Source: Arthrobacter sp. Edens01
GTDB lineage: Bacteria > Actinomycetota > Actinomycetes > Actinomycetales > Micrococcaceae
Direction: 5' to 3'
DNA length: 64,000 bases
NCBI RefSeq assembly: GCF_001307035.1
Contig: NZ_LKIU01000005.1
Span: forward strand, 1,570,946-1,634,945
Of the stretch, positions 1-64,000 are shown one piece after another. The notes under the pieces were generated by a model. That model made no database searches, was not told where the DNA came from, and saw only the letters and a program-made list of their open reading frames with translations. The stretch's first letter is position 1, and each line of letters opens with the position of its first letter. The position numbers and the translations under genes were made by a program.

Positions 1-22
1 AGTAACGGGGGGGAAGTTCCCG

Positions 23-1078
23 CTAGGAAGCTTCGCCCGTCTGGCCTTCGCGGGCCAGTGCAGTGAGCCGGGAGACGGCGCGGAAGTACTTCTTCATGTA
101 TCCGCCGGCCATCATTTCCTTCGTGAACAGCTGGTCGAAAGGCACGCCGCTGGCCAGGATCGGCACGTCCTTGTCGTACAACCGGTCAGCGAGGACCACA
201 AAGCGCAGGGCCACCGACTGCTCGGTGATGGTGTGCACGTTGTGCCAGGCAACGGCGTCGATTCCGTCAATCAGCTGGCGGTAGCGGCTGGGATGCACAT
301 TGCTGAGGTGGTTGACCAGGTCGGCAAAGTCATCTTCGCCCACGGTCTTGCCGTCGAACTCCGCGGCAATCCGCTCGGCCAGGCCGGCCTCGTCCAGCGG
401 CGGCGGTGACTCCGGCAGGCCACGGTGGCGGTAATCCTCGCCGTCGATCCTCACGACGTCGAACTGGTCCGCCAGCACCTGGATCTCCCGCTGGAAGTCC
501 ACGGCCGCAAAGCGGCCCTCGCCCAGGGAACCAGGCAGGGTATTGGACGTGGCGGCAAGCTTGACGCCGGCGTCGGCCAGTTCCCGCATAAGACGGGACA
601 TCAGGACCGTGTCTCCGGGATCGTCGAGTTCGAACTCGTCGATGCAGACCAGCTTGTACTGCGAGAGCGCGTCAACTGTCTTGCGGAAGGACAGCGCTCC
701 AACCAGGTTGGTGTACTCCACGAAGGTGCCGAAGGCCTTGGGGCCCTCCACCGCGTGGAAGAGCGAGGCGAGGAGGTGGGTCTTGCCCACGCCAAAGCCA
801 CCGTCCAGATAGAAACCGGCCTTGGTTTCGGGCTTCTTGGCACCGAAAAGCTTGCGGAAGCCGCTGGGAGCAGGTGTGTCCACGCTTGCGGCGAAGTCGC
901 GCATCGCTGCGACGGCCTCGGCCTGCGAAGGCTGGGACGGATCGGGAATGTAGCTGTCGAAGGAGACTTCCCCGAACCTCGGCGAGGGGAAGAATCCCTG
1001 CAGGAGTTCGTCCGTGGAAACCTGGGGAGTCCGCTTTGTCAGCTGCTCCACTTGTCCTGCTGCGCCCAAACCATCCAT
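23..1078 (-). CDS. zapE: Cell division protein ZapE (AFG1-like ATPase)
   Basis: This 351-residue P-loop ATPase belongs to the ZapE/AFG1 family, whose bacterial members associate with the divisome. The Walker A motif GGFGVGKTHL lies near residue 93 and the Walker B motif VCIDEFELDD near residue 143. An Arg-rich stretch and a C-terminal helical part follow, as usual for the family. Length fits the family (about 340-380). It is transcribed divergently from the sulfurtransferase gene, with 144 bases between the two starts. The ATG at 1078 gives the full family N-terminus. Family assignment is firm; the division role is transferred from Escherichia coli ZapE and is not shown here. Confidence 0.9.
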   Translation of the reverse strand: MDGLGAAGQVEQLTKRTPQVSTDELLQGFFPSPRFGEVSFDSYIPDPSQPSQAEAVAAMRDFAASVDTPAPSGFRKLFGAKKPETKAGFYLDGGFGVGKTHLLASLFHAVEGPKAFGTFVEYTNLVGALSFRKTVDALSQYKLVCIDEFELDDPGDTVLMSRLMRELADAGVKLAATSNTLPGSLGEGRFAAVDFQREIQVLADQFDVVRIDGEDYRHRGLPESPPPLDEAGLAERIAAEFDGKTVGEDDFADLVNHLSNVHPSRYRQLIDGIDAVAWHNVHTITEQSVALRFVVLADRLYDKDVPILASGVPFDQLFTKEMMAGGYMKKYFRAVSRLTALAREGQTGEAS

Positions 1079-1222
1079 CCGATTCTGCTAGGGGTACCGG
1101 CATTTGCTGCCGTAGCAACGATACGCCACTGCGGCGGGTGAGCAGTGCCCAAGGAAGTTTTAGGACGCGCACATCGTTAGGCTTGGTAGTAAACCCGACG
1201 TCGTACCCAAAGGGGACCACCC

Positions 1223-2128
1223 ATGCCGCTGCCCGCAGATCCGAATCCGAAGTTCGCCGACTATGCCCATCCCGAGAGGCTTGTGTCCACCGAATGGCTG
1301 GCCGAGAACCTGGGCACGCCCGGACTGGTGGTGCTGGAGTCAAACGAGGACATCCTGCTCTACGAGACGGGCCACATTCCCGGCTCCCGCAAGATCGACT
1401 GGCACACCGACCTCAACGACGCCGACACGCGTGACTTCGTTGACGGATCGGCGTTCGCGAAGCTTATGGGCGAGAAGGGTGTCAGCCGTGAATCCACCGT
1501 GGTGATTTACGGCGACAAGAGCAACTGGTGGGCAGCTTATGCCCTCTGGGTCTTCACCCTCTTCGGCCACGAGGACGTCCGCCTGCTCGACGGCGGCCGG
1601 GACAAGTGGATCGCCGAGGGCCGGGAGATGACCACGGACAAGCCTGTAGTCACCGCTACCGACTATCCCGTCGTCGAACGCCGGGACGAGCCCGTGCGCG
1701 CCTACCTTCCCGATGTCCTCGCGCACCTTGGCAACGGCCCGCTGATCGACGTCCGCTCCCCCGCCGAGTACACCGGCGAACGGACCCACATGCCCGACTA
1801 CGTCGATGAGGGCGCCATGAAGGGCGGGCACATTCCCACCGCCGTGTCCGTTCCCTGGGGCAAAGCCGCCGCTGAAGACGGTACATTCCGCAGCCGCAGC
1901 GAACTGGACTCGCTGTACGGCGGAGAAGCAGGCCTGAAAACCGGCGACGACGTCGTTGCCTACTGTCGGATCGGGGAGCGTTCCAGCCATACTTGGTTTG
2001 TCCTCAAGCACCTTCTCGGCTTTGAGTCAGTACGAAACTACGACGGCTCCTGGACCGAATGGGGCAACGCTGTGCGGGTACCGATCGTCCGCGGCTCCGA
2101 GCCCGGTGCGGCCCCGGCCAAGCGCTAA
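1223..2128 (+). CDS. sseA: Thiosulfate/3-mercaptopyruvate sulfurtransferase (tandem rhodanese)
   Basis: The protein has 301 residues and two rhodanese domains. The N-terminal domain (about 15-140) lacks a catalytic cysteine. The C-terminal domain (about 165-295) carries the active-site loop CRIGERS, where the cysteine takes up the persulfide. It moves sulfane sulfur from thiosulfate or mercaptopyruvate to thiol acceptors in the cytoplasm. The ATG at 1223 has a good ribosome site (AAAGGGG) upstream. A sufE-like gene follows 37 bases later, so the pair probably handles sulfur transfer together. The loop sequence resembles actinobacterial SseA/CysA proteins; the exact donor cannot be told from sequence. 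Confidence 0.9.
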
Positions 2129-2165
2129 GTCCTCCCGTCATCCCAAGCGAAAGCACAGAGAATCA

Positions 2166-2657
2166 ATGAGCACCACTTCCCCATCCGCAGCCGTACCGGC
2201 CCAGCTTCAGGAAATTGTTGACGATTTCCAGGCGATGACCGAACCCGAGCGGCTTGAACTGCTGCTGGAGTTCTCCCGCTCGCTGCCCGATCTGCCTGCC
2301 CGCCTGGCTGATCATCCGGAACTGCTCGAACAGGTCGTAGAGTGCCAGTCGCCCCTGTTCCTGACCGTCGAGGTGGGCAGCTCCCAGGACCAGCCGGTGG
2401 AACTGTTCTTCTCGGCACCCCCTGAGGCTCCGACCACCCGGGGGTTTGCGGGCGTTCTGCATGAGGGACTCAACGGGCTCCCCGCTGCTGAAATCCTGGC
2501 AGTTCCCGCGGACGTACCGGACCGGCTGGGCCTGACCCGTGCCATTACCCCGCTGCGGATGCGGGGGATGTCGGCGATGCTCGGCCGGATCAAGCGGAAG
2601 GTCGCCGAGCAGGTTCCGGCCGGCACCCTGACCGCCGCCACGGGTTCGGGGAACTAG
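2166..2657 (+). CDS. sufE: SufE-family sulfur acceptor protein
   Basis: This 163-residue protein is a SufE homologue. SufE proteins accept persulfide sulfur from a cysteine desulfurase (or here possibly a rhodanese) on a conserved cysteine, seen in VECQSPLF near residue 58. The C-terminal part (PLRMRGMSAML) is typical of SufE. The open frame extends further upstream, but the ATG at 2166 directly follows the sulfurtransferase stop and gives the normal family start. It lies between the rhodanese gene and ybaK, all on one strand with short gaps, suggesting one transcript. No suf assembly genes are in the window, so the partner desulfurase is elsewhere. Confidence 0.87.
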   Translation: MSTTSPSAAVPAQLQEIVDDFQAMTEPERLELLLEFSRSLPDLPARLADHPELLEQVVECQSPLFLTVEVGSSQDQPVELFFSAPPEAPTTRGFAGVLHEGLNGLPAAEILAVPADVPDRLGLTRAITPLRMRGMSAMLGRIKRKVAEQVPAGTLTAATGSGN

Positions 2658-2660
2658 GCC

Positions 2661-3167
2661 ATGGCCGGCGGCCGCAGGAAGGGCGGGCACGGTGCAACTC
2701 CGGCTACGGCTGCCCTGGATGCCGCCGGCGTCACCTACCGGACCCTGAGTTACCAACACGACGCGTCAACGCCGTCGTACGGTCTGGAGGCCGCGGAGAA
2801 GCTGGGTGTTCCGCCCGAGGCCGTTTACAAGACCCTCATGGTGGCGCTGGAACACCGGCTGGCAGTTGCCATGGTGCCCGTTGCTGCGACGCTGGACCTG
2901 AAGAAAGTCGCGTCCATGTTTGGGATGCGGAAGGCGTCCATGGCGGACCGCGCCGAGGCGGAGAGGCGCACCGGCTACGTCGTCGGCGGAATCTCTCCGC
3001 TGGGGCAGCGGCACCACTCCCCTGCGGTCATCGATTCCAGCGCCGAGCTGCTGGACCTGATTTATGTGTCCGGCGGACGGCGAGGGTTCGAGATTGAGCT
3101 CTCTCCGTTCGATCTCATCCGCCTGACTGAAGCGCAGACCGGGCCGATCGCGGTCTACAAGGACTAG
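2661..3167 (+). CDS. ybaK: Cys-tRNA(Pro) deacylase YbaK/EbsC
   Basis: This 168-residue protein has the YbaK fold, which hydrolyses cysteine mischarged onto tRNA-Pro. The N-terminal segment (AALDAAGVTYRTLSYQHD) and the YKTLMVAL motif with its invariant lysine are visible, as is the GGISPLGQR motif near residue 110. Length matches the family (about 155-170). The ATG at 2661 begins three bases after the sufE stop, so translation is probably coupled. It ends in a stop that abuts a 9-base tandem repeat and then a strong hairpin shared with the convergent gene. Confidence 0.92.
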   Translation: MAGGRRKGGHGATPATAALDAAGVTYRTLSYQHDASTPSYGLEAAEKLGVPPEAVYKTLMVALEHRLAVAMVPVAATLDLKKVASMFGMRKASMADRAEAERRTGYVVGGISPLGQRHHSPAVIDSSAELLDLIYVSGGRRGFEIELSPFDLIRLTEAQTGPIAVYKD

Positions 3168-3169
3168 CC

Positions 3170-3204
3170 GGACTTTCCGGACTTTCCGGACTTTCCGGAC
3201 TTCC
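3170..3204. repeat. 9-bp tandem repeat after ybaK
   Basis: Nearly four copies of GGACTTTCC run head to tail, starting two bases after the ybaK stop codon. The last copy has lost one T. The 9-base period keeps three reading frames open on the opposite strand, which creates a spurious KVR-repeat peptide there. I see no gene here. Confidence 0.85.
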
Positions 3205-3223
3205 GGACGGCACTGCAATGCTG

Positions 3224-3257
3224 GTGCGGCCGGTGCGGCGTGCTGCACCGGCCGCAC
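3224..3257. terminator. Bidirectional hairpin terminator between ybaK and the FBP gene
   Basis: A perfect 13-bp inverted repeat (GTGCGGCCGGTGC and its complement) with an 8-base loop lies between two convergent genes. There is no T run, as is common in high-GC actinobacteria, so termination is inferred from position and stem strength. Confidence 0.7.
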
Positions 3258-3262
3258 TGCCA

Positions 3263-3751
3263 TTAGCCGCGTACTTTTCGGATGAACTGCTCGGTGCGTT
3301 CCCGGAGTTTGCGGATGCGCTCAGCCTTGACCAGTTCCGGGTCCGGATGAATCGGATTGGGAAGAACGTCCATCCGGACGTTGCGGGAGCAGCTGAAGGC
3401 ACTGTGGATCAGGGTTCCCACCGAGTTGCCGTTCTTTCCTGCGGATCCGGCCTTCGGCGCCACGAATAGATAGACGTCGTCGTTGTCTTCGAGGTCCTCG
3501 CACAGCGCACACATCGCCTTCCGCCCTGCGGACACGAGTTCCGGCGCACGGAGGAGAATGGTCACGGGTTTCCCTGCGGATTCCGTGACGAGGTAGGAGC
3601 GCTGCGGCATCTTGTGGTCGCGCCAGCCGAACTGGTCGATATTCTCCCAGTCGATCTCGTCGAAGTCAGCGGGGAAGTTCACGGCAGCGGTCTGCGACTT
3701 GCTGGCGTTGATGAAGGATTTGCGGATGGCAGCTTGGGTCAGGGCTTTCAT
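3263..3751 (-). CDS. FBP domain protein (EF-G binding, FusB/FusC-like)
   Basis: This 162-residue protein matches the FBP (fibronectin-binding/FusB-type) family. The C-terminal treble-clef zinc site can be read as CALC near residue 82 and FSCSRNVR near residue 119. The N-terminal helical part includes DQFGWRDHKMP. In Staphylococcus, FusB proteins bind elongation factor G and rescue it from fusidic acid; many actinobacteria carry chromosomal homologues of unknown ribosomal role. The gene is monocistronic and faces ybaK. Binding to EF-G is an inference from the family; resistance should not be assumed. Confidence 0.82.
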   Translation of the reverse strand: MKALTQAAIRKSFINASKSQTAAVNFPADFDEIDWENIDQFGWRDHKMPQRSYLVTESAGKPVTILLRAPELVSAGRKAMCALCEDLEDNDDVYLFVAPKAGSAGKNGNSVGTLIHSAFSCSRNVRMDVLPNPIHPDPELVKAERIRKLRERTEQFIRKVRG

Positions 3752-4129
3752 GTTTCAGAGCTTTCGTTTCGATTCGGCCCGACGAGCATGAGAGCTCGGC
3801 ACGGGGCGCTGGTCTTCGGGTCCGGGGCGCGACGCCACGGGACTGCGAGACGCCACGGGACTGCAAGTTGGTCGCAGTGCTGGCGGCAGTTCTGGAGCTC
3901 GGGGCTGAAAGCCGGTTTGAATGCCGTTCAACGGCAAGGCGACATGTTTTATCGCAGCCTGACGGGCACGTTCGTGGCTTTCAGTGGTTCCCGCGGATAG
4001 TCCAGGGGCAGCGTGGGTGCGCGCTAGGCGCGAGGCGCACAGCAGGGCCTGAGGCCCACCAACCCCTCCGCCGCACTAACGCGGCTGGATACCGAAACGA
4101 TCATGCGGAAAAGCGTAACAGCTCCCCCG
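3752..4129. other. Gene-free stretch with one short tandem repeat
   Basis: These 378 bases separate the starts or ends of two minus-strand genes. I find no supported coding frame. The only structure seen is an 18-bp direct repeat at 3831-3866. The promoter of the FBP gene should lie here. Confidence 0.6.
3831..3866. repeat. 18-bp tandem duplication
   Basis: Two adjacent copies of GACGCCACGGGACTGCRA differ at one base. It lies upstream of the FBP gene. No function is evident. Confidence 0.8.
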
Positions 4130-5986
4130 TTAGTGCCCACAAACCGCCGCCCCCGGCAACGGGGGTGAAACCGAGATATAGGTGTGGCCGGTGGGTGTGG
4201 TGATACTCACCGCGTGCCGGGGCTGGGCTGGCTCGGGTACAGCTTCGGGCCGCTGTTGCGGCTGGAGCGGCTGGAGCGGCTGTTGCCGATGGAGGGTGGT
4301 GGAGTTCCAGGCGGGTGCTTGTTTGGCGTGGTTGCATGCTTCGCAGAGTCCCTGCCCGTTGGTGTAGGTGGTGGGGCCGCCGTCCGCATGAGGCTGGATG
4401 TGGTCGATGTGGCGGATCGGTGCATCGCACCAGGGTGTGCGGCAGGTTTGGTCCCGGGTCCGGATGAGTCTGGCCAGCCCCGGCGGGAACGCCCGGGCCC
4501 GGGATTCCATCGCGGCCAGTTCGCCCGAGACCGGATCCAGGTACAGCCGCCGCAGCGTCACCAAATCCGCCTGTTCCGGACCACTGGGCTCGCCTGTCTG
4601 GGGGCCGTTGCCGTGCCCTGCTGCGGTCTGGTGCGAACTGTTGCTGTTTCTGGGTGGGGCCTGAGGACTGCTGCTGTTTTCGAGTGGGGTCTGGGGACTG
4701 CCGCTTCCGAGCGGACTGCGAGGGCTGCGAGGGCTGCTGCTACTTCCCTGAGGACTCCTGGCATTTCCGAACGGGCCGCGAGGGATGTTGCTGTGTCCTG
4801 GCGGGTTGGTCAGGGCTCTGCTGATCAGTTCCCTGGCCCAGCGGCCCGGGACGGTCCCGTAGCCGGGGAAGTATGCCGGCTCGTCCGGTCCCGACTGGCG
4901 GAACAGCGACCGGTCCGTGAGAACCAGCTGCACCTCCACCGGCACCCGGTCTGCACTGGCCTGCCCGGTGACGCGTTCAACCAGGGTGTCGGCCATGATC
5001 TGCCCGCGCCCGCGCTCATCACCGGCAGCCCGCAACCCATCCGCTGCCCGGGATAACGCCGCATACACGGCCACTCCTTGCGCAACCGGGAGCAGCGCGC
5101 TCAGGTAGGACATAGTGTCAGGGGCCGGACGGCAGGACACGTACCGGTCTGCCACAGCCTTGGCGTTGCGCGCCACCTGGGAAGCCTGATCCAGGGCCTG
5201 GGTGATGGTCCGGATCCGGGCGATCAACCGCCGGTCACCCAGCCCTTCGAGCTTGGCCGGGTCCTTGCAGATCAGCTCATCGACCCGGTGCCGGTCCTCG
5301 ACATCCAGGCACGCAGTTTCCCGGACCAGCAGGGTTGCCCGCCATTCACTGAGCACCCCGGCCGAGAGCGCTGCCAGGGTGTAGGGCATTTCGTGGACCA
5401 GAGCCTTGCCCAGTCCCAGTAACCGGCTACCGCGGTGCGGGGAATCCCGCCGTGCCAGCGCGACCTGCGCCCCGATCCCACGGCCCAGCTCATCCGCCGG
5501 CACGCCGGCACGGGACTGCGCGCGTCTCTGCGAAGCATCAAACGCAGCCGCAGCCCGCGCCTGCACCGCCGCAGCAGCAGACTTCAGTTCCTCCAACACG
5601 CGCATCAAATCAATCAGCTCTGAATCGGCACCCTGGGGAATGCCGGCTTCTGCGAGCGCTGCGGAGAAGGCTCGAATGCTTCCTGCCGAGACTGACCGGA
5701 GGCGAGGAACGTCAAAAGGATCTGTCAGGTCGTGGAGGGTACGCCGGTCCGTGGGCTCATCAAGGGTACATCCACAGCGCGCGGTCTCGTGGTGTGTGCG
5801 TCCTGTCCGGGAAAGCTTGTCGTGGGCATTCCCAGGACAGGAGAGGTCTCGACTGTCACCAAACCGGCCCAATACGTCCCAGGCACACTCGTCTGGTTCA
5901 GCCACGGCGGCTGAGCGGTCAAGCGTATCGCTTGAACCGCCTACATCCACCCTCGTAGATTCGAACATGTGTTCGAGTCTACGCAT
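4130..5986 (-). CDS. DUF222 / HNH endonuclease (13E12-type repeat family)
   Basis: The protein has 618 residues in the longest reading. The DUF222 helical domain spans roughly 100-390. A low-complexity Ser/Pro/Gln/Asn linker follows at about 395-455. The HNH nuclease domain near the C-terminus reads CRTPWCDAPIRHIDHIQPH, then CEACNHAKQ. This is the family of the mycobacterial REP13E12 proteins, putative DNA nucleases of unknown biological role. A perfect LexA-type box (5961-5976) overlaps its first codons. The first 100 residues look unlike the family, so the true start could be a later GTG; ATG codons at 5986 and 5968 both sit in or beside the operator. Nuclease fold is firm, start is uncertain. 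Confidence 0.85.
   Translation of the reverse strand: MRRLEHMFESTRVDVGGSSDTLDRSAAVAEPDECAWDVLGRFGDSRDLSCPGNAHDKLSRTGRTHHETARCGCTLDEPTDRRTLHDLTDPFDVPRLRSVSAGSIRAFSAALAEAGIPQGADSELIDLMRVLEELKSAAAAVQARAAAAFDASQRRAQSRAGVPADELGRGIGAQVALARRDSPHRGSRLLGLGKALVHEMPYTLAALSAGVLSEWRATLLVRETACLDVEDRHRVDELICKDPAKLEGLGDRRLIARIRTITQALDQASQVARNAKAVADRYVSCRPAPDTMSYLSALLPVAQGVAVYAALSRAADGLRAAGDERGRGQIMADTLVERVTGQASADRVPVEVQLVLTDRSLFRQSGPDEPAYFPGYGTVPGRWARELISRALTNPPGHSNIPRGPFGNARSPQGSSSSPRSPRSPLGSGSPQTPLENSSSPQAPPRNSNSSHQTAAGHGNGPQTGEPSGPEQADLVTLRRLYLDPVSGELAAMESRARAFPPGLARLIRTRDQTCRTPWCDAPIRHIDHIQPHADGGPTTYTNGQGLCEACNHAKQAPAWNSTTLHRQQPLQPLQPQQRPEAVPEPAQPRHAVSITTPTGHTYISVSPPLPGAAVCGH
5961..5976. promoter_or_regulatory. 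LexA (SOS) operator within a 30-bp palindrome
   Basis: TCGAACATGTGTTCGA matches the mycobacterial/actinobacterial SOS consensus TCGAAC-N4-GTTCGA at every defined base. The symmetry extends outward to 5954-5983 with one mismatched pair (CGTAGA/TCTACG outer arms). It overlaps the 5' end of the DUF222/HNH gene. Repression by LexA is inferred from the exact consensus match. Confidence 0.85.
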
Positions 5987-6242
5987 CCGCCGGAATGTCG
6001 ACTAGAGCGAATCTACTGGTTCCAATACGCGCTTCACCCAGCCTGAAACTCGCAAAGTCCCGCGGTTGCCAACCCTCCGGCATGGGGAAGAGAACCTGAC
6101 GGAGTTGGGGATTACTCATCGGATCTTTGGCGTGCTTTGGAGTTGTGCAGGACTAGAGCGGGCCTCGTCGTGGACCAGCGCGGGGCTTAGACGGTGACCG
6201 CAGGGGCGTGGGTCGGGGCCCAGCGGCCGCAACCCGTTCGTC

Positions 6243-6845
6243 CTATCCCGACTTCCCCACCCGGGCCGCTGCCGTAAGCGCGGCGGCGGCCATGAAGCCA
6301 AGCACCGGCAGCACGCTCCATCCGGCAGAAAGAAAGGAAAACGTCCCCACATACGCGGCGAGAGCCATCACGCCAGTGGCCACGGTGAGAGTCTCCCTAG
6401 TACGAACGGCCAGCGCCAACAGAGCCACGCCATAGACTCCGCTGAAACTGCTGCCTCCCAGCGGGGGCCCCAGGAGAACCGCAGCAAAACCCAACAATGC
6501 AAGCGCACCCCGCTGGCGGCGCAGTTTCAACCGGCTTTCAGTGCGGGCGACAAAGAAGTATGCGCAGAAGATCAGAGCTGCAGGCACAAGGAACGGTACG
6601 AGAATGCTGAGCGTGTACAGCTCCCCCGGCAGGAGCATGGACAGGTCAAGCGGCTCCCACGGCGGCGTGAATCCGCCGTTCCCACTCAATTCGCAGAGCA
6701 GCGCCAGAACTGCCCCGGCGCCGACTGCGCACAAGAGCGATACGCCGGCAGCAGCATCGGCTGCCCTCACCGCGTCTCCGAGGTCCACGCCTACTGGGCT
6801 GCGTTCCGCCCTGGCCTGTGTTTCCCCCATAGGATTCTGCCCCAC
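6243..6845 (-). CDS. Hypothetical integral membrane protein
   Basis: This 200-residue protein has no family I recognise. It has about five or six hydrophobic segments, beginning around VSLLCAVGAGAVLALLC (35-52), then LYTLSILVPFLVPAALIFCAYFF (78-100), and further segments to the C-terminus. A basic patch (SRLKLRRQR) near residue 105 would be cytoplasmic. The start at 6845 is the first ATG; MGETQ at residue 6 is an alternative. It is flanked by gene-poor DNA on both sides and appears monocistronic. Coding bias and membrane character support a real gene; function is unknown. Confidence 0.65.
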   Translation of the reverse strand: MGQNPMGETQARAERSPVGVDLGDAVRAADAAAGVSLLCAVGAGAVLALLCELSGNGGFTPPWEPLDLSMLLPGELYTLSILVPFLVPAALIFCAYFFVARTESRLKLRRQRGALALLGFAAVLLGPPLGGSSFSGVYGVALLALAVRTRETLTVATGVMALAAYVGTFSFLSAGWSVLPVLGFMAAAALTAAARVGKSG

Positions 6846-7177
6846 CAGTTCCCCCTATATCCCTCATGCCGGGGTCCAGTCCGAAAACCCCGCTCAGGCA
6901 CTAGCCGCCTACGGGCGCAATCTAGCACGGGCTCAACACAGGACAAGCTCAACACAGGACAGGCCAAACTAAGGGGCCCGACGGCGGCACTATCGATACG
7001 GGGTAAGGGCCGGGTTTCGCTCTCCCGACCGCAACCGAGCCCATGAGGACAACGGGACCCCCGGATAACCGGCTCCGGGGAACCGAAACGCCGGGAACCG
7101 AGGCACCCGGGCACCGCGCCAACAAGGACCCCGGCCACCCTGACACCGCTTACCAGAACACGAAAAGGCTTCTGCCC
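6846..7177. other. Gene-free stretch with a 16-bp tandem repeat and a small hairpin
   Basis: No supported gene lies in these 332 bases. A 16-bp duplication sits at 6931-6962, and a 7-bp inverted repeat (CCCCGGA/TCCGGGG) at about 7059-7080 could end transcription of the DUF1304 gene, which runs toward it. Confidence 0.5.
6931..6962. repeat. 16-bp tandem duplication
   Basis: Two adjacent copies of GCTCAACACAGGACAR, differing at the last base, lie upstream of the membrane protein gene ending at 6243. No function is evident. Confidence 0.8.
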
Positions 7178-7561
7178 TCAAAGACCTGCAACAAGGAACA
7201 CCAGCGCCAGCAGGGCCGGGACCGCCTGGATCATCGCCGGCCGCAGCATCCGGGAGTCCTTCAGCAGCAGGACCGCACCGGCAAGCACCATGGATGCCGT
7301 GGCAAACCCCACGAGCGTGGCCCCGACCGGAACGCTGCCCATTCCAAGCAGGACGACGCCGATCACCGCGCCCACAGCAAGGAACAGGTTGTAGAAACCC
7401 TGGTTGTAGGCGAGCGCCTGCGTGTGGGCGGCCTGTTCGTTGTTCGGGATCCGGAAAAGAACCATTGTCGCCGGAGCTGTCCAGCGGATCGACTCCAGGA
7501 CAAAGATGTACACGTGGATAGCCGCCGCTATGAGAGCGAAGACCGAGGCAACTGCAAGCAT
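7178..7561 (-). CDS. DUF1304 family membrane protein
   Basis: This 127-residue protein shows the DUF1304 pattern: an N-terminal helix with AAAIHVYIFVLES, then ALAYNQGFYNLFLAVGA, with four predicted membrane spans over the whole length. The conserved NQGFYN motif is near residue 53. The family is widespread and has no established function. The start at 7561 follows a strong ribosome site (AGGGAGGAACC before ATG). It stands alone between a gene-free region and the alpha/beta hydrolase gene. Confidence 0.85.
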   Translation of the reverse strand: MLAVASVFALIAAAIHVYIFVLESIRWTAPATMVLFRIPNNEQAAHTQALAYNQGFYNLFLAVGAVIGVVLLGMGSVPVGATLVGFATASMVLAGAVLLLKDSRMLRPAMIQAVPALLALVFLVAGL

Positions 7562-7720
7562 GGTTCCTCCCTAGGCCGCCACCGGCAGTGGCTCCTCCCA
7601 TGCTGGCACCGCTTCCCCTCCCCTACAACGGACCAGCCCTACAATGGAACGCCCTTCGCCGGCAGCGCCGAAGGCCGCGGCAGGGTCACCCCCGTAAACG
7701 ACCACACAGCCCCAGCTCAG

Positions 7721-8968
7721 TTACCGGTGCTCAGACGGCCTGCGGGTGCGACCAAGGGCCGAGTGCAGCCATCCGGCCACGGTGTCCTCCCACCTGGCAG
7801 GGTCAACGTTGTATTCACGGGTATGCCCGCCCTGCGGGAACCGTGCGAACGTCACCAGGTCCGGGTTCTTCTCTGCCAGGTCGGCAGACGGCCCCACCGG
7901 AACGAACTCGTCCCGCTCACTGTGCACGATCAGCACCGGCGTCCGGATTTCCTCTGCCCGCGAGACCCAGTCCATGCTCCGCAAATCCAGCGGCGCGGCA
8001 AGGCCGGTCAGCGTGCGCCCGGCAGCGTTGGAGATCAGCCACTGTCCCAGCCGCCCAACCTGTGCCGGAATCCGGTTCAGCCGCGCGTGGTGGGCGAGGA
8101 CCTCCACCCAGTTCACCACCGGCCCGTCGAGCACCAGGGCGCGGATGTGCCGGCTCAGCGGCGAGCGGTCAGCGGCCTGCAGGGCAATCGCCCCGCCCAT
8201 GGACCAGCCGAAAAGCACGACGTCGCGTGCACCGTTCTCAAGTGCGTAGCGGATCGCTGCCTCGACGTCGTGCCACTCCGTGAGCCCCAGACCGTAGCGG
8301 CCGTCCGAGGCGTAGGGAGCTTCGCCGTCGTTGCGGTAGGAAATCAGCAGGCTCGTCAGGCCCGCCCGCCGGGCTGCTCCGAGTCCGCGGATGGTTTCGG
8401 TGCGCTGGGCGCCGCGGCCGTGCACCATGATGGCCCACGTTCCGTTGTCATCCAGCGAGCGCACCAGCCAGGCCGGTGCCTTCCCGTTTTCGACGTCGAT
8501 CTCCACGTCTTCCTGCGGGAATCCTGCGGCGGACGGGGTGGGGTGCATGGCCCCGGACCACCAGCCCCGCACTGCGGTGGCGAGGTCACCGGAGTACACG
8601 TGTTCGACGTCGCGCTGCACGGTTCCTTCGCGGGGCACGTAGGAACGGATCTGGCCGATCCGGGCGTGTCCGGCACCGCGGTCCCAGTACAGGCCGTACG
8701 TGCCGGGGACCGTGGTGTCCTCGTTCGCGGGCAGGATGACCTGCAGCCCATGGGGGGAGTCAATGACGGCGAGGATCTCCAGGTTCTCGTCCCGCTCCCT
8801 GCGCGGGGTGACGATCTGCCGGGCGAAGTACACAGCGAGGCCCGACGTCGCCGCCAGAACCGCGGTCGAGGCAGCAACGCCCATCCCGGCGCCGAATGCC
8901 GTCCACTTGACCCACGGTGCGGTCAGCGAAGAGGCGGAACCGGGTACCTCAGACTCAGAAAGAAGCAT
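7721..8968 (-). CDS. Membrane-anchored alpha/beta hydrolase
   Basis: From the ATG at 8968 the protein has 415 residues. One N-terminal membrane helix (WVKWTAFGAGMGVAASTAVL) is followed by a long spacer and then an alpha/beta hydrolase domain from about residue 195. The nucleophile elbow GWSMGG, an acidic loop HSERDEFVP and a C-terminal QGGHTRE supply a Ser-Asp-His triad. Substrate is unknown; the family includes cell-envelope esterases. The frame is open further back to 9046, but that would place the start beside the divergent gene; the internal ATG is preferred although its ribosome site (GGAGG, 19 bases upstream) is distant. Confidence 0.8.
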   Translation of the reverse strand: MLLSESEVPGSASSLTAPWVKWTAFGAGMGVAASTAVLAATSGLAVYFARQIVTPRRERDENLEILAVIDSPHGLQVILPANEDTTVPGTYGLYWDRGAGHARIGQIRSYVPREGTVQRDVEHVYSGDLATAVRGWWSGAMHPTPSAAGFPQEDVEIDVENGKAPAWLVRSLDDNGTWAIMVHGRGAQRTETIRGLGAARRAGLTSLLISYRNDGEAPYASDGRYGLGLTEWHDVEAAIRYALENGARDVVLFGWSMGGAIALQAADRSPLSRHIRALVLDGPVVNWVEVLAHHARLNRIPAQVGRLGQWLISNAAGRTLTGLAAPLDLRSMDWVSRAEEIRTPVLIVHSERDEFVPVGPSADLAEKNPDLVTFARFPQGGHTREYNVDPARWEDTVAGWLHSALGRTRRPSEHR

Positions 8969-9062
8969 GTATTCATTCTTACCGACTTTCCCTCCGGGCC
9001 GGTAAACGGCGGGACCGGAGCGTTCCTTTTCCGGAGCCGGGAACAAAAGCTAGGCTGGCGGG

Positions 9063-9554
9063 ATGAACGCAACGATCGTGGTGCTGACCGAAGAAACGCT
9101 CAACGAGGCCGACGCCCGCAACCTGGGTTATCTGGCGGAGGACAATGCGGTGCGGTTCGAGATCCTTGTGCCGGCCGACCCGGGACGGCACATGCTGGTG
9201 GATGTGCTGGACAACCTGAGCCTGCTGGACTTCGCGGCTGCGTACCGGAACATTGCCGGACCGCACCTGACCGCGAAGCAGGAGGTCAAGGCCGCTGAGC
9301 AGGAACTGGCGGAATCACTGGACCTGCTCCGCGGCCTGGGGTTCGACGCCGACGGCCGGGTTACCGGGGAGAATCCGGTTGAAGCCGTGGTTGAGGAAGC
9401 CAGGAGCTCGCAGGCGCAGCAGGTGGTGGTCATAACCACCCCGCATGCAGTCGAAGACACGTTCGGCACTGACTGGGCCAACGAAGCCCAGGACCGGCTG
9501 GGAGTTCCGGTGCTGCACCTGTACTCCGGTTCCACCTTCATTGGCGACTCGTAA
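9063..9554 (+). CDS. UspA-like nucleotide-binding protein
   Basis: This 163-residue protein has the layout of a universal-stress-type alpha/beta domain: a beta strand at the start (ATIVVLTEE), a helix rich in E/A at 80-100, and a C-terminal strand with VVVITTPHA and VPVLHLYSG. The glycine-rich ATP loop of classic UspA is not obvious. It may be a divergent member that does not bind ATP. It is divergent from the hydrolase gene and is followed by a clean hairpin terminator before msrB. Function is not known; the fold assignment is moderate. Confidence 0.65.
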   Translation: MNATIVVLTEETLNEADARNLGYLAEDNAVRFEILVPADPGRHMLVDVLDNLSLLDFAAAYRNIAGPHLTAKQEVKAAEQELAESLDLLRGLGFDADGRVTGENPVEAVVEEARSSQAQQVVVITTPHAVEDTFGTDWANEAQDRLGVPVLHLYSGSTFIGDS

Positions 9555-9561
9555 AACCCGG

Positions 9562-9583
9562 AATCCCGGCACCGGGATTTATT
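9562..9583 (+). terminator. Rho-independent-type terminator after the UspA-like gene
   Basis: AATCCCGG and CCGGGATT form a perfect 8-bp stem with a 2-base spacer, followed by TATTA. It begins eight bases after the stop codon at 9554. Confidence 0.65.
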
Positions 9584-9642
9584 AACCGGCCGCGGACGTT
9601 GTGGCCAGCATGAGCACTACAGGAACTAACAGTGAGGCGGCT

Positions 9643-10077
9643 ATGAACAGCAAGGACACCGGCACGCAGGTTCCGGTCCAGAAGTCCGACGACGAGTGGC
9701 GCCGCGAACTGACCCCGGCTGAGTACCAGGTACTCCGCCAGGCGGGCACGGAGCGCCCCTACACCGGGGAATACTGGGACACCAAGACCGAAGGCGTCTA
9801 CGCCTGCCGGGCATGCGGAGCTGAACTGTTCACCAGCAGTGAGAAGTTCGATTCGCACTGCGGATGGCCGTCCTTCTTCGCGCCCCTGGCCGAAGGCAAG
9901 GTCCGCTACCTGCACGACCGCAGCATGGGAATGGACCGGATCGAAGTCCGCTGCGCCAACTGCGACTCCCACATGGGGCACCTCTTTGAAGGTGAGGGCT
10001 TCGACACCCCCACCGACCAGCGCTACTGCATCAACTCGGTTTCAATAAAGCTGGTCCCCAAGACCGACGGGAACTGA
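9643..10077 (+). CDS. msrB: Peptide-methionine (R)-S-oxide reductase MsrB
   Basis: This 144-residue enzyme reduces the R epimer of methionine sulfoxide in oxidised proteins. Two CxxC pairs (CRAC and CANC) bind the structural zinc, and the catalytic cysteine lies in RYCINS near the C-terminus. GWPSF is the substrate-site motif. The ATG at 9643 is chosen because GTGAGG precedes it at good spacing; GTG 9601 and ATG 9610 are upstream alternatives. It lies just ahead of the EncFtn-like gene, so an oxidative-stress theme is plausible for this stretch. Confidence 0.93.
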   Translation: MNSKDTGTQVPVQKSDDEWRRELTPAEYQVLRQAGTERPYTGEYWDTKTEGVYACRACGAELFTSSEKFDSHCGWPSFFAPLAEGKVRYLHDRSMGMDRIEVRCANCDSHMGHLFEGEGFDTPTDQRYCINSVSIKLVPKTDGN

Positions 10078-10119
10078 GCCCCCGCAGGGCATCTGGCCAC
10101 CGGCCATTGTGCCCCCCGG

Positions 10120-10199
10120 AAGCCCGCCGTACGCTCGAATAACGGTCAAACACGTTATCGGACAGACGTATGGCGGGCTTTTTGCGTGCCGCTGTCCGA
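10120..10199 (+). promoter_or_regulatory. Structured leader with mutually exclusive terminator and competing helix
   Basis: Bases 10120-10133 pair with 10167-10180 to give a 14-bp stem with one G-U pair, followed by TTTTT (10179-10183): an intrinsic terminator. Its loop contains a second hairpin, ATAACG (10139-10144) with CGTTAT (10153-10158). A competing 8-bp helix pairs 10158-10165 (TCGGACAG) with 10192-10199 (CTGTCCGA), and cannot coexist with the terminator stem without a pseudoknot. The EncFtn-like start codon is at 10217, only 33 bases after the T run. It may be just the msrB terminator, or an attenuator or riboswitch for the downstream genes. I do not recognise a known riboswitch class. 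Confidence 0.6.
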
Positions 10200-10216
10200 A
10201 CAGCCAGGGAGCTGCA

Positions 10217-10540
10217 ATGGGAACAGACCAATACCACGAACCACCCTCCGAACTTTCCGCCGAAACACGCACTTTCGCCCGGATGTGCGCCAGCCTGAGC
10301 GAAGAGGCTGAAGCGATCGGCTGGTACGTGCAGCGCATCTCCGTGGAGCCCGACGCCGATTCCCGGGCCATCATGGAGGACTCCCTCGGCGAGGAGTTCA
10401 AGCATTTTTCAATGGAGCTTGAATTCCTGCTCCGGAAGACCCCCGAATGGCGGGAAATGGCCCGCGGGATTCTCTTTACCGACGGGGACATTGTCGCCCA
10501 CGGTGAGGCCTCCGAGGCTGCAGCAACCCAGGACGAATAG
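10217..10540 (+). CDS. Encapsulated-ferritin-like (EncFtn family) ferroxidase without targeting tail
   Basis: This 107-residue protein matches the EncFtn family, which forms an annular ferroxidase inside encapsulin shells. The first helix reads EEAEAIGWYVQR and the second EEFKHFSMELEF. Glu29, Glu30, Glu32, Trp36, Tyr37, Glu60 and His63 fall in the same spacing as Glu31, Glu32, Glu34, Trp38, Tyr39, Glu62 and His65 of the Rhodospirillum rubrum protein (numbering from memory). The C-terminus (GEASEAAATQDE) lacks the LTVGSL-type encapsulin targeting peptide, and no encapsulin gene is nearby. AGGGAG precedes ATG 10217 at ideal spacing. A V/A-ATPase operon begins 38 bases downstream. Iron oxidation is inferred from residues; a role with the ATPase is speculative. 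Confidence 0.8.
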   Translation: MGTDQYHEPPSELSAETRTFARMCASLSEEAEAIGWYVQRISVEPDADSRAIMEDSLGEEFKHFSMELEFLLRKTPEWREMARGILFTDGDIVAHGEASEAAATQDE

Positions 10541-10578
10541 CAGCTGTAGCTTCCACCACGCCGATACCCGGGAGGTGC

Positions 10579-11058
10579 ATGAGTTTGGCACGGCCTACCA
10601 TTCTGGACCGGTTCCGGCCCGTGGGTGCTCCGGGTCCCTCCGGCCCTGCGGGCGTTCCGTCTGCTGACCATGAGGGCACGGACGCGGAACTGCTTCCTGT
10701 CTTTGCCGCCCTCAAACCCGATGTCGACGCAGCCCGGCAACAGACAGAAGACGCAGCCGGACAGGCACGCCGCCAGCTGGCCGAGGCACGGCGGCAGGCC
10801 GACGCTGAGGTATCCCAGGCACGGCTGGACTCCGGAGCCGTCCGCGCCAAAGCCGCCGAAGAAGTCACCCAGCAGGCAGCAGCCCGGGAAAAGGAGCTGC
10901 TGACACAGGCCCAAAACCGGGCAGAACAGATCCGCGGCGCCGCCCGGGGCCGGATCCCCCGGCTGGCCGCGGAAATCGCCGGTTCCATCGTTTCCGAATA
11001 CCTGGACGGGCCGGGCAGCCACGCAGGAAACCCCGAACATCGGACGGAGAATCTGTGA
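10579..11058 (+). CDS. V/A-type ATPase peripheral stalk subunit (G/H-like)
   Basis: This 159-residue protein is almost all heptad-like helix from about residue 40 to 135, rich in Ala, Glu, Gln and Arg (RRQLAEARRQADAEVSQAR). That is the pattern of V/A-ATPase subunit G/H, which pairs with subunit E to form the peripheral stalk. A Pro/Gly-rich N-terminal 35 residues is unusual. GGGAGG precedes the ATG. It opens the ATPase operon, and its stop overlaps the next start in GTGA. Sequence alone gives weak identity; position as the first ATPase gene decides the call. Confidence 0.72.
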   Translation: MSLARPTILDRFRPVGAPGPSGPAGVPSADHEGTDAELLPVFAALKPDVDAARQQTEDAAGQARRQLAEARRQADAEVSQARLDSGAVRAKAAEEVTQQAAAREKELLTQAQNRAEQIRGAARGRIPRLAAEIAGSIVSEYLDGPGSHAGNPEHRTENL

Positions 11059-12015
11059 GGTCCGACTGGGTGGCAGCAACTGTGCGCGCCAAGGCCATGG
11101 CGCGCAGGCGTGCCGGGGCCGGTCTGTGCCGTGAAGCCGCTGCCCTTACCTCACTTCCGCAGGCACTGGAGCTCCTGGAGCAGACGGCCTACGCATCCGA
11201 GCTTGCCGGAAGCAGGAACCTGGCGGAAGCACAGCACGCCACCCGGCGCAGCGTTCTGTGGCAGCTGCGGGTCCTGGCCGGGTGGCTGCCCGTTGCCGGA
11301 GCACGGATGGTCCGGGCAGCGGGCGCCGCGTTTGAACTCGCAAACATCTCAGTCCTTGCCCGCAGGCTGCAGGAGGCTGCAGACGCCGGTGCGGAAGGAT
11401 CCCTGCACCGCAGTGTTCCGCTGCCGGAGTACTTTGAACTCGGCGGGCTCGCCACAGCCTGGCCCCGCCTCTCGCAGGCAGGCAGCAGCACTGAACTCAC
11501 CGATCTGCTGCGCACCAGCCCCTGGGGAGACCCCGGGCCTGCCCAGGACTTTGCCGACACGCTGACAGTGGTCTGGATCCGCCGGCTCGCTGCGGCCGCC
11601 CCGCAGACACGCAGCTGGATGGTGGCCGGAGCTGTTCTGATCGCAGCGCGCAGGGTGCTGCTGGCTCCGGGACCCGGACGCCACGGCGCCCAGGACACCG
11701 GAAACCGGCTGCATATGCTGCTTCAGCCGCTGCTGGGCGGCACCTGGGCGGAGGCGGACGACGTCGCGTCCTTCAGGGCAGCACTGCCGGCCGCTGCCGC
11801 GCCGGTACTGGAGGGCGTCGAGGATCCCTCCGGTCTCTGGCGTGCCGAAGCGTCACTGCGGGCACGGGTTGAAGAAGACGGGTTCCGGCTGCTGCGCTCG
11901 GGCCTGCCGGGTCCGGATGTGGCGGTTGGAGCAGCAGCTGTGCTGGCCGTGGATGCCTGGCGGGTCCGCGCGGCCCTGGCTGCTGCAGCTTCCGGCGGCG
12001 GAAGCGAGGTACTGG

Positions 12016-12029
<14 letters not shown>
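11055..12029 (+). CDS. V/A-type ATPase subunit C (d-type central cap)
   Basis: This 324-residue, all-alpha, Ala/Leu/Arg-rich protein occupies the subunit C slot. Family C subunits are funnel-shaped helical proteins that join the membrane ring to the central stalk. Features consistent with that are the helical repeats, a VPLPEYFELGGLAT loop and the absence of membrane spans. The GTG start at 11055 overlaps the previous stop by four bases. Sequence similarity is diffuse, so the call leans on gene order between G/H and I. Confidence 0.75.
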
Positions 12030-14004
<1,975 letters not shown>

Positions 14005-14008
<4 letters not shown>

Positions 14009-14529
14009 GCAGCCTTCCCCGCAGCGCCGGACCCGCCCTGGAACCCATTCGGGAGGCAATCCGGGCGGACGCCGCAGCGCAGTCCGGGCGGATCCTGGAC
14101 ACAGCCGAACGCCAGGCGGCGGAGATCCGTCAGCGTGGACGGAGCGAGGCGGAGCAGATCCGCAGCCGGGCCGAAGCTGACGGCCGGGAGGCCGCCCGTG
14201 CCGAAGCGCAGCTGCGCTCCGCCCGTGCACGTAGGGCTGCCGGCGGCACCGTCCTGGCCGCTGAGGAAGAACTCCGCGGGGAACTGCGCAGGGAGGTCCT
14301 TGCCCAGGCAGCCGCCCTCAGGTCCGGTCCGCGCTACCCGGCACTCCTGGACGCGCTCCGCGACCAGGCCCGCGAGCTCCTTGGCCCGGACGCGCACGTG
14401 GTTGAGGCGCCGGCGGGCGGGGTCACGGCAACCCTGGGTTCGCGCAGTGTGGACCTTTCACTTCCGGCGCTCGCCGACGCAGCCCTGGAACGCCATGCCG
14501 GGGAGGTGCGCAGCCTGTGGCAGGAATAG
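14005..14529 (+). CDS. V/A-type ATPase subunit E (peripheral stalk)
   Basis: This 174-residue protein has a long N-terminal coiled coil (about 20-100, AERQAAEIRQRGRSEAEQIRSR) and a small C-terminal globular part that ends ALERHAGEVRSLWQE. This is the layout of subunit E, which pairs with G/H and anchors the catalytic head. The ATG at 14005 overlaps the F stop; its own stop is overlapped by the A-subunit GTG. Confidence 0.85.
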
Positions 14530-16292
14530 AGGCAAACCAGACGCCCCCGCAGACGCAGCAGGGCGGTCCTGCTGGACGCATTCGGCGGGTCAGCGGCCCG
14601 CTGGTGGAAGTCACCGGCCTCCCGGACGTGTCCATGCTGGAACTGGTAGCGCTGGGACCTGAACGCATTTCGGCGGAGACGATTGCCGTCAACGGATCTG
14701 AAGCAACCCTCCAGGCCTATGAGTACACCGGGGGGCTCAAGGCCGGGGATACGGCGGAAGGTACGGGTCACCAGCTCTCTGCCCTGCTGGGACCGCATTT
14801 GCTGGGGCAGGTCTTCGACGGACTGCTCCGGCCTCTCTCCTCGGCCCCCATGTGGCTCAGCGCTGACCGGGAGGACTCCGCAGAGGACCGCCTGGTCCTT
14901 GACCGGCAGTGGAACTTTGAGCCCCAGGCGCCGGTGGGAAAGGCCGTGGGGCCGGGGCAGGTCCTGGGTGTTGTCCCCGATGCGGGCAGCGTCCCTTTCC
15001 TGGTAACGGTTCCGCCGGGCGTCGCCGGTGAACTCACGTGGCTGGGCAGCGGGCTGCTGCGGCCGCTGGAGAGAGCCGCCGTGGTGGGCGGAACGGAAGT
15101 CACCCTGGCCCAGCAATGGCCGGTGCACCGGCCCCGGCCCGTCGCCTCCCGGCTCTCGGATGCGGTACCCATGCATACGGGCCAGCGGGTGCTGGATTTG
15201 ATGTTCCCGCTGCCCCGGGGTGCGGCGGCGGCCGTGCCGGGCGGGTTTGGTACGGGCAAGACACTGCTGCTGCAGCAGATTGCCAAATGGTCCGACGCCG
15301 ATGTGATCGTTTACGTGGGCTGCGGCGAGCGCGGCAACGAGATGGCTGACGTCCTGGACGGGCTGAGCGGCCTGGAGGATCCGCGGACCGGCGGCGCGCT
15401 GCTGGACCGCACCGTAATCATCGCCAACACCTCCAACATGCCCATGATGGCGCGTGAAGCGAGCATCAACACCGGAGTCACGGTGGCGGAGTTCTTCCGA
15501 GACATGGGCTACCACGCCGTCGTGATCGCCGATTCAACCTCCCGCTGGGCCGAGGCCCTGAGGGAGTTCGCGAACCGCAACGGCGACCTGCCAGCGGAAG
15601 AAGGCTATCCCGCGTCGCTCGCCTCTGAACTCGCCGCGCTCTACGAGCGTGCCTCGCTTGCCGTCACTCTGGGCGGTTCAACGTCCTCGGTAACCGTCAT
15701 TGGCGCCGTCTCCCCTCCGGGAGGGGACATGAGCGAACCGGTGACCACGGGAACCCAGCGGTTCGTGCGTTCGCTGTGGCAGCTTGACCGGGACCTGGCC
15801 TACTCCCGGCATTACCCGGCAGTGAGCTGGCGGGGGTCCTTCTCCCGGGACGCCGATGCACTGGGCCGGTGGCACGCAGCCAACGGCGACCCGGAATGGG
15901 CCACCCGCCGTGCCCGGGCCGGGCTGGTGCTGGCCGAAGCAGACCGTCTCACAGCCCTGGCGGAAATCATTGGCTCTGCATCCCTGCCAGCCCACGAACA
16001 GGTGGTTCTCCTTGGCGGCCGGCTCCTGCGAGACGGCGTCCTGGTCCAGAACGCCCTGAGCGCCAATGACGGCTACTCCTCCGCCGCCAAGGGATCGGCG
16101 CTGCTCCAGGCAGTGCTGGACACCATCGACACCTGCCAGGACCTGGTGGCCCACGGGGTTTCCGCCGCCGCCGTGGATTCGTTCGACTTTTCTCCGCTGC
16201 TGCGCCTGCGCGAGGCGGCCGGACCGTCCGACGCCGCTGGTGTTGCCGAGCGGGCCGCCGCCTTCCTGGCCGAACTGAAGGAGCTGCGATGA
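14517..16292 (+). CDS. ntpA: V/A-type ATPase catalytic subunit A
   Basis: This 591-residue subunit carries the nucleotide site of the rotary ATPase. The N-terminal beta barrel spans about 20-90, followed by the A-specific insert (about 95-195). The P-loop GGFGTGKTLLLQQ is near residue 241, the catalytic Glu is in CGERGNEM near 268, and ADSTSRWAEALREF and EEGYPASLASELAALYERA follow. All catalytic features are intact. The GTG start at 14517 overlaps the E gene by 13 bases. It is the best-conserved marker that this is a V/A-type rather than F-type enzyme. Whether it makes or uses ATP cannot be read from sequence. Confidence 0.96.
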   Translation: MAGIEANQTPPQTQQGGPAGRIRRVSGPLVEVTGLPDVSMLELVALGPERISAETIAVNGSEATLQAYEYTGGLKAGDTAEGTGHQLSALLGPHLLGQVFDGLLRPLSSAPMWLSADREDSAEDRLVLDRQWNFEPQAPVGKAVGPGQVLGVVPDAGSVPFLVTVPPGVAGELTWLGSGLLRPLERAAVVGGTEVTLAQQWPVHRPRPVASRLSDAVPMHTGQRVLDLMFPLPRGAAAAVPGGFGTGKTLLLQQIAKWSDADVIVYVGCGERGNEMADVLDGLSGLEDPRTGGALLDRTVIIANTSNMPMMAREASINTGVTVAEFFRDMGYHAVVIADSTSRWAEALREFANRNGDLPAEEGYPASLASELAALYERASLAVTLGGSTSSVTVIGAVSPPGGDMSEPVTTGTQRFVRSLWQLDRDLAYSRHYPAVSWRGSFSRDADALGRWHAANGDPEWATRRARAGLVLAEADRLTALAEIIGSASLPAHEQVVLLGGRLLRDGVLVQNALSANDGYSSAAKGSALLQAVLDTIDTCQDLVAHGVSAAAVDSFDFSPLLRLREAAGPSDAAGVAERAAAFLAELKELR

Positions 16293-17692
16293 CCTCCCCC
16301 AACCGGAACCTGGTTTCCTACCGGGACGTGCGCGAGCTCCGCGGTCCGCTGATGGTGGTGGGAGAGACCGATGGCGTGGGTTGGGACGAGTTTGCCAGCG
16401 TGGATGTTGAGGGCGGGACCGAACGCCACGCCCTGGTGCTGGAGGTTGACGGCGGGCAGGCCGTGCTGCAGGTCCTTGAGGGTACCGAGGGAATGCGGCT
16501 GGGAGGCATCTCAGTCAGGTTCCAGGGCCGGCCGCTGCACATTCCGGTGGGCTCCGGCTGGCTGGGCAGGGTCTGCAACGGACGCGGAGAACCGCTGGAC
16601 GGCGGGCCGCCGGTGACCTCGGATACCGTGGAGCCGGTGAGCGGGTGGCCGCTGAACCCCGTCTACCGCATTCCCCCTAAAGAAGCGGTGATCACCGGCA
16701 TTTCCGCCATTGATGCGCTCACCACACTGGTGCGGGGACAAAAGCTGCCCGTCTTTTCGGTAGCCGGCCTGCCCCATCTGACGCTGGCAACCCAGATCGC
16801 CGCGCAGTCACGGACCGGAGGACGGAACTTCCGTGTGGTCTTCGCGGCCATGGGAATGACCCACGCCGACATCGCCTATATCCGTGACCGGCTGGAAGAA
16901 CGTTCGGCCGCCGGTGAACTGGTGCTGCTGCTCAACGCCGCAGATGATCCGGTGATTGAACGCATCCTGACCCCGCGCATCGCACTGACCATCGCTGAGC
17001 ACCTCGCCTATGAGGAAGGCAGCGACGTGCTGGTGGTGATGAGCGATATGACCAGCTACGCCGAAGCCGTCCGCGAGGTCTCCGCTGCACGCAAGGAGAT
17101 TCCGGCCCGGCGCGGGTATCCGGGTTACCTCTACAGCGACCTGGCCACCCTGTACGAACGCTGCGGCCGGGTACAGGGGCGGGAAGGCTCCGTCACGATC
17201 GTGCCGGTGCTGACCATGCCGTCAGGAGACATGACCCATCCCGTGCCGGACCTGACGGGTTACATCACCGAGGGGCAGATAGTGCTCTCGCCGGAGATCG
17301 ATGCGCGGGGCATTTACCCGCCCGTAGACGTCCTGTCCTCCCTGTCCCGGCTCATGCGCAGCGGTGCCGGAAAGGGACGGACCCGGGAAGACCACCTCGA
17401 TGTCGCAGCGCAGGTGCTGGCTGCCATGGCCCGGGCGCGGCAGGCCTCCGAGCTCGCTGAACTCGTTGGCGATGCCGCGCTGGGCGAGGCAGACCGCGCC
17501 TACATCCGGTTCCGGTCCGTGGTGGAGGAGAAACTGCTGAACCAGAGTGTGGATGAATACCGGTCCCTTGAACAGTCCCTCGGCCTGGCCTGGGAAGCAC
17601 TGGGTGTGCTGCCGCGGCGTGAACTGAGCATGCTTTCACCCGAACTGCTGGACAGGTACCTGCCCGGCCCGATCGGCGGGGCACGGCTGTGA
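16289..17692 (+). CDS. ntpB: V/A-type ATPase regulatory subunit B
   Basis: This 467-residue subunit alternates with A in the head hexamer. It starts with a beta barrel (VSYRDVRELRGPLMVV), then shows the non-catalytic nucleotide-binding domain, with no Walker A lysine motif (GLPHLTLATQIAAQ instead). SDMTSYAEAVREVSAARKEIPARRGYPGYLYSDLATLYE-type B signatures and TMPSGDMTHPVPDLTGYITEGQ-type switch regions are visible. It overlaps subunit A by ATGA. Its stop overlaps a GTG that opens a 10-codon mini-frame before subunit D. Confidence 0.95.
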   Translation: MTSPNRNLVSYRDVRELRGPLMVVGETDGVGWDEFASVDVEGGTERHALVLEVDGGQAVLQVLEGTEGMRLGGISVRFQGRPLHIPVGSGWLGRVCNGRGEPLDGGPPVTSDTVEPVSGWPLNPVYRIPPKEAVITGISAIDALTTLVRGQKLPVFSVAGLPHLTLATQIAAQSRTGGRNFRVVFAAMGMTHADIAYIRDRLEERSAAGELVLLLNAADDPVIERILTPRIALTIAEHLAYEEGSDVLVVMSDMTSYAEAVREVSAARKEIPARRGYPGYLYSDLATLYERCGRVQGREGSVTIVPVLTMPSGDMTHPVPDLTGYITEGQIVLSPEIDARGIYPPVDVLSSLSRLMRSGAGKGRTREDHLDVAAQVLAAMARARQASELAELVGDAALGEADRAYIRFRSVVEEKLLNQSVDEYRSLEQSLGLAWEALGVLPRRELSMLSPELLDRYLPGPIGGARL

Positions 17693-17721
17693 GGGCCGTT
17701 CCGGCGAAGGGACTGCTGTGA
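17689..17721 (+). other. Ten-codon frame bridging subunits B and D
   Basis: A GTG overlapping the B stop opens a frame encoding VRAVPAKGLL and stops at TGA 17719-17721, which overlaps the GTG of subunit D. The peptide resembles the conserved N-terminus of D subunits (VRxVPP-type), which the annotated D lacks. It may be a coupling leader or the detached start of D; a base error joining the two would also fit. Confidence 0.35.
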
Positions 17722-18305
17722 GCGGCTCCGGCCGGGCCGCCCGGGCGGAGACGGAACGCCGGCTCGAAACGGCCCGGCGGGGTGCCGAACTGCTGGACCG
17801 CAAACAGCAGATCCTTCGCATCGCCATCAGCAACCGGGCAGAGCAGGCAGAGGAAAGCCGCCGCCGGTTCGAAGCGGCAGCGGCCCGGGCTGCGCCCTGG
17901 CTGGGCCGGTCCCTGGCATTGGACGGTCTGGGACGCATCCATGAAGCTGTTCCGGACTCCTTCGCGGAAGCGGAGATCCGCTGGGGCGGTGCCATGGGCA
18001 TCGCCTATCCCGAAGGTGCCTCCGTGAAGCTGCCGGAGCAGATACCTTCCTCGGGCTCCTCCGCCCTGCTGTACGCTGCCGCAGCGCACCGCGAGGCGCT
18101 CGCCGCCGCCGTCGAGCATGCAGCGGATGCACGGGCCCTGCTGCTGGTCAGCCGGGAACTCGCAGCGACGCGGACCCGGCAGCGCGCCGTCGAACACCGC
18201 TGGATCCCCAGGCTGGAGGCAGAGCTGGACCGCATCCTGCGCAGCCTGGCCGAACAGGAACTGGAGGAGAGCCTCCGCTTGCGCTGGGCCGCCGGAGCCG
18301 TCTAG
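17718..18305 (+). CDS. ntpD: V/A-type ATPase subunit D (central rotor)
   Basis: This 195-residue protein is the long coiled-coil rotor shaft. The conserved N-terminal helix reads ETERRLETARRGAELLDRKQQIL, and the C-terminal helix reads RQRAVEHRWIPRLEAELDRI. The GTG at 17718 follows AAGGGA at good spacing. The usual first residues of D (VRxVPPGRAG) are partly absent and appear instead in a mini-frame just upstream. It is the last ATPase gene and overlaps by three bases at its 3' end the convergent GNAT gene. Confidence 0.9.
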   Translation: MSGSGRAARAETERRLETARRGAELLDRKQQILRIAISNRAEQAEESRRRFEAAAARAAPWLGRSLALDGLGRIHEAVPDSFAEAEIRWGGAMGIAYPEGASVKLPEQIPSSGSSALLYAAAAHREALAAAVEHAADARALLLVSRELAATRTRQRAVEHRWIPRLEAELDRILRSLAEQELEESLRLRWAAGAV

Positions 18306-18847
18306 GCAGGCACGTCCTCCCATTCGAACGGCGTGATCTCCTGGTTCACCCAGTCCTGCCGGAGAATCGCGTAGGCGACTGATGCCACACGGCCGCCATC
18401 CGCCGTCGGCCATCCAAGGCGGTAGTGCGCCTCCTTCAGGAACCCGGCACGCAGGAACGTCTTTCGCATGGCGATGTTGTCCTCGCGGGTCTGGCCTTCA
18501 AACCGGACAATCTCCGGGAAGCGGTCAAAGACCAGGGCACACAGCGCTTTCAGCACCGGCACCCCGAGCCCGCGGCCGCGAAACTCTTCCGCCAGCCGCA
18601 GGTCGAACATCGGGGTGTCTTCCTCCAGGTCATCCAGGACCACCAGCCCGATGCGTTCCGGACCGTCCTGGATCCAGAACCCAATTGACTCATCACTCCA
18701 GAAACGTCCTTCATCCACGAGCTTGCGGGCGGACTCCGCCGAATGTTCCGCCCGAACATGGAAGGGAAAGCGGTTCGAGGTGAGGAACTGCACTACGGCC
18801 TGGGACTCGGAGACGGACTCCACCAGGGGCAGGAAACTAATAGCCAT
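18302..18847 (-). CDS. GNAT-family N-acetyltransferase
   Basis: This 181-residue protein has the GNAT fold. A central strand IGLVVLDDLEEDTPMFDLRLAEEFRGRGLGVP shows the acetyl-CoA-binding RGRGLG motif near residue 90. The pattern TREDNIAMRKTFLRAGFLKE is typical of RimJ/RimL-like members, which often modify proteins or small amines. The substrate is not predictable. Its stop overlaps the stop of the convergent ATPase D gene, and the thiolase gene lies upstream on the same strand with 28 bases between. Confidence 0.85.
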   Translation of the reverse strand: MAISFLPLVESVSESQAVVQFLTSNRFPFHVRAEHSAESARKLVDEGRFWSDESIGFWIQDGPERIGLVVLDDLEEDTPMFDLRLAEEFRGRGLGVPVLKALCALVFDRFPEIVRFEGQTREDNIAMRKTFLRAGFLKEAHYRLGWPTADGGRVASVAYAILRQDWVNQEITPFEWEDVPA

Positions 18848-18875
18848 GTCCGGAGTCTAGGGAAAGCTGCAGCCT

Positions 18876-20027
18876 TCAGCCGAGCCGCTCGATGATTGTG
18901 ACGTTGGCCTGGCCGCCGCCCTCGCACATGGTCTGCAGCCCGTAGCGGCCGCCGGTGCGTTCGAGTTCGTGCAGCAGCGTGGTCATGATCCGGGCACCGG
19001 TGGCGCCGATGGGATGTCCCAGGGAAATCCCGCCTCCGTTGACGTTGACCCGGTCCATGTCCGGATCCAGCTCGCGCTGCCAGGCCAGCACCACCGAGGC
19101 GAAGGCTTCGTTGATTTCGATCAGGTCCATGTCCGCCAGGGACATCCCGGTTCGCTTGAGCGCGTGCCGCGTCGCTTCGATGGGCGCGCTGAGCATCATT
19201 ACCGGATCATCACCGCGTGCGGAGATGTGGTGGATCCGGGCGCGGGGCCGCAGTCCGTAGCGCCGGACGGCGTCTGAGGAAGCGATCAGCAGCACCGCAG
19301 CAGCGTCGGAAATCTGCGACGCCGTAGCCGCGGTTAGCTTTCCGCCGTCCCGCAGCGGCGCCAGGGATTCGATCTTTGCCCGGTCCGGAGTCCGCGGCCC
19401 TTCGTCGGCGTGGATACCTGCGACCGGAAGGATCTCGCGGTCAAAGCGTCCTTCAGCCTGGGCTGCGAGCGCACGCTCATGGGACCCGACTGCGAAGTCC
19501 TCCATCTCACTGCGGCTGAGCTCCCAGCGCTCGGCCATCATTTCCGCGCCGATGAACTGGGAGATCGGCTGGGTGCCGTACCGCGCTTCCCAGCCAGTGG
19601 ATCCGGTGAACGGGTCAGGAAATCCCCGGTCGGCTGCCGCTGTATTGGAGTATCCAATGGGGATGGCGGACATGTTCTGCACTCCCCCGGCCACCACCAG
19701 GTCGGAGGTGCCGCTCATCACGGCCTGCGCGGCGTAGGACACGGCCTGCTGCCCTGAACCGCACTGCCGCTCCACGGTGGTTCCGGGGACCCGTTCGGAA
19801 AGGCCGGCTGCCAGCCAGGCTGTCCGGGCAATGTCCATGGCCTGCGGCCCTACCTGGTCGATCGAACCGAGGATCACCTCGTCAAACTCTTCAGAGCCGA
19901 TCCCGGTGCGCCGGACAGCCTCGCCAATCACGGAAGCCGCCAGATCTGCGGGATGCACACCGCTGAGTCCGCCTGCGCGCCGCCCCACCGGAGTCCGTAC
20001 AGCGTCGATAATGAATGCTTCAGCCAT
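18876..20027 (-). CDS. Acetyl-CoA C-acyltransferase (thiolase)
   Basis: This 383-residue thiolase condenses or cleaves acyl-CoA esters. The nucleophilic cysteine is in RQCGSGQQAV near residue 88, the GHPIGATGARI loop near 335 carries the catalytic His, and CEGGGQANVTI near 370 holds the second Cys. It starts MAEAFIIDAVRTPVGRR, the usual thiolase N-terminus. The frame is open further upstream, but the ATG at 20027 gives the family start. It is separate from the fadA copy at 33526. A biosynthetic or degradative role cannot be separated here. Confidence 0.92.
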   Translation of the reverse strand: MAEAFIIDAVRTPVGRRAGGLSGVHPADLAASVIGEAVRRTGIGSEEFDEVILGSIDQVGPQAMDIARTAWLAAGLSERVPGTTVERQCGSGQQAVSYAAQAVMSGTSDLVVAGGVQNMSAIPIGYSNTAAADRGFPDPFTGSTGWEARYGTQPISQFIGAEMMAERWELSRSEMEDFAVGSHERALAAQAEGRFDREILPVAGIHADEGPRTPDRAKIESLAPLRDGGKLTAATASQISDAAAVLLIASSDAVRRYGLRPRARIHHISARGDDPVMMLSAPIEATRHALKRTGMSLADMDLIEINEAFASVVLAWQRELDPDMDRVNVNGGGISLGHPIGATGARIMTTLLHELERTGGRYGLQTMCEGGGQANVTIIERLG

Positions 20028-20140
20028 GACTGGCTCCCTTGCCATTGGTGAACTGTGCCCGCCATCACAGTAACCGCCGGAAGTGCCGCGGCCACACCCC
20101 GCACGGAAACCGGGTTTGCGCCGGGCGGCTAAACTGGAAA

Positions 20141-20159
20141 GGCTGCCATTTAGGCAGCC
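20141..20159 (+). other. Hairpin in the prfC upstream region
   Basis: A perfect 7-bp stem (GGCTGCC/GGCAGCC) with a 5-base loop lies 32 bases before the prfC start. No T run follows, so a 5'-UTR role is as likely as termination. Confidence 0.4.
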
Positions 20160-20190
20160 CCCAGATTCCCCACACCTGAAAGCAGCGGCA

Positions 20191-21819
20191 GTGTCCTCAC
20201 AGGCCCAGACTCCCGTCCGTGCGAGCGCCAACCCGGCGATCGGCAAGGAAGCCGCACGCCGGCGCACCTTCGCCGTCATCTCCCACCCCGACGCCGGCAA
20301 GTCCACGCTGACTGAAGCGCTGGCCCTGCACGCCCGCGTGATCGGTACTGCCGGTGCCACCAACGGCAAGGACAACCGCCGCGAGACGGTGTCTGACTGG
20401 ATGCAGATGGAGAAGGACCGCGGCATCTCCATCAGCTCCACCGCCCTGCAGTTTGCCTACCGGGACACCGTGATCAACCTGCTGGACACCCCGGGCCACG
20501 CCGACTTCTCCGAAGACACCTACCGGGTGCTGGCTGCCGTCGACTGTGCCGTCATGCTGGTGGATGCCGCCAAGGGCCTGGAAACCCAGACCATGAAGCT
20601 CTTCGAGGTCTGCCGTTCCCGGAACCTGCCCATCATCACAGTGATCAACAAGTGGGACCGCCCCGGCCTGGACCCGCTGGCCCTGATGGACGAGATCACC
20701 GAGCGCACTGGCCTGGCGCCCATGCCGCTGACCTGGGCCGTGGGCATTGCCGGCGACTTCCGCGGAGTTTGGGACCTGCAGAAGGATGAGTTCGTCCGGT
20801 TCACCCGGCAGAACTCCGGCGCCTCGCTGGCACTGGAGGAGCACTTCAGCCCCGAGGAAGCAGCGGCGGCAGAAGGTGATGCCTGGGAAGACTCCATCGG
20901 CGAAGCCGAACTGGTGATCGACGGACGCGAGTTTGACCGCCAGGCTTTCCTGGATGCCAAGGCCACTCCCATTCTCTTCTCCTCAGCTGCCCTGAACTAC
21001 GGTGTCCGGCAGATCCTTGACGCACTGGTGGACCTGGCACCCTCTGCCGGCCCGCGGGTAGACAGTGACGGCGGCCAGCGGCCGGTGGACGCACCGTTCT
21101 CCGGCTTCGTCTTCAAGGTGCAGGCTGGAATGAACAAAGCCCACCGCGACCACGTGGCGTTCATCCGGGTCTGCTCCGGCATCTTCGAACGCGGCATGGT
21201 GGTCACCCACTCCAACACCGGCAAGACCTTCGCCACCAAGTACGCCCAGCACCTGTTCGGCCGTGAACGCGAAGTGATTGACCAGGCCTACCCGGGCGAC
21301 GTCGTCGGGCTGGTCAACGCCTCGGCGCTCCGTGTGGGTGACAGCCTTTACGTGGAAGAGCCGGTCCAGTACCCGCCGATCCCGTTCTTCAGCCCCGAGC
21401 ACTTCCGGGTGGCCCGCTCCCAGGACCCCAGCCGCTACAAGCAGTTCCGCCGCGGAATCGACCAGCTGGAGCACGAAGGCATCATCCAGGTGCTCCGCTC
21501 GGACCGCCGCGGAGACCAGGCACCGGTGCTTGCCGCCGTCGGCCCCATGCAGTTCGAGGTGGTCGAGGACCGGATGAACCAGGACTTCAATGCCCCGATG
21601 CGCATGGAACAGCTCTCCTATTCCCTGGCCCGGCTCACCGACGCTTCCGCCGCCGAGATCCTGAGCAACGTCCACGGCGCCGAGGTGCTGCTGCGCACGG
21701 ACGGCGCGCACGTTGCGGTGTTCAACGACATCTGGGCACTTCGCCGGGTGGAAAAGAACCACCCCGAGGTCCCGCTGTCCGTGATCGGCACCGAATCGCC
21801 GAACAGCCGCGGGTACTAG
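20191..21819 (+). CDS. prfC: Peptide chain release factor 3
   Basis: This 542-residue GTPase recycles RF1/RF2 from the ribosome after termination. The G1 motif HPDAGKST is near residue 31, LLDTPGHADF (G3) near 97 and NKWDRPGLDP (G4) near 155. The C-terminal domains 2 and 3 follow, ending ESPNSRGY. Length matches the family (about 530). The frame continues upstream, but GTG 20191 gives the family N-terminus and leaves the hairpin in the leader. It is transcribed divergently from the thiolase gene. Confidence 0.95.
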   Translation: MSSQAQTPVRASANPAIGKEAARRRTFAVISHPDAGKSTLTEALALHARVIGTAGATNGKDNRRETVSDWMQMEKDRGISISSTALQFAYRDTVINLLDTPGHADFSEDTYRVLAAVDCAVMLVDAAKGLETQTMKLFEVCRSRNLPIITVINKWDRPGLDPLALMDEITERTGLAPMPLTWAVGIAGDFRGVWDLQKDEFVRFTRQNSGASLALEEHFSPEEAAAAEGDAWEDSIGEAELVIDGREFDRQAFLDAKATPILFSSAALNYGVRQILDALVDLAPSAGPRVDSDGGQRPVDAPFSGFVFKVQAGMNKAHRDHVAFIRVCSGIFERGMVVTHSNTGKTFATKYAQHLFGREREVIDQAYPGDVVGLVNASALRVGDSLYVEEPVQYPPIPFFSPEHFRVARSQDPSRYKQFRRGIDQLEHEGIIQVLRSDRRGDQAPVLAAVGPMQFEVVEDRMNQDFNAPMRMEQLSYSLARLTDASAAEILSNVHGAEVLLRTDGAHVAVFNDIWALRRVEKNHPEVPLSVIGTESPNSRGY

Positions 21820-21882
21820 GCGCCTTTCCTCGCGCGAAAAAGTTACCGGAGACTCTGTTCCTGCTTACCTGAGCCGCGTACT

Positions 21883-21902
21883 TTTTACCCATGCAGGTAA
21901 AA
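21883..21902. promoter_or_regulatory. Palindromic operator over the tetR start codon
   Basis: TTTTACC and GGTAAAA form a perfect 7-bp inverted repeat with a 6-base centre that contains the ATG at 21891. A related TTACCTG half-site is at 21865-21871. A TetR protein binding here would block its own transcription and translation; that is inferred from symmetry and position. Confidence 0.65.
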
Positions 21903-22502
21903 GAGCTGTCCTTCACGGGTGCTGCGCGCCGTGCCCAGATCATCGACGCCACGCTCACAGTCATTGCCGAACAGGGCTATGACCGCGCTTCCTATGCCCG
22001 CATAGCCGAGCAGGCGCAGCTCTCCAGTACCCGGCTGATCTCCTATCACTTCTCCGGCAAGGCGGATCTCATCAGTGCGTGCGCTTCGCACGTGATAGGG
22101 CGGATCGGTGCATGGACCGGTTCAGCGGTGCACGCAGAAAGAACGGCGGCCGGTGCACTCCGCGCGTACATCACGGCGACGGTGGGTTTCATAGACCGCA
22201 ACCGGGCCGCCATGGCTGCCCTGACCCGCATTGTGCTGGCCGGAGCGCTGGAGTACACAACGGCGGACGATGCCCAGGCAGCCGCGCCGCTCGAGGACCT
22301 GCTGCGACGGGGCCAAAAGAGCGGGGAGCTCCGCTCCTTCGACCCCGTGGTGATGGCCCACGCCGTCCAGCGCAGCATCGACGGACTCCCGTTTGTCCTT
22401 GAGCGGGCGCCCGGGACGGACTGTGCGGCCTACGGACGCGAGCTTGCCGCATTGTTCGACCTCGCTACACGCATCGACGCAGCGAACATCCTTTCCAGCT
22501 GA
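21891..22502 (+). CDS. TetR-family transcriptional regulator
   Basis: This 203-residue protein has the TetR N-terminal helix-turn-helix (about 12-58): RAQIIDATLTVIAEQGYDRASYARIAEQAQ, then SSTRLISYHFSGKADLI. The C-terminal ligand domain is unremarkable. A perfect palindrome spans its start codon, suggesting self-control. It precedes a VC0807-like membrane protein gene by 45 bases and probably controls it. The ligand is unknown. Confidence 0.88.
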   Translation: MQVKELSFTGAARRAQIIDATLTVIAEQGYDRASYARIAEQAQLSSTRLISYHFSGKADLISACASHVIGRIGAWTGSAVHAERTAAGALRAYITATVGFIDRNRAAMAALTRIVLAGALEYTTADDAQAAAPLEDLLRRGQKSGELRSFDPVVMAHAVQRSIDGLPFVLERAPGTDCAAYGRELAALFDLATRIDAANILSS

Positions 22503-22521
22503 AGACAACAAGGGAACCTCC

Positions 22522-22551
22522 ATGCCGGGAGGCAGGACACGGGCAGTATGA
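22522..22551 (+). other. Nine-codon frame coupled to the VC0807-like gene
   Basis: An ATG with a good ribosome site (AGGGAA, six bases away) opens a frame encoding MPGGRTRAV and stops at a TGA that overlaps the ATG of the next gene (ATGA at 22548). The next gene has a weaker site of its own, so this may serve as a translation leader. Whether it is made is unknown. Confidence 0.35.
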
Positions 22552-23294
22552 ACACAAACCAGGTTCACCAGGTTCAGGGAACGGGCGCCGGCAAAAGGCA
22601 CGCCGCGGCGCGCGTGCTCCGCGCGGGCATCGAGTTCCTCGTACCCGTCGCACTGTTCTACATACTCCGGGCAGCAGGCGTCAGTGCCTACGCCGCACTG
22701 CTGGCGGGCACCGCCGTCTCGTTGGCGGGCTCAGTCGTGGACCTGCTGCGGTCACGGCGGGTTTCGCCCTTCGGGCTCTACGCCCTGACGCTGATGGTTC
22801 TCAGTACAGTGGTTTCCCTGATTCCGGGAGACGAGCGGTTTCTCCTGGCCCGCGGCGCCCTGGTCGTGGGAGTGTCCGGACTCTGGTTTTTCATCAGTGC
22901 AGCGACGCGCAGGCCGCTGGTCTACGTAATGACCCGCCCGATACTCCAGGGCCGCTTCGGCTGGCCGGGTCAATGGGACCGGCTATGGGTGCAGCTCCCG
23001 CGCTTCCGCCGGGTCTGGCGCGTCACAAGCATCCTCTGGGGTGCTGGCCTGTGTGCTGACGCAGCGCTTCGCATCTTTATGGCCTGGACCCTTCCGGCAG
23101 ACGCCGTTCCGGCCCTGACGACGGTGCTGACCACGGTGACTACGGTGGGCCTGGTCGTGACGGCAAACATTTACTACCAGGCCTCCGGAGCCGCCCGGGC
23201 CTGGTCACCCTTCTATGCCGGGGCCTCCTGGGCAGCGGACGAATACCCGAAGCACCGCTTGGCCAAACGCCGCCGCCGCGAACAAGAAGCATAA
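22548..23294 (+). CDS. VC0807-family membrane protein
   Basis: This 248-residue membrane protein matches the VC0807-like family by its pattern of about six spans and the segment RPLVYVMTRPILQGRF near residue 123. It starts with an Ala/Arg-rich cytoplasmic tail, then AGIEFLVPVALFYILRAAGVSAYAALLAG-type spans. The last 30 residues are basic (KHRLAKRRRREQEA). Function is unknown. It follows the TetR gene closely, so the regulator probably acts on it. Confidence 0.72.
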   Translation: MNTNQVHQVQGTGAGKRHAAARVLRAGIEFLVPVALFYILRAAGVSAYAALLAGTAVSLAGSVVDLLRSRRVSPFGLYALTLMVLSTVVSLIPGDERFLLARGALVVGVSGLWFFISAATRRPLVYVMTRPILQGRFGWPGQWDRLWVQLPRFRRVWRVTSILWGAGLCADAALRIFMAWTLPADAVPALTTVLTTVTTVGLVVTANIYYQASGAARAWSPFYAGASWAADEYPKHRLAKRRRREQEA

Positions 23295-23403
23295 GCCTTA
23301 CTTACTTAAACCGGCTTCGAGGCTAAGAACACATGATTTATGGCTACGCTGGGGCCAACACTCTTCCCGGCCCGGGAGTTCGTGCAACCGGAAGGTCTCG
23401 GCT

Positions 23404-24777
23404 ATGTCATCCACCGCTTTCTCCTCCCCTGCGGACCAGCTCGCCGCACCCGAAGATTCCGCTGCCTGGCTGCGGCTGAAGGACGCTGCAACCGCGTTCG
23501 CGCAGTTCCAGGAGCAGGACGGCTCCGTACCCGCAGAGCACAGGGAGACCGCTGCTCCGCTGGTGGAGACCGTCCGCGACGCCGTAGCCGAACTGGCACC
23601 CGCGTTCGGACATGACGCAGAGTACCTGGACCTGGTGGTCCGCGACCTGAACCGATGGCTCCAGGACGGACTGGGCGTGCCGGACTTCCTCGACTCGCTG
23701 CTGGCCTTCCAGCCGCAGCTGGACCGCACCGACGGCCTGCTGCACCTGGTGGTCTTCCCCATGTACACGCAGAACGGCTCCCGCTCCCGGCTGCTCGAAG
23801 CCGTCCTGGTGGAAGTGATCTGGCCGGAGTTCATCGCAAACCTGGAAGCCGGCGAGTATTCAAACAAGCTCTTCGTGCCCATCCGCTTCCGCGACTTCAC
23901 CCCGGGATACGACACCAACTCCGCAGTCCTGTTTCCGGAAACTGTTGCAGTCCGTGAAACCCCGTCCTTCACCTGGGGCGCCATCTTCGCCGACCGTGAG
24001 GCCGCACGGTTCCGCCGCGTGCTCCGCGCCGCTGCGGAGATCACCTCCCTGGAGCTTCCCGAGGGCGCGGCTGAGCTGCTGGACAACCAGGAACTGACCG
24101 AAGAAACCTTCGTGATGTGGGACCTCATCCATGACCGCACCCACATGCGCGGTGACCTTCCCTTCGATCCGTTCATGATCAAGCAGCGCATGCCCTTCTT
24201 CCTCTACTCCCTCGAAGAACTGCGCTGCGACCTCACCGCTTTCCGCGAATCGGTCAAAATCCAGAACGACGACGACGCGGACCCCAAGGCGCGCAGCACC
24301 GCCCAGCTGGTCCAGTACGCCGTGATCTTCGACCGGATTTTCCGCTTCGCAATCACCGGCTCCCGCGTCCGGAACTACGACGGGCTGGGCGGCCAGCTGC
24401 TCTTCGCCTGGATGCACCAGCACCGGGTGCTGCACTGGACCGACGGCCGCCTGAGCATCGACTGGGACGAAGCTCCCGCCGTCGTCATCAAGCTTGGCCA
24501 GGAAATCGAGGATCTGTACTGGCGTTCCATCGACCGCCCCAAGACAGCCCACTGGCTCGCTGCGTACACTCTCATTTCAAGCACCCTGACCCCGCACCCG
24601 GCCTCCCGCTGGGCCAAGGGACCGGATGCCCTGCCGCTGGACGGCCCGCCGCGGGCACTGACTGACCAGGTGCTCGACGACGAATTCCCGCTGTCCATGT
24701 TCTACGAGGCACTGTCGAAGAAGATGGCCCCGGTCATCGAATCCACCGCCGGAATCACAGGGAGCAGCACTTCATGA
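23404..24777 (+). CDS. DUF6421 family protein
   Basis: This 457-residue protein matches the DUF6421 family of actinobacteria. Recognisable segments are VVFPMYTQNGSRSRLLEAVLVEVIWPEF near residue 120, and WDLIHDRTHMRGDLPFDPFMIKQRMPFF near 240, which carries a possible metal-binding HDRTH. No catalytic role is established. No membrane spans are seen. The open frame runs upstream, but ATG 23404 follows GAAGG and gives a sensible start. Its stop overlaps the SDR gene by ATGA, and a threonine aldolase gene follows. Confidence 0.8.
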   Translation: MSSTAFSSPADQLAAPEDSAAWLRLKDAATAFAQFQEQDGSVPAEHRETAAPLVETVRDAVAELAPAFGHDAEYLDLVVRDLNRWLQDGLGVPDFLDSLLAFQPQLDRTDGLLHLVVFPMYTQNGSRSRLLEAVLVEVIWPEFIANLEAGEYSNKLFVPIRFRDFTPGYDTNSAVLFPETVAVRETPSFTWGAIFADREAARFRRVLRAAAEITSLELPEGAAELLDNQELTEETFVMWDLIHDRTHMRGDLPFDPFMIKQRMPFFLYSLEELRCDLTAFRESVKIQNDDDADPKARSTAQLVQYAVIFDRIFRFAITGSRVRNYDGLGGQLLFAWMHQHRVLHWTDGRLSIDWDEAPAVVIKLGQEIEDLYWRSIDRPKTAHWLAAYTLISSTLTPHPASRWAKGPDALPLDGPPRALTDQVLDDEFPLSMFYEALSKKMAPVIESTAGITGSSTS

Positions 24778-25499
24778 GCACAGCCGGAGCAGGGGAAGCA
24801 TCAGCACTGCCGGGCCTGACGGTCCTGGTAGCCGGAGCATCCTCTGCCTCCGGAACAGCTGTCTGCACGGCACTGGCCGCCGCCGGTGCCCGCGTGGTGG
24901 CCGTCGGTTCAAGTGCCGGGCGGCTGGCCGAGTCGCTGGAGAATGTTCCCGGCGTTGAACTGCGCACCTGCGACCTGAGCCGGCAGGGCGACGTCGACGC
25001 ACTCGCGTCCGACCTGCAGGCCGAAGGCGGGATTGACGGTCTGATCCATCTGGTGGGCGGCTGGCGCGGGGGCGGAACCCTGACCGACCAGAGCGATGCG
25101 GACTGGGATTTCCTGCAGCAGAACATCCTGACCACACTGCGCAACGTCAGCCGCAGCTTTATTGGCCAGCTCACTGCTTCGCCGCACGGCCGGCTGGCGA
25201 TCGTCTCTTCCACCGCCGTTGAAACCCCCACGTCCGGCAACGCCGGATACGCCGCCGCCAAGGCCGCCGCTGAAGCATGGGTCCAGGCCATAGCCTCCGA
25301 TCTCAGCGGCACCGGCGCCGCGGCCGTGATCTTCGTGGTGAAGGCCCTCGTGGATGACGCGATGCGGGCTGCAGCTCCGGAACGCAGGTTCCCCGGCTAC
25401 ACCGACGTTTCCGAACTCGCAGCGGCAGCGGTCAGGCTGTTCACCACTGACGCCGCGCAGATCAACGGAAAACGGATCAATCTGGTGCCCCGCACCTGA
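24774..25499 (+). CDS. Short-chain dehydrogenase/reductase
   Basis: This 241-residue SDR protein has an N-terminal dinucleotide site GASSASGTA near residue 18, where the usual middle glycine is alanine. The catalytic serine lies in IVSSTAVE and the Tyr-Lys pair in GYAAAKAA near residue 160. It is translationally coupled to the DUF6421 gene (ATGA) and followed by a threonine aldolase, which suggests a shared pathway on a hydroxy-amino-acid or similar compound. The substrate is unknown. Confidence 0.88.
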   Translation: MSTAGAGEASALPGLTVLVAGASSASGTAVCTALAAAGARVVAVGSSAGRLAESLENVPGVELRTCDLSRQGDVDALASDLQAEGGIDGLIHLVGGWRGGGTLTDQSDADWDFLQQNILTTLRNVSRSFIGQLTASPHGRLAIVSSTAVETPTSGNAGYAAAKAAAEAWVQAIASDLSGTGAAAVIFVVKALVDDAMRAAAPERRFPGYTDVSELAAAAVRLFTTDAAQINGKRINLVPRT

Positions 25500-25541
25500 G
25501 CCGTTTTTCCCCTAGTCCCATCTTGAGGAATACTGACACCC

Positions 25542-26606
25542 GTGACTGAAACTACCTCCCTGCATGACCCCGCCCTGCGCGCCTTCGCTTCGGACAACTA
25601 CTCCGGCGTCCACCCCGAAATCCTGGATGCGCTGACAGCAGCGAACCTCGGCCACCAGGTGGCCTACGGCGAAGATGTCTACACCGCCAAGCTCCGCGAC
25701 GTCTTCACCGAACACTTCGGAAACCGGATGAGGGCCTTCCCGGTCTTCAACGGCACCGGGGCGAACGTCATCAGCCTCCAGTCCCTGCTTCCCCGCTGGG
25801 GAGCTGTCATCTGTGCCTCAACTGCCCACATCAACGTGGACGAAAACGGTGCCCCCGAACGTGTGGGCGGAATGAAGCTGCTCACCGTACCGACTCCGGA
25901 CGGCAAGCTCACGCCCGAACTCATTGACCGTGAAGCCTGGGGCTGGGGCGACGAACACCGCGCCCAGCCGCTGGCCGTGTCGATCACACAGTCCACTGAA
26001 CTCGGCACCCTGTACACGGTGGAGGAAATCCAGGCCATCTCGGAGCACATCCACGCCCGAGGCATGAAGCTGCACATGGACGGTGCCCGGCTGGGCAACG
26101 CGGCGGCTGCCCTTGGCGTGCCGCTGCGGGCCATCACCACCGACGCCGGCGTGGACATCCTCTCCCTGGGCGGCACCAAGAACGGCATGATGTACGGGGA
26201 ATGCATCGTGGCCCTGGATCCCGACGCCGCCCCCGGCCTGGACTACCTGCGCAAGATGAACATGCAGCTGGCATCCAAGATGCGGTTCGTTTCTGCCCAG
26301 TTCATCGCGCTTTACGGCACGGACCTCTGGGAGCGCTCGGCCTCCACGGCCAACGCCATGGCCTCCCGGCTGCGTGCCGCAGTGGAGAAAATCGACGGCG
26401 TTTCCCTCACCCAGCCCACCCAGTCCAATGCAGTCTTCGCGACCCTGCCTGCCGGCGTCGCGGACAAGCTGCGGGACAAGTTCCGGTTCTACGACTGGGA
26501 CCAGGCCACCGGTGAGGTGCGCTGGATGTGCACCTTTGACACCTCCGAAGCGGACGTCGATGCTTTCGCAGCGGCCATCGCCTCAGAGGTTGCGGCTGTC
26601 CGCTGA
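25542..26606 (+). CDS. ltaE: Threonine aldolase / beta-eliminating lyase family
   Basis: This 354-residue PLP enzyme belongs to the low-specificity L-threonine aldolase family, which splits beta-hydroxy amino acids to glycine and an aldehyde. The PLP lysine lies in SLGGTKNGMMYGE near residue 210, and HMDGARLGNAAAA, the cofactor-binding segment, near 178. The start is GTG at 25542. It follows DUF6421 and an SDR; the three appear to form one operon. Confidence 0.9.
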   Translation: MTETTSLHDPALRAFASDNYSGVHPEILDALTAANLGHQVAYGEDVYTAKLRDVFTEHFGNRMRAFPVFNGTGANVISLQSLLPRWGAVICASTAHINVDENGAPERVGGMKLLTVPTPDGKLTPELIDREAWGWGDEHRAQPLAVSITQSTELGTLYTVEEIQAISEHIHARGMKLHMDGARLGNAAAALGVPLRAITTDAGVDILSLGGTKNGMMYGECIVALDPDAAPGLDYLRKMNMQLASKMRFVSAQFIALYGTDLWERSASTANAMASRLRAAVEKIDGVSLTQPTQSNAVFATLPAGVADKLRDKFRFYDWDQATGEVRWMCTFDTSEADVDAFAAAIASEVAAVR

Positions 26607-26676
26607 CCCTGCTGCCCTGTCGGCAGAAACACACCCGCGCGTAAGCTGTAGCTCATAACGAATAGGACACACCGGC

Positions 26677-26703
26677 GAGCCTGCACACCCAGTGTGCAGG
26701 CTC
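26677..26703 (+). terminator. Perfect 11-bp hairpin between ltaE and the DUF3000 gene
   Basis: GAGCCTGCACA and its complement flank a 5-base loop (CCCAG). There is no T run. It ends 17 bases before the DUF3000 start, so it could end the ltaE transcript or sit in the leader of the next gene. Confidence 0.6.
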
Positions 26704-26720
26704 CGCCGTAACCTTCGAGG

Positions 26721-27356
26721 GTGAGTGCGATTGGTGACCTGTCACAGGTGCCCCCCGAATTCCTAACAGCCCTGGGGGCTCTGCGCCGCGCGAAGTGCCG
26801 GCCGGAACTGCGGCTGGAGGAGATACCTGCCCCTACCCGGTTGGCGCCATTTGCTGTTTCCCTTGCCGCCGACGTCACGGCCTCGGGCCCCCAGCCCGTC
26901 AATGGAACCTTCCACGGACCGGTGGGTCCGGTACTTCCGGAAAGCCGGGAACTGGCCACCGGCCGTTTTATCCTTCTGCATGACCCGGACGGCAGCGACG
27001 TCTGGAACGGCACCTTCCGGATCGTTACTTATATCCGCGCCGAACTCGAACCGGACATGGGCAACGACCAGATGCTGGGCTCCGTCGCGTGGACCTGGCT
27101 GGTTGATGCCCTGCAGGAACACGGTGCCCGTTATTGTGCAGCGGGCGGAACCGCCACCAGGATCCTCTCCGAGAGCTACGGAACGCTGGCCGGGCGGAGC
27201 GACGCCATCGACATTGAGCTGCGGGCTTCCTGGACGCCGGCGGACGCCGATGTCCAGGCGCACCTGGAAGCGTGGTCTGACATGGTGTGCACTTTCGCCG
27301 GGCTTCCGCCGCTGCCGGACGGCGTTTCCCCGCTGCCGCGCCGGCGCCTGAACTAG
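26721..27356 (+). CDS. DUF3000 domain protein
   Basis: This 211-residue protein matches DUF3000, an actinobacterial family of unknown function commonly placed just before an RNase D gene, as here. Segments such as VPPEFLTALGALRRAKCRPELRLEEIPAP and ATGRFILLHDPDGSDVWNGTFRIVTYIRAELE are typical. There are no membrane spans. The GTG at 26721 stands directly after GAGG with almost no spacing; GTG 26748 is an alternative. Confidence 0.85.
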   Translation: MSAIGDLSQVPPEFLTALGALRRAKCRPELRLEEIPAPTRLAPFAVSLAADVTASGPQPVNGTFHGPVGPVLPESRELATGRFILLHDPDGSDVWNGTFRIVTYIRAELEPDMGNDQMLGSVAWTWLVDALQEHGARYCAAGGTATRILSESYGTLAGRSDAIDIELRASWTPADADVQAHLEAWSDMVCTFAGLPPLPDGVSPLPRRRLN

Positions 27357-27412
27357 CCCCAACCCGCCAGGAAAACGGGAATACCCGCAGCACTCGATAG
27401 ACTGAAGTTCTT

Positions 27413-28696
27413 ATGACCGCGCAAACTTCCGGCAAATCCGCTTCAGAGCTGTCCGCAGACGAACCAGACGCCGCTCCTCTCCCCGTCCTTGATGCTCCGC
27501 GTGAGGGCGTTCCGCTTGTGATCGACTCGGTGAGCGGCCTGGGACGCGCCGCCCGGGCGCTGGCGGCCGGCACCGGTCCCGCAGGCATTGACGCTGAGCG
27601 CGCCTCGGGTTTCCGTTACGGCCAGCGCGCCTTCCTTGTGCAGATCCGCCGCGAAGGCGCAGGCACCTGGCTGATCGACCCCGAACCGCTGCGTGACCTC
27701 AGCATCATCAATGAGGCGCTGCAGGGCGTGGAGTGGATCCTGCACGCCTCCACCCAGGACCTGCCGTGCCTTTCCGAACTGGGCATGTGGCCGGACAAAC
27801 TCTTCGACACGGAGCTGGCCGCACGGCTGGCGGGCCTTCCGCGCGTGGGCCTGGCCGCCGTTATTGAGAACCTGCTCGGCTTCAGCCTGGCCAAGGAACA
27901 CTCAGCAGCGGACTGGTCAACCCGGCCCCTGCCCGAACCCTGGCTCCGCTATGCGGCGCTGGACGTTGAGGTGCTGGCCGAACTCCGCGTGGAACTGATC
28001 AAGCTGCTCGAGGCTGACGGCAAGCTTGCCTACGCCGAGGAAGAGTTTGAGGCGATCCGCACCGCTGATCCGGCCCCGCCGCGCACCGACCCGTGGCGGC
28101 GTACCTCCGGCATGCACCAGCTCCGCGACCGGCGTCAGCTCGCTGCCGTCCGGGAACTCTGGCAGGAACGCGAACAGCTTGCCGAACGCCGGGACACCGC
28201 GCCGGGCAGGCTGATCCCGGACGCTGCCATTGTTGCCGCTGCCAGGGCCATGCCGTCCACCGTTCCGCAGCTGCTTTCCACCCCCGGGTTCCACGGCCGT
28301 GCCGCCCATAAGGAAGCTCCCCGCTGGCTGCGCTGCATCGCTGCCGCCCGCGAGACGCAGGACCTGCCTCCCCTGCACATTCCCACCAACTCCCCGCCGC
28401 CGCCGCGGGTCTGGGCGCGCAACGATCCTGCGGCAGCAGCGCGGCTGCACACTGCCAAGCCCCGGCTGGCCGCACTGGCGGAGCGGCTGAACATGCCGGT
28501 TGAGAACCTGCTGACCCCGGACCATCTCCGCAGGGTGGCCTGGCGGCCCCCGGCTGTTATCGACCTGGATACGATCACGGCTGCACTGCGCGGGCTTGGT
28601 GCACGCGAGTGGCAGATCCAGCAGACCGCCGCGGTGCTTACCGTCGCGTTCCTGGATCCTGATCCCCTGCCGGAAAAGGAAACCGAAAAGGACTAG
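27413..28696 (+). CDS. rnd: Ribonuclease D (3'-5' exonuclease with HRDC domain)
   Basis: This 427-residue enzyme trims tRNA and other RNA 3' ends. DEDD motifs are visible: IDAERASGF near residue 63, HASTQDLPCL near 115 and YAALDVEVLAEL near 185. The HRDC domain follows (about 225-300), with a C-terminal helical extension to 427. A TAGACT element lies at 27398-27403, nine bases before the ATG, so the transcript may be nearly leaderless. It follows DUF3000, its usual neighbour, and meets the sigma-factor gene tail to tail. Confidence 0.92.
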   Translation: MTAQTSGKSASELSADEPDAAPLPVLDAPREGVPLVIDSVSGLGRAARALAAGTGPAGIDAERASGFRYGQRAFLVQIRREGAGTWLIDPEPLRDLSIINEALQGVEWILHASTQDLPCLSELGMWPDKLFDTELAARLAGLPRVGLAAVIENLLGFSLAKEHSAADWSTRPLPEPWLRYAALDVEVLAELRVELIKLLEADGKLAYAEEEFEAIRTADPAPPRTDPWRRTSGMHQLRDRRQLAAVRELWQEREQLAERRDTAPGRLIPDAAIVAAARAMPSTVPQLLSTPGFHGRAAHKEAPRWLRCIAAARETQDLPPLHIPTNSPPPPRVWARNDPAAAARLHTAKPRLAALAERLNMPVENLLTPDHLRRVAWRPPAVIDLDTITAALRGLGAREWQIQQTAAVLTVAFLDPDPLPEKETEKD

Positions 28697-28700
28697 CCAG

Positions 28701-29624
28701 CTACTGCACCCGGTCGAGTTTGTCCGGGTTCCGCATGGCATAGACCCCTGTGATCAGCCCGTTCTCACGGGCGATCTGGAAAACGGTAGTAACCGTTCCG
28801 TTCTCCCGGAACGCGACGGCGGGCAGCCCGTTCAGCTCGACGAACTCCGGCGCTGCTGCCTGCCCGAACTTGGCGCCCAGCCCAAGCAGCAGGGCTGCCA
28901 CCCGTTCCGGCCCGTACACCGCCCGGCGGGCAGCACTGACCTTCCCTCCGCCGTCGGAATGCAGCACCACGTCAGGAGCCAGCACGTCCAGCAGTGCCTG
29001 GGTCTGCCCGGTCAGCGCCGCTTCCAGGAAACGCTCGACGGCGGCACGGTGCTCATCCTTGTCCGGCAGGCTGCGCGGCTGTGGTGTGCGCACCCGGTCC
29101 CTGGCGCGGTGGAGCAGCTGCCGGACAGCGGGCTCGGAGGACTCCAGGGCCGCTGCGACCTCCGAATACGCGAATCCGAAAACGTCCCGCAGCACCAGGG
29201 CCACGCGTTCAGGTCCGCTGAGCTGCTGCAGCAGCACCAGCATGGCAGTGGATACTTCCGCCTCGGTCAGTGCTGCCGCCTCGGGGTTCAGCCTCCCGCC
29301 GGCGTCCGGTCCGGTTGGCAGCGGCTCGGGCAGCCATTCACCCTGATAGTCCTCGCGCCGCCGTGACGCGGCGCGGACTGCATTGAGGGCCTGCCTGGAC
29401 GCTGCCCGCGCCAGGTATGCCCGCGGATGCGCCGGAGCCTGGGCAACGGCGGCATACCGCAGGTACGTTTCCTGAACCACGTCCTCGGCGTCGGCTACCG
29501 AACCGGTGACGTTGTACGCGATGGTGAACACCATCCGGCGGTGCGCGAGGAACTCCTTCCCGCGGTCTGCCCTCAGGCTTCCGCCAGTGCCGGTGCTGGG
29601 GTCATCCGGGGTCCGGCCGGCCAT
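28701..29624 (-). CDS. ECF41-type RNA polymerase sigma factor
   Basis: This 307-residue sigma factor has regions 2 and 4 (about 20-90 and 125-180) and a C-terminal SnoaL-like domain. ECF41 hallmarks are present: WLPEPL in the linker near residue 95, HSDGGGK near 223, and NPDKL at the C-terminus. In this group the C-terminal domain, rather than a separate anti-sigma factor, governs activity. ATG 29624 has a good GGAG site and overlaps the upstream oxidoreductase gene by 52 bases. The paired oxidoreductase is the likely target. Confidence 0.9.
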   Translation of the reverse strand: MAGRTPDDPSTGTGGSLRADRGKEFLAHRRMVFTIAYNVTGSVADAEDVVQETYLRYAAVAQAPAHPRAYLARAASRQALNAVRAASRRREDYQGEWLPEPLPTGPDAGGRLNPEAAALTEAEVSTAMLVLLQQLSGPERVALVLRDVFGFAYSEVAAALESSEPAVRQLLHRARDRVRTPQPRSLPDKDEHRAAVERFLEAALTGQTQALLDVLAPDVVLHSDGGGKVSAARRAVYGPERVAALLLGLGAKFGQAAAPEFVELNGLPAVAFRENGTVTTVFQIARENGLITGVYAMRNPDKLDRVQ

Positions 29625-30694
29625 GTGTACGCTCCGCTTCTCTTGGCTTCGCCGCGGATCCACTTCAGAGTCATGCGGCACAGTACTTCTTTTAGCATTG
29701 CGGCGGCCCTCCCGTGCAGGTGGATTCTGCGTGGGGTGTAGCCGGCGTGCAGGAATTGCAAAGCGCCGTCCTGCCGTCCGAGTGAGACACACTGCCCCTG
29801 GAAGCCGCTGTTGTGAGGCGGGAGCGGTTCCCCTGCCAGCGTGCGCAGGATGTTCGACGCCGCTTCGGCGCCCATCGGCATGGCGGTGGCACAGGTCTGC
29901 GGCAGGTATGAGTAACCGGGGTCGGTAATGACCGCGGCGTCGCCGGCGCCGAAGATCCGTTCCCGGCCCACCGCCCGCAGGCGTGAATCAACCGCCAGCC
30001 GGCCTGCGGCGTCAACCGCTAGTCCGCTTCGTGCTGCCAGGTCCGGGACCCCAAAACCGGTGCACCACAGCACTGCTGCTGCTTCGGGCAGGCGGTCCGC
30101 CTCCACCATCTCCTGCCGCACGGAAATTCCGGCGCGCTCCAGGCTGCGGAGCACACCATGCCTGGTACTGTCCGAAAAGTGTTGGATCACCGGCCCGGCG
30201 GCGTAGATCGTCACGGGGTTATGCGGATAGGCGTGCGCCGTTTCCGCAGCAACTTCGACGGCGGTCAGTCCGCCTCCCACCACCGCTACCGGGTCCCCGG
30301 GCTTTAAGCTTCGCAGTTTGTCCCGCGCTGGACCGGCACCGGAGAGACAGCTCGGTGCTTCCGCTCCGGCGGGCACGGAGCTGTTTCCGCTTCCCACGGC
30401 GTAGACCAGCCAGTCGTAGTCCAGCACCGCCTCATTGGAAAGCGCGACGCGGCGCGAAGCTGCGTCGATGTCCTCCGCAACGCCGTACACCATCTCAATG
30501 TCCGGATGCAGCAGGCTGCTGAAGGGAACTGTCGGGTCAGCCCTGGTGCCGGCGGTGAACTCATGGAGCCGGATACGCTCCGTAAAGCGCCGTTCGGGAC
30601 TGACCAGACGCACCCGCACGCCCTGTCCTGCCAGCCTGTTCGCTGCCATGACGCCGGCGTAGCCGGCGCCAAGAATTACTGCTGTCGTGTCCAC
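29573..30694 (-). CDS. FAD-dependent NAD(P)H oxidoreductase (NDH-2-like)
   Basis: This 373-residue flavoprotein has two dinucleotide-binding folds. The FAD motif VILGAGYAGVMAANRLA is at the N-terminus, and the second GGGLTAVEVAAE near residue 145 binds NAD(P)H. The late motif IFGAGDAAV binds the FAD ribityl. A C-terminal tail lacks a clear membrane helix. It resembles type II NADH dehydrogenases and related soluble reductases. The GTG at 30694 has AGGAGG upstream. It precedes an ECF41 sigma gene, a pairing common for this sigma group. Confidence 0.85.
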   Translation of the reverse strand: MDTTAVILGAGYAGVMAANRLAGQGVRVRLVSPERRFTERIRLHEFTAGTRADPTVPFSSLLHPDIEMVYGVAEDIDAASRRVALSNEAVLDYDWLVYAVGSGNSSVPAGAEAPSCLSGAGPARDKLRSLKPGDPVAVVGGGLTAVEVAAETAHAYPHNPVTIYAAGPVIQHFSDSTRHGVLRSLERAGISVRQEMVEADRLPEAAAVLWCTGFGVPDLAARSGLAVDAAGRLAVDSRLRAVGRERIFGAGDAAVITDPGYSYLPQTCATAMPMGAEAASNILRTLAGEPLPPHNSGFQGQCVSLGRQDGALQFLHAGYTPRRIHLHGRAAAMLKEVLCRMTLKWIRGEAKRSGAYTWPAGPRMTPAPALAEA

Positions 30695-30824
30695 GGATCT
30701 TCCTCCTGCTCTTGGGTGCCGCACCGTATTTGCGGTTGCACATAAGACACCGCCGGCAGCCGTTTTGTGACAGCAGGCACACGCGGTTTTCAGGATCAGC
30801 GCTCTGGCTAGGGCTTATCAGGAT

Positions 30825-30836
30825 TTTCCTAGGAAA
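30825..30836. promoter_or_regulatory. 12-bp perfect palindrome upstream of the CNNM genes
   Basis: TTTCCTAGGAAA lies in the 247-base gap before the first CNNM gene, just ahead of a TAAGCT hexamer (30843-30848) that could be a -10 element. It may be an operator. No known regulator matches. Confidence 0.4.
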
Positions 30837-30858
30837 TAACCGTAAGCTCTTGGCTACT

Positions 30859-30945
30859 ATGGACGACCCTTCTCATAAACCCATGCCCTCCCCTGACCCA
30901 GATGAAGTTCTGGATGATTTGGTTCGAGGAGGGCACCCCAATTGA
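30859..30945 (+). other. 28-codon acidic frame ending on the CNNM start codon
   Basis: ATG 30859 opens a 28-residue frame (MDDPSHKPMPSPDPDEVLDD and eight more) whose TGA overlaps the TTG start of the next gene (TTGA). A TAAGCT element lies 10 bases upstream of the ATG, so it could be read from a near-leaderless transcript. The downstream gene's GAGGAGG site lies inside it. It may be a translation leader or just the leader's open frame. Confidence 0.35.
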
Positions 30946-32312
30946 ACGACTGGTATGAATGGCTGATGATCGGCGTCGGCCTTGTGCTGACGGTCGGTAC
31001 CGGCCTGTTCGTTGCTTCTGAATTCGCCCTGGTCAACCTCGACCGCAGTGACCTCGAGGCCCGCCAGGCCGCCGGGGAGAAGCGTCTTGGTCCCACGATC
31101 AAGGCCCTGAAGATCACTTCCACCCATCTCTCAGGTGCCCAGCTGGGCATCACCCTGACCACCCTGCTTTCCGGTTACACCTTTGAACCGGCCATCAGCT
31201 CCCTGCTGCGCGGCCCGCTCACGTCGGCGGGAGTGCCCGAAGCTGTCGTCGGCGGCACCGGAGCGGTCATCGCCATCGCGGTGGCAACCCTCCTCTCGAT
31301 GATCATCGGTGAACTTGTCCCGAAGAACTTCGCCTTGGCCCTCCCGAAGGCCACCGCAAAGGTCGTTGTGCCTTTCCAGGCCCTGTTCACCACCGTTTTC
31401 AAGCCCGTCATCCTGCTGTGCAACAACACCGCCAACAAGGTGATCCGCTCCTTCGGCATCGAACCGAAGGAAGAACTCTCCGGCGCCCGCAGTGCCGAGG
31501 AACTAAGCTTCCTGGTCCGCCGGTCCGCCCTGGAAGGCGTGCTGGACCAGGACCATGCCGAGCTGCTGCACCGAACCCTGCGGTTCTCCGACCACACGGC
31601 CGAAGACGTCATGACCCCGCGCGTGCGGATGGTCGGCGTCCAGGCCACGGACACTGCTGAGGACATCATCACCATTGCCGTCTCCACCGGCTACTCCCGC
31701 TTCCCTGTCCTCGGCAGGGACTCCGATGACATCCTTGGTGTGCTGCACGTGAAGCAGGCGTTCGCCCTGCCGCTGGACCAGCGTGCCACCACAACCGCGG
31801 CAGACGTCATGGTCCCGCCGCTGCGGGTCCCCGAATCCATGGGCGTTGACTCCCTGCTGGCCATCCTGCGTTCCCAGGGGCTGCAGATCGCTGTGGTGAC
31901 CGACGAACACGGCGGAACTGCCGGCGTCGTCACCCTCGAAGACCTGGTAGAGGAAATCGTCGGCGAGCTGGAAGATGAACATGACCGCGCGCGCGTCGGC
32001 GTCGTCCGCACCGGACGCGCGGTCACCTTCGACGCTTCCCTGCGCCCGGATGAACTGCTTGACCGTGCCGGCATTACCGTGCCGGAAGGCGAGGACTATG
32101 AAACCCTCGCCGGCTTCGTCACGCACTGCCTGGACCGAATGCCTGAACTCGGCGACGAAGTGGAGGTTGACGACGGCGTCCTGCGCGTCGAGCGCGTGGT
32201 GGGCACGCATGTCGAGCGCCTGCGCTTCACCCCCAACCCCGGTTCGGAATCACCGCGCAGCGCGCACGACCGCCTGGTCGACACCCTGACGAAGGAAGCC
32301 ATCCATGAGTGA
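30942..32312 (+). CDS. CNNM/CorC-type hemolysin-family membrane protein (1)
   Basis: This 456-residue protein has a DUF21/CNNM membrane domain (about 1-190) with the family motif GTGLFVASEFALVNLDRSDLEA-type segment at the start. A CBS pair follows (about 215-335), then a CorC_HlyC C-terminal domain (about 350-440). CNNM proteins transport or regulate Mg2+ and related ions. The start is TTG 30942 with a strong GAGGAGG. It overlaps a second CNNM gene by eight bases. Confidence 0.9.
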   Translation: MNDWYEWLMIGVGLVLTVGTGLFVASEFALVNLDRSDLEARQAAGEKRLGPTIKALKITSTHLSGAQLGITLTTLLSGYTFEPAISSLLRGPLTSAGVPEAVVGGTGAVIAIAVATLLSMIIGELVPKNFALALPKATAKVVVPFQALFTTVFKPVILLCNNTANKVIRSFGIEPKEELSGARSAEELSFLVRRSALEGVLDQDHAELLHRTLRFSDHTAEDVMTPRVRMVGVQATDTAEDIITIAVSTGYSRFPVLGRDSDDILGVLHVKQAFALPLDQRATTTAADVMVPPLRVPESMGVDSLLAILRSQGLQIAVVTDEHGGTAGVVTLEDLVEEIVGELEDEHDRARVGVVRTGRAVTFDASLRPDELLDRAGITVPEGEDYETLAGFVTHCLDRMPELGDEVEVDDGVLRVERVVGTHVERLRFTPNPGSESPRSAHDRLVDTLTKEAIHE

Positions 32313-33345
32313 GTACCTGCCCGGCATTATCTGGCTGTTTGTGCTGCTTGCCGTCAACGCCTTCTTTGTGGGTGCCGAATTCGCCGTCATCTCTGCCCGC
32401 CGGTCCCAGATTGAGCCCAAGGCCGCCCAGGGCAGCAAGGCCGCCAAGACCACGCTGTGGGCCATGGAACATGCCACTTTGATGCTGGCAACCAGCCAGC
32501 TGGGCATCACCGTATGTTCGCTGCTGATCCTGAACGTCTCCGAACCGGCCATCCACCACCTGCTGGAAATCCCCCTGGCCGGCACTCCACTGTCTCCGGA
32601 GGCAATCAGCATCACCGCCTTCGTCGTGGCGCTGCTGCTGGTGACCTTCCTGCACGTGGTGGTAGGCGAGATGATCCCGAAGAACATCTCCTTCTCGGTG
32701 CCGACCCGTGCGGCGCTGCTGCTGGCTCCCCCGCTGGTGCTCGTGGCAAGGATCTTCAAGCCCGTGATCTGGAGCCTGAACTCCATCGCGAACGGCGTGC
32801 TGCGCCTGTTCAAGGTGGAACCCAAGGACGAAGCCACCAGCGCCTACACCCTGGATGAAGTGGCGACGATTGTGGAGCAGTCAACCCGCGAAGGCGTCCT
32901 GGACGATACAACCGGTGCCCTGACCAATGCCTTCCAGTTCACGTCCAAGACCGTTGCCGATGTTGAAGTTCCCCTGGCCGAGATGGTGCTTGTGCCTGCT
33001 GAGCCCACCCCCGCGGATATTCAGGCGGCGGTAGGCAGCCACGGCTTCTCCCGGTACATTCTGGCCGATGCGGACGGCGGGCTGACCGGCTACCTTCACC
33101 TGAAGGACGTCATGGACCTGAATACTGCGGAGAAGTTCAATGCTCCGGTTCCGGCCAAGCGGATCCGCCGCCTCGCCTCCGCGTTCCGCGGCAGCGAGCT
33201 TGAGGACGCCCTGGATACCATGCGGCGGACCGGAGCGCACGTTGCCCGCGTGTTTGACTCCGAGGGCAACACCACCGGTGTGCTCTTCCTGGAGGACATC
33301 ATCGAGGAATTGGTCGGCGAAGTTCAGGACGCCACCAGCGTCTAG
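32305..33345 (+). CDS. CNNM/CorC-type hemolysin-family membrane protein (2)
   Basis: This 346-residue paralogue has the DUF21/CNNM domain (about 1-185) and a CBS pair (about 210-340), but no CorC_HlyC domain, so it is shorter than its partner. It opens IIWLFVLLAVNAFFVGAEFAVISARR, matching family membrane spans. Its start lies inside the end of gene 1, so both are made together and may form a heteromer. Confidence 0.9.
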   Translation: MSEYLPGIIWLFVLLAVNAFFVGAEFAVISARRSQIEPKAAQGSKAAKTTLWAMEHATLMLATSQLGITVCSLLILNVSEPAIHHLLEIPLAGTPLSPEAISITAFVVALLLVTFLHVVVGEMIPKNISFSVPTRAALLLAPPLVLVARIFKPVIWSLNSIANGVLRLFKVEPKDEATSAYTLDEVATIVEQSTREGVLDDTTGALTNAFQFTSKTVADVEVPLAEMVLVPAEPTPADIQAAVGSHGFSRYILADADGGLTGYLHLKDVMDLNTAEKFNAPVPAKRIRRLASAFRGSELEDALDTMRRTGAHVARVFDSEGNTTGVLFLEDIIEELVGEVQDATSV

Positions 33346-33361
33346 CTCCTCCGTCCGGTCA

Positions 33362-33400
33362 CAAGACCCGGAATCCGCGACTCGCGGGTTCCGGGTCTTG
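33362..33400 (+). terminator. 18-bp hairpin after the CNNM pair
   Basis: CAAGACCCGGAATCCGCG pairs with its complement (one G-U pair) around a 3-base loop, beginning 16 bases after the stop. No T run follows. Confidence 0.75.
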
Positions 33401-33468
33401 CCGTATCTGCCGGAATTTGCTGGGCTGGAGGCGGCGTGCGCCACGCGGCGGCAACCCTTGCAGCCTAA

Positions 33469-33484
33469 GTTACTCGCTAGTAAC
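33469..33484. promoter_or_regulatory. Inverted repeat upstream of fadA (TetR-type operator)
   Basis: GTTACT-CGCT-AGTAAC is a perfect 6-bp inverted repeat 41 bases before the fadA start. TTACT-N4-AGTAA palindromes of this kind are common TetR-family sites at fatty-acid genes. The regulator is not in the window. Confidence 0.6.
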
Positions 33485-33525
33485 ATTGAGCGTGAGCTAA
33501 TCCACATCTCAAAGAGGAGCAGTAC

Positions 33526-34767
33526 GTGAGCCCACAGAGCCGAGCACGGCAGATCAGGGACGTAGTTTTCGTCGACGGCGTCCGCACGCCTTTCGGACGC
33601 GCCGGCGAGAAGGGCATGTACGCCGACACCCGTGCCGATGACCTGGTGGTCAAGTGCATCCGCGAACTCCTGCGCCGCAACCCTTCGCTGCCGCCCGAGC
33701 GCGTTGATGAGGTGGCCATCGCAGCCACAACCCAGACCGGCGACCAGGGGCTGACCATCGGCCGCACGGCTGCCCTTCTTGCGGGCCTGCCCCGCACTGT
33801 TCCCGGCTTCGCCATTGACCGCATGTGCGCGGGCGCCATGACTGCCGTGACCACTACGGCTTCGGGCATCGGCTTCGGTGCGTACGACGTCGTGATTGCA
33901 GGCGGCGTAGAGCACATGGGCCACCACCCGATGGGGGCGGACGCAGATCCCAACCCGCGCTTCGTCACCGAACGCCTGGTGGACCCCGCCGCCCTGAACA
34001 TGGGCAACACCGCCGAGAACCTGCACGACCGCTTCCCGGACATCACCAAGGAGCGCACCGATGCCTACGCGGCCGCCAGCCAGGAGAAACTGGCCAAGGC
34101 CTACGCCGGCAACCAGATCCAGCCGGACCTGGTTCCCGTTGCCACCAAGAAGGCCGGTGCCGGGTGGACCCTCAGCACCGTTGATGAAGGGCCCCGTCCG
34201 GGAACCACAGTCGAGGATCTCGCGACCCTGCGCACCCCCTTCCGCCCGCACGGCCGGGTCACCGCAGGCAACGCCTCCGGGTTGAACGACGGCGCCACCA
34301 CCGCGCTGCTCGCCTCCGCCGAGGCAGCCGAGGAACTCGGGCTGCCGGTCAAGATGCGCATGGTCGGCTACGCCTTCGCCGGAGTCGAGCCTGAGGTCAT
34401 GGGCATTGGGCCCGTGCCGGCCACGGAAAAGGCACTGAAGCAGACTGGCCTGTCCATCGGGGACATCGGCCTGTTCGAAATCAATGAGGCCTTCGCCGTG
34501 CAGGTGCTCTCCTTCCTGGACCACTTCGGTATTGCGGACGACGATCCCCGGGTGAACCGCTACGGCGGTGCAATCGCCGTCGGGCACCCCCTGGCATCCT
34601 CGGGCGTGCGCCTGATGACCCAGCTGGCCCGCCAGTTCGAGGAGGACCCGTCCGTCCGCTACGGCATGACCACCATGTGCATTGGCCTGGGCATGGGCGC
34701 CACCGTCATTTGGGAAAACCCCAACCACCCCGACTACAACACCGAGTCCACGGAGGCTTCGAAGTAA
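33526..34767 (+). CDS. fadA: Acetyl-CoA acyltransferase FadA (3-ketoacyl-CoA thiolase)
   Basis: This 413-residue thiolase is the last step of fatty-acid beta-oxidation. The nucleophile is in DRMCAGAMTAV near residue 101, GHPLASSGVRL near 353 holds the His, and CIGLGMGATV near 388 the second Cys. The GTG at 33526 follows GAGGAGC. The fadB gene begins directly after its stop (TAAATG), so the two proteins form the usual FadAB complex. Confidence 0.94.
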   Translation: MSPQSRARQIRDVVFVDGVRTPFGRAGEKGMYADTRADDLVVKCIRELLRRNPSLPPERVDEVAIAATTQTGDQGLTIGRTAALLAGLPRTVPGFAIDRMCAGAMTAVTTTASGIGFGAYDVVIAGGVEHMGHHPMGADADPNPRFVTERLVDPAALNMGNTAENLHDRFPDITKERTDAYAAASQEKLAKAYAGNQIQPDLVPVATKKAGAGWTLSTVDEGPRPGTTVEDLATLRTPFRPHGRVTAGNASGLNDGATTALLASAEAAEELGLPVKMRMVGYAFAGVEPEVMGIGPVPATEKALKQTGLSIGDIGLFEINEAFAVQVLSFLDHFGIADDDPRVNRYGGAIAVGHPLASSGVRLMTQLARQFEEDPSVRYGMTTMCIGLGMGATVIWENPNHPDYNTESTEASK

Positions 34768-36906
34768 ATGACTGCCACTGATTTCCAGCGCCTCGCCGGG
34801 CTCTTCCCCAACGAGGTTGTCACCCACTCCTACGTCTCCGACGTTGAACTGCCCGGTGGTGCCGGCACCTTCGCGCTGATCACGCTGGACAACGACGTCG
34901 ACCACTCCCGTCCCACCACGCTGGGCCCGAACACACTGCTGGAACTCGGCGGCGTGCTGGATACCCTCAAGGAGCGAGCAGACAAGGGCGAGATCGTCGG
35001 CGTCGGCGTCACCGGCAAGCCGCACTACCTGGTGGCCGGCGCGGACCTGTCCGCAGTGAAGACCCTCGGTGAGTACGAGGACGGGGTAGCCATGGCGGCA
35101 CTGGGCCACGAGGTCTACGCCAAGCTCGGCAACCTTGGGGTCCCCAGCTTCGCCTTCATCAACGGTGTTGCACTGGGCGGCGGACTCGAGATTGCCCTGC
35201 AGTCCGACTACCGGACGGTCTCCACCGGTGCCGGGGCCCTCGCCCTACCCGAGGCATTCATCGGCCTGGTTCCGGGCTGGGGCGGCGTCTACCTGCTCCC
35301 GCGCCTGATCGGTCCGGAGAACGCCGTCAAGGTGATGATCGAGAACCCGCTGAGCAACAACCGGACCCTTTCCGGCCCGGCTGCCTACAAGCTCGGCGTC
35401 GCCGATGCTCTGTTCGAACCGGCCGACTTCCTGGAGCAGTCCCTCGCCTGGGCCTCCCGGGTGATCACCGGTGCTGAGAGCGTGAACCGCCCCAACGCCG
35501 TCGAGCCTTCCGAAGTTGCTGACCGCTGGGACGCCGCCGTTGCCGCCGGGCGTGCCTTCGTTGAAGCGCGCACCTCCAACGCCGCACCGGCTCCGGCCAA
35601 GGTGCTGGACCTGCTCGAAGCGGGCAAGGACTGGACCCGTGAGCAGTCCCGGGAAGCCGAATGCGATGCCCTGGCAGAACTGATGCAGACCCCGCAGTTC
35701 CAGTCCACCGTGTACGCGTTCCTGGATCTGGTGCAGAAGCGGGGCAAGCGCCCCGCCGGAGCCCCGGACAAGAAGCTGGCCCGTCCGGTCACCAAGGTCG
35801 GCGTCGTCGGCGCAGGCCTGATGGCCAGCCAGCTCGCCCTGCTGTTCGCCAAGCAGCTCAAGGTGCCGGTGGTCATGACGGACATCGACCAGGAGCGTGT
35901 GGACAAGGGCGTGGGCTACGTACATGCCGAGGTGGACAAACTGCTGGGCAAGGGACGCATCTCCCCCGACGCCGCGAACCGCACCAAGGCCCTGGTCACC
36001 GGATCGGTGTCGAAGGAAGCCTTCGCTGACGCGGACTTCGTCATTGAAGCTGTCTTCGAGGAAATGTCTGTCAAGAAGCAGGTCTTCGCCGAGGTGGAGG
36101 CCGTCGTCTCCCCCGAGTGCATCCTGGCCACGAACACCTCCTCGCTGTCGGTGACGGAAATGGCTGCTGACCTGCAGCACCCCGAGCGCGTTGTAGGTTT
36201 CCACTTCTTCAACCCGGTTGCCGTTATGCCGCTGCTGGAGATCGTGCGCGCGCCGAAGACCGACGACGCGGTACTGGCTACCGCTTTTGTCCTCGCCAAG
36301 CAGCTGAAGAAGACCGCCGTACTGGTCAAGGATGCTGCTGCGTTTGTGGTGAACCGGATCCTGGGGCGTATGTTCGGCGAGATCACCAAGGTCTTTGACG
36401 AGGGCACCGATCCCGCCACGGCGGACAACGCGCTGCGCCCCATGGGCCTGCCGATGACACCGTTCAGCCTGCTGGCCCTGGTAGGCCTGCCGGTTGGCCA
36501 GCACGTGCAGGAATCCCTGCACACTGCCTTCGGTGACCGGTTCTACGTCTCGGAGAACTCGCAGAAGCTCATCGACGCCGGCATCAAGTCGCTGTGGCAG
36601 AAGGACGGGGACGGCAAGCCGTACGTGCCGCAGGAAACCCTGGACATGCTGACGTTCGGTGACTCGCCGTCCACTTCCGAGGAAGTCCTGGGCCGCACGC
36701 AGGACGCCCTGGCTGAGGAGATCGGCATGATGCTGGATGAAGGCGTTGTGGCTGGTCCGGAGGACATTGACCTCTGCGTCATCCTCGGCGCCGGCTGGCC
36801 GATGCATCTGGGCGGCATCACGCCGTACCTGGACCGGGTTGGCGCGTCGGACCGCGTGAACGGGAAGCTGTTCAACGCCGGTGCTGTTCCGGTGGCTGCT
36901 GGCTAG
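34768..36906 (+). CDS. fadB: FadB: enoyl-CoA hydratase / 3-hydroxyacyl-CoA dehydrogenase
   Basis: This 712-residue protein joins an enoyl-CoA hydratase domain (about 15-220) and a 3-hydroxyacyl-CoA dehydrogenase domain (about 340-700). INGVALGGGLEIALQSDYR and PEAFIGLVPGWGG mark the hydratase, with the two catalytic Glu. VGVVGAGLMASQLALL is the NAD motif, and GFHFFNPVAVMPLLEIV the dehydrogenase active site. It is translated right after FadA. A nested-hairpin element follows its stop. Confidence 0.95.
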   Translation: MTATDFQRLAGLFPNEVVTHSYVSDVELPGGAGTFALITLDNDVDHSRPTTLGPNTLLELGGVLDTLKERADKGEIVGVGVTGKPHYLVAGADLSAVKTLGEYEDGVAMAALGHEVYAKLGNLGVPSFAFINGVALGGGLEIALQSDYRTVSTGAGALALPEAFIGLVPGWGGVYLLPRLIGPENAVKVMIENPLSNNRTLSGPAAYKLGVADALFEPADFLEQSLAWASRVITGAESVNRPNAVEPSEVADRWDAAVAAGRAFVEARTSNAAPAPAKVLDLLEAGKDWTREQSREAECDALAELMQTPQFQSTVYAFLDLVQKRGKRPAGAPDKKLARPVTKVGVVGAGLMASQLALLFAKQLKVPVVMTDIDQERVDKGVGYVHAEVDKLLGKGRISPDAANRTKALVTGSVSKEAFADADFVIEAVFEEMSVKKQVFAEVEAVVSPECILATNTSSLSVTEMAADLQHPERVVGFHFFNPVAVMPLLEIVRAPKTDDAVLATAFVLAKQLKKTAVLVKDAAAFVVNRILGRMFGEITKVFDEGTDPATADNALRPMGLPMTPFSLLALVGLPVGQHVQESLHTAFGDRFYVSENSQKLIDAGIKSLWQKDGDGKPYVPQETLDMLTFGDSPSTSEEVLGRTQDALAEEIGMMLDEGVVAGPEDIDLCVILGAGWPMHLGGITPYLDRVGASDRVNGKLFNAGAVPVAAG

Positions 36907-36915
36907 TTCTTTACC

Positions 36916-36978
36916 CGCTTGGCCTGCTTGGCCTGCTTGGCCCGCTTGGCCCGCTTGGCACGCTTGGCACGCTTGGCA
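36916..36978. repeat. Seven tandem 9-bp repeats after fadB
   Basis: Seven copies of YGCTTGGCM run head to tail, starting ten bases after the fadB stop. The period of nine keeps long open frames on both strands (AKR or QAG repeats), which are artefacts. The array merges into a large hairpin at 36981. Confidence 0.85.
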
Positions 36979-36980
36979 CG

Positions 36981-37071
36981 CGCCGGGCGGACCGGAACGG
37001 CGGCAACGAAACTCCTTTGCTCGCAGAGCTCGCAAGGAGTATTAAAGCCGCCTAACCCGGTCCGTCCGGCG
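36981..37071 (+). terminator. Nested three-stem hairpin with T run (fadAB terminator)
   Basis: A 15-bp outer stem (36981-36995 with 37057-37071, one G-U), a 6-bp middle stem (GGCGGC 36999-37004 with GCCGCC 37047-37052) and a 9-bp inner stem (37011-37020 with 37032-37040, one bulge) stack with near-symmetric internal loops. CTTTTGCG follows. It ends fadAB and also faces the minus-strand membrane gene. Confidence 0.75.
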
Positions 37072-37099
37072 CTTTTGCGTGTGCTGCTCCCTGCTTGTC

Positions 37100-37351
37100 T
37101 CAGTTGCGTGCGCGGTGAAGCAGGACGGCGACGGCGGCGCCGAGCGCGGCGGCCAGCAGGAGACCGGTGGGGATGAGCCGCATCCCCGTCGGGGCATCCG
37201 CCACGATAAGAATGATGTTCAGAGCGGTGAATACGCCGAGGAATGCCGCTATTGGCCACCACATAAACCTGGAGGCGGCCTGCGGTGGCTCGGCGTCATT
37301 CCCCGTTGATGCACCGTGCTCGCTGTCATTTCCTGCTGAGTCGCTGGCCAT
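37100..37351 (-). CDS. Small hypothetical membrane protein
   Basis: This 83-residue protein has a polar N-terminal 30 residues (MASDSAGNDSEHGASTGNDA), then two membrane helices (MWWPIAAFLGVFTALNIILIVA and LIPTGLLLAAALGAAVAVLL) and ends in HRARN. The frame is open upstream to 37489, but that part lies in palindromic DNA and looks non-coding, so ATG 37351 is chosen. I recognise no family. Confidence 0.6.
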   Translation of the reverse strand: MASDSAGNDSEHGASTGNDAEPPQAASRFMWWPIAAFLGVFTALNIILIVADAPTGMRLIPTGLLLAAALGAAVAVLLHRARN

Positions 37352-37411
37352 GAGACCCAGTATGCATGGGTCGCGCCATTCACGGCCGCCGAGGTTCTCC
37401 CGCCGCCGACG

Positions 37412-37547
37412 AACCTTCGGGGAGATAACGCTGCTATGGGTCTTTCGCGCCCAACCTTCGGGGAGTTGACGCCGGAATACGGCTCCCATAAGGGCGGTAC
37501 CTCCCCGAAGGTTGCGCCGAAGCGTCCCTAAAGGCCGTTATCTCCCC
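37412..37547. repeat. 136-bp imperfect palindrome made of two inverted 64-bp units
   Basis: AACCTTCGGGGAG occurs at 37412-37424 and 37453-37465, with its reverse complement at 37501-37513, and CGTTATCTCCCC (37536-37547) mirrors GGGGAGATAACG (37419-37430). Aligning the left half with the reverse complement of the right half gives two inverted copies of a ~64-bp unit. It fills the gap between two divergent genes (37351 and 37662). It resembles a REP/BIME or MITE-like element; no second copy is in the window. Confidence 0.75.
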
Positions 37548-37661
37548 AGAGGATGGGGGAATCCCTCGGATCCCCTGAGGTGTTTGCCTCGGCTCGAACC
37601 GGGCAGCCCGATCGACGGCACGCGGCGGCCGGTGGAGCCGGCGATATGCAAGGATGAGCGG

Positions 37662-38729
37662 ATGAAAACAGAGCCTGGCCTGCTGCTCGAGGGTCCCCGC
37701 GGGCGGCGCCTGTGTCTTGAACTCGCGACGGAACTTGATTCCGGCGTTCGAAGCGCAGTCTTCCATCTTGGGTATGACCTGGACCCCGGCAAAGGAACCT
37801 CCACAGTCATGTTCGCCTTGTCCAGCTCCAGTTCAGACGGCGGTACACCCAGCGAGGACCCGTCCGTGGAGGGCCTGGCAACAACACTTCTATCGATCGA
37901 TACGTCCAGCATCACGGACGAGAACGTCGCGCGGGCCCTGGAACGAGCTGTCGGTACGGCACGCTACTGGCAGGAGCCTGACGGTGAGGATGTGCTCGCC
38001 GGGATTCCAGCCATCGCCGACGCGCTCCGTCCGATCGCCGGGCAGGTCCTTGCCACCCATGCCGGGCAAACATGGTCGCAGGAGCATCAGGCAGGGCAAT
38101 GGGCCATCGACTGGCGTTCCGCAGAGGATCCGGCACCGCTGCCCCGGAATCCGCAGGAGGTACTGAACAGGTGGGCGGAAGAAATCCGCGCCGACGAAGC
38201 GCAGGCCGCACAGGACCGCCCTGACAGTGTTTATGCCAACGTCTCCGGCAACTGGTGGTCTTTCCCCCTCGGCCTCCTCCGGGCAACCGGTGCCATCCCC
38301 GCCGCCCTGAACCTTGTGGAGGACTCGATGGGCTGGCAGGAAGCAACAACCATTCCGGTCTACACGGTCGGCCGGACTTTCGAAATCCGCACCGCCACTG
38401 ACTGGAGTGCACTCTGCCGGCGCTTTCCCCTGGACGTCACTGCTTCCCGCCGCCATGACTGGTTCCGCACCACCCGACGGGACGGCCCCTGGGTGATCCC
38501 GGATTGGCAGCGGGTTGCCAATGAATGGGACGCAGTACATCTGACGACCATGGGCTACCTGAACACGGCTGGCCGGGCGCTTGATGTGGACGCTGACACT
38601 GCCACAGTGCTCGCCGGGTGGGATCCCGACAGCACACTGTGGCTGACCGACGTCGTCCGTGAAGCAGAGACGCCGCGGCAAACATGGTCCCGCAGGCCAA
38701 ACGACGACCTTTGGTCCCGAACGCGCTGA
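37662..38729 (+). CDS. Hypothetical protein, 355 aa
   Basis: I do not recognise this 355-residue soluble protein. It is rich in Trp and acidic residues (ARYWQEPDGEDVLAG, ISGNWWSFP-like segment, and SMGWQEATTIPVYTVGRTFEI). The N-terminal part looks like alternating strands and helices; no membrane spans or signal are seen. ATG 37662 follows AAGGATG; an upstream frame would run through the palindrome and is rejected. It stands alone before the ars genes. Confidence 0.72.
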   Translation: MKTEPGLLLEGPRGRRLCLELATELDSGVRSAVFHLGYDLDPGKGTSTVMFALSSSSSDGGTPSEDPSVEGLATTLLSIDTSSITDENVARALERAVGTARYWQEPDGEDVLAGIPAIADALRPIAGQVLATHAGQTWSQEHQAGQWAIDWRSAEDPAPLPRNPQEVLNRWAEEIRADEAQAAQDRPDSVYANVSGNWWSFPLGLLRATGAIPAALNLVEDSMGWQEATTIPVYTVGRTFEIRTATDWSALCRRFPLDVTASRRHDWFRTTRRDGPWVIPDWQRVANEWDAVHLTTMGYLNTAGRALDVDADTATVLAGWDPDSTLWLTDVVREAETPRQTWSRRPNDDLWSRTR

Positions 38730-38780
38730 CTCCACACATGGACAGGACTGTGTGCCGGAAGCGTCGTCAGCGTGGTGCCT

Positions 38781-40184
38781 TTAGCCCTCCTCACGGGCGG
38801 AGCGCCCGTGGGCCAAACCAGTGGGTATACCCAGGAAAGCCGGCTCCGGTGCAGCACAGCAGGATGACTCGGCTTCCTCCTCAGCCGCAGGCGCATCACA
38901 GCAGCTGCCGCCGAGGTCCGTAGAGCAGACACCGGTTTCCGGCAGGACAAGCTCCACCCTCTCCGCAGCTTCCCGGTCTCCCGCCAAGGCTGCGGCAATG
39001 GAGCGGACCTGCTCGTAGCCGGTGGCCATCAGGAACGTGGGCGCCCGGCCGTAGGACTTCATGCCCACTATGTAGAAGTCCTTTTCGGGATGGCTCAGCA
39101 GCCTGGCACCGTGCGGTTCCACGGTGCCGCAGCTGTGGAACTCGGGGTCGATGAGCGGCCCGAGCTGCCGCGGAGCTTCCACCGCCGGATCAAGGTCCAG
39201 CCTCACTTCGCGCAGCATGTCCAGGTTGGGACGGAAGCCGGTGGCGGGCACCAGCAGGTCCACGTTCAGCTGCGCTTCCCCGGCCGGGGTACTTCCCACA
39301 ACGGTGAGGCTGTCCGACGTCTTGAACCCGGTGATCCGGAATGAAGTGTGCAGCTCAATTCGGCCCGCATCGACGAGGGCACGCAGCCGGGTTCCCAGGG
39401 CACCGCGGGCGGGCAGGCCGTCCAAGTCGCCGCCACCGTAGACCCCGGCGGGCGAGCTGCTCCGGATTGCCCAGCTGATCCGGGTAGCCGGCTCCAGTTC
39501 AGCCAGCTCCCCCAGGGCCAGCAGCGTATTCGCTGCGGAGTGCCCGGCCCCCACCACCAGGACGTGACGCCCTGCAAACCGGTCACGCTCACGGCCAGCT
39601 ACATCAGGAAGCGGGGCAGTGATGACGCCAGCAGCATAGGCCTCCGCTTCGCCGGCGGCAGGGAGTCCCGCCTGACCGAGCGGGTTAGGTGTGTTCCACG
39701 TACCGGAGGCATCGATGACTGCGCGGACCCGGTGGTCAGCCACACTGCCGGATTCATCCCGGACCCGGAGCAGGAACGGAGCACTTTCCCGTCCGCCGGT
39801 TCGGGTCTTGTCCAGTCCTTCCCGGGTGACGGCCAGGACTTCACTGTTCAACCGCAGAGCGGCCCTGAGTGCAGGAACAGCGGCCAGCGGGCGCAGGTAC
39901 TGCTCCACGAGTTCGTTCCCGGTGGGCAGCGCCTGCGCATCGGGTTCCTGCCAGCCGGTACCGGCGAGCAGGCGGCGGGCGGCGGCGTCGACGTCGTACT
40001 GCCACGGTGAGAACAGCCGGACGTGCCCCCAGGCGCTGACGGCGGCGGCTGGTGAACTGCCGGCCTCGAAGATGACGGGAGTCAGTCCGCGTTCGAGCAG
40101 GTGCGCGGCGGCAGCCAGCCCTACCGGGCCGGAGCCGATGACGGCGACGGGAAGCTGGGACAGTGCGGTGTCGGACTGCGACAT
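38781..40184 (-). CDS. FAD-dependent oxidoreductase of ars operons, Cys-rich tail
   Basis: This 467-residue flavoprotein has an N-terminal FAD motif VAVIGSGPVGLAAAAHLL and a NAD(P)H motif VLVVGAGHSAANTLLALG near residue 205, the layout of flavin-dependent monooxygenases. GFRPNLDML and MKSYGRAPTFL near the C-terminus fit ars-locus flavoproteins of this type. The tail holds Cys-rich pieces (VCSTDLGGSCCDAP and ESSCCAAPEP) that could bind arsenite. It lies eight bases after arsC, at the end of an acr3-arsC-flavoprotein row. Its reaction in arsenic metabolism is not established. Confidence 0.8.
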   Translation of the reverse strand: MSQSDTALSQLPVAVIGSGPVGLAAAAHLLERGLTPVIFEAGSSPAAAVSAWGHVRLFSPWQYDVDAAARRLLAGTGWQEPDAQALPTGNELVEQYLRPLAAVPALRAALRLNSEVLAVTREGLDKTRTGGRESAPFLLRVRDESGSVADHRVRAVIDASGTWNTPNPLGQAGLPAAGEAEAYAAGVITAPLPDVAGRERDRFAGRHVLVVGAGHSAANTLLALGELAELEPATRISWAIRSSSPAGVYGGGDLDGLPARGALGTRLRALVDAGRIELHTSFRITGFKTSDSLTVVGSTPAGEAQLNVDLLVPATGFRPNLDMLREVRLDLDPAVEAPRQLGPLIDPEFHSCGTVEPHGARLLSHPEKDFYIVGMKSYGRAPTFLMATGYEQVRSIAAALAGDREAAERVELVLPETGVCSTDLGGSCCDAPAAEEEAESSCCAAPEPAFLGIPTGLAHGRSAREEG

Positions 40185-40192
40185 GGGATTCC

Positions 40193-40630
40193 TTAGGCCA
40201 AAGGGGTGGGTCGGGATGAATCGCCGGGCAGCAGGTCGGCGACCAGGGCTTCGATGCGGGACCGGATGCTGTCGCGGATCGGGCGGACGGCGTCGAGGCC
40301 CTGTCCGGCGGGATCGTCGAGTTCCCAGTCTTCGTAGCGTTTCCCAGGGAAGACCGGACAGGTGTCCCCGCAGCCCATGGTGATGACGACGTCGGACTCC
40401 CGCACCGCGTCGGTGGTCAGGACCTTCGGCAGCTCGGCGGACATGTTGATGCCGTCTTCGGCCATCGCTGCAACGGCGGCCGGGTTGATCCGGTCCGCGG
40501 GCTCGGATCCGGCAGACCGGACGTCGATGCGCCCTGCGCCAAGGACCCGGAGGTAGGCGGCGGCCATCTGCGAGCGGCCGGCGTTGTGGACGCAGACGAA
40601 CAGGACGGATGGTTTGGCTGCGGAGGTCAT
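40193..40630 (-). CDS. arsC: Arsenate reductase ArsC (low-MW phosphatase type)
   Basis: This 145-residue reductase turns arsenate into arsenite. The P-loop CVHNAGRSQ (residues about 13-21) holds the nucleophilic cysteine, and GCGDTCPVFPGKRYEDWELDDP near residue 82 carries the resolving cysteines and the catalytic Asp. The ATG at 40630 overlaps the acr3 stop (ATGA), so arsenite is made next to its exporter. Thioredoxin-type coupling is suggested by the Cys pair. Confidence 0.93.
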   Translation of the reverse strand: MTSAAKPSVLFVCVHNAGRSQMAAAYLRVLGAGRIDVRSAGSEPADRINPAAVAAMAEDGINMSAELPKVLTTDAVRESDVVITMGCGDTCPVFPGKRYEDWELDDPAGQGLDAVRPIRDSIRSRIEALVADLLPGDSSRPTPLA

Positions 40631-41739
40631 CGGCGTGCCTCTTCTGCCGGAGCTGCGGGGGTTGGTGTAGCAGCAGGCCAGTATTTCTTCTGTGCCCACA
40701 GGGCGACGTAGACAAGGGCTACGAGGACGGGAACTTCGATCAGCGGCCCTACGACGCCGGCCAGTGCCTGGCCGGAGGTCGCACCGTAGGTTCCGATCGC
40801 CACGGCGATGGCGAGTTCGAAGTTGTTTCCGGCGGCAGTGAAGGCCAGCGTGGTGGTGCGCGGGTAGCCCATCTTCAGGATCCGGCCGAGCAGCATCCCG
40901 GCACCGAACACCACTACGAAGTAGACCAGCAGCGGCAGGGCGATGCGTGCGACGTCGAGCGGGTTCGCGGCAATCTCGTCGCCCTGCATCGCGAACAGCA
41001 CCACGATGGTGAACAGCAGCCCGTAGAGTGCCCACGGGCCGATCTTCGGCAGGAACCGCCCCTCATACCAGGCGCGCCCCCGGGCCCGTTCACCGAACGT
41101 ACGGGTGAGGAATCCGGCCAGGAGCGGAATGCCGAGGAATATGAGCACACTGAGCGTGATGACCCAGAAGGAGAAGTCCGTGCTGGTTGTTTCCAGGCCC
41201 AGCCAGCCGGGCAGGACCTGCAGGTAGAACCAGCCCAGCGCTCCGAAGGCGAGGACCTGGAAAACCGAGTTGATGGCCACAAGCACCGCCGCGGCTTCAC
41301 GGTCTCCGCAGGCGAGGTCGTTCCAGATCATCACCATGGCAATGCAGCGGGCCAGCCCCACAATGATCAGCCCGGTGCGGTATTCGGGCAGGTCCGGAAG
41401 GAAGATCCACGCGAGGGCAAACATAAACCCAGGCGCCGCCACCCAGTTCAGGATCAGGGACGTGACCATGAGTTTGCGGTCAGCCACCACCTTCCCGGTC
41501 TCGCTGTAACGAACCTTCGCCAGCACCGGATACATCATCACCAGGAGCCCGACGGCGATGGGCAGGGACACGTCCGCGACCTTCACTGAGTCCAGGGCGG
41601 CTCCAATACCTGGAATGAAGCGGCCCAGAAGCAGACCTGCCGCCATGGCAGCGACGATCCAGACCGGCAGGAACCGGTCAAGGGTGGAAAGCCGTGCGGC
41701 GGCCTGGGCGGCTGCTGGTGCGGCGGCGGGGTTGGGCAC
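40627..41739 (-). CDS. acr3: Arsenite efflux transporter ACR3
   Basis: This 370-residue transporter of the BASS/ACR3 type has ten membrane spans, beginning LPVWIVAAMAAGLLLGRF. ARCIAMVMIWNDLACGD near residue 150 holds the conserved cysteine of ACR3 proteins. GTG 41739 with GAGGAG upstream is chosen; a TTG at 41808 lies inside the arsR operator region and is rejected. It is divergent from arsR and coupled to arsC. Confidence 0.92.
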   Translation of the reverse strand: MPNPAAAPAAAQAAARLSTLDRFLPVWIVAAMAAGLLLGRFIPGIGAALDSVKVADVSLPIAVGLLVMMYPVLAKVRYSETGKVVADRKLMVTSLILNWVAAPGFMFALAWIFLPDLPEYRTGLIIVGLARCIAMVMIWNDLACGDREAAAVLVAINSVFQVLAFGALGWFYLQVLPGWLGLETTSTDFSFWVITLSVLIFLGIPLLAGFLTRTFGERARGRAWYEGRFLPKIGPWALYGLLFTIVVLFAMQGDEIAANPLDVARIALPLLVYFVVVFGAGMLLGRILKMGYPRTTTLAFTAAGNNFELAIAVAIGTYGATSGQALAGVVGPLIEVPVLVALVYVALWAQKKYWPAATPTPAAPAEEARR

Positions 41740-41791
41740 AGTGCTCCTCAGCGGGAAGGGGTTTGGCGCGGCCGGGACGCGGCCGGAACCT

Positions 41792-41844
41792 ATATCGATA
41801 TCCGTCAATGTCGACTATCCCGCCTTATATCGAAGGATGTCAAT
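41792..41844. promoter_or_regulatory. Direct-repeat ArsR sites in the acr3-arsR gap
   Basis: ATATCGA-N5-GTCAAT occurs twice, at 41792-41809 and 41827-41844, 35 bases apart, in the shared promoter region of acr3 and arsR. The repeat and its position suggest two ArsR binding sites controlling both directions. Confidence 0.6.
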
Positions 41845-41862
41845 CTCAGGCATAATGGTTCG

Positions 41863-42216
41863 GTGGACACTGCCCAGAGAGCTCCCGAACCCCTTGCCGA
41901 TGCCTGCTGCCCGTCCGTGACCCAGGAAATACTCAGCACCGAAGACGCCCAGCGGTTCGCCCAGCTGCTCAAGGCTGTGGCGGAGCCGACTCGGCTGCGC
42001 CTCGTGTCCATCATCGCCGCGCAGGAGAACAGGGAGGCCTGCGTCTGCGACCTCACGGAGCCCGTTGGCCTGGGACAGCCCACTGTCTCCCACCACCTGA
42101 AGATCCTCGTGGATGCCGGAATCCTGCGCCGCGAGAAGCGTGGAGTGTGGGCGTATTACGCCATCATCCCGGGCGCCCTGGAGAGGGCTGCAGCTGTCCT
42201 GTCCCCTGCTTCCTGA
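41863..42216 (+). CDS. arsR: ArsR/SmtB-family arsenic repressor
   Basis: This 117-residue winged-helix repressor has the DNA helix PTVSHHLKILVDAGI near residue 73. Cys15-Cys16 (DACCPS) and Cys60/Cys62 (EACVCDLT) give the metalloid site. This matches the Corynebacterium glutamicum ArsR site (two adjacent N-terminal cysteines plus one on the DNA-side helix) rather than the classic CxC-only site. GTG 41863 is the start; direct repeats upstream are its probable operators. Confidence 0.9.
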   Translation: MDTAQRAPEPLADACCPSVTQEILSTEDAQRFAQLLKAVAEPTRLRLVSIIAAQENREACVCDLTEPVGLGQPTVSHHLKILVDAGILRREKRGVWAYYAIIPGALERAAAVLSPAS

Positions 42217-42275
42217 GCCCGGCAGCCGGCGTCACACGGGCCGGATTTATCAGCATCCTTGCTAGACTGGACGCC

Positions 42276-42446
42276 ATGACTGCCCGCCGCCTCCTGTTTA
42301 CCCGTGCGTCCGCACAGGTGCTGACGGCGTACCTGAAGCGGCTGCTGCTGGCCAAGCGGGCCAGCGGAACCAACGGCTGGATGAGTTCCTGGGGCACCAA
42401 CGCGCACGGCGAGATCGCCGGCTGCCCGCCGCCACGCACCTGCTAA
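42276..42446 (+). CDS. Possible 56-aa leader or small protein before nhaA
   Basis: ATG 42276 opens a 56-residue frame (MTARRLLFTRASAQVLTAYL to CPPPRTC). A TAGACT -10-like element at 42263-42268 lies seven bases before the ATG, the layout of a leaderless transcript. The peptide is basic with two C-terminal cysteines. It ends 75 bases before the nhaA start. I recognise no family; it may be a leader or random. Confidence 0.35.
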   Translation: MTARRLLFTRASAQVLTAYLKRLLLAKRASGTNGWMSSWGTNAHGEIAGCPPPRTC

Positions 42447-42521
42447 GCACCTGCGTTCTGATCTGAGGACGGACAGGTGCACTCTGCCCTGCCCCCGGTA
42501 CCCCGCGTGAAAGAACCAGCC

Positions 42522-43826
42522 ATGTCCCACTCTTCCCCTGCCCTACCCGAAAACCAGCAGCCGCACTCAATTTGGCGCGGTGTCCATCAGACCCTCGGCA
42601 AGGACACAACAGGAGGTGCCCTGCTGCTGGGCGCCACCGTGATTGCCCTTATCCTGGCCAACTCGCCCCTGGCTGACTTTTACGAGTCAGTACGGGAGTT
42701 TTCCTTCGGCCCCGAAGCCCTGCACCTGAATCTCAGCGTTGCTGCCTGGGCGGCGGATGGCCTGCTGGCCGTCTTCTTCTTTGTTGTAGGCCTTGAGCTG
42801 AAGGAGGAGTTCGTCGCCGGCAAGCTCCGCGACCCGCGCACCGCCGTCGTGCCTATTGTCGCCGCCATGGGCGGAGTCGCCGTCCCGGCGCTGATCTTCA
42901 CGCTGATCAACCTCAATGCCGGCGGAGACGCCCTCAACGGGTGGGCGATTCCGGCCGCCACCGACATCGCCTTCGCTGTAGCCGTCATCGCAGTGGTGGG
43001 CAGGATGCTGCCGCCGGCACTGCGGACCTTCCTGCTGACCCTGGCCGTCGTGGACGACCTGCTGGCCATCTCCATCATCGCCGTCTTCTATACCGATGAC
43101 ATCGCGTTCCTTCCGCTGCTGGCCGCCCTGCTGCCGCTGGCGGTCTTCGCTGTGCTGGTCCAGCGCGGCGTCCGGACCTGGTGGGTGCTGATTCCCCTGG
43201 GTGTGTGTGTCTGGGCCCTGATCCATGCCTCCGGCATCCACGCTACGGTGGCCGGCGTCCTGCTTGGCTTTATGGTTCCCGTTGTTGCGAAGGGCCGTGC
43301 CAAGGTCCCGGCCGGCACCCGGGAAGACGGCACCCCGCTCTTCGAGGGCCTGGCGGCCCATTTTGCGGACAGGTGGTCCGTGTTCTCCAGCGCCATCGCT
43401 GTGCCCGTATTCGCATTCTTCTCCGCCGGGGTTACGGTGGGCGGCTTCAGCGGACTGCTCGAGTCCCTCGGAGACAGCATCGCCCTGGGGATCATCGGCG
43501 GGCTGGTCCTCGGCAAGGCGATCGGCATTACGGGCGGGACGTTCCTGATCACGAGACTGCGCGGAATCACCATAGACAAGTCCCTGGCCTGGATCGACAT
43601 CGTGGGGATGTCCTTCATCGCCGGCATCGGCTTCACCGTGTCCCTGCTGGTTGGCGAACTTTCCTACGATCCCTCCGGCGCGGCCTCGGACCACATGAAG
43701 GTGGGCGTGATTGTGGGGTCGATGATTTCTGCGACGATCGGCGCCGTGATCCTGACGGTCCGGAACCGTTACTACCGGGCGGCTGCATCCGACGCCCCGG
43801 GCGCCGCTAGTCCGCTCCAGCGTTGA
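42522..43826 (+). CDS. nhaA: Na+/H+ antiporter NhaA
   Basis: This 434-residue antiporter exports Na+ in exchange for H+ at high pH. The ion-site aspartates are visible: ATDIAFAVAV near residue 146 and LAVVDDLLAISI near 175. The final spans hold VGMSFIAGIGFTVSLLVGELSY. ATG 42522 is preferred over GTG 42477, which gives an extra 15 residues. It may be read with the small frame upstream. Confidence 0.94.
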   Translation: MSHSSPALPENQQPHSIWRGVHQTLGKDTTGGALLLGATVIALILANSPLADFYESVREFSFGPEALHLNLSVAAWAADGLLAVFFFVVGLELKEEFVAGKLRDPRTAVVPIVAAMGGVAVPALIFTLINLNAGGDALNGWAIPAATDIAFAVAVIAVVGRMLPPALRTFLLTLAVVDDLLAISIIAVFYTDDIAFLPLLAALLPLAVFAVLVQRGVRTWWVLIPLGVCVWALIHASGIHATVAGVLLGFMVPVVAKGRAKVPAGTREDGTPLFEGLAAHFADRWSVFSSAIAVPVFAFFSAGVTVGGFSGLLESLGDSIALGIIGGLVLGKAIGITGGTFLITRLRGITIDKSLAWIDIVGMSFIAGIGFTVSLLVGELSYDPSGAASDHMKVGVIVGSMISATIGAVILTVRNRYYRAAASDAPGAASPLQR

Positions 43827-44421
43827 TTCCCGTCACCGGGTCCCCTGCCCGTTCGTAGACAAGTCGGACAGTGCCCTGGGGGAAACCCTGCGGTGAAGCA
43901 GCCAGCCGGAAGGCGGCGGGTATACCGCTGCCTTCCGGGAAGAAGCGTTTTCCCTTCCCCAGGGTCACCGGATAAACGAACAGGTTCAGCCGGTCCAGGA
44001 TGCCTGCTTCCAGCAGTGACCGGGCCAGGGAGCCGCTGCCTACGATGTGGATGTCCCCGTACCTTTCCTTCAGGGCCGCGGCGCCGGCGGTGTCTGCCAG
44101 CACCGTTGTCCCGTCCCATCCGGCATCGTCCATAGTGCCGGAGACCACGAACTTGTCCATCGAATTGAACTTCTCAGCGATTGGGTTGGAGCTGCCCCGC
44201 TCCGGCCAGTACGACGCAAAAATGTCGTAGGTCCTGCGGCCCAGCAGCAAGGCATCCATGGCCCGGATGCCTTCAAGGATGGCGCTGCCCGATTCGGCGT
44301 CGGCGAAGTCCGCCTGCCACCCTCCGTACTCGAAACCGCCTGAGGGGTCCTCTTCGGCACTGCCGGGGCCCTGGTAGACCCCGTCCAGGGTCATGAACAG
44401 ATCCAGTGAGATGGTTCCCAA
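43807..44421 (-). CDS. Dihydrofolate-reductase-family (RibD C-terminal) reductase
   Basis: This 204-residue protein has the DHFR-like fold of RibD-C reductases. It starts MGTISLDLFMTLDGVYQGPG, has AMDALLLGRRTYDIFASYWPE near residue 55 and DIHIVGSGSLARSLLEAGILDRLNLFVYPVTLGKGKRFF-type segments later, which bind NADPH. Substrate is unknown. It faces nhaA, overlapping its end by 20 bases. Confidence 0.85.
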   Translation of the reverse strand: MGTISLDLFMTLDGVYQGPGSAEEDPSGGFEYGGWQADFADAESGSAILEGIRAMDALLLGRRTYDIFASYWPERGSSNPIAEKFNSMDKFVVSGTMDDAGWDGTTVLADTAGAAALKERYGDIHIVGSGSLARSLLEAGILDRLNLFVYPVTLGKGKRFFPEGSGIPAAFRLAASPQGFPQGTVRLVYERAGDPVTGINAGAD

Positions 44422-44631
44422 TGCTTTGCTCCTTCTTCAACGTGGAGAAACGGGGATGAGGTTGGCAGTGCCGGACCTTTACAGCCATCCTGCACGAAGG
44501 CACAAGGCTTCGGAACACAATCGAGCGTCCTTTTCACCGAATGCCCCCGACACGCGCCGGCGCCCCCGCGGCCCGCGCCCGCCGTCGTAGCGTAAATGCA
44601 CCTCACTCACTCGTGCACCAAAGGGGATCAT

Positions 44632-46434
44632 GTGAAACACGAAAAAATGCACCGCACTTATCGATGTGCCCTGGCAATCGCTCTGGGTTCCGCAGTCATC
44701 CTGTCACCCGTCCCGGCAATTGCGGCCCCCTCCAATGGCAGCACCGGCACGCCGGCACCTGACGGGACCGCGGCCAGGATCGACGACCGCTCCGATCCGG
44801 CTGCTGACGAGCGGCGGGCCGCCAACCAGAGGGCCGTGGAGAAGGTCATCCGCGGCGAAGCGCCGGTCCAGAAGCGCGGAGGATCCCAGGCGGTGCAGGT
44901 GGCGCCGGGACAGTGGGCAGAATACGGGCTGGAGGACAGCGACCAGATCCTGTCCTTCCTGATCGAATTCGGCGACCAGGTGGATCCCCGTTTCCCGAAC
45001 AGTGAACCGGGACCGTTGCATAACCGGATCCCGGAGCCGGACCGCAGTGTGGACAACTCCACCTATTGGGAGGAAGAGTTCGACCGGGAGCATTACATGG
45101 ACCTCTTCTTCAGCCCGCAGGACGAATCTCTGAAGACCGTCTATGAGGAGCTTTCGAGCGGGCGGTACACGGTCGACGGCGATGTCAGCGAATGGGTCAC
45201 CATCCCTTACAGCTCCGCCAGCTACGGCGAGACCGAGAGCCAGACGGACATGACCCGCTTTGTCCAGGACGCAGCCGACGCCTGGTACGACGCGCAGATT
45301 GCCGGCGGAAAAACACCCGCCGAAATTGATGAGTATCTCGCGGGCTTCGACCAGTGGGACCGGTACGACTACAACAACAACGGAAACTTCGACGAACCCG
45401 ACGGATATATCGACCACTTCCAGGCCATCCACGCCGGCGAGGGCGAGGAAGCCGGCGCGCCGTCGTCGGCTATCTGGTCCCACCGCTGGTCCGTGGGACA
45501 GGGCGGCCGCGGCACCGACGGCCCCGCTGCCAATCCGTTTGGCGGCGTACGGATCGGCGGGTCCCAGCACTGGATCCGGGACTACACCACTGAACCCGAA
45601 AACGGCGGCCTGGGCGTATTCGCCCACGAATACGCCCATGACCTCGGGCTGCCCGATCTCTATGACACCAGCGGCGGCGAGAACGGCACCGGTTTCTGGA
45701 CCCTGATGAGCTCAGGTTCCTGGCTGGGACACGGGAGGGGAGACATCGGCACCACCCCGAACCACATGGGTGCGTGGGAAAAGCTGCAGCTCGGCTGGCT
45801 CGACTACGACGTTGCAACGGCCGGTAAGAAATCCACACACATGCTGGGCCCGGCCTTCCACGCCACGAAGAAGCAGCAGGCCCTGGTTGTCACGCTCCCC
45901 AAGGACTCGCAGGGGAACGGCCGCTACTATCTCGCCGAGAACCGCCAGTACATAGGCTATGACGCCACACTGCAGACCGGCCCGTACAACTTCGGCTGGC
46001 CACTGACCGCCCCGGATACAGTTGAGCATTACCCGTACCAGAACGGCCTGCTGGTCACGTACTGGAACGCCGGCCAGCGCAACAACAACACCCGTCAGCA
46101 TCCCGGGACCGGGCTGGCGCTTCCCGTCGATGCCCGGCCGCAGGCTTTGACCTGGTCGGACGGCACCCTGGTCCGCAACCGCATCCAGGGCTTTGACGCG
46201 TCCTTTGGCAAGGAATCCACCGATGCGATCACCCTGCACCGGGAAACTCCGGCCGGAATGACCACGCTTCAGGTGCCCTCGCGTCCGGGGATCCCCACCT
46301 TCGACGACACGAATCCCAATGCGTACTACGATCCGGCCAATCCGCAGAACAGCGTCATTGTGGGCGGAACCGGAACCACGATCCAGGTCGTTCAAAGCAA
46401 TCCCAAGGGAATGATGACCGTCCGCGTTAACTGA
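44632..46434 (+). CDS. Secreted M6-family metalloprotease
   Basis: This 600-residue protease is of the immune-inhibitor-A (M6) type. A signal peptide (ALAIALGSAVILSPVPAIAA) ends near residue 32, followed by a prodomain rich in charged residues. The zinc motif HEYAHDLGLPDLYD lies near residue 335 (HExxH plus a downstream Asp). ATG 44596 is upstream, but GTG 44632 has AAGGGGAT at good spacing. The C-terminal part is beta-rich. It acts outside the cell; substrate is unknown. Confidence 0.9.
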   Translation: MKHEKMHRTYRCALAIALGSAVILSPVPAIAAPSNGSTGTPAPDGTAARIDDRSDPAADERRAANQRAVEKVIRGEAPVQKRGGSQAVQVAPGQWAEYGLEDSDQILSFLIEFGDQVDPRFPNSEPGPLHNRIPEPDRSVDNSTYWEEEFDREHYMDLFFSPQDESLKTVYEELSSGRYTVDGDVSEWVTIPYSSASYGETESQTDMTRFVQDAADAWYDAQIAGGKTPAEIDEYLAGFDQWDRYDYNNNGNFDEPDGYIDHFQAIHAGEGEEAGAPSSAIWSHRWSVGQGGRGTDGPAANPFGGVRIGGSQHWIRDYTTEPENGGLGVFAHEYAHDLGLPDLYDTSGGENGTGFWTLMSSGSWLGHGRGDIGTTPNHMGAWEKLQLGWLDYDVATAGKKSTHMLGPAFHATKKQQALVVTLPKDSQGNGRYYLAENRQYIGYDATLQTGPYNFGWPLTAPDTVEHYPYQNGLLVTYWNAGQRNNNTRQHPGTGLALPVDARPQALTWSDGTLVRNRIQGFDASFGKESTDAITLHRETPAGMTTLQVPSRPGIPTFDDTNPNAYYDPANPQNSVIVGGTGTTIQVVQSNPKGMMTVRVN

Positions 46435-46451
46435 CATTCCTCGAAACAAAG

Positions 46452-46486
46452 ACGGCAGGTCCGGGCTTATCGCCCGGGCCTGCCGT
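46452..46486 (+). terminator. Hairpin terminator between the protease and uvrA-like gene
   Basis: ACGGCAGGTCCGGGC pairs with GCCCGGGCCTGCCGT (one G-U pair) over a 5-base loop, starting 18 bases after the protease stop. The genes converge here. Confidence 0.8.
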
Positions 46487-46539
46487 ACTCGGTTCTGCTG
46501 ATTCTGGCCTGAATGATGGCTTTATATGCTCCGCAGGAC

Positions 46540-49089
46540 TCAGTTGATCCGCTTCAGCGCAGCAGCCAGATACGGCGCCGTCCGGCTCGCTTCGCAGGCT
46601 GCGACTTCCTCAGCGGTCCCGGCGCAGATGATTCGTCCGCCGTCGTCGCCGCCGGCCGGGCCCATGTCGATCACCCAGTCCGCAGACGCCACCACGTTCA
46701 TCGAGTGCTCCACCACCACAACGGTGTTGCCGGCGTCTACCAGACGGTTCAGCTGTGCCAGCAGAAGCTGCACGTCCTGCGGGTGCAGGCCGGTGGTCGG
46801 TTCGTCCAGCAGGTAAAGCGTGTGTCCCCGGCGGGCACGCTGCAGCTCGGTGGCCAGCTTGATGCGCTGAGCTTCGCCGCCGGAGAGTTCAGTGGCGGGC
46901 TGGCCAAGACGCAGGTATCCGAGCCCGACGTCGAGCAGGGTGCTCAGGCTGCGGGCTGCGGCCGGAACGTCCGCCAGGAACTCCGCGGCCGTCTCCACGC
47001 GCATGCCCAGAACGTCAGCGATGGACTTGCCCCGGTAGGTGACCTCGAGGGTTTCCTCGTTGTAGCGGGCGCCGTGGCAGACGGGGCACGGACCGTAGGT
47101 GCCGGGAAGGAACAGCAGCTCGACCGCGAGGAACCCTTCGCCCTGGCAGGTCTCGCAGCGTCCGCCGGCAACGTTGAAGGAGAACCGTCCGGCGTTGTAA
47201 CCGCGGGCGCGCGCCTCATCCGTGCCGGCATACACCTTGCGGACCGCGTCGAACAGGCCCGTGTAGGTAGCCAGATTGGAACGCGGTGTCCGGCCAATGG
47301 GGCGCTGGTCCACTTTCACCAGACGGTCCAGGTGTTCAAGACCCTGAATACGCCGCACCTGGACACCGGGATCGGCGCTCTCCGCAGTTTCCTCGTCGTC
47401 CAAGGCATCCGGCGGAACCCCGTTAACCTGGGTACCCACGGCCTCAGCCAGCACCTGGCTGACCAGGGTGGACTTGCCCGAACCGGACACCCCCGTAACC
47501 GCGGTGAGCACCCCGAGCGGAACATCGGCGTCGAGGTCCTTGAGGTTGTGCCGGCTGATCCCCTTCAGGGACAGCCAGCGCTCGGCACGGCGGCGGGCCG
47601 GAACGGTTTCTTCTGCCTCGCCGAAGAGGAAGGGACGCGTTGCGCTTTCCGCCACGTTGGCCAGGCCCTGGACCGGGCCGCTGTATAGCACGGTGCCGCC
47701 GCCGTCGCCCGCCTGGGGACCGACGTCGACAATCCATTCGGCGCTGCGCACCACGTCCATGTTGTGTTCGACGACGAAGACCGAGTTCCCTGCGTCCTTG
47801 AGTTCCTGCAGCACGGCCAGGAGCGGTTCAGCGTCTGCGGGATGCAGGCCGGCTGAGGGCTCGTCCAGCACGTAGACCACTCCGAAGAGGCCCGAGCGCA
47901 GCTGGGTCGCGATCCGCAGGCGCTGCATCTCCCCCGGCGACAGCGTCGGGGTGGCCCGCGACAGGCTCAGGTAGCCAAGGCCCAGGGAGATCAGCACCTC
48001 AAGGCGGGACAGGAGGTCACGGGTGATGGTGACGGCCACTTCGGTGTCTTCATTGGATGCCGCTGACCGGGACGCGGTGCCGGCCGCCTTCAGCTCCGCC
48101 GTCGGACGGATGATGTCTGCGAGTTCGCCGAGCGTGGCTCCGTTCAGTTCAGCGATGTTCCGCCCCGCGAATGTGACAGCCAGGGCCTCGGGACGCAGTC
48201 CCGCTCCGCCGCAGACCGGGCAGGGTCCGGAGACCATGTATTCCAGGACACGCTCGCGCATCTTGGCGCTGCCTGAATCGGCGAGGGTGTGCAGGACGTA
48301 GCTGCGGGCACTCCAGAAGCGGCCCTTGTAGGGTTTGGCCACGCGGTCCCGCTGCGGGGTAATGGTGACAACCGGCTGTTCCTCAGTGAACAGGATCCAG
48401 TCACGGTCCTTCCTGGGCAGCTTGCGCCAGGGAACGTCGACGTCGTAGCCCAGGTGAATGAGGATGTCCCGCAGGTTCTTGCCCTGCCAGGCACCGGGCC
48501 ACGCCGCAATGGCGCCCTGGCGGATGGTCAGGTTCGGATCAGGAACCAGCGATTCCTCAGTGACAGTGTGCGCGATCCCCAGGCCGGAGCATTCCCGGCA
48601 CGCGCCGGCAGCGGTGTTCGGTGAGAACGCGTCGGAGTCCAGGCTTCCCGGCTCGGCATCAGCGGGGTAGGTCCCGCCGCGGGAGAAGAGCATGCGCATG
48701 GAGTTGGAGAGCGTAGTGAGCGTGCCCACCGTCGATCGTGAACTCGCCGTACCGCGCCGCTGCTGGAGCGCGACGGCGGGAGGCAGTCCCGTGATCTGCT
48801 CCACCTTGGGATTGTGGCCCTGGGAGATGAGCCGCCGGGCGTATGGGGCCACGGATTCGAAGTACCGTTTCTGTGCTTCGGCGTAGATGGTGCCAAAGGC
48901 GAGGGAAGACTTGCCGGAACCGGAGATCCCGGTGAAGGCCACAATGGCGTCACGGGGAATGTCGACGTCGACCCTGCGCAGGTTGTTTTCCTCCGCACCC
49001 CGGACCCGAACCATGCCGGTGCCGGCCGTGCCGGTGGTGCCGGCGGTCTTCGGAGCGGACTGGTCTGCTGCAACAGGTTCGATACTCAC
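46540..49089 (-). CDS. UvrA-like ABC ATPase (UvrA2 group)
   Basis: This 849-residue protein has two ABC domains. The first P-loop is GISGSGKSSLAF near residue 55, the second GVSGSGKSTLV near 540. Zinc-finger cysteines CRECSGLG and CPVCGGAG, then CETCQGEG and CPVCHGAR, are typical of UvrA. At 849 residues it is about 100 shorter than true UvrA and lacks the UvrB-binding domain, as do UvrA2 paralogues linked to drug or damage tolerance. The GTG at 49089 is the start. No uvrB is near. Confidence 0.88.
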   Translation of the reverse strand: MSIEPVAADQSAPKTAGTTGTAGTGMVRVRGAEENNLRRVDVDIPRDAIVAFTGISGSGKSSLAFGTIYAEAQKRYFESVAPYARRLISQGHNPKVEQITGLPPAVALQQRRGTASSRSTVGTLTTLSNSMRMLFSRGGTYPADAEPGSLDSDAFSPNTAAGACRECSGLGIAHTVTEESLVPDPNLTIRQGAIAAWPGAWQGKNLRDILIHLGYDVDVPWRKLPRKDRDWILFTEEQPVVTITPQRDRVAKPYKGRFWSARSYVLHTLADSGSAKMRERVLEYMVSGPCPVCGGAGLRPEALAVTFAGRNIAELNGATLGELADIIRPTAELKAAGTASRSAASNEDTEVAVTITRDLLSRLEVLISLGLGYLSLSRATPTLSPGEMQRLRIATQLRSGLFGVVYVLDEPSAGLHPADAEPLLAVLQELKDAGNSVFVVEHNMDVVRSAEWIVDVGPQAGDGGGTVLYSGPVQGLANVAESATRPFLFGEAEETVPARRRAERWLSLKGISRHNLKDLDADVPLGVLTAVTGVSGSGKSTLVSQVLAEAVGTQVNGVPPDALDDEETAESADPGVQVRRIQGLEHLDRLVKVDQRPIGRTPRSNLATYTGLFDAVRKVYAGTDEARARGYNAGRFSFNVAGGRCETCQGEGFLAVELLFLPGTYGPCPVCHGARYNEETLEVTYRGKSIADVLGMRVETAAEFLADVPAAARSLSTLLDVGLGYLRLGQPATELSGGEAQRIKLATELQRARRGHTLYLLDEPTTGLHPQDVQLLLAQLNRLVDAGNTVVVVEHSMNVVASADWVIDMGPAGGDDGGRIICAGTAEEVAACEASRTAPYLAAALKRIN

Positions 49090-49338
49090 CCTTCGACGCT
49101 AACAGGGCGCCCATTGCTATTTGCCTGGCCGGCAGGGGGTTTCACCATCGGCGTGATCGGGCAATGGCTGTTCCGCCGGCTGCCGCGGGGTGCTGGTCCG
49201 GTGGTGAAAATCACCGCTGCCTGCCCTCGGCTACCGGACAGCCCTGCGTCCGGGAAGACCTAGAATTAAATGACCCGGTTGTTTGTGCGCCGGGCAGGTT
49301 CCGCAATAGTTACGTTTCGTCCTCCCTGGTGATGCAAG

Positions 49339-50478
49339 TTGACGCCCGTGCGTGCTGACTCTCATTCCCCGAGGTCGGCAGCGTCCGAGCGCCGGCCTTC
49401 ACCCGCGTCCGCCCACCGGCCATCGCCGCCGTCCTGCCGTGGCCTGCTCGTTGACTGGGATCCTGCAACCTACCGGCAGACGCTGGACCGTTTCGCCGGG
49501 GGCCGGCAAATGGCTGTCCCTGATCCGGCAGCCGAATCCGGCACCCCGTTCCCCTTCCGGCTAAGGGTTCTGGACGCAGATGTTCCCCCACCGATCATGC
49601 TGCACCCGCACTGGGAGCAGGCCCTTGCAGGATTTGTCCGGGAGGAGGCCCGTGGCGTGCCGCGGGGGGCCGGGAACCGCAACTATAAGGACCGCAACCC
49701 GAAGTGCGAGGTCGCCGTAGCCCTAACGCCTTTGCGGGTGCTGGCCGGGGAGCGGACCCTTGAAGAACTCCAGGCCATAGCTGCCGGGCTGGGGCTGCCC
49801 TGGCTGCACTCCTATCTTTCCTTCCACCATGAGACAGCAATCCACTCCATCCTGCGCATGTCGCCGGAGGAAACTGCAGCGGCTCTGCGGGAAACAGCGG
49901 ACGCGGTGGACAGGTTTCCTGACGCCGAAGGGCCGGCCGCCGAGGTGGTTTCGGTGGTCCACAGGCTCCAGCAGCTTTTCCCCCATGACAGGGGCATCCT
50001 GCTCGCCGTCTGCATGAAGCTCCTCCGGCTGGAACCCGGCCAGGCGGCAGTGATACCTCCCGGGTGCCTGCATACCTATCTCTCCGGCCAGACGGTGCTG
50101 GTCACGGGCATCTCCGACAATGCGTTGCACGCCGGCCTGACCGAAGATTTCGTAGACCTCTGCGAGCTGCAGCAGCTGACGTGCTGCGGACAGCCACAGC
50201 CCTCTCCCCTGCCCACGGTCGACGCCGGCGGCGGGGAGCAGCGCATTCCGCTCTGGAGCAGCGATCTGGACCTGCGGCGCGTCGTCGTCGGCCACGATCC
50301 AAAGCCTGTTCGCGTTGGACCCTTCAGCGTAGTCCTGGCCGCACTGGATCCCGCCGGGATCACTGTCGATGAGGTCACCGCGGAGCTTGAGCCTGAGGCC
50401 AAAATTCTCTACGCCGGGGAGCCGGTGACCGCCACGGTCACCGGCCCGTCCCAGATCTTCGTGGCTTCAACCCTTTAG
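49339..50478 (+). CDS. Mannose-6-phosphate isomerase-like protein (class I), atypical
   Basis: This 379-residue reading matches type I phosphomannose isomerase from about residue 70. LHPHWEQALAGF, NYKDRNPKCEVAVAL and PPGCLHTYL keep the His, Glu and second His of the metal site, and GISDNALHAGLT the conserved loop. The first metal ligand, Gln in QAHP, is replaced by Met (PIMLHP), and the N-terminal barrel (YAWGS-type) is missing. It may be a degraded or repurposed ManA. TTG 49339 has no clear ribosome site; GTG 49348 is as good. Confidence 0.65.
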   Translation: MTPVRADSHSPRSAASERRPSPASAHRPSPPSCRGLLVDWDPATYRQTLDRFAGGRQMAVPDPAAESGTPFPFRLRVLDADVPPPIMLHPHWEQALAGFVREEARGVPRGAGNRNYKDRNPKCEVAVALTPLRVLAGERTLEELQAIAAGLGLPWLHSYLSFHHETAIHSILRMSPEETAAALRETADAVDRFPDAEGPAAEVVSVVHRLQQLFPHDRGILLAVCMKLLRLEPGQAAVIPPGCLHTYLSGQTVLVTGISDNALHAGLTEDFVDLCELQQLTCCGQPQPSPLPTVDAGGGEQRIPLWSSDLDLRRVVVGHDPKPVRVGPFSVVLAALDPAGITVDEVTAELEPEAKILYAGEPVTATVTGPSQIFVASTL

Positions 50479-50566
50479 CTGCCGGCCCCGCGCTGTTGCC
50501 GCAGGGCCTGCGGCAACAGCCACTTCACCGCTGGACAGCTGCCCTCCCCACTGGTTGAGTACCGGC

Positions 50567-51214
50567 ATGACACTCCGACCGGCTACGTCCGTCTGGCCCG
50601 CCGTGCATGAGGAACGCAGCGCGCTGATCCGGGACCTGGAAAACCTCCCTGCCTCACAATGGGTGACGCCGTCGCTGTGTCCGGGCTGGGACGTGCACGA
50701 TGTCCTGGCTCACCTGGTTGATACCGCCAAGACAACACGCCTGGGTTTTCTTCGGCGGATGGTTGCCGCACGGATGGATTTCGACCGGGACAACGCCGTC
50801 GGCATCTTCCGTGAACGTGCCCGGGACCCGGAGATAACACTCGCGGCGTTCCGGTCTGTCCAGCCGCGGACCTCCGGCCCTCCGGTGCCGTCCGCAACCC
50901 GCCTGGTGGAGGCGGTGGTGCATGGGGAGGACATTCGGCGTCCGCTTGGCATTGTCCGCAGGTATCCCCTTGAACCGGTGCTCACTGCGATGCGGCATCA
51001 GCTGAAAACGTCGGTGAAAGTCGGCGGCGGCAGGGAGCTGGCAGACGGGCTGCGGCTGATTGCCACCGACGCAGCCTTTGAACATGGCACCGGCGAAGAG
51101 GTCCGCGGACCCGCCGTGGCACTGCTGCTCGCGGTGTCGGGAAGGCATGTTCGGGACACGGAACTCCAGGGCAGCGGTGCAGCACAGCTACAGGAGCGGA
51201 GCGCCGCCTATTAG
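50567..51214 (+). CDS. Maleylpyruvate isomerase-family mycothiol-dependent protein
   Basis: This 215-residue protein has the MDMPI (DinB-like) four-helix domain. The N-terminal helix pair shows LPASQWVTPSLCPGWDVHDVLAHLVDT near residue 25, with the zinc-binding His. Members use mycothiol or act as metal-dependent transferases; the substrate is unknown. ATG 50567 is chosen over TTG 50555. It is monocistronic. Confidence 0.8.
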   Translation: MTLRPATSVWPAVHEERSALIRDLENLPASQWVTPSLCPGWDVHDVLAHLVDTAKTTRLGFLRRMVAARMDFDRDNAVGIFRERARDPEITLAAFRSVQPRTSGPPVPSATRLVEAVVHGEDIRRPLGIVRRYPLEPVLTAMRHQLKTSVKVGGGRELADGLRLIATDAAFEHGTGEEVRGPAVALLLAVSGRHVRDTELQGSGAAQLQERSAAY

Positions 51215-51353
51215 GCAGCTCATCTTCATCACTGCCACCGGCTGACGAGACGGCCCATTTCCCGCGGGCCGTGCGGGGCTGGCCAGCTGCCTCACGGGAT
51301 CACTAACATGACAATCATAAGTTTGCTGATAATCAAAGCCTGAGGAGGGCACG

Positions 51354-51566
51354 GTGGAAGACAAGAATGAGAAGGATCCCAAGACCGAACCTTCAAATCC
51401 GATTGAGAATGCCGCAGACAACCTCATGCAGAACCTGGGGGAAGAAGTTCCGGACGGCAGCGGAAGCCAGGACCAGTCGGATCCGCGCACCGAGGTCCAC
51501 TCAAACCTCGCGCAGGGCCTGAACGCGGATAACGAGGGTTTCAGCGCCGAGCATAAGGACCGTTAG
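51354..51566 (+). CDS. Small acidic hydrophilic protein
   Basis: This 70-residue protein is rich in Glu, Asp, Asn and Ser (ENAADNLMQNLGEEVPDGSG), with no hydrophobic core, and is probably disordered. GTG 51354 has a strong GAGGAGG site, and an AT-rich stretch with TGATAAT lies 25-30 bases upstream. It may be a stress or desiccation-type small protein. No family is recognised. Confidence 0.65.
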   Translation: MEDKNEKDPKTEPSNPIENAADNLMQNLGEEVPDGSGSQDQSDPRTEVHSNLAQGLNADNEGFSAEHKDR

Positions 51567-51589
51567 TCGGCCTGCCCGCTGTCGCAGGG

Positions 51590-52930
51590 CTAGCTGGCAT
51601 TCACCCGCTTCTGGTGATTCCGTCCGGCCCGGGCCGCGAGGAACAACAAGGACCCGACCACTGCGTAGCCGGCGGCGCCGAGCCACGTGATGCCGGATTG
51701 CTGCGTAAGGAGTGCGATGCTCGCAATGATCGCGAGGATCGGCACGAATCGAGGTGCGCTGAAGTGGTCGTGGTCGACTTTGTCCTTTTTGAGGACCAGG
51801 ACACTGATGTTGGCAGACAGGAACACCAGGAGCAGAAGCAGCACGGTGGTTTCGGCCAGTGTGGCGACATTTCCCACGAGGCTAAGCACGATCGTCAATC
51901 CGGAGACAACAACAATCGAGACCCATGGGGTGCGGCGCCCGGGCAGCACACGGGCGAAGGCCCGAGGGAGCAGTTCCGCTTCTGCCAGTCCGTAGCCGAC
52001 ACGGCTGGCCATGACCATGAACAGCAGCGCGCCGTTGGCAATGGCGATCAGCGCGATGATGCTGAATAGTCCGGGCGGGATTCCGACGCCGCTGGCGGAG
52101 ACAACCTCAAGCAGCGGTCCGGTGGACTCGGCCAGGTCGGCCGGGGGCAGGACGATGACCGCACCGAGGGCGATAAGCAGGTAGACAACCCCGGCTGTGC
52201 AAATAGCCCCGAACAGTGCCCGGGGGTACGCCTTGGATGGGTTGCGCACTTCCTCGGCCATGTTTGCTGCCGCCTCGAACCCGAGGAAGGAGAAAAAGGC
52301 AACGATCGACGCGGCAAAGGCGCCCTGGAGGGGCGGTACGTCGGGTGCGAATTCAAGGAGCCGGGACGGTTCCCCGTTCCCGGAAGCAAGTACGACGGCG
52401 GCGACCACGATGACGATGACCAGGCCGCTGACCTCGATGATGGAAGCTATGAGGTTCGCTGCGAGGGATTCACGGACTCCGCGCAGGTTGATCAGCGTTA
52501 GCAGGATGATGAAAACGATCGCTGCCGGGACAGCCGGAACGTCGATGAGTGCTGTGAGGTAATCTCCGGCAAAGGCGTTTGCGAGGGCGGCGGCAGTGGT
52601 GATTCCTGATGCCATCATGAGGAAACCAACGATGAATGAGACATAAGGGATGCCGAACGCGCGGTCTGCGTAACGCGCAGCTCCCCCGGCGTGCGGGTAT
52701 TTGGTGATCAGCTCCGCGTATGTCGCGGCAGTAAGCAGTGCAACCACAAGTGCGATCAGCAGGGGAATCCAGATGGCACCGCCCACATCTGCCGCCATGG
52801 TGCCCACCAGCGTATAAATGCCGGCGCCGAGAGTGTCGCCAACGATAAACGCGAACAGCAGCGGCACCCCAATTGCGCGCTTCAGCCCGGTTTGCTTTTC
52901 TGATGTGGTCCCGCCGGGGTCCTTCGTCAT
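51590..52930 (-). CDS. APC-family amino-acid permease
   Basis: This 446-residue permease has about 12 membrane spans. The first shows GVPLLFAFIVGDTLGAGIYTLVG, the APC signature, and the sixth AAASIVAFFSFLGFEAAANMAEE-type helix holds the conserved bend. It moves amino acids or related amines by symport or exchange. The C-terminus is basic. ATG 52930. It converges with the small acidic protein gene, 23 bases apart. Confidence 0.88.
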   Translation of the reverse strand: MTKDPGGTTSEKQTGLKRAIGVPLLFAFIVGDTLGAGIYTLVGTMAADVGGAIWIPLLIALVVALLTAATYAELITKYPHAGGAARYADRAFGIPYVSFIVGFLMMASGITTAAALANAFAGDYLTALIDVPAVPAAIVFIILLTLINLRGVRESLAANLIASIIEVSGLVIVIVVAAVVLASGNGEPSRLLEFAPDVPPLQGAFAASIVAFFSFLGFEAAANMAEEVRNPSKAYPRALFGAICTAGVVYLLIALGAVIVLPPADLAESTGPLLEVVSASGVGIPPGLFSIIALIAIANGALLFMVMASRVGYGLAEAELLPRAFARVLPGRRTPWVSIVVVSGLTIVLSLVGNVATLAETTVLLLLLVFLSANISVLVLKKDKVDHDHFSAPRFVPILAIIASIALLTQQSGITWLGAAGYAVVGSLLFLAARAGRNHQKRVNAS

Positions 52931-53005
52931 TGGGCTATTGGATTCCCTTTGCCTGCCCTGCGCAACTGCTTTGGGGAAATCCGAACGGTGCTTGGGCCAG
53001 AGAGT

Positions 53006-53692
53006 TTAGGCGCCCTGCTGCCGGCTCACCATTTCGTTGATCCACGCGGGAGCGTACGGCGAGGTGCAGTTCGGCGGTGTCGGATAGTCCTTGAGCACTT
53101 CCAGGCGTTCACCGATTCCGACGGCGCGGGAACGGTACTCCGGGTGGGTGATCCCGATCTGCGCCAGGCAGGTGTTCATGGCCCACTGCAGGCGGCCGGG
53201 GGCGTCCTTCATGTCCGACTCGATGATGCCAAGAAGTTCGGCCACATCCAGCCCTTCAGGATTCTTTACGATCCGCTCACTGGTCAGCGCCCAGCCGGCA
53301 CTGGCGACCACCGGGTCCGGGTCGACGAACCAGGCTGCGCGGACCTCTTCCGCGTGCGGGCTCTTCTTCACCACATAGTTCACCAACCAGTCATGGACTT
53401 TGGGCACGCGGGCCTGGCGAAGCATTGTGTCCAGCCCACCGGCGTCGAACGCCTTGGGCCGGCAGATCAGCAGGGCCACCAGCCGGGCAGCGGTGTCCCC
53501 GGTCCCCCAGAGTTCGAGGGCCAGCCCGTGCCGGGTCTTCAGCGACTTGGCAACGGCGCGCAGCTTGCTGAGGTTCACACCGTGGTCGTCACCGTGTTTC
53601 TCGTTCACGGCCCGCGCCTTCGGGTCTTCCAAAGCGGCAAGCTGGCCCATCACCTCGGCTGCCGCCGGACTCAGTGTCATTGACTGTTCCAT
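53006..53692 (-). CDS. DNA alkylation repair protein (AlkD/HEAT-like)
   Basis: This 228-residue all-helical protein matches the AlkD family of HEAT-repeat DNA glycosylases. Typical segments are NLSKLRAVAKSLKTRHGLALELWGTGDTAARLVALLI and VHDWLVNYVVKKSPHAEEVRAAWFVDPD. AlkD removes N3- and N7-alkyl bases. A catalytic Asp near DWLVNYVV cannot be proved here. It lies upstream of the permease gene on the same strand with 75 bases between. Confidence 0.82.
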   Translation of the reverse strand: MEQSMTLSPAAAEVMGQLAALEDPKARAVNEKHGDDHGVNLSKLRAVAKSLKTRHGLALELWGTGDTAARLVALLICRPKAFDAGGLDTMLRQARVPKVHDWLVNYVVKKSPHAEEVRAAWFVDPDPVVASAGWALTSERIVKNPEGLDVAELLGIIESDMKDAPGRLQWAMNTCLAQIGITHPEYRSRAVGIGERLEVLKDYPTPPNCTSPYAPAWINEMVSRQQGA

Positions 53693-53846
53693 CGTGCCTC
53701 TCCTCGTTTCGCACGTGAGCCTGGGCTATAACCCCCTGCTGGGCCGGAGGGTCCGGGTTGGGCCGCTCTAATACTCCCTGCGAGCACAGGAGTTTTCGTT
53801 GCCGCAGTTCCGCACCCACCGGCTGTCCCAAGTGAGGGACAAGAAT

Positions 53847-54824
53847 CTAGAACAGAGCAACCTGCGGCGTCTGCGGGAAGATCCGGTCCAGCTCCTCCAG
53901 ATCCTTCTCTGAAGGCACCCACGAAGCGGCTTCGGCGTTCTGCTGCACCTGCTCCGGCTTCGTCGCACCGGCGATCACAGAGGCAACGGAAGGACGCGAA
54001 GCCAGCCAGGAGAATGCCACCTGCACCTCAGTCAGACCTCGGTCCTTGGCGAAGTCCCCGAACTCGCGCAGCTGGTCGTAGTCGGCGTTCTCCAGCAGGT
54101 TGGTCCGTGAGTGCGTCAGGCGGCTGCCTTCGGGTGCCTGTCCGGAGCTGTACTTGCCGGTGAGCAGGCCGTTAGCCAGCGGGAAGTACGGCAGCACCCC
54201 AAGACCATATGCTTCAGCTGCCGGAGTGACTTCCAGTTCCGCGCGGCGGTCCAGCAGGTTGTAGTGGTTCTGCGCGGAGATGAACCGTGTGGTGCCGTTC
54301 ATCCGTGCCGTGAACTCGGCCTCGGCAATCTGCCAGCCGGTACGGTTCGAGTGCCCGATGTAGCGGACCTTGCCGCTGGAGACGAGGTCGTCCAGCGCCG
54401 CCAGAGTCTCATCGATCGGCGTCAGCGGGTCCGGGGTGTGGAACTGGTAGAGGTCGATCCAGTCAGTACCCAGCCGCCGCAGTGACGCCTCCACCGCCGT
54501 GACGATGTATTTGCGTGAGCCCCGGGCACCGAAATCGGGGCCGTTGGCACCGTGCATGTCCATGCCGAACTTAGTGGCCAGAACAACGTCGCCCCGGCGG
54601 GATCCGAGTGCTTTGCCAAGACGGATTTCGCTCAGGCCCGGCTCGGCGCCGTAGATGTCAGCGGTGTCGAAAAGCGTGATGCCGGCGTCGATCGCGGCGT
54701 GTACAACGGCGTCGGTCCCCTCCTGGGACTCAGTCACGGTGCCCGAACGGCCCAGGTTGTTGCAGCCGAGGCCAACCGTGGAAACGGTCAGGCCGGAATT
54801 GCCAAGTCTGTTGTAGGTGGTCAT
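53847..54824 (-). CDS. Aldo/keto reductase
   Basis: This 325-residue NADPH-dependent reductase has the (alpha/beta)8 fold of the AKR family. The catalytic Asp-Tyr pair is in DTADIYGAEPGLSE near residue 54, the Lys in VVLATKFG near 83 and the His in YQFHTPDPL near 125. It resembles the AKR12/13-type general reductases; substrate unknown. Confidence 0.9.
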   Translation of the reverse strand: MTTYNRLGNSGLTVSTVGLGCNNLGRSGTVTESQEGTDAVVHAAIDAGITLFDTADIYGAEPGLSEIRLGKALGSRRGDVVLATKFGMDMHGANGPDFGARGSRKYIVTAVEASLRRLGTDWIDLYQFHTPDPLTPIDETLAALDDLVSSGKVRYIGHSNRTGWQIAEAEFTARMNGTTRFISAQNHYNLLDRRAELEVTPAAEAYGLGVLPYFPLANGLLTGKYSSGQAPEGSRLTHSRTNLLENADYDQLREFGDFAKDRGLTEVQVAFSWLASRPSVASVIAGATKPEQVQQNAEAASWVPSEKDLEELDRIFPQTPQVALF

Positions 54825-54870
54825 CCTGCCACGCTATCAACTGCCTGGGGCGGCACGCCCGAATGACAGG

Positions 54871-55188
54871 CTAGGAACCGAACACGCTCAGCGCACCGTT
54901 GGGGCTGGGCGGCTTGTCCGTCTCAAGGATGTACTGGACCGGTATTGGTCCGGTGGGCAGCAGCCCCGTGTAGATGTTCTCGCGGTTCCGCCGCCGGGGT
55001 TCGATTCCGCTCTCCTTCGCCCGCCGTGAGAAGAACGTCGTCGAAACAGGCGTCAATCCGGCCTGCTCGCACCAGATGATGTACATCCCGTACAGGTCGG
55101 CAGCCGGGGTGGCTTCGGATTCATCGAGTCCGGTAATAGTGCATTCACGCAGGAAGTCCGCAACGGGACCCTCGCATACCTGTTCCAT
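54871..55188 (-). CDS. Stand-alone primase-type C-terminal DNA-binding domain protein
   Basis: This 105-residue protein consists of just the winged-helix domain found at the C-terminus of phage/plasmid (P4-type) primases. It shows PVADFLRECTITG, LYGMYIIWCEQAGLTPVSTTFFSRRAKESGIEPRRR and IYTGLLPTG, the usual order. No primase or helicase part is present, and no phage genes are near. ATG 55188 with AGGG upstream is preferred over GTG 55206. Role may be regulatory; that is a guess. Confidence 0.7.
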   Translation of the reverse strand: MEQVCEGPVADFLRECTITGLDESEATPAADLYGMYIIWCEQAGLTPVSTTFFSRRAKESGIEPRRRNRENIYTGLLPTGPIPVQYILETDKPPSPNGALSVFGS

Positions 55189-55243
55189 AAACCCGACCCT
55201 AGCCACGGCCCGGACCCTTTGAAAAGGGTTCAGAAGATGAACA

Positions 55244-56095
55244 CTAGTCTTCGCTGCGCAAATGGTCCTCGAAGCTCAGCGGAGCTGCTCCGGTGAGCAG
55301 GGCAACGTCATCGCTGACCTGGGCCAGTTCCCCGGTGGCGATCACGGCATAGCTGGTAGCCCAGCCGACTGCCTGCCAGTCCAGGGCACCCGCGGCCCGG
55401 CGCGATTCCACTGCCTCTTTCAGCGTCTCGGCATGGTACGTGATGTCCTGGCCCGTGACCCGGGAGAGGATCTCCGCCACCTCGGCCATGGTCAGTGCCT
55501 GCGGCCCGGTGAGGGTGTAGGTGCGGCCGGCGTGCTCCTGCGGTGCCATGAGTATCCGGGCGGCTGAGCGGGCGACGTCGCTGCGGGCCACCGGCGCGAA
55601 CCTGCCGTCACCCGCGGGGCCGCGGATGACGCCGTCGCGCCCCACGAAGGAGGGCAGGATGTCCTGATAGAAGCTGTCCCGGAGGAAGGTGTACCCGAAC
55701 CCGCCGGCCTTGATGTATTCCTCGGTGTCCCAGTGGTCGCGGCCAAACGTGAACACGTCATTGGGAGCAGCACCCATGAAGGACGTGTACACAATGTGCT
55801 GGACCCCGGCTTCCTTCGCCGCGTCAACGAACGTGCGCTGGTCCTGGGCCCGGTAGGGGTTTTCCGCCGCAGACACCATAAACAGGGTGGTTGTGCCCTG
55901 CAGGGCCCGCGCAGCGTGTTCCTTGTCCGCGTAGGACACGGCGAATGTCGCAGTGTCCGGCAGCTGCGGGATCTTCGCCGTGTGACGGGCTAGGAGCCGC
56001 ACGGGAACCCCGGCATCTGTCAGGAGCCGGGCCACCATGCTGCCGAGCGCTCCGGTGGCTCCCGTAACGGCGAGGGGAGGGAGGTTGTTTGGCAT
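55244..56095 (-). CDS. NmrA/SDR-type NAD(P)-binding oxidoreductase
   Basis: This 283-residue atypical SDR starts LAVTGATGALGSMVARLL, the NmrA-type TGxTGxxG motif. FVDAAKEAGVQHIVYTSFMGAAPND near residue 102 and a central VARSDVARSAARILMAPQEHAG helix fit the QOR2/NmrA group, which reduces quinones or senses NADP. It is preceded by GAAGGTGG, so ATG 56095 is chosen over GTG 56104. It follows dxs on the same strand. Confidence 0.85.
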   Translation of the reverse strand: MPNNLPPLAVTGATGALGSMVARLLTDAGVPVRLLARHTAKIPQLPDTATFAVSYADKEHAARALQGTTTLFMVSAAENPYRAQDQRTFVDAAKEAGVQHIVYTSFMGAAPNDVFTFGRDHWDTEEYIKAGGFGYTFLRDSFYQDILPSFVGRDGVIRGPAGDGRFAPVARSDVARSAARILMAPQEHAGRTYTLTGPQALTMAEVAEILSRVTGQDITYHAETLKEAVESRRAAGALDWQAVGWATSYAVIATGELAQVSDDVALLTGAAPLSFEDHLRSED

Positions 56096-56135
56096 TGCCG
56101 CCACCTTCTTTCCTTGCCCCGCCGGGCCGCGGAGC

Positions 56136-58109
56136 TTACTTGATCTTTGGAATCTGGCCGGTTGGCGCCTGCTGCCCCGGGAGGGGCCTGGCGAAGGGAA
56201 CCTTGGTTCCCAGCACCTGCGCTACGACGTCGTTGGCTACCTGGCGGGCTGTGAGGCCCACCCGCTCCAGGACTTCGGCCCGCGTGCCGTGGTCGAGGAA
56301 TTCGACCGGCAGGCCAACCTCGTTCAATGCGGTGTCCACCCCGGCGGCACGCATCTCCTGACGGATCCGGGAACCTACTCCCCCGGCCCGCACGCCGTCC
56401 TCGATCACGATCACGATCCGGTGCTCGGCTGCCATGCGCACGATTGAGCGCGGCACGGGCAGCACCCATCTGGGGTCCACAACGGTGGAACTGATGCCCT
56501 GGTCGCCAAGCCGGTCAGCAACCTCAAGCGCCATTTCCGCCATCGCGCCGACGCTGACAATCAGCACGTCGTTGCTGGCGTCACCGGACGGCCGGCGGGC
56601 AAGGATGTCGACGCCGTCCCCAGTGCGGTCCTCTGCGTCCACGTCGGGGCCCACGGTTCCCTTGGAGAAACGCACCACGCTGGGCGCGTCGTTGATGGCA
56701 ACGGCTTCCCGCAGCTCTTCCCGCAGCCGGGTAGCGTCCCGGGGAGCGGAGAGATGCAGGCCCGGCACGATCTGCAGCATGGACATGTCCCACATGCCGT
56801 GGTGGCTGGCACCGTCCGGTCCCGTCACGCCGGCGCGGTCCAGGACAATGGTCACTCCGGCCTTGTGCAGCGCTACGTCCATAAGCAGCTGGTCGAAGGC
56901 CCGGTTCAGGAACGTGGCGTAGAGGGCGACCACCGGATGCAGGCCGCCGAAAGCCATGCCCGCGGCGGAGGTCAGGGCGTGCTGCTCGGCAATGCCGACG
57001 TCGATGACCCGCTCGGGGTGCCGTTCGGCAAACCGGTGCAGGCCCACCGGGATCAGCATGGCACCGGTAATTCCGACGATGTCCTTGCGTTCGTCTGCGA
57101 TGTCCGCGATCTCGGTGGCGAAGACGGACGTCCAGGACTGCTTCGCGCCCGAGGAGACCGGTGCGCCGGTCTCCGGATCGATCACGCCCACGGCGTGGAA
57201 CTGGTCTTCAACGTGGGCCCGCGCCGGCGCGTAGCCGTGGCCCTTCTCGGTGATCGCGTGGACGATCACCGGCCCGCCGTAGTTCTTCGCCTTCTCCAGC
57301 GCCTGCTCAACGGCTTCGAGGTCGTGTCCGTCGATCGGGCCGACGTACTTCATGCCCAGGTCTTCGAAGAGTCCCTGGGGCGCCCACCAGTCCTTGATGC
57401 CCTTCTTGGCGGCGTGCAGGCTGTGGTACGCGAACCGGCCCACCGGTCCCCCGCTTTGCAGGCGGCCCTTCCACCAGTCCATGGTGTTCTCATACATGTG
57501 GTGGGTGCGGACAGCGTCGATGGTCGGGCGCAGGGACGCCAGGTAGTCGGCTACGCCGCCGATGGTCGGCGCGTAGGACCGGCCATTGTCGTTGACGACG
57601 ATCACCACGCGCCGTTTCTGGTCCGCAGCAATGTTGTTCAGGGCTTCCCAGGCCATGCCGCCCGTCAGGGCGCCGTCACCCACCATGACCACGGTGTAGC
57701 GGTCGCCTTCCCCGTTGAGCTGCCGGGCACGGGAAATTCCGTCGGCCCAGGACAGTGAGGAGGAAGCGTGGGAGCTTTCAACGATGTCGTGCACGGATTC
57801 GGCCCGGGACGGGTAGCCGGAGAGTCCGCCCTGCTGGCGGAGGGTGGAGAAGTCCTGCCGCCCGGTGAGGATCTTGTGCACGTAGGACTGGTGTCCCGTG
57901 TCGAACACGATGCTGTCCCGGGGCGAGTCAAAGACCCGGTGAATGCCCATGGTCAGTTCAACTACACCGAGGTTGGGTCCAAGATGACCGCCGGTCTGGG
58001 CCACATTCGTGATGAGGAAGGAGCGGATCTCCCCTGCCAGCGCAGTGAGCTGTGATGAGCTCAGCCTGCTGAGGTCCCGGGGGTCACGGATGGTTTCCAG
58101 AAGTCCCAA
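56136..58109 (-). CDS. dxs: 1-Deoxy-D-xylulose-5-phosphate synthase
   Basis: This 657-residue thiamine-diphosphate enzyme joins pyruvate and glyceraldehyde 3-phosphate to begin the non-mevalonate isoprenoid path. The TPP motif [16 protein letters not shown] lies near residue 150, and the transketolase-type central and C-terminal domains follow ([17 protein letters not shown] near 390). The TTG at 58109, after GGAGG at 7 bases, gives the family start [13 protein letters not shown]. The frame is open upstream but lies over non-coding DNA. Confidence 0.93.
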
Positions 58110-58208
58110 AGGGGCGCCTCCCTTGCGTTTTGGGCAACGGGCAAACGCACCGTCACAACTTTTAACTCTAACGCCTGCGCAGCACCGGACGTTTCCTCCC
58201 GCACGCAA

Positions 58209-58261
58209 AACGCCCCGTTTCCCCCGATCCGATTTCTCGGAAAGCGGGGAAACGGGGCGTT
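58209..58261 (-). terminator. 16-bp hairpin terminator after acnA
   Basis: AACGCCCCGTTTCCCC pairs perfectly with GGGGAAACGGGGCGTT around a 21-base loop that has a smaller CCGA/TCGG stem. On the minus strand TTTTGCG follows, so it ends acnA before the dxs promoter. Confidence 0.85.
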
Positions 58262-58281
58262 GTGCTCAGGTGGCCGCAGGC

Positions 58282-61107
58282 CTACTTTGCCGAAATCTGG
58301 CGCAGGACGTACTGCAGGATGCCGCCGTTGCGGTAGTAGTCAGCCTCACCCGGGGTATCGATGCGCAGCACGGCATCGAAGGTGATGGCTTCACCGTTCT
58401 CCGGCACCGCGGTGACCTTGACGGTCTTCGGGGTGGTGCCGTTGTTGAGCTCGGTAACGCCCTCAACGGAGAAGGTCTCGGTACCGGTCAGGCCCAGGGA
58501 CTCGGCGTTTACGCCGGCCGGGTACTGCAGCGGAAGGACGCCCATGCCGATGAGGTTGGAGCGGTGGATACGCTCGTAGCTCTCGGCGATGACTGCCTTG
58601 ACGCCCAGCAGTGCGGTGCCCTTGGCAGCCCAGTCACGCGAGGAGCCCGAACCGTATTCCTTGCCGGCCAGGACAACCAGCGGAGTGCCGGCAGCCTGGT
58701 AGTTCATCGCGGCATCGTAAACAGCAGCCTGCGGTGCGTCGGCCTGGGTGAAGTCGCGGGTGAAGCCGCCTTCAACGCCGTCGAGCAGCTGGTTCTTGAT
58801 GCGGATGTTGGCGAAGGTGCCGCGGATCATGACTTCGTGGTTTCCACGGCGTGAACCGTAGGAGTTGAAGTCCTTGCGGGCCACTCCGTGCTCCAGCAGG
58901 TACTTGCCTGCAGGGGTGTCGGACTTGAAGGAACCGGCCGGGGAGATGTGGTCGGTGGTGACCGAGTCGCCCAGCTTCAGCAGCACGCGTGCACCGTCGA
59001 TGTTGGTGACCGGCTCCGGCTGTGCCTTCATGCCCTCGAAGTACGGGGGCTTCCGGACGTACGTGGACTCCGAATCCCATTCGAAAGTTGCACCTTCGGG
59101 TGTGGGCAGGGACTTCCAGCGGTCGTCGCCTTCGAAGATGGTGCCGTAGCTGTCGGTGAACATCTTCTTGTCGATGGAAGCATCGATGATCTCCTGGACC
59201 TCGACCGGGTTCGGCCAGATGTCCTTCAGGAAGATGTCGTTGCCTTCGGCATCCTGGCCCAGGGCGTCGTTCTCGAAGTCGAAGTCCATGGAACCGGCCA
59301 GTGCGTAGGCCACTACCAGCGGCGGGGAAGCCAGGTAGTTCATCTTCACGTCCGGGTTGATGCGGCCTTCGAAGTTGCGGTTGCCGGAGAGCACTGCGGT
59401 AACTGCGAGGTCGGCTTCGTTGATCGCGGTGGAGATTTCGTCTTCCAGCGGACCGGAGTTGCCGATGCAGGTGGCGCAGCCGTAGCCGACCACGAAGAAG
59501 CCGAGCTTCTCCAGGTACGGGATCAGGCCGGACTTCTCGTAGTAGTCGGTGACTACCTTGGAGCCCGGTGCGATCGAGGTCTTGACCCACGGCTGGGCAA
59601 CGAGGCCCTTTTCGACGGCGTTGCGTGCCAGTACGGCAGCGGCCATCATCACCGACGGGTTGGACGTGTTGGTGCAGGAAGTGATCGAGGCGATCGTCAC
59701 GGCACCGTGGTCCAGCTCGAAGCTGCGGCCGTCGGGCATGGTGACGGGAACCTTGTTCACCGAGCGCTCGGCGGGGGCATCGGATTCCTTGACCAGGTCG
59801 TGTTCCTTGTCCTGGATCTTGGTGCTGCCCTCGGCGAAGGACGGGGCGTCCGAGGCCGGGAAGGTCTCTTCCAGTGCCTCGTCAACGGTGCCGTTCTCGG
59901 CCTCAACGCTCTCGTGCACGTAGTTCTTGAGGTCGGCACGGAACTGCTGCTTGGCGTTCGTGAGCTCGACGCGGTCCTGCGGACGCTTCGGGCCGGCGAT
60001 CGAGGGAACAACAGTGGAGAGGTCCAGCTCGAGGTACTCGGAGTACTTGACCTCGTTCGACGGATCGTGCCAGAGGCCCTGCTCCTTGGCGTAGGCCTCA
60101 ACGAGGGCTACGTTCTCCTCGGAGCGGCCGGTGAGGCGCAGGTAGTCCAGGGTCACGTCGTCGATCGGGAAGATCGCGGCGGTGGAACCGAACTCGGGGC
60201 TCATGTTGCCGATGGTGGCGCGGTTGGCCAGCGGCACGGAGGCTACGCCTTCGCCGTAGAACTCAACGAACTTGCCGACGACGCCGTGCTTGCGCAGCAT
60301 CTCGGTGATGGTGAGGACGACGTCGGTGGCGGTGGCGCCGGCCGGGATTTCACCGGTGAGTTTGAAGCCGACAACACGCGGGATGAGCATGGAGACAGGC
60401 TGGCCGAGCATTGCTGCTTCGGCTTCGATGCCGCCAACGCCCCAGCCGAGCACGCCCAGGCCGTTGACCATGGTGGTGTGGGAGTCGGTACCGACACAGG
60501 TATCCGGGTAGGCCCGCAGGACGCCGTCAACTTCGCGTGTCATAACCGTACGGGCCAGGTACTCGATGTTGACCTGGTGGACAATGCCCATTCCCGGGGG
60601 GACAACCTTGAAGTCGTCGAATGCGGTCTGGCCCCAGCGCAGGAACTGGTAACGCTCGCCGTTGCGCTGGTATTCGATCTCCATGTTGCGCTCGAGAGCG
60701 CCGGCGTTGCCGAAAGCATCGATCTGCACGGAGTGGTCGATGACCATTTCGGCCGGTGCCAGCGGGTTCACGCGCTTGGGATCGCCGCCGAGATCGGCAA
60801 CGGCTTCACGCATGGTTGCCAGGTCAACGATGCAGGGAACACCGGTGAAGTCCTGCATGATCACGCGGGCAGGCGTGAACTGGATTTCGGTGCTGGGCTC
60901 TGCGTTGGCATCCCACTTGGCCAGTGCACGGACGTGGTCCGCAGTGATGTTGGCACCGTCTTCGGTGCGCAGCAGGTTCTCCAGCAGAACCTTGAGGCTG
61001 AACGGAAGGCTCTGGGCGCCCTCGACGGAATTCAGCCGGAAAATTTCATACTCGTTCCCGCCGACGTTCAAGACGCCTTTGGAACCGAAGCTGTCCACAT
61101 TACTCAT
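58282..61107 (-). CDS. acnA: Aconitate hydratase A
   Basis: This 941-residue iron-sulfur enzyme interconverts citrate and isocitrate in the TCA cycle. The cluster cysteines appear in [11 protein letters not shown] near residue 480 and [11 protein letters not shown] near 546. [22 protein letters not shown] and [13 protein letters not shown] near the C-terminus are AcnA landmarks. Like other actinobacterial AcnA it has an insert in the middle (about 380-470) rich in Glu. An inverted repeat upstream may control it. Confidence 0.95.
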
Positions 61108-61407
61108 AACAGGACTCCTCTCGCCACCGTTTTATCTTTGTCCAGTGATCCGCCGCACGCTAGTTAGGATTTCCTAACCGGCACAGCTGTTGGGCCCGGC
61201 CGGGAAATGGTGGGTGATTTCCCGGGCTGGCTAGTCCCCCCTGCCGTGCAAACGTTCCAGCGGGAATCCCTACGGCACGGAGCCGGACAACTGCTCCCAT
61301 CCTAGCCGGATACGCGCCTGCCGGACCTGATCACCGCGCCGGGGTGGAAGCATAACGCTCGCCACATCCCGCCGCGGTGTCCCTGGCCGGCAGCCGCGGG
61401 CGCCGCG
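61108..61407. other. acnA promoter region, gene-free
   Basis: No gene is seen in these 300 bases. They hold the 16-bp inverted repeat at 61163-61178 and a 9-bp stem (CCGGGAAAT/ATTTCCCGG, about 61200-61225) that could end the minus-strand methyltransferase transcript. Confidence 0.6.
61163..61178. promoter_or_regulatory. Inverted repeat upstream of acnA
   Basis: GTTAGGA-TT-TCCTAAC is a perfect 7-bp inverted repeat about 55 bases upstream of the acnA start. Its half-sites resemble those of DtxR/IdeR boxes, but the spacing is wrong for that family. The regulator is unknown. Confidence 0.5.
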
Positions 61408-62760
61408 CTACGGCCGGTTAAGTACGGCGAAGGACTCCATGTGATGGGTGTGCGGGTACAGGTCGAAGACGCGCAGGGTGTCCAGTTCCCAGCCCGCTTC
61501 GCGGAACCAGGCAAGGTCACGGGCGAAGGATGCGGGATCGCAGGAGACGTACCCGATGGCACGCGGACCGGCAGCCGATACCTGGTCGACTACAGTCCGG
61601 CCCGCGCCGGTGCGCGGCGGATCCAGAAGTACGACGTCGAGCCCTCCTTCGCGGGTCCGCAGGACACGGTCCACCCTGCCCTGCACCACTTCGACCTGAC
61701 CGGCGGCGAAAAGGTTCTTGCGAGCATCCCGGCTTGTCCCGGGTGAGCCCTCAACGGAGAGCACATGCCCTGAGGGGCCCGCGGCGTCGGCCAGCGGAGC
61801 GGTGAAGAGGCCTGCACCGGCAAAGAGGTCGGCAACCCGTTCGCCTTCCTGGACCTGCAGTCCGGACAGAACGGCCGCGGTCAGGACTTCGGGGGCACTG
61901 CGGTGGATCTGCCAGAAACCTGCACCGGTGACCCGGTATTCGTGTCCGGCTGCATGCTCACGCACCCACGTCCGTCCCCGCAGGCGGGTCAGTTCATGGT
62001 TTTCGGGATCCCACGCTGCCACGGAGACGGTTTCTCCTGCACCGGCGTCAGCCGCCGCTCCCACCTCGGATGCAATCCGCGCCAGCGTCCTGGGATGGGT
62101 TCCGGCTGACGGGATGAGAAGGACCAGCGGAGGCCCGCCGGCCGCAGGAGCTGCAACCTCAACGCGGTCCGCACCGGTGAAATCCACTTCCCAGAGGCTA
62201 AGGGCATTGATGGCGGCAGTGGCCAGGGGCATTTCCTGGACCGGAACAAGGTCATCGGACCGGTGCGGGTGCATCGCCAGCCGGCCGCCGGGAGCCACGG
62301 AGAAGCTCGCCCGGGTACGCCAGCCGAGGCCGTCCGGGTTCTCATCCGCAGGCACCTCTACGGATATTTCCCGCTCAACGCCCCCCAGCCGCTTGAGCTG
62401 TTCAGCGAAGATCCCGGCCTTAAGCCGGCGCTGCTCGCCGAGCTCGATGTGGCCGAACTCGGCGCCGCCTACGGGCAGCCGGCCGCGGGATCCGGCTTTG
62501 AGCGCATCGGCGGGCGCCCAGAAGTGCGCCACGCGCGAAGGCGAGGCTTCCAGGACCTCCACAGTGTCGGCACGCCAGAACTTAGCCTTTGGACCGGCGT
62601 CCGTCAGCCGTGCACGCACTCGCTCCCCGGGCAGCGCGTGGCGGACAAACACCACGCGGCCTTCGTGCCGGGCAACGAAGTGCCCGCCGTGTGCGGCAGG
62701 GCCGACAGTCAGTTCAAGCTCGCGGGGCGGATTCATTTCGGGCAGGTTTTCGCGGGTCAT
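61408..62760 (-). CDS. TrmA/RlmD-type RNA (uracil-C5) methyltransferase
   Basis: This 450-residue enzyme methylates C5 of a uracil in RNA. An N-terminal TRAM domain (about 12-75) binds RNA. The SAM site shows VADLFAGAGLFTAPLAD near residue 315, followed by DVVLLDPPRTGAG near 385 and SCDPASFARDL near 413, where the Cys attacks the uracil ring. The CxxCxxC iron-sulfur motif of RlmD is absent, as in many actinobacterial members. It is divergent from the trkA pair. Confidence 0.88.
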   Translation of the reverse strand: MTRENLPEMNPPRELELTVGPAAHGGHFVARHEGRVVFVRHALPGERVRARLTDAGPKAKFWRADTVEVLEASPSRVAHFWAPADALKAGSRGRLPVGGAEFGHIELGEQRRLKAGIFAEQLKRLGGVEREISVEVPADENPDGLGWRTRASFSVAPGGRLAMHPHRSDDLVPVQEMPLATAAINALSLWEVDFTGADRVEVAAPAAGGPPLVLLIPSAGTHPRTLARIASEVGAAADAGAGETVSVAAWDPENHELTRLRGRTWVREHAAGHEYRVTGAGFWQIHRSAPEVLTAAVLSGLQVQEGERVADLFAGAGLFTAPLADAAGPSGHVLSVEGSPGTSRDARKNLFAAGQVEVVQGRVDRVLRTREGGLDVVLLDPPRTGAGRTVVDQVSAAGPRAIGYVSCDPASFARDLAWFREAGWELDTLRVFDLYPHTHHMESFAVLNRP

Positions 62761-62900
62761 TGTGCGTTCGAACTTCCGTGTTGGTGCTAAAACACCATCA
62801 CACCACGATTTCGGGCCGCTGCCGGACTATGCTTTCCTTTGGCCCGGAGCGGGATACGGCAGTATGCGGGGAATCCCGCTTGAACATGAGGTAGGACACG

Positions 62901-63575
62901 GTGGCCCATTACGTGATCATGGGGTGCGGCAGGGTTGGCGCCATGCTGGCGCACACCCTGGACAATGCCGGGCACTCGGTGGCGGTCATCGACCAGGATC
63001 CCCAGGCTTTCCGGCGCCTGCGCCCGGCCTTCACCGGAAGCCGCGTCACCGGCGTCGGATTTGACCGCACCACACTTGAACAGGCGGGAATCGAGGAGGC
63101 GTACGCGTTCGCGGCGGTTTCGAGCGGCGACAATTCGAACATCCTCTCCACCCGGGTGGCACGTGAGACGTTCCATGTTCCGCACGTGGTTGCACGGATC
63201 TACGATCCCGGCCGCGCCGAGATCTACCAGCGCCTGGGTATTCCTACGGTCGCAGCCGTGCGCTGGAGCGCAGACCAGGTGCTGCGGCGGATCCTGCCCG
63301 AACAGAGCATCAACGGGGATTTCCGTGAGTCCTCAGGCAGGCTCATCCTGGGCGAACTGTCGCTGGATCCGTCCTGGCTGGGCCGGCCCCTTCATGAGGT
63401 GGAAGCCGCAGCAGGGGTCCGCATTGCCTACCTGACCCGCTTCGGCGAAGGGGTGCTCCCCCGCCCGGATACCAGTTACCAGCAGGGCGACGTCCTGCAC
63501 GCCATGATGCACGTTGAACGAACCGCGGAGATCAGCCGGGTGCTCTCGGCTCCGCCGGCAAAGGAGAATCCGTGA
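62901..63575 (+). CDS. trkA: TrkA-type K+ uptake regulator (1)
   Basis: This 224-residue protein has an RCK_N domain with the NAD motif GCGRVGAMLAHTL at the N-terminus, then an RCK_C domain (about 140-215). It is a cytoplasmic regulator of a Trk/Ktr K+ channel. GTG 62901 follows AGGTAGGA. It overlaps a second TrkA gene by GTGA; the pair (CeoB/CeoC-like) is typical of actinobacteria. No channel subunit is in the window. Confidence 0.9.
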   Translation: MAHYVIMGCGRVGAMLAHTLDNAGHSVAVIDQDPQAFRRLRPAFTGSRVTGVGFDRTTLEQAGIEEAYAFAAVSSGDNSNILSTRVARETFHVPHVVARIYDPGRAEIYQRLGIPTVAAVRWSADQVLRRILPEQSINGDFRESSGRLILGELSLDPSWLGRPLHEVEAAAGVRIAYLTRFGEGVLPRPDTSYQQGDVLHAMMHVERTAEISRVLSAPPAKENP

Positions 63576-64000
63576 AGGTTGTGATTGCCGGCGCAGGCAG
63601 CGTTGGATCCTCGATCGCCAAGGAACTGCTCTCCCACGGGCACGATGTCCTGCTGATCGATGAGAAGCCGGGCACCGAGGGGCGCAGCGAGCTCGACGGC
63701 GCTTCCTGGCTGATCGGCGACGCCTGCGAACTCTCCACCTTGAAGGACGCAAAGCTGGATCTGGCTGACGTAGTTGTCTCCGCCACCGGTGATGACAAGG
63801 TGAACCTCGTCGTCTCGCTGCTGGCAAAGACCGAGTTCGGCGTGGCCAGGACCGTGGGACGGGTCAACAATCCCAAGAACGACTGGATGTTCGACGATTC
63901 CTGGGGCGTGGATGTTGCCGTCAACACTCCTCGGCTGATGACCGCGCTGGTGGAAGAGGCCGTGGAGGTCGGCGACCTGGTGCGCCTGCTGACCCTGCAG
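63572..64000 (+). CDS. trkA: TrkA-type K+ uptake regulator (2), cut by window end
   Basis: The first 143 residues of a second RCK protein are visible, starting KVVIAGAGSVGSSIAKEL (NAD motif) and DVLLIDEKPG with the acidic residue that favours NAD(H). The GTG at 63572 overlaps the stop of the first copy (GTGA). The C-terminal RCK_C domain lies beyond the window. Confidence 0.9.
   Translation, partial: MKVVIAGAGSVGSSIAKELLSHGHDVLLIDEKPGTEGRSELDGASWLIGDACELSTLKDAKLDLADVVVSATGDDKVNLVVSLLAKTEFGVARTVGRVNNPKNDWMFDDSWGVDVAVNTPRLMTALVEEAVEVGDLVRLLTLQ

Follow-up and report, generated by a model that had tools for sequence, protein, structure and literature searches.

A predicted tail-less EncFtn-type ferroxidase gene stands at the head of a V/A-ATPase operon in one Arthrobacter genus

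Relatives of EncFtn without a targeting tail have been described as "Non-EncFtn" in the available text of He et al. 2016 (PMC5012862) and are termed "s-FLP", a class including 3k6c, in that of a 2024 review (PMC11202242), which leaves undecided whether s-FLPs act inside a shell. The review defines s-FLPs by an EncFtn core that ends in a short C-terminus lacking an apparent targeting peptide, and the 107-aa protein described here fits this definition. It shares its short length and its EncFtn core without a tail with N. europaea NE0167 (3k6c, a chain of 95 aa); it differs in its position at the head of a V/A-ATPase operon, which the available text of the two papers does not mention for s-FLPs. 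Compared with the EncFtn proteins of TIGR04535 (R. rubrum Rru_A0973 and H. ochraceum), the core is 34-40% identical, with the same fold and shared ferroxidase ligands, but those proteins have a tail and a shell, whereas neither a tail nor a shell gene was found here. The initial annotation of this locus took a targeting tail to be a feature of known EncFtn proteins and a free EncFtn coupled in expression to an ATPase to be undescribed. The first statement does not hold against the tail-less relatives in print, and the same two papers, as far as their available text goes, rule out that free EncFtn is undescribed. For the pairing itself, no paper was found in the open-access literature that joins EncFtn or a ferritin-like protein with V-type ATPase, ATP synthase, or Arthrobacter, or V-type ATP with Arthrobacter and Micrococcaceae. 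The observation behind the initial annotation is thus confirmed and its interpretation partly supported: the protein type is already known, while the gene partnership with the ATPase seems to be new.

The window, meaning the whole stretch of DNA analyzed, covers 64,000 nucleotides of Arthrobacter sp. Edens01 and contains the following features.

9613..10077, + strand: msrB, peptide-methionine (R)-S-oxide reductase, upstream of EncFtn (PF01641, 169 bits; TIGR00357, 172 bits)
10107..10135, + strand: promoter-like element TTGTGC-N17-TACGCT ahead of EncFtn (motif conservation)
10119..10181, + strand: long hairpin into a T run, overlapping the promoter-like element (-36.2 kcal/mol, z -5.2)
10140..10157, + strand: inverted repeat TAACG-N8-CGTTA, operator candidate near the likely transcription start (exact repeat)
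10217..10540, + strand: tail-less EncFtn-like ferroxidase (predicted activity), 107 aa (PF22277, PDB matches, model, fold match, dN/dS)
10579..11058, + strand: atpX (name used here), putative V/A-ATPase peripheral stalk subunit of G/H type
11055..12029, + strand: V/A-ATPase subunit C (PF01992, 22.8 bits, below the cut-off of 29)
12049..13332, + strand: V/A-ATPase subunit I, 427 aa (PF01496, 73 bits; a likely ATG was chosen as start)
13329..13781, + strand: V/A-ATPase subunit K, c-ring (PF00137, 59.6 bits)
13778..14008, + strand: V/A-ATPase subunit F, 76 aa (PF01990, 21.9 bits, below the cut-off of 23.5)
14005..14529, + strand: V/A-ATPase subunit E (PF01991, 21.5 bits, below the cut-off of 24.2)
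14517..16292, + strand: V/A-ATPase subunit A (NF003220, 607 bits, cut-off 470)
16289..17692, + strand: V/A-ATPase subunit B (NF003235, 603 bits, cut-off 349)
17718..18305, + strand: V/A-ATPase subunit D (PF01813, 89.8 bits, cut-off 25.7)

The 107-aa protein scores 75.1 bits against the Pfam EncFtn-like family PF22277 (cut-off 27), and its best solved relatives include R. rubrum EncFtn (5da5, 3.6e-15) and NE0167 (3k6c, 7.9e-13). In the alignment, E29, E30, E32, W36, Y37, E60, and H63 correspond to E31, E32, E34, W38, Y39, E62, and H65 of the R. rubrum protein (Rru), bearing out the conserved spacing reported in the initial annotation, and all seven are invariant in 18 genus genomes. Six of the Rru residues (E31, E32, E34, Y39, E62, and H65) are named as iron-site residues in the available text of PMC5012862. 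The predicted model (pLDDT 87.6; helices at 15-43, 47-74, 76-86, and 92-105) shows the two long antiparallel helices and additional short ones of the EncFtn fold, and its best PDB fold matches are EncFtn chains, with 3k6c in eighth place. Counting W38, which we take to be an entry-site residue with E31 and E34, the protein keeps the whole entry site as well as the ferroxidase ligands E32, E62, H65, and Y39 (Rru numbers). The proposed Fe(III) exit site differs, with H57 and E64 of Rru EncFtn replaced by D and K across the whole genus; the K is also present in tailed relatives, whose other position is mostly D or N. By analogy with these relatives, we infer that the protein forms a decameric ring and oxidizes Fe(II). 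Codon alignments give EncFtn a median dN/dS of 0.062, the lowest among five genes compared (msrB, 0.10; atpB, 0.097), so the gene is under strong purifying selection, which speaks for a function of its own but not for a link to the ATPase.

The protein ends in GEASEAAATQDE and lacks an encapsulin-targeting peptide, as the initial annotation had stated; the C-termini of tailed relatives are variants of SLGIGSLK. Its score against TIGR04535, the encapsulin-associated EncFtn family, is 79.1 bits and falls below the cut-off of 125. Encapsulin adjoins EncFtn at 36 of 37 tailed loci versus 0 of 39 tail-less loci. A genome-wide count, covering 50 of 80 named loci in 48 genomes (L092 left out; many are metagenome bins), found encapsulin in all 16 genomes with a tailed copy, so that EncFtn tail and encapsulin shell go together. 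That the protein is loaded into a shell after all, whether through an unrecognized binding segment of its short C-terminus or into a shell family that escaped detection, is highly improbable. It would accord with the undecided position of the review on s-FLPs, and the search with PF19307 (family-2 shell) gave no match in any control genome, so that a shell of this family may have been missed. Against it, a profile search with PF04454 found no encapsulin in the genome of the window, which is rated 100% complete, extending to the whole genome the earlier remark that none lies alongside; the 17 genus genomes searched likewise have none, and in the genome-wide count no family 1 encapsulin (PF04454) was found in 28 of the 33 genomes, many of them metagenome bins, with a tail-less copy. 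Arthrobacter citreus and its kin are therefore naturally suited to studying how EncFtn chemistry proceeds in the absence of a shell.

A single origin of the tail-less state was considered and rejected, as the tree needs seven changes of tail label, at least four of them forced by well-supported branches. This tree was built from the 98 rows that remained after removal of duplicates, broken rows, and a single cut row, and from 97 columns, few for the number of rows, and the labels of L015, which has an N run in the tail region, and of the R. rubrum row were set manually. The genus rows and Tersicoccus form one supported group that is tail-less throughout.

The ATPase operon begins at 10579, 38 bases past the EncFtn stop codon, exactly as first described. 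It encodes the catalytic A and B subunits, the rotor subunit D, and the membrane subunits I and c that mark a V/A-type ATPase; all five exceed their Pfam cut-offs, and C, E, and F fall short of theirs. The atpX product has no Pfam match and weak matches to F-type b-subunits, and atpX heads seven ATPase operons in other genera at 41-53% identity.

EncFtn is present in 26 of the 29 genus species covered and is followed directly by atpX in 24 of these, with gaps of 4-143 bases. Arthrobacter citreus DSM 20133 (L072) and A. koreensis DSM 16760 (L065) both show this gene order. In two species (G100 and G194) EncFtn occurs but no ATPase subunit D was detected, and in another (G058) the ATPase is present but EncFtn is missing; neither partner, therefore, needs the other. 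Two further genus genomes (G587 and G596) also lack EncFtn. Spacers between EncFtn and atpX have little in common beyond a ribosome-binding site, and in G590 atpX starts only 4 bases past the EncFtn stop, too close for a separate promoter or ribosome site to fit in between. Judging from this arrangement and from the conserved promoter-like motif described below, expression of EncFtn and the ATPase is likely coupled, and the two are probably carried on one transcript. Shared transcription may nonetheless be functionally meaningless if a ferroxidase gene simply landed or remained in front of the ATPase genes in a single ancestor and has been inherited there since; we give this explanation an even chance. 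It is favored by the separate occurrence of the partners and by the restriction of the linkage to one genus as far as searched; further, msrB and the genes before it also hold their positions across the genus, so the conserved order can be plain inheritance. It sits less easily with the 4-base gap in G590 and with a flavin reductase gene that separates EncFtn from msrB in 13 of 20 genus genomes while EncFtn still adjoins atpX. The low dN/dS of EncFtn also counts against it, as a sign of the gene's own function and not of the link.

Upstream of EncFtn, the promoter-like motif [AG]TTGTnn-N17/18-TAnnnTCGA is present in all 26 genus genomes having EncFtn, and in G058 it is retained in front of atpX. 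Across L031-L047, which are 17 genus loci totaling 533,568 bases with both strands counted, the motif matches 17 times; as the motif was derived from the same sequences, these counts measure conservation and are no independent test. A strict sigma-70 consensus scan found no promoter site. The overlapping hairpin is probably the msrB terminator; its arms are visible in 7 of 17 loci (L031, L032, L034, L040, L045, L046, and G058), and it is not listed by a terminator scan limited to loops of 3-8. The inverted repeat has one match in the window, where 0.21 are expected at up to one mismatch, and also occurs in 21 of 100 shuffles. A conserved operator past the promoter was rejected, as the repeat, exact in the window, is inconsistently kept in genus relatives. 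No known RNA element reaches Rfam gathering scores anywhere in the window. A Usp match near the locus falls below its cut-off.

Tabulating the neighbors of homologs, as the initial annotation had proposed, upholds the linkage within the genus and not beyond it: no ATPase genes occur in the flanking sequence covered for the 28 tail-less loci outside the genus. In a phylum sample of 296 genomes, many with short contigs, EncFtn-family matches were found in 55, many of them weak and 44 above cut-off, and among the 31 genomes with both an EncFtn-family match and subunit D the two share a contig only in the genome of the window. The link is real but local, confined to one genus as far as searched. 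Other genera of the same family have the same operon order in seven genomes (X-I-K-E-A-B-D, the subunits for which order was tracked), but these operons are not preceded by EncFtn and do not match the promoter-like motif, whereas the window has both. These seven operons, together with the lack of a conserved operator, weigh against a functional module in which both the ferroxidase and the ATPase serve in the response to one stress and their co-expression was selected. Such a module could be rationalized in that oxidation and hydrolysis of Fe(II) release protons and come after stress of an oxidative or acid kind, while the ATPase exports ions at the cost of ATP, and the redox-stress neighbors (msrB, the sub-threshold Usp, and the flavin reductase of 13 of 20 genomes) and the 26 of 26 conservation of the promoter-like motif speak for it; on balance we consider it unlikely.

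The explanation we favor, and regard as fairly probable, is that the gene for a free cytosolic tail-less EncFtn-type protein, a ferroxidase by prediction, came to lead the ATPase transcript within a single genus. By homology it would form a decameric ring binding Fe(II) between subunit pairs and would oxidize it with oxygen, with no encapsulin shell involved. The Fe(III) could then pass to the cell's own ferritin or to other acceptors instead of a shell; the genome of the window has two PF00210 matches, which from their sequences appear to be a classical ferritin and a Dps. In the genus ancestor, the EncFtn gene would have been placed between the promoter and the V/A-ATPase genes. Leading a transcript that also covers the ATPase genes, it would have its product made together with the ATPase, plausibly under oxidative or metal stress, and no contact or mutual dependence between the two would be required. 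A closer partnership, with a shell-less EncFtn ring working with the V/A-ATPase for example through iron oxidation tied to ion pumping at the membrane or by docking of the ring on the ATPase or its membrane, is very unlikely and to our knowledge has been described for no ferritin. The ATPase link offers a ready putative promoter and an operon for probing shared stress control.

Outside the genus, the 28 tail-less EncFtn genes have no general neighbor in common. The clusters found in at least three of these loci comprise the shared neighborhood of three related Verrucomicrobiota (L133, L136, and L138), frames antisense to EncFtn or to those neighbor genes, and a long membrane-protein gene common to L079, L133, and L138, whose product may be read as an oxidase subunit I.

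A tail-less EncFtn-like predicted ferroxidase gene ahead of a V/A-ATPase operon, as described in the initial annotation, is confirmed, and the arrangement recurs across the window's own Arthrobacter group: EncFtn is present in 26 of 29 genomes of this genus, and atpX, the first ATPase gene, lies directly behind it in 24 of those 26. The group includes A. citreus, A. koreensis, A. luteolus, A. gandavensis, A. gallicola, A. pullicola and A. zhaoxinii, and the genome containing the window measures 3.64 Mb with a completeness rating of 100%. Over the stretch compared, eight of the genus genomes are identical (100%) to named records, and a ninth agrees at 99.3%. The features concerned are as follows.

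9613-10077 (+), msrB
10107-10135, promoter-like element TTGTGC-N17-TACGCT upstream of EncFtn
10119-10181, long hairpin leading into a T run (z -5.2), its 5' arm holding the -10 box of that element
10217-10540 (+), EncFtn ORF, 107 residues
10579-18305, V/A-ATPase genes in the order X, C, I, K, F, E, A, B, D, where X (atpX, 10579-11058, +) is a putative G/H-like stalk subunit

In a Pfam profile search the EncFtn protein scores 75 bits against PF22277 (EncFtn-like); its 79 bits against TIGR04535, the encapsulin-associated EncFtn profile, fall below the cut-off of 125. Both R. rubrum EncFtn and N. europaea NE0167 are among the relatives with solved structures, and the top structure matches of an AlphaFold model (pLDDT 87.6) are EncFtn chains. 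Each residue named in the initial annotation aligns as claimed and is invariant across 18 genus genomes. Among 132 protein rows, which include duplicates for some genomes and exclude three broken rows, retention is complete at E29, E30, Y37, E60 and H63 and slightly relaxed at positions 32 (E 125, Q 5, D 2) and 36 (W 131, R 1). Median dN/dS, a rough value here because synonymous differences are high, is 0.062 for EncFtn (based on the 143 pairs out of 153 that could be used) versus 0.10 for msrB, 0.097 for atpB, 0.15 for atpA and 0.23 for atpX. Judged from sequence, the protein is clearly under functional constraint and kept for function. PMC5012862 describes R. rubrum EncFtn without its shell as an active but slow ferroxidase that produces precipitates at higher iron, with activity abolished by E62A; the window's protein is expected to carry out the same chemistry. 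The genome also encodes two PF00210 proteins that, by reading of their sequences, appear to be one ferritin and one Dps, and iron storage therefore need not rely on EncFtn.

Among 80 named loci, EncFtn carries a C-terminal encapsulin-targeting tail, typically SLGIGSLK, in 37 and lacks it in 39; four were unjudged (broken or shifted frames in L095, L130 and L143, a contig end cutting the gene in L102), and the variant tails of L106 and L111, missed by the tail pattern, were classed as tailed by eye. Encapsulin directly adjoins 36 of the 37 tailed genes, the exception (L106) having one elsewhere in its genome. As claimed for the window, none was found near a tail-less gene (0/39 loci, some on short contigs). 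A genome-wide search with PF04454, the family-1 encapsulin profile, covered 50 of the 80 loci in 48 genomes; it found encapsulin in all 16 genomes with a tailed copy and none in 28 of 33 with a tail-less copy, while four of the remaining five also have a tailed copy and one has a contig-edge fragment only. The genomes of L095 and L130, whose tail-less genes are broken, were excluded from the 33, and encapsulin was found in neither. Among 245 genomes sampled from the family, 40 have EncFtn and 36 encapsulin, the latter in 0 of 17 genus members; outside the genus, a copy lies no more than 1.5 kb from encapsulin in 22 of 24 EncFtn genomes, and all five copies not near it are tail-less. Tail-less forms also occur in Gemmatimonadota, Verrucomicrobiota, Pseudomonadota and Bacteroidota. 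The protein therefore falls in a known class, named "Non-EncFtn" in PMC5012862 and "s-FLP" in PMC11202242, and the assumption that known EncFtn proteins have a targeting tail does not stand.

Both forms coexist within single genomes in another genus of the family: G098 (L052/L063), G028 (L050/L062) and G115 (L053/L064) each encode a tailed EncFtn with encapsulin as its neighbour and, at a different locus, a tail-less one.

The proposed conserved linkage to the ATPase holds within the genus and was not seen beyond it in the samples searched. Within the genus, atpX begins 4 to 143 bases past the EncFtn stop codon, as measured to the tblastn alignment start, perhaps one to two codons inside atpX. 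Outside the genus, no ATPase gene turned up in the flanking sequence of 28 tail-less loci, which reached up to 10 kb and in some cases was cut short by a contig end. In the family sample outside the genus, G052 alone has both genes above cut-off, on separate contigs, and its EncFtn is tailed with encapsulin beside it. Among 296 genomes sampled from the phylum, 31 carry subunit D together with an EncFtn-family match, often a weak one; the two share a contig in the window's genome alone. Subunit D was not found in the two genus genomes that have EncFtn but lack the adjacency (G100, G194); G058 has the ATPase and msrB without EncFtn, and in G593 (L095) the EncFtn frame is shifted, through true decay or sequencing error. 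As to how or whether the ferroxidase might serve the ATPase, these losses on both sides argue against mutual need, and a functional partnership has a low but real chance. No paper on the genus-wide arrangement was found in the literature searched for the combination; this seems a new and moderately interesting genomic setting.

A motif, [AG]TTGTnn-N17/18-TAnnnTCGA, precedes EncFtn in 26/26 genus genomes and has 17 matches in the 17 genus loci L031-L047 (533,568 bases, both strands), counts that show conservation only, since the motif was derived from these sequences; scanning against the strict sigma-70 consensus gave no promoter. The motif precedes atpX in G058 despite the missing EncFtn, EncFtn-atpX spacers share little beyond a ribosome-binding site, and in G590 only 4 bases separate EncFtn stop from atpX start. 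In the window's subgroup the strong hairpin and T run overlap the motif. Together these features make a single EncFtn-ATPase transcript likely. The hairpin probably terminates msrB transcripts, and transcription that reads through from msrB might disturb that of EncFtn or help to control it.

Within the ATPase operon, where several gene pairs overlap by a few bases, subunits A, B, D, I and K pass Pfam cut-offs and C, E and F fall below; X has weak matches to the F-type b-subunit and nothing better. Subunits F (76 aa, 13778-14008) and I (427 aa from its likely start, 12049-13332) seem short against the usual sizes in their families. Sodium-binding c-rings have a characteristic glutamine; by inspection this was not seen in the c-subunit, and the membrane glutamate is present, which would suggest protons as the pumped ion.

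In 13 of 20 genus genomes (L033, L035-L039, L041-L044, L069, L070 and L095), msrB and EncFtn are separated by a flavin reductase gene (PF01613). Reduced flavin can release ferric iron, and the enzyme may therefore belong to the same iron/redox theme as EncFtn. In Verrucomicrobiota (L133, L136, L138), a thioredoxin-reductase-like flavoprotein gene is followed by tail-less EncFtn. L133 and L138 also have a FixO-like gene upstream (28.3 bits over a 90-residue piece, against a cut-off of 29.6) and, after EncFtn on the opposite strand, a GAF-domain protein that resembles a free-methionine sulfoxide reductase; these surroundings echo the msrB neighbour in Arthrobacter.
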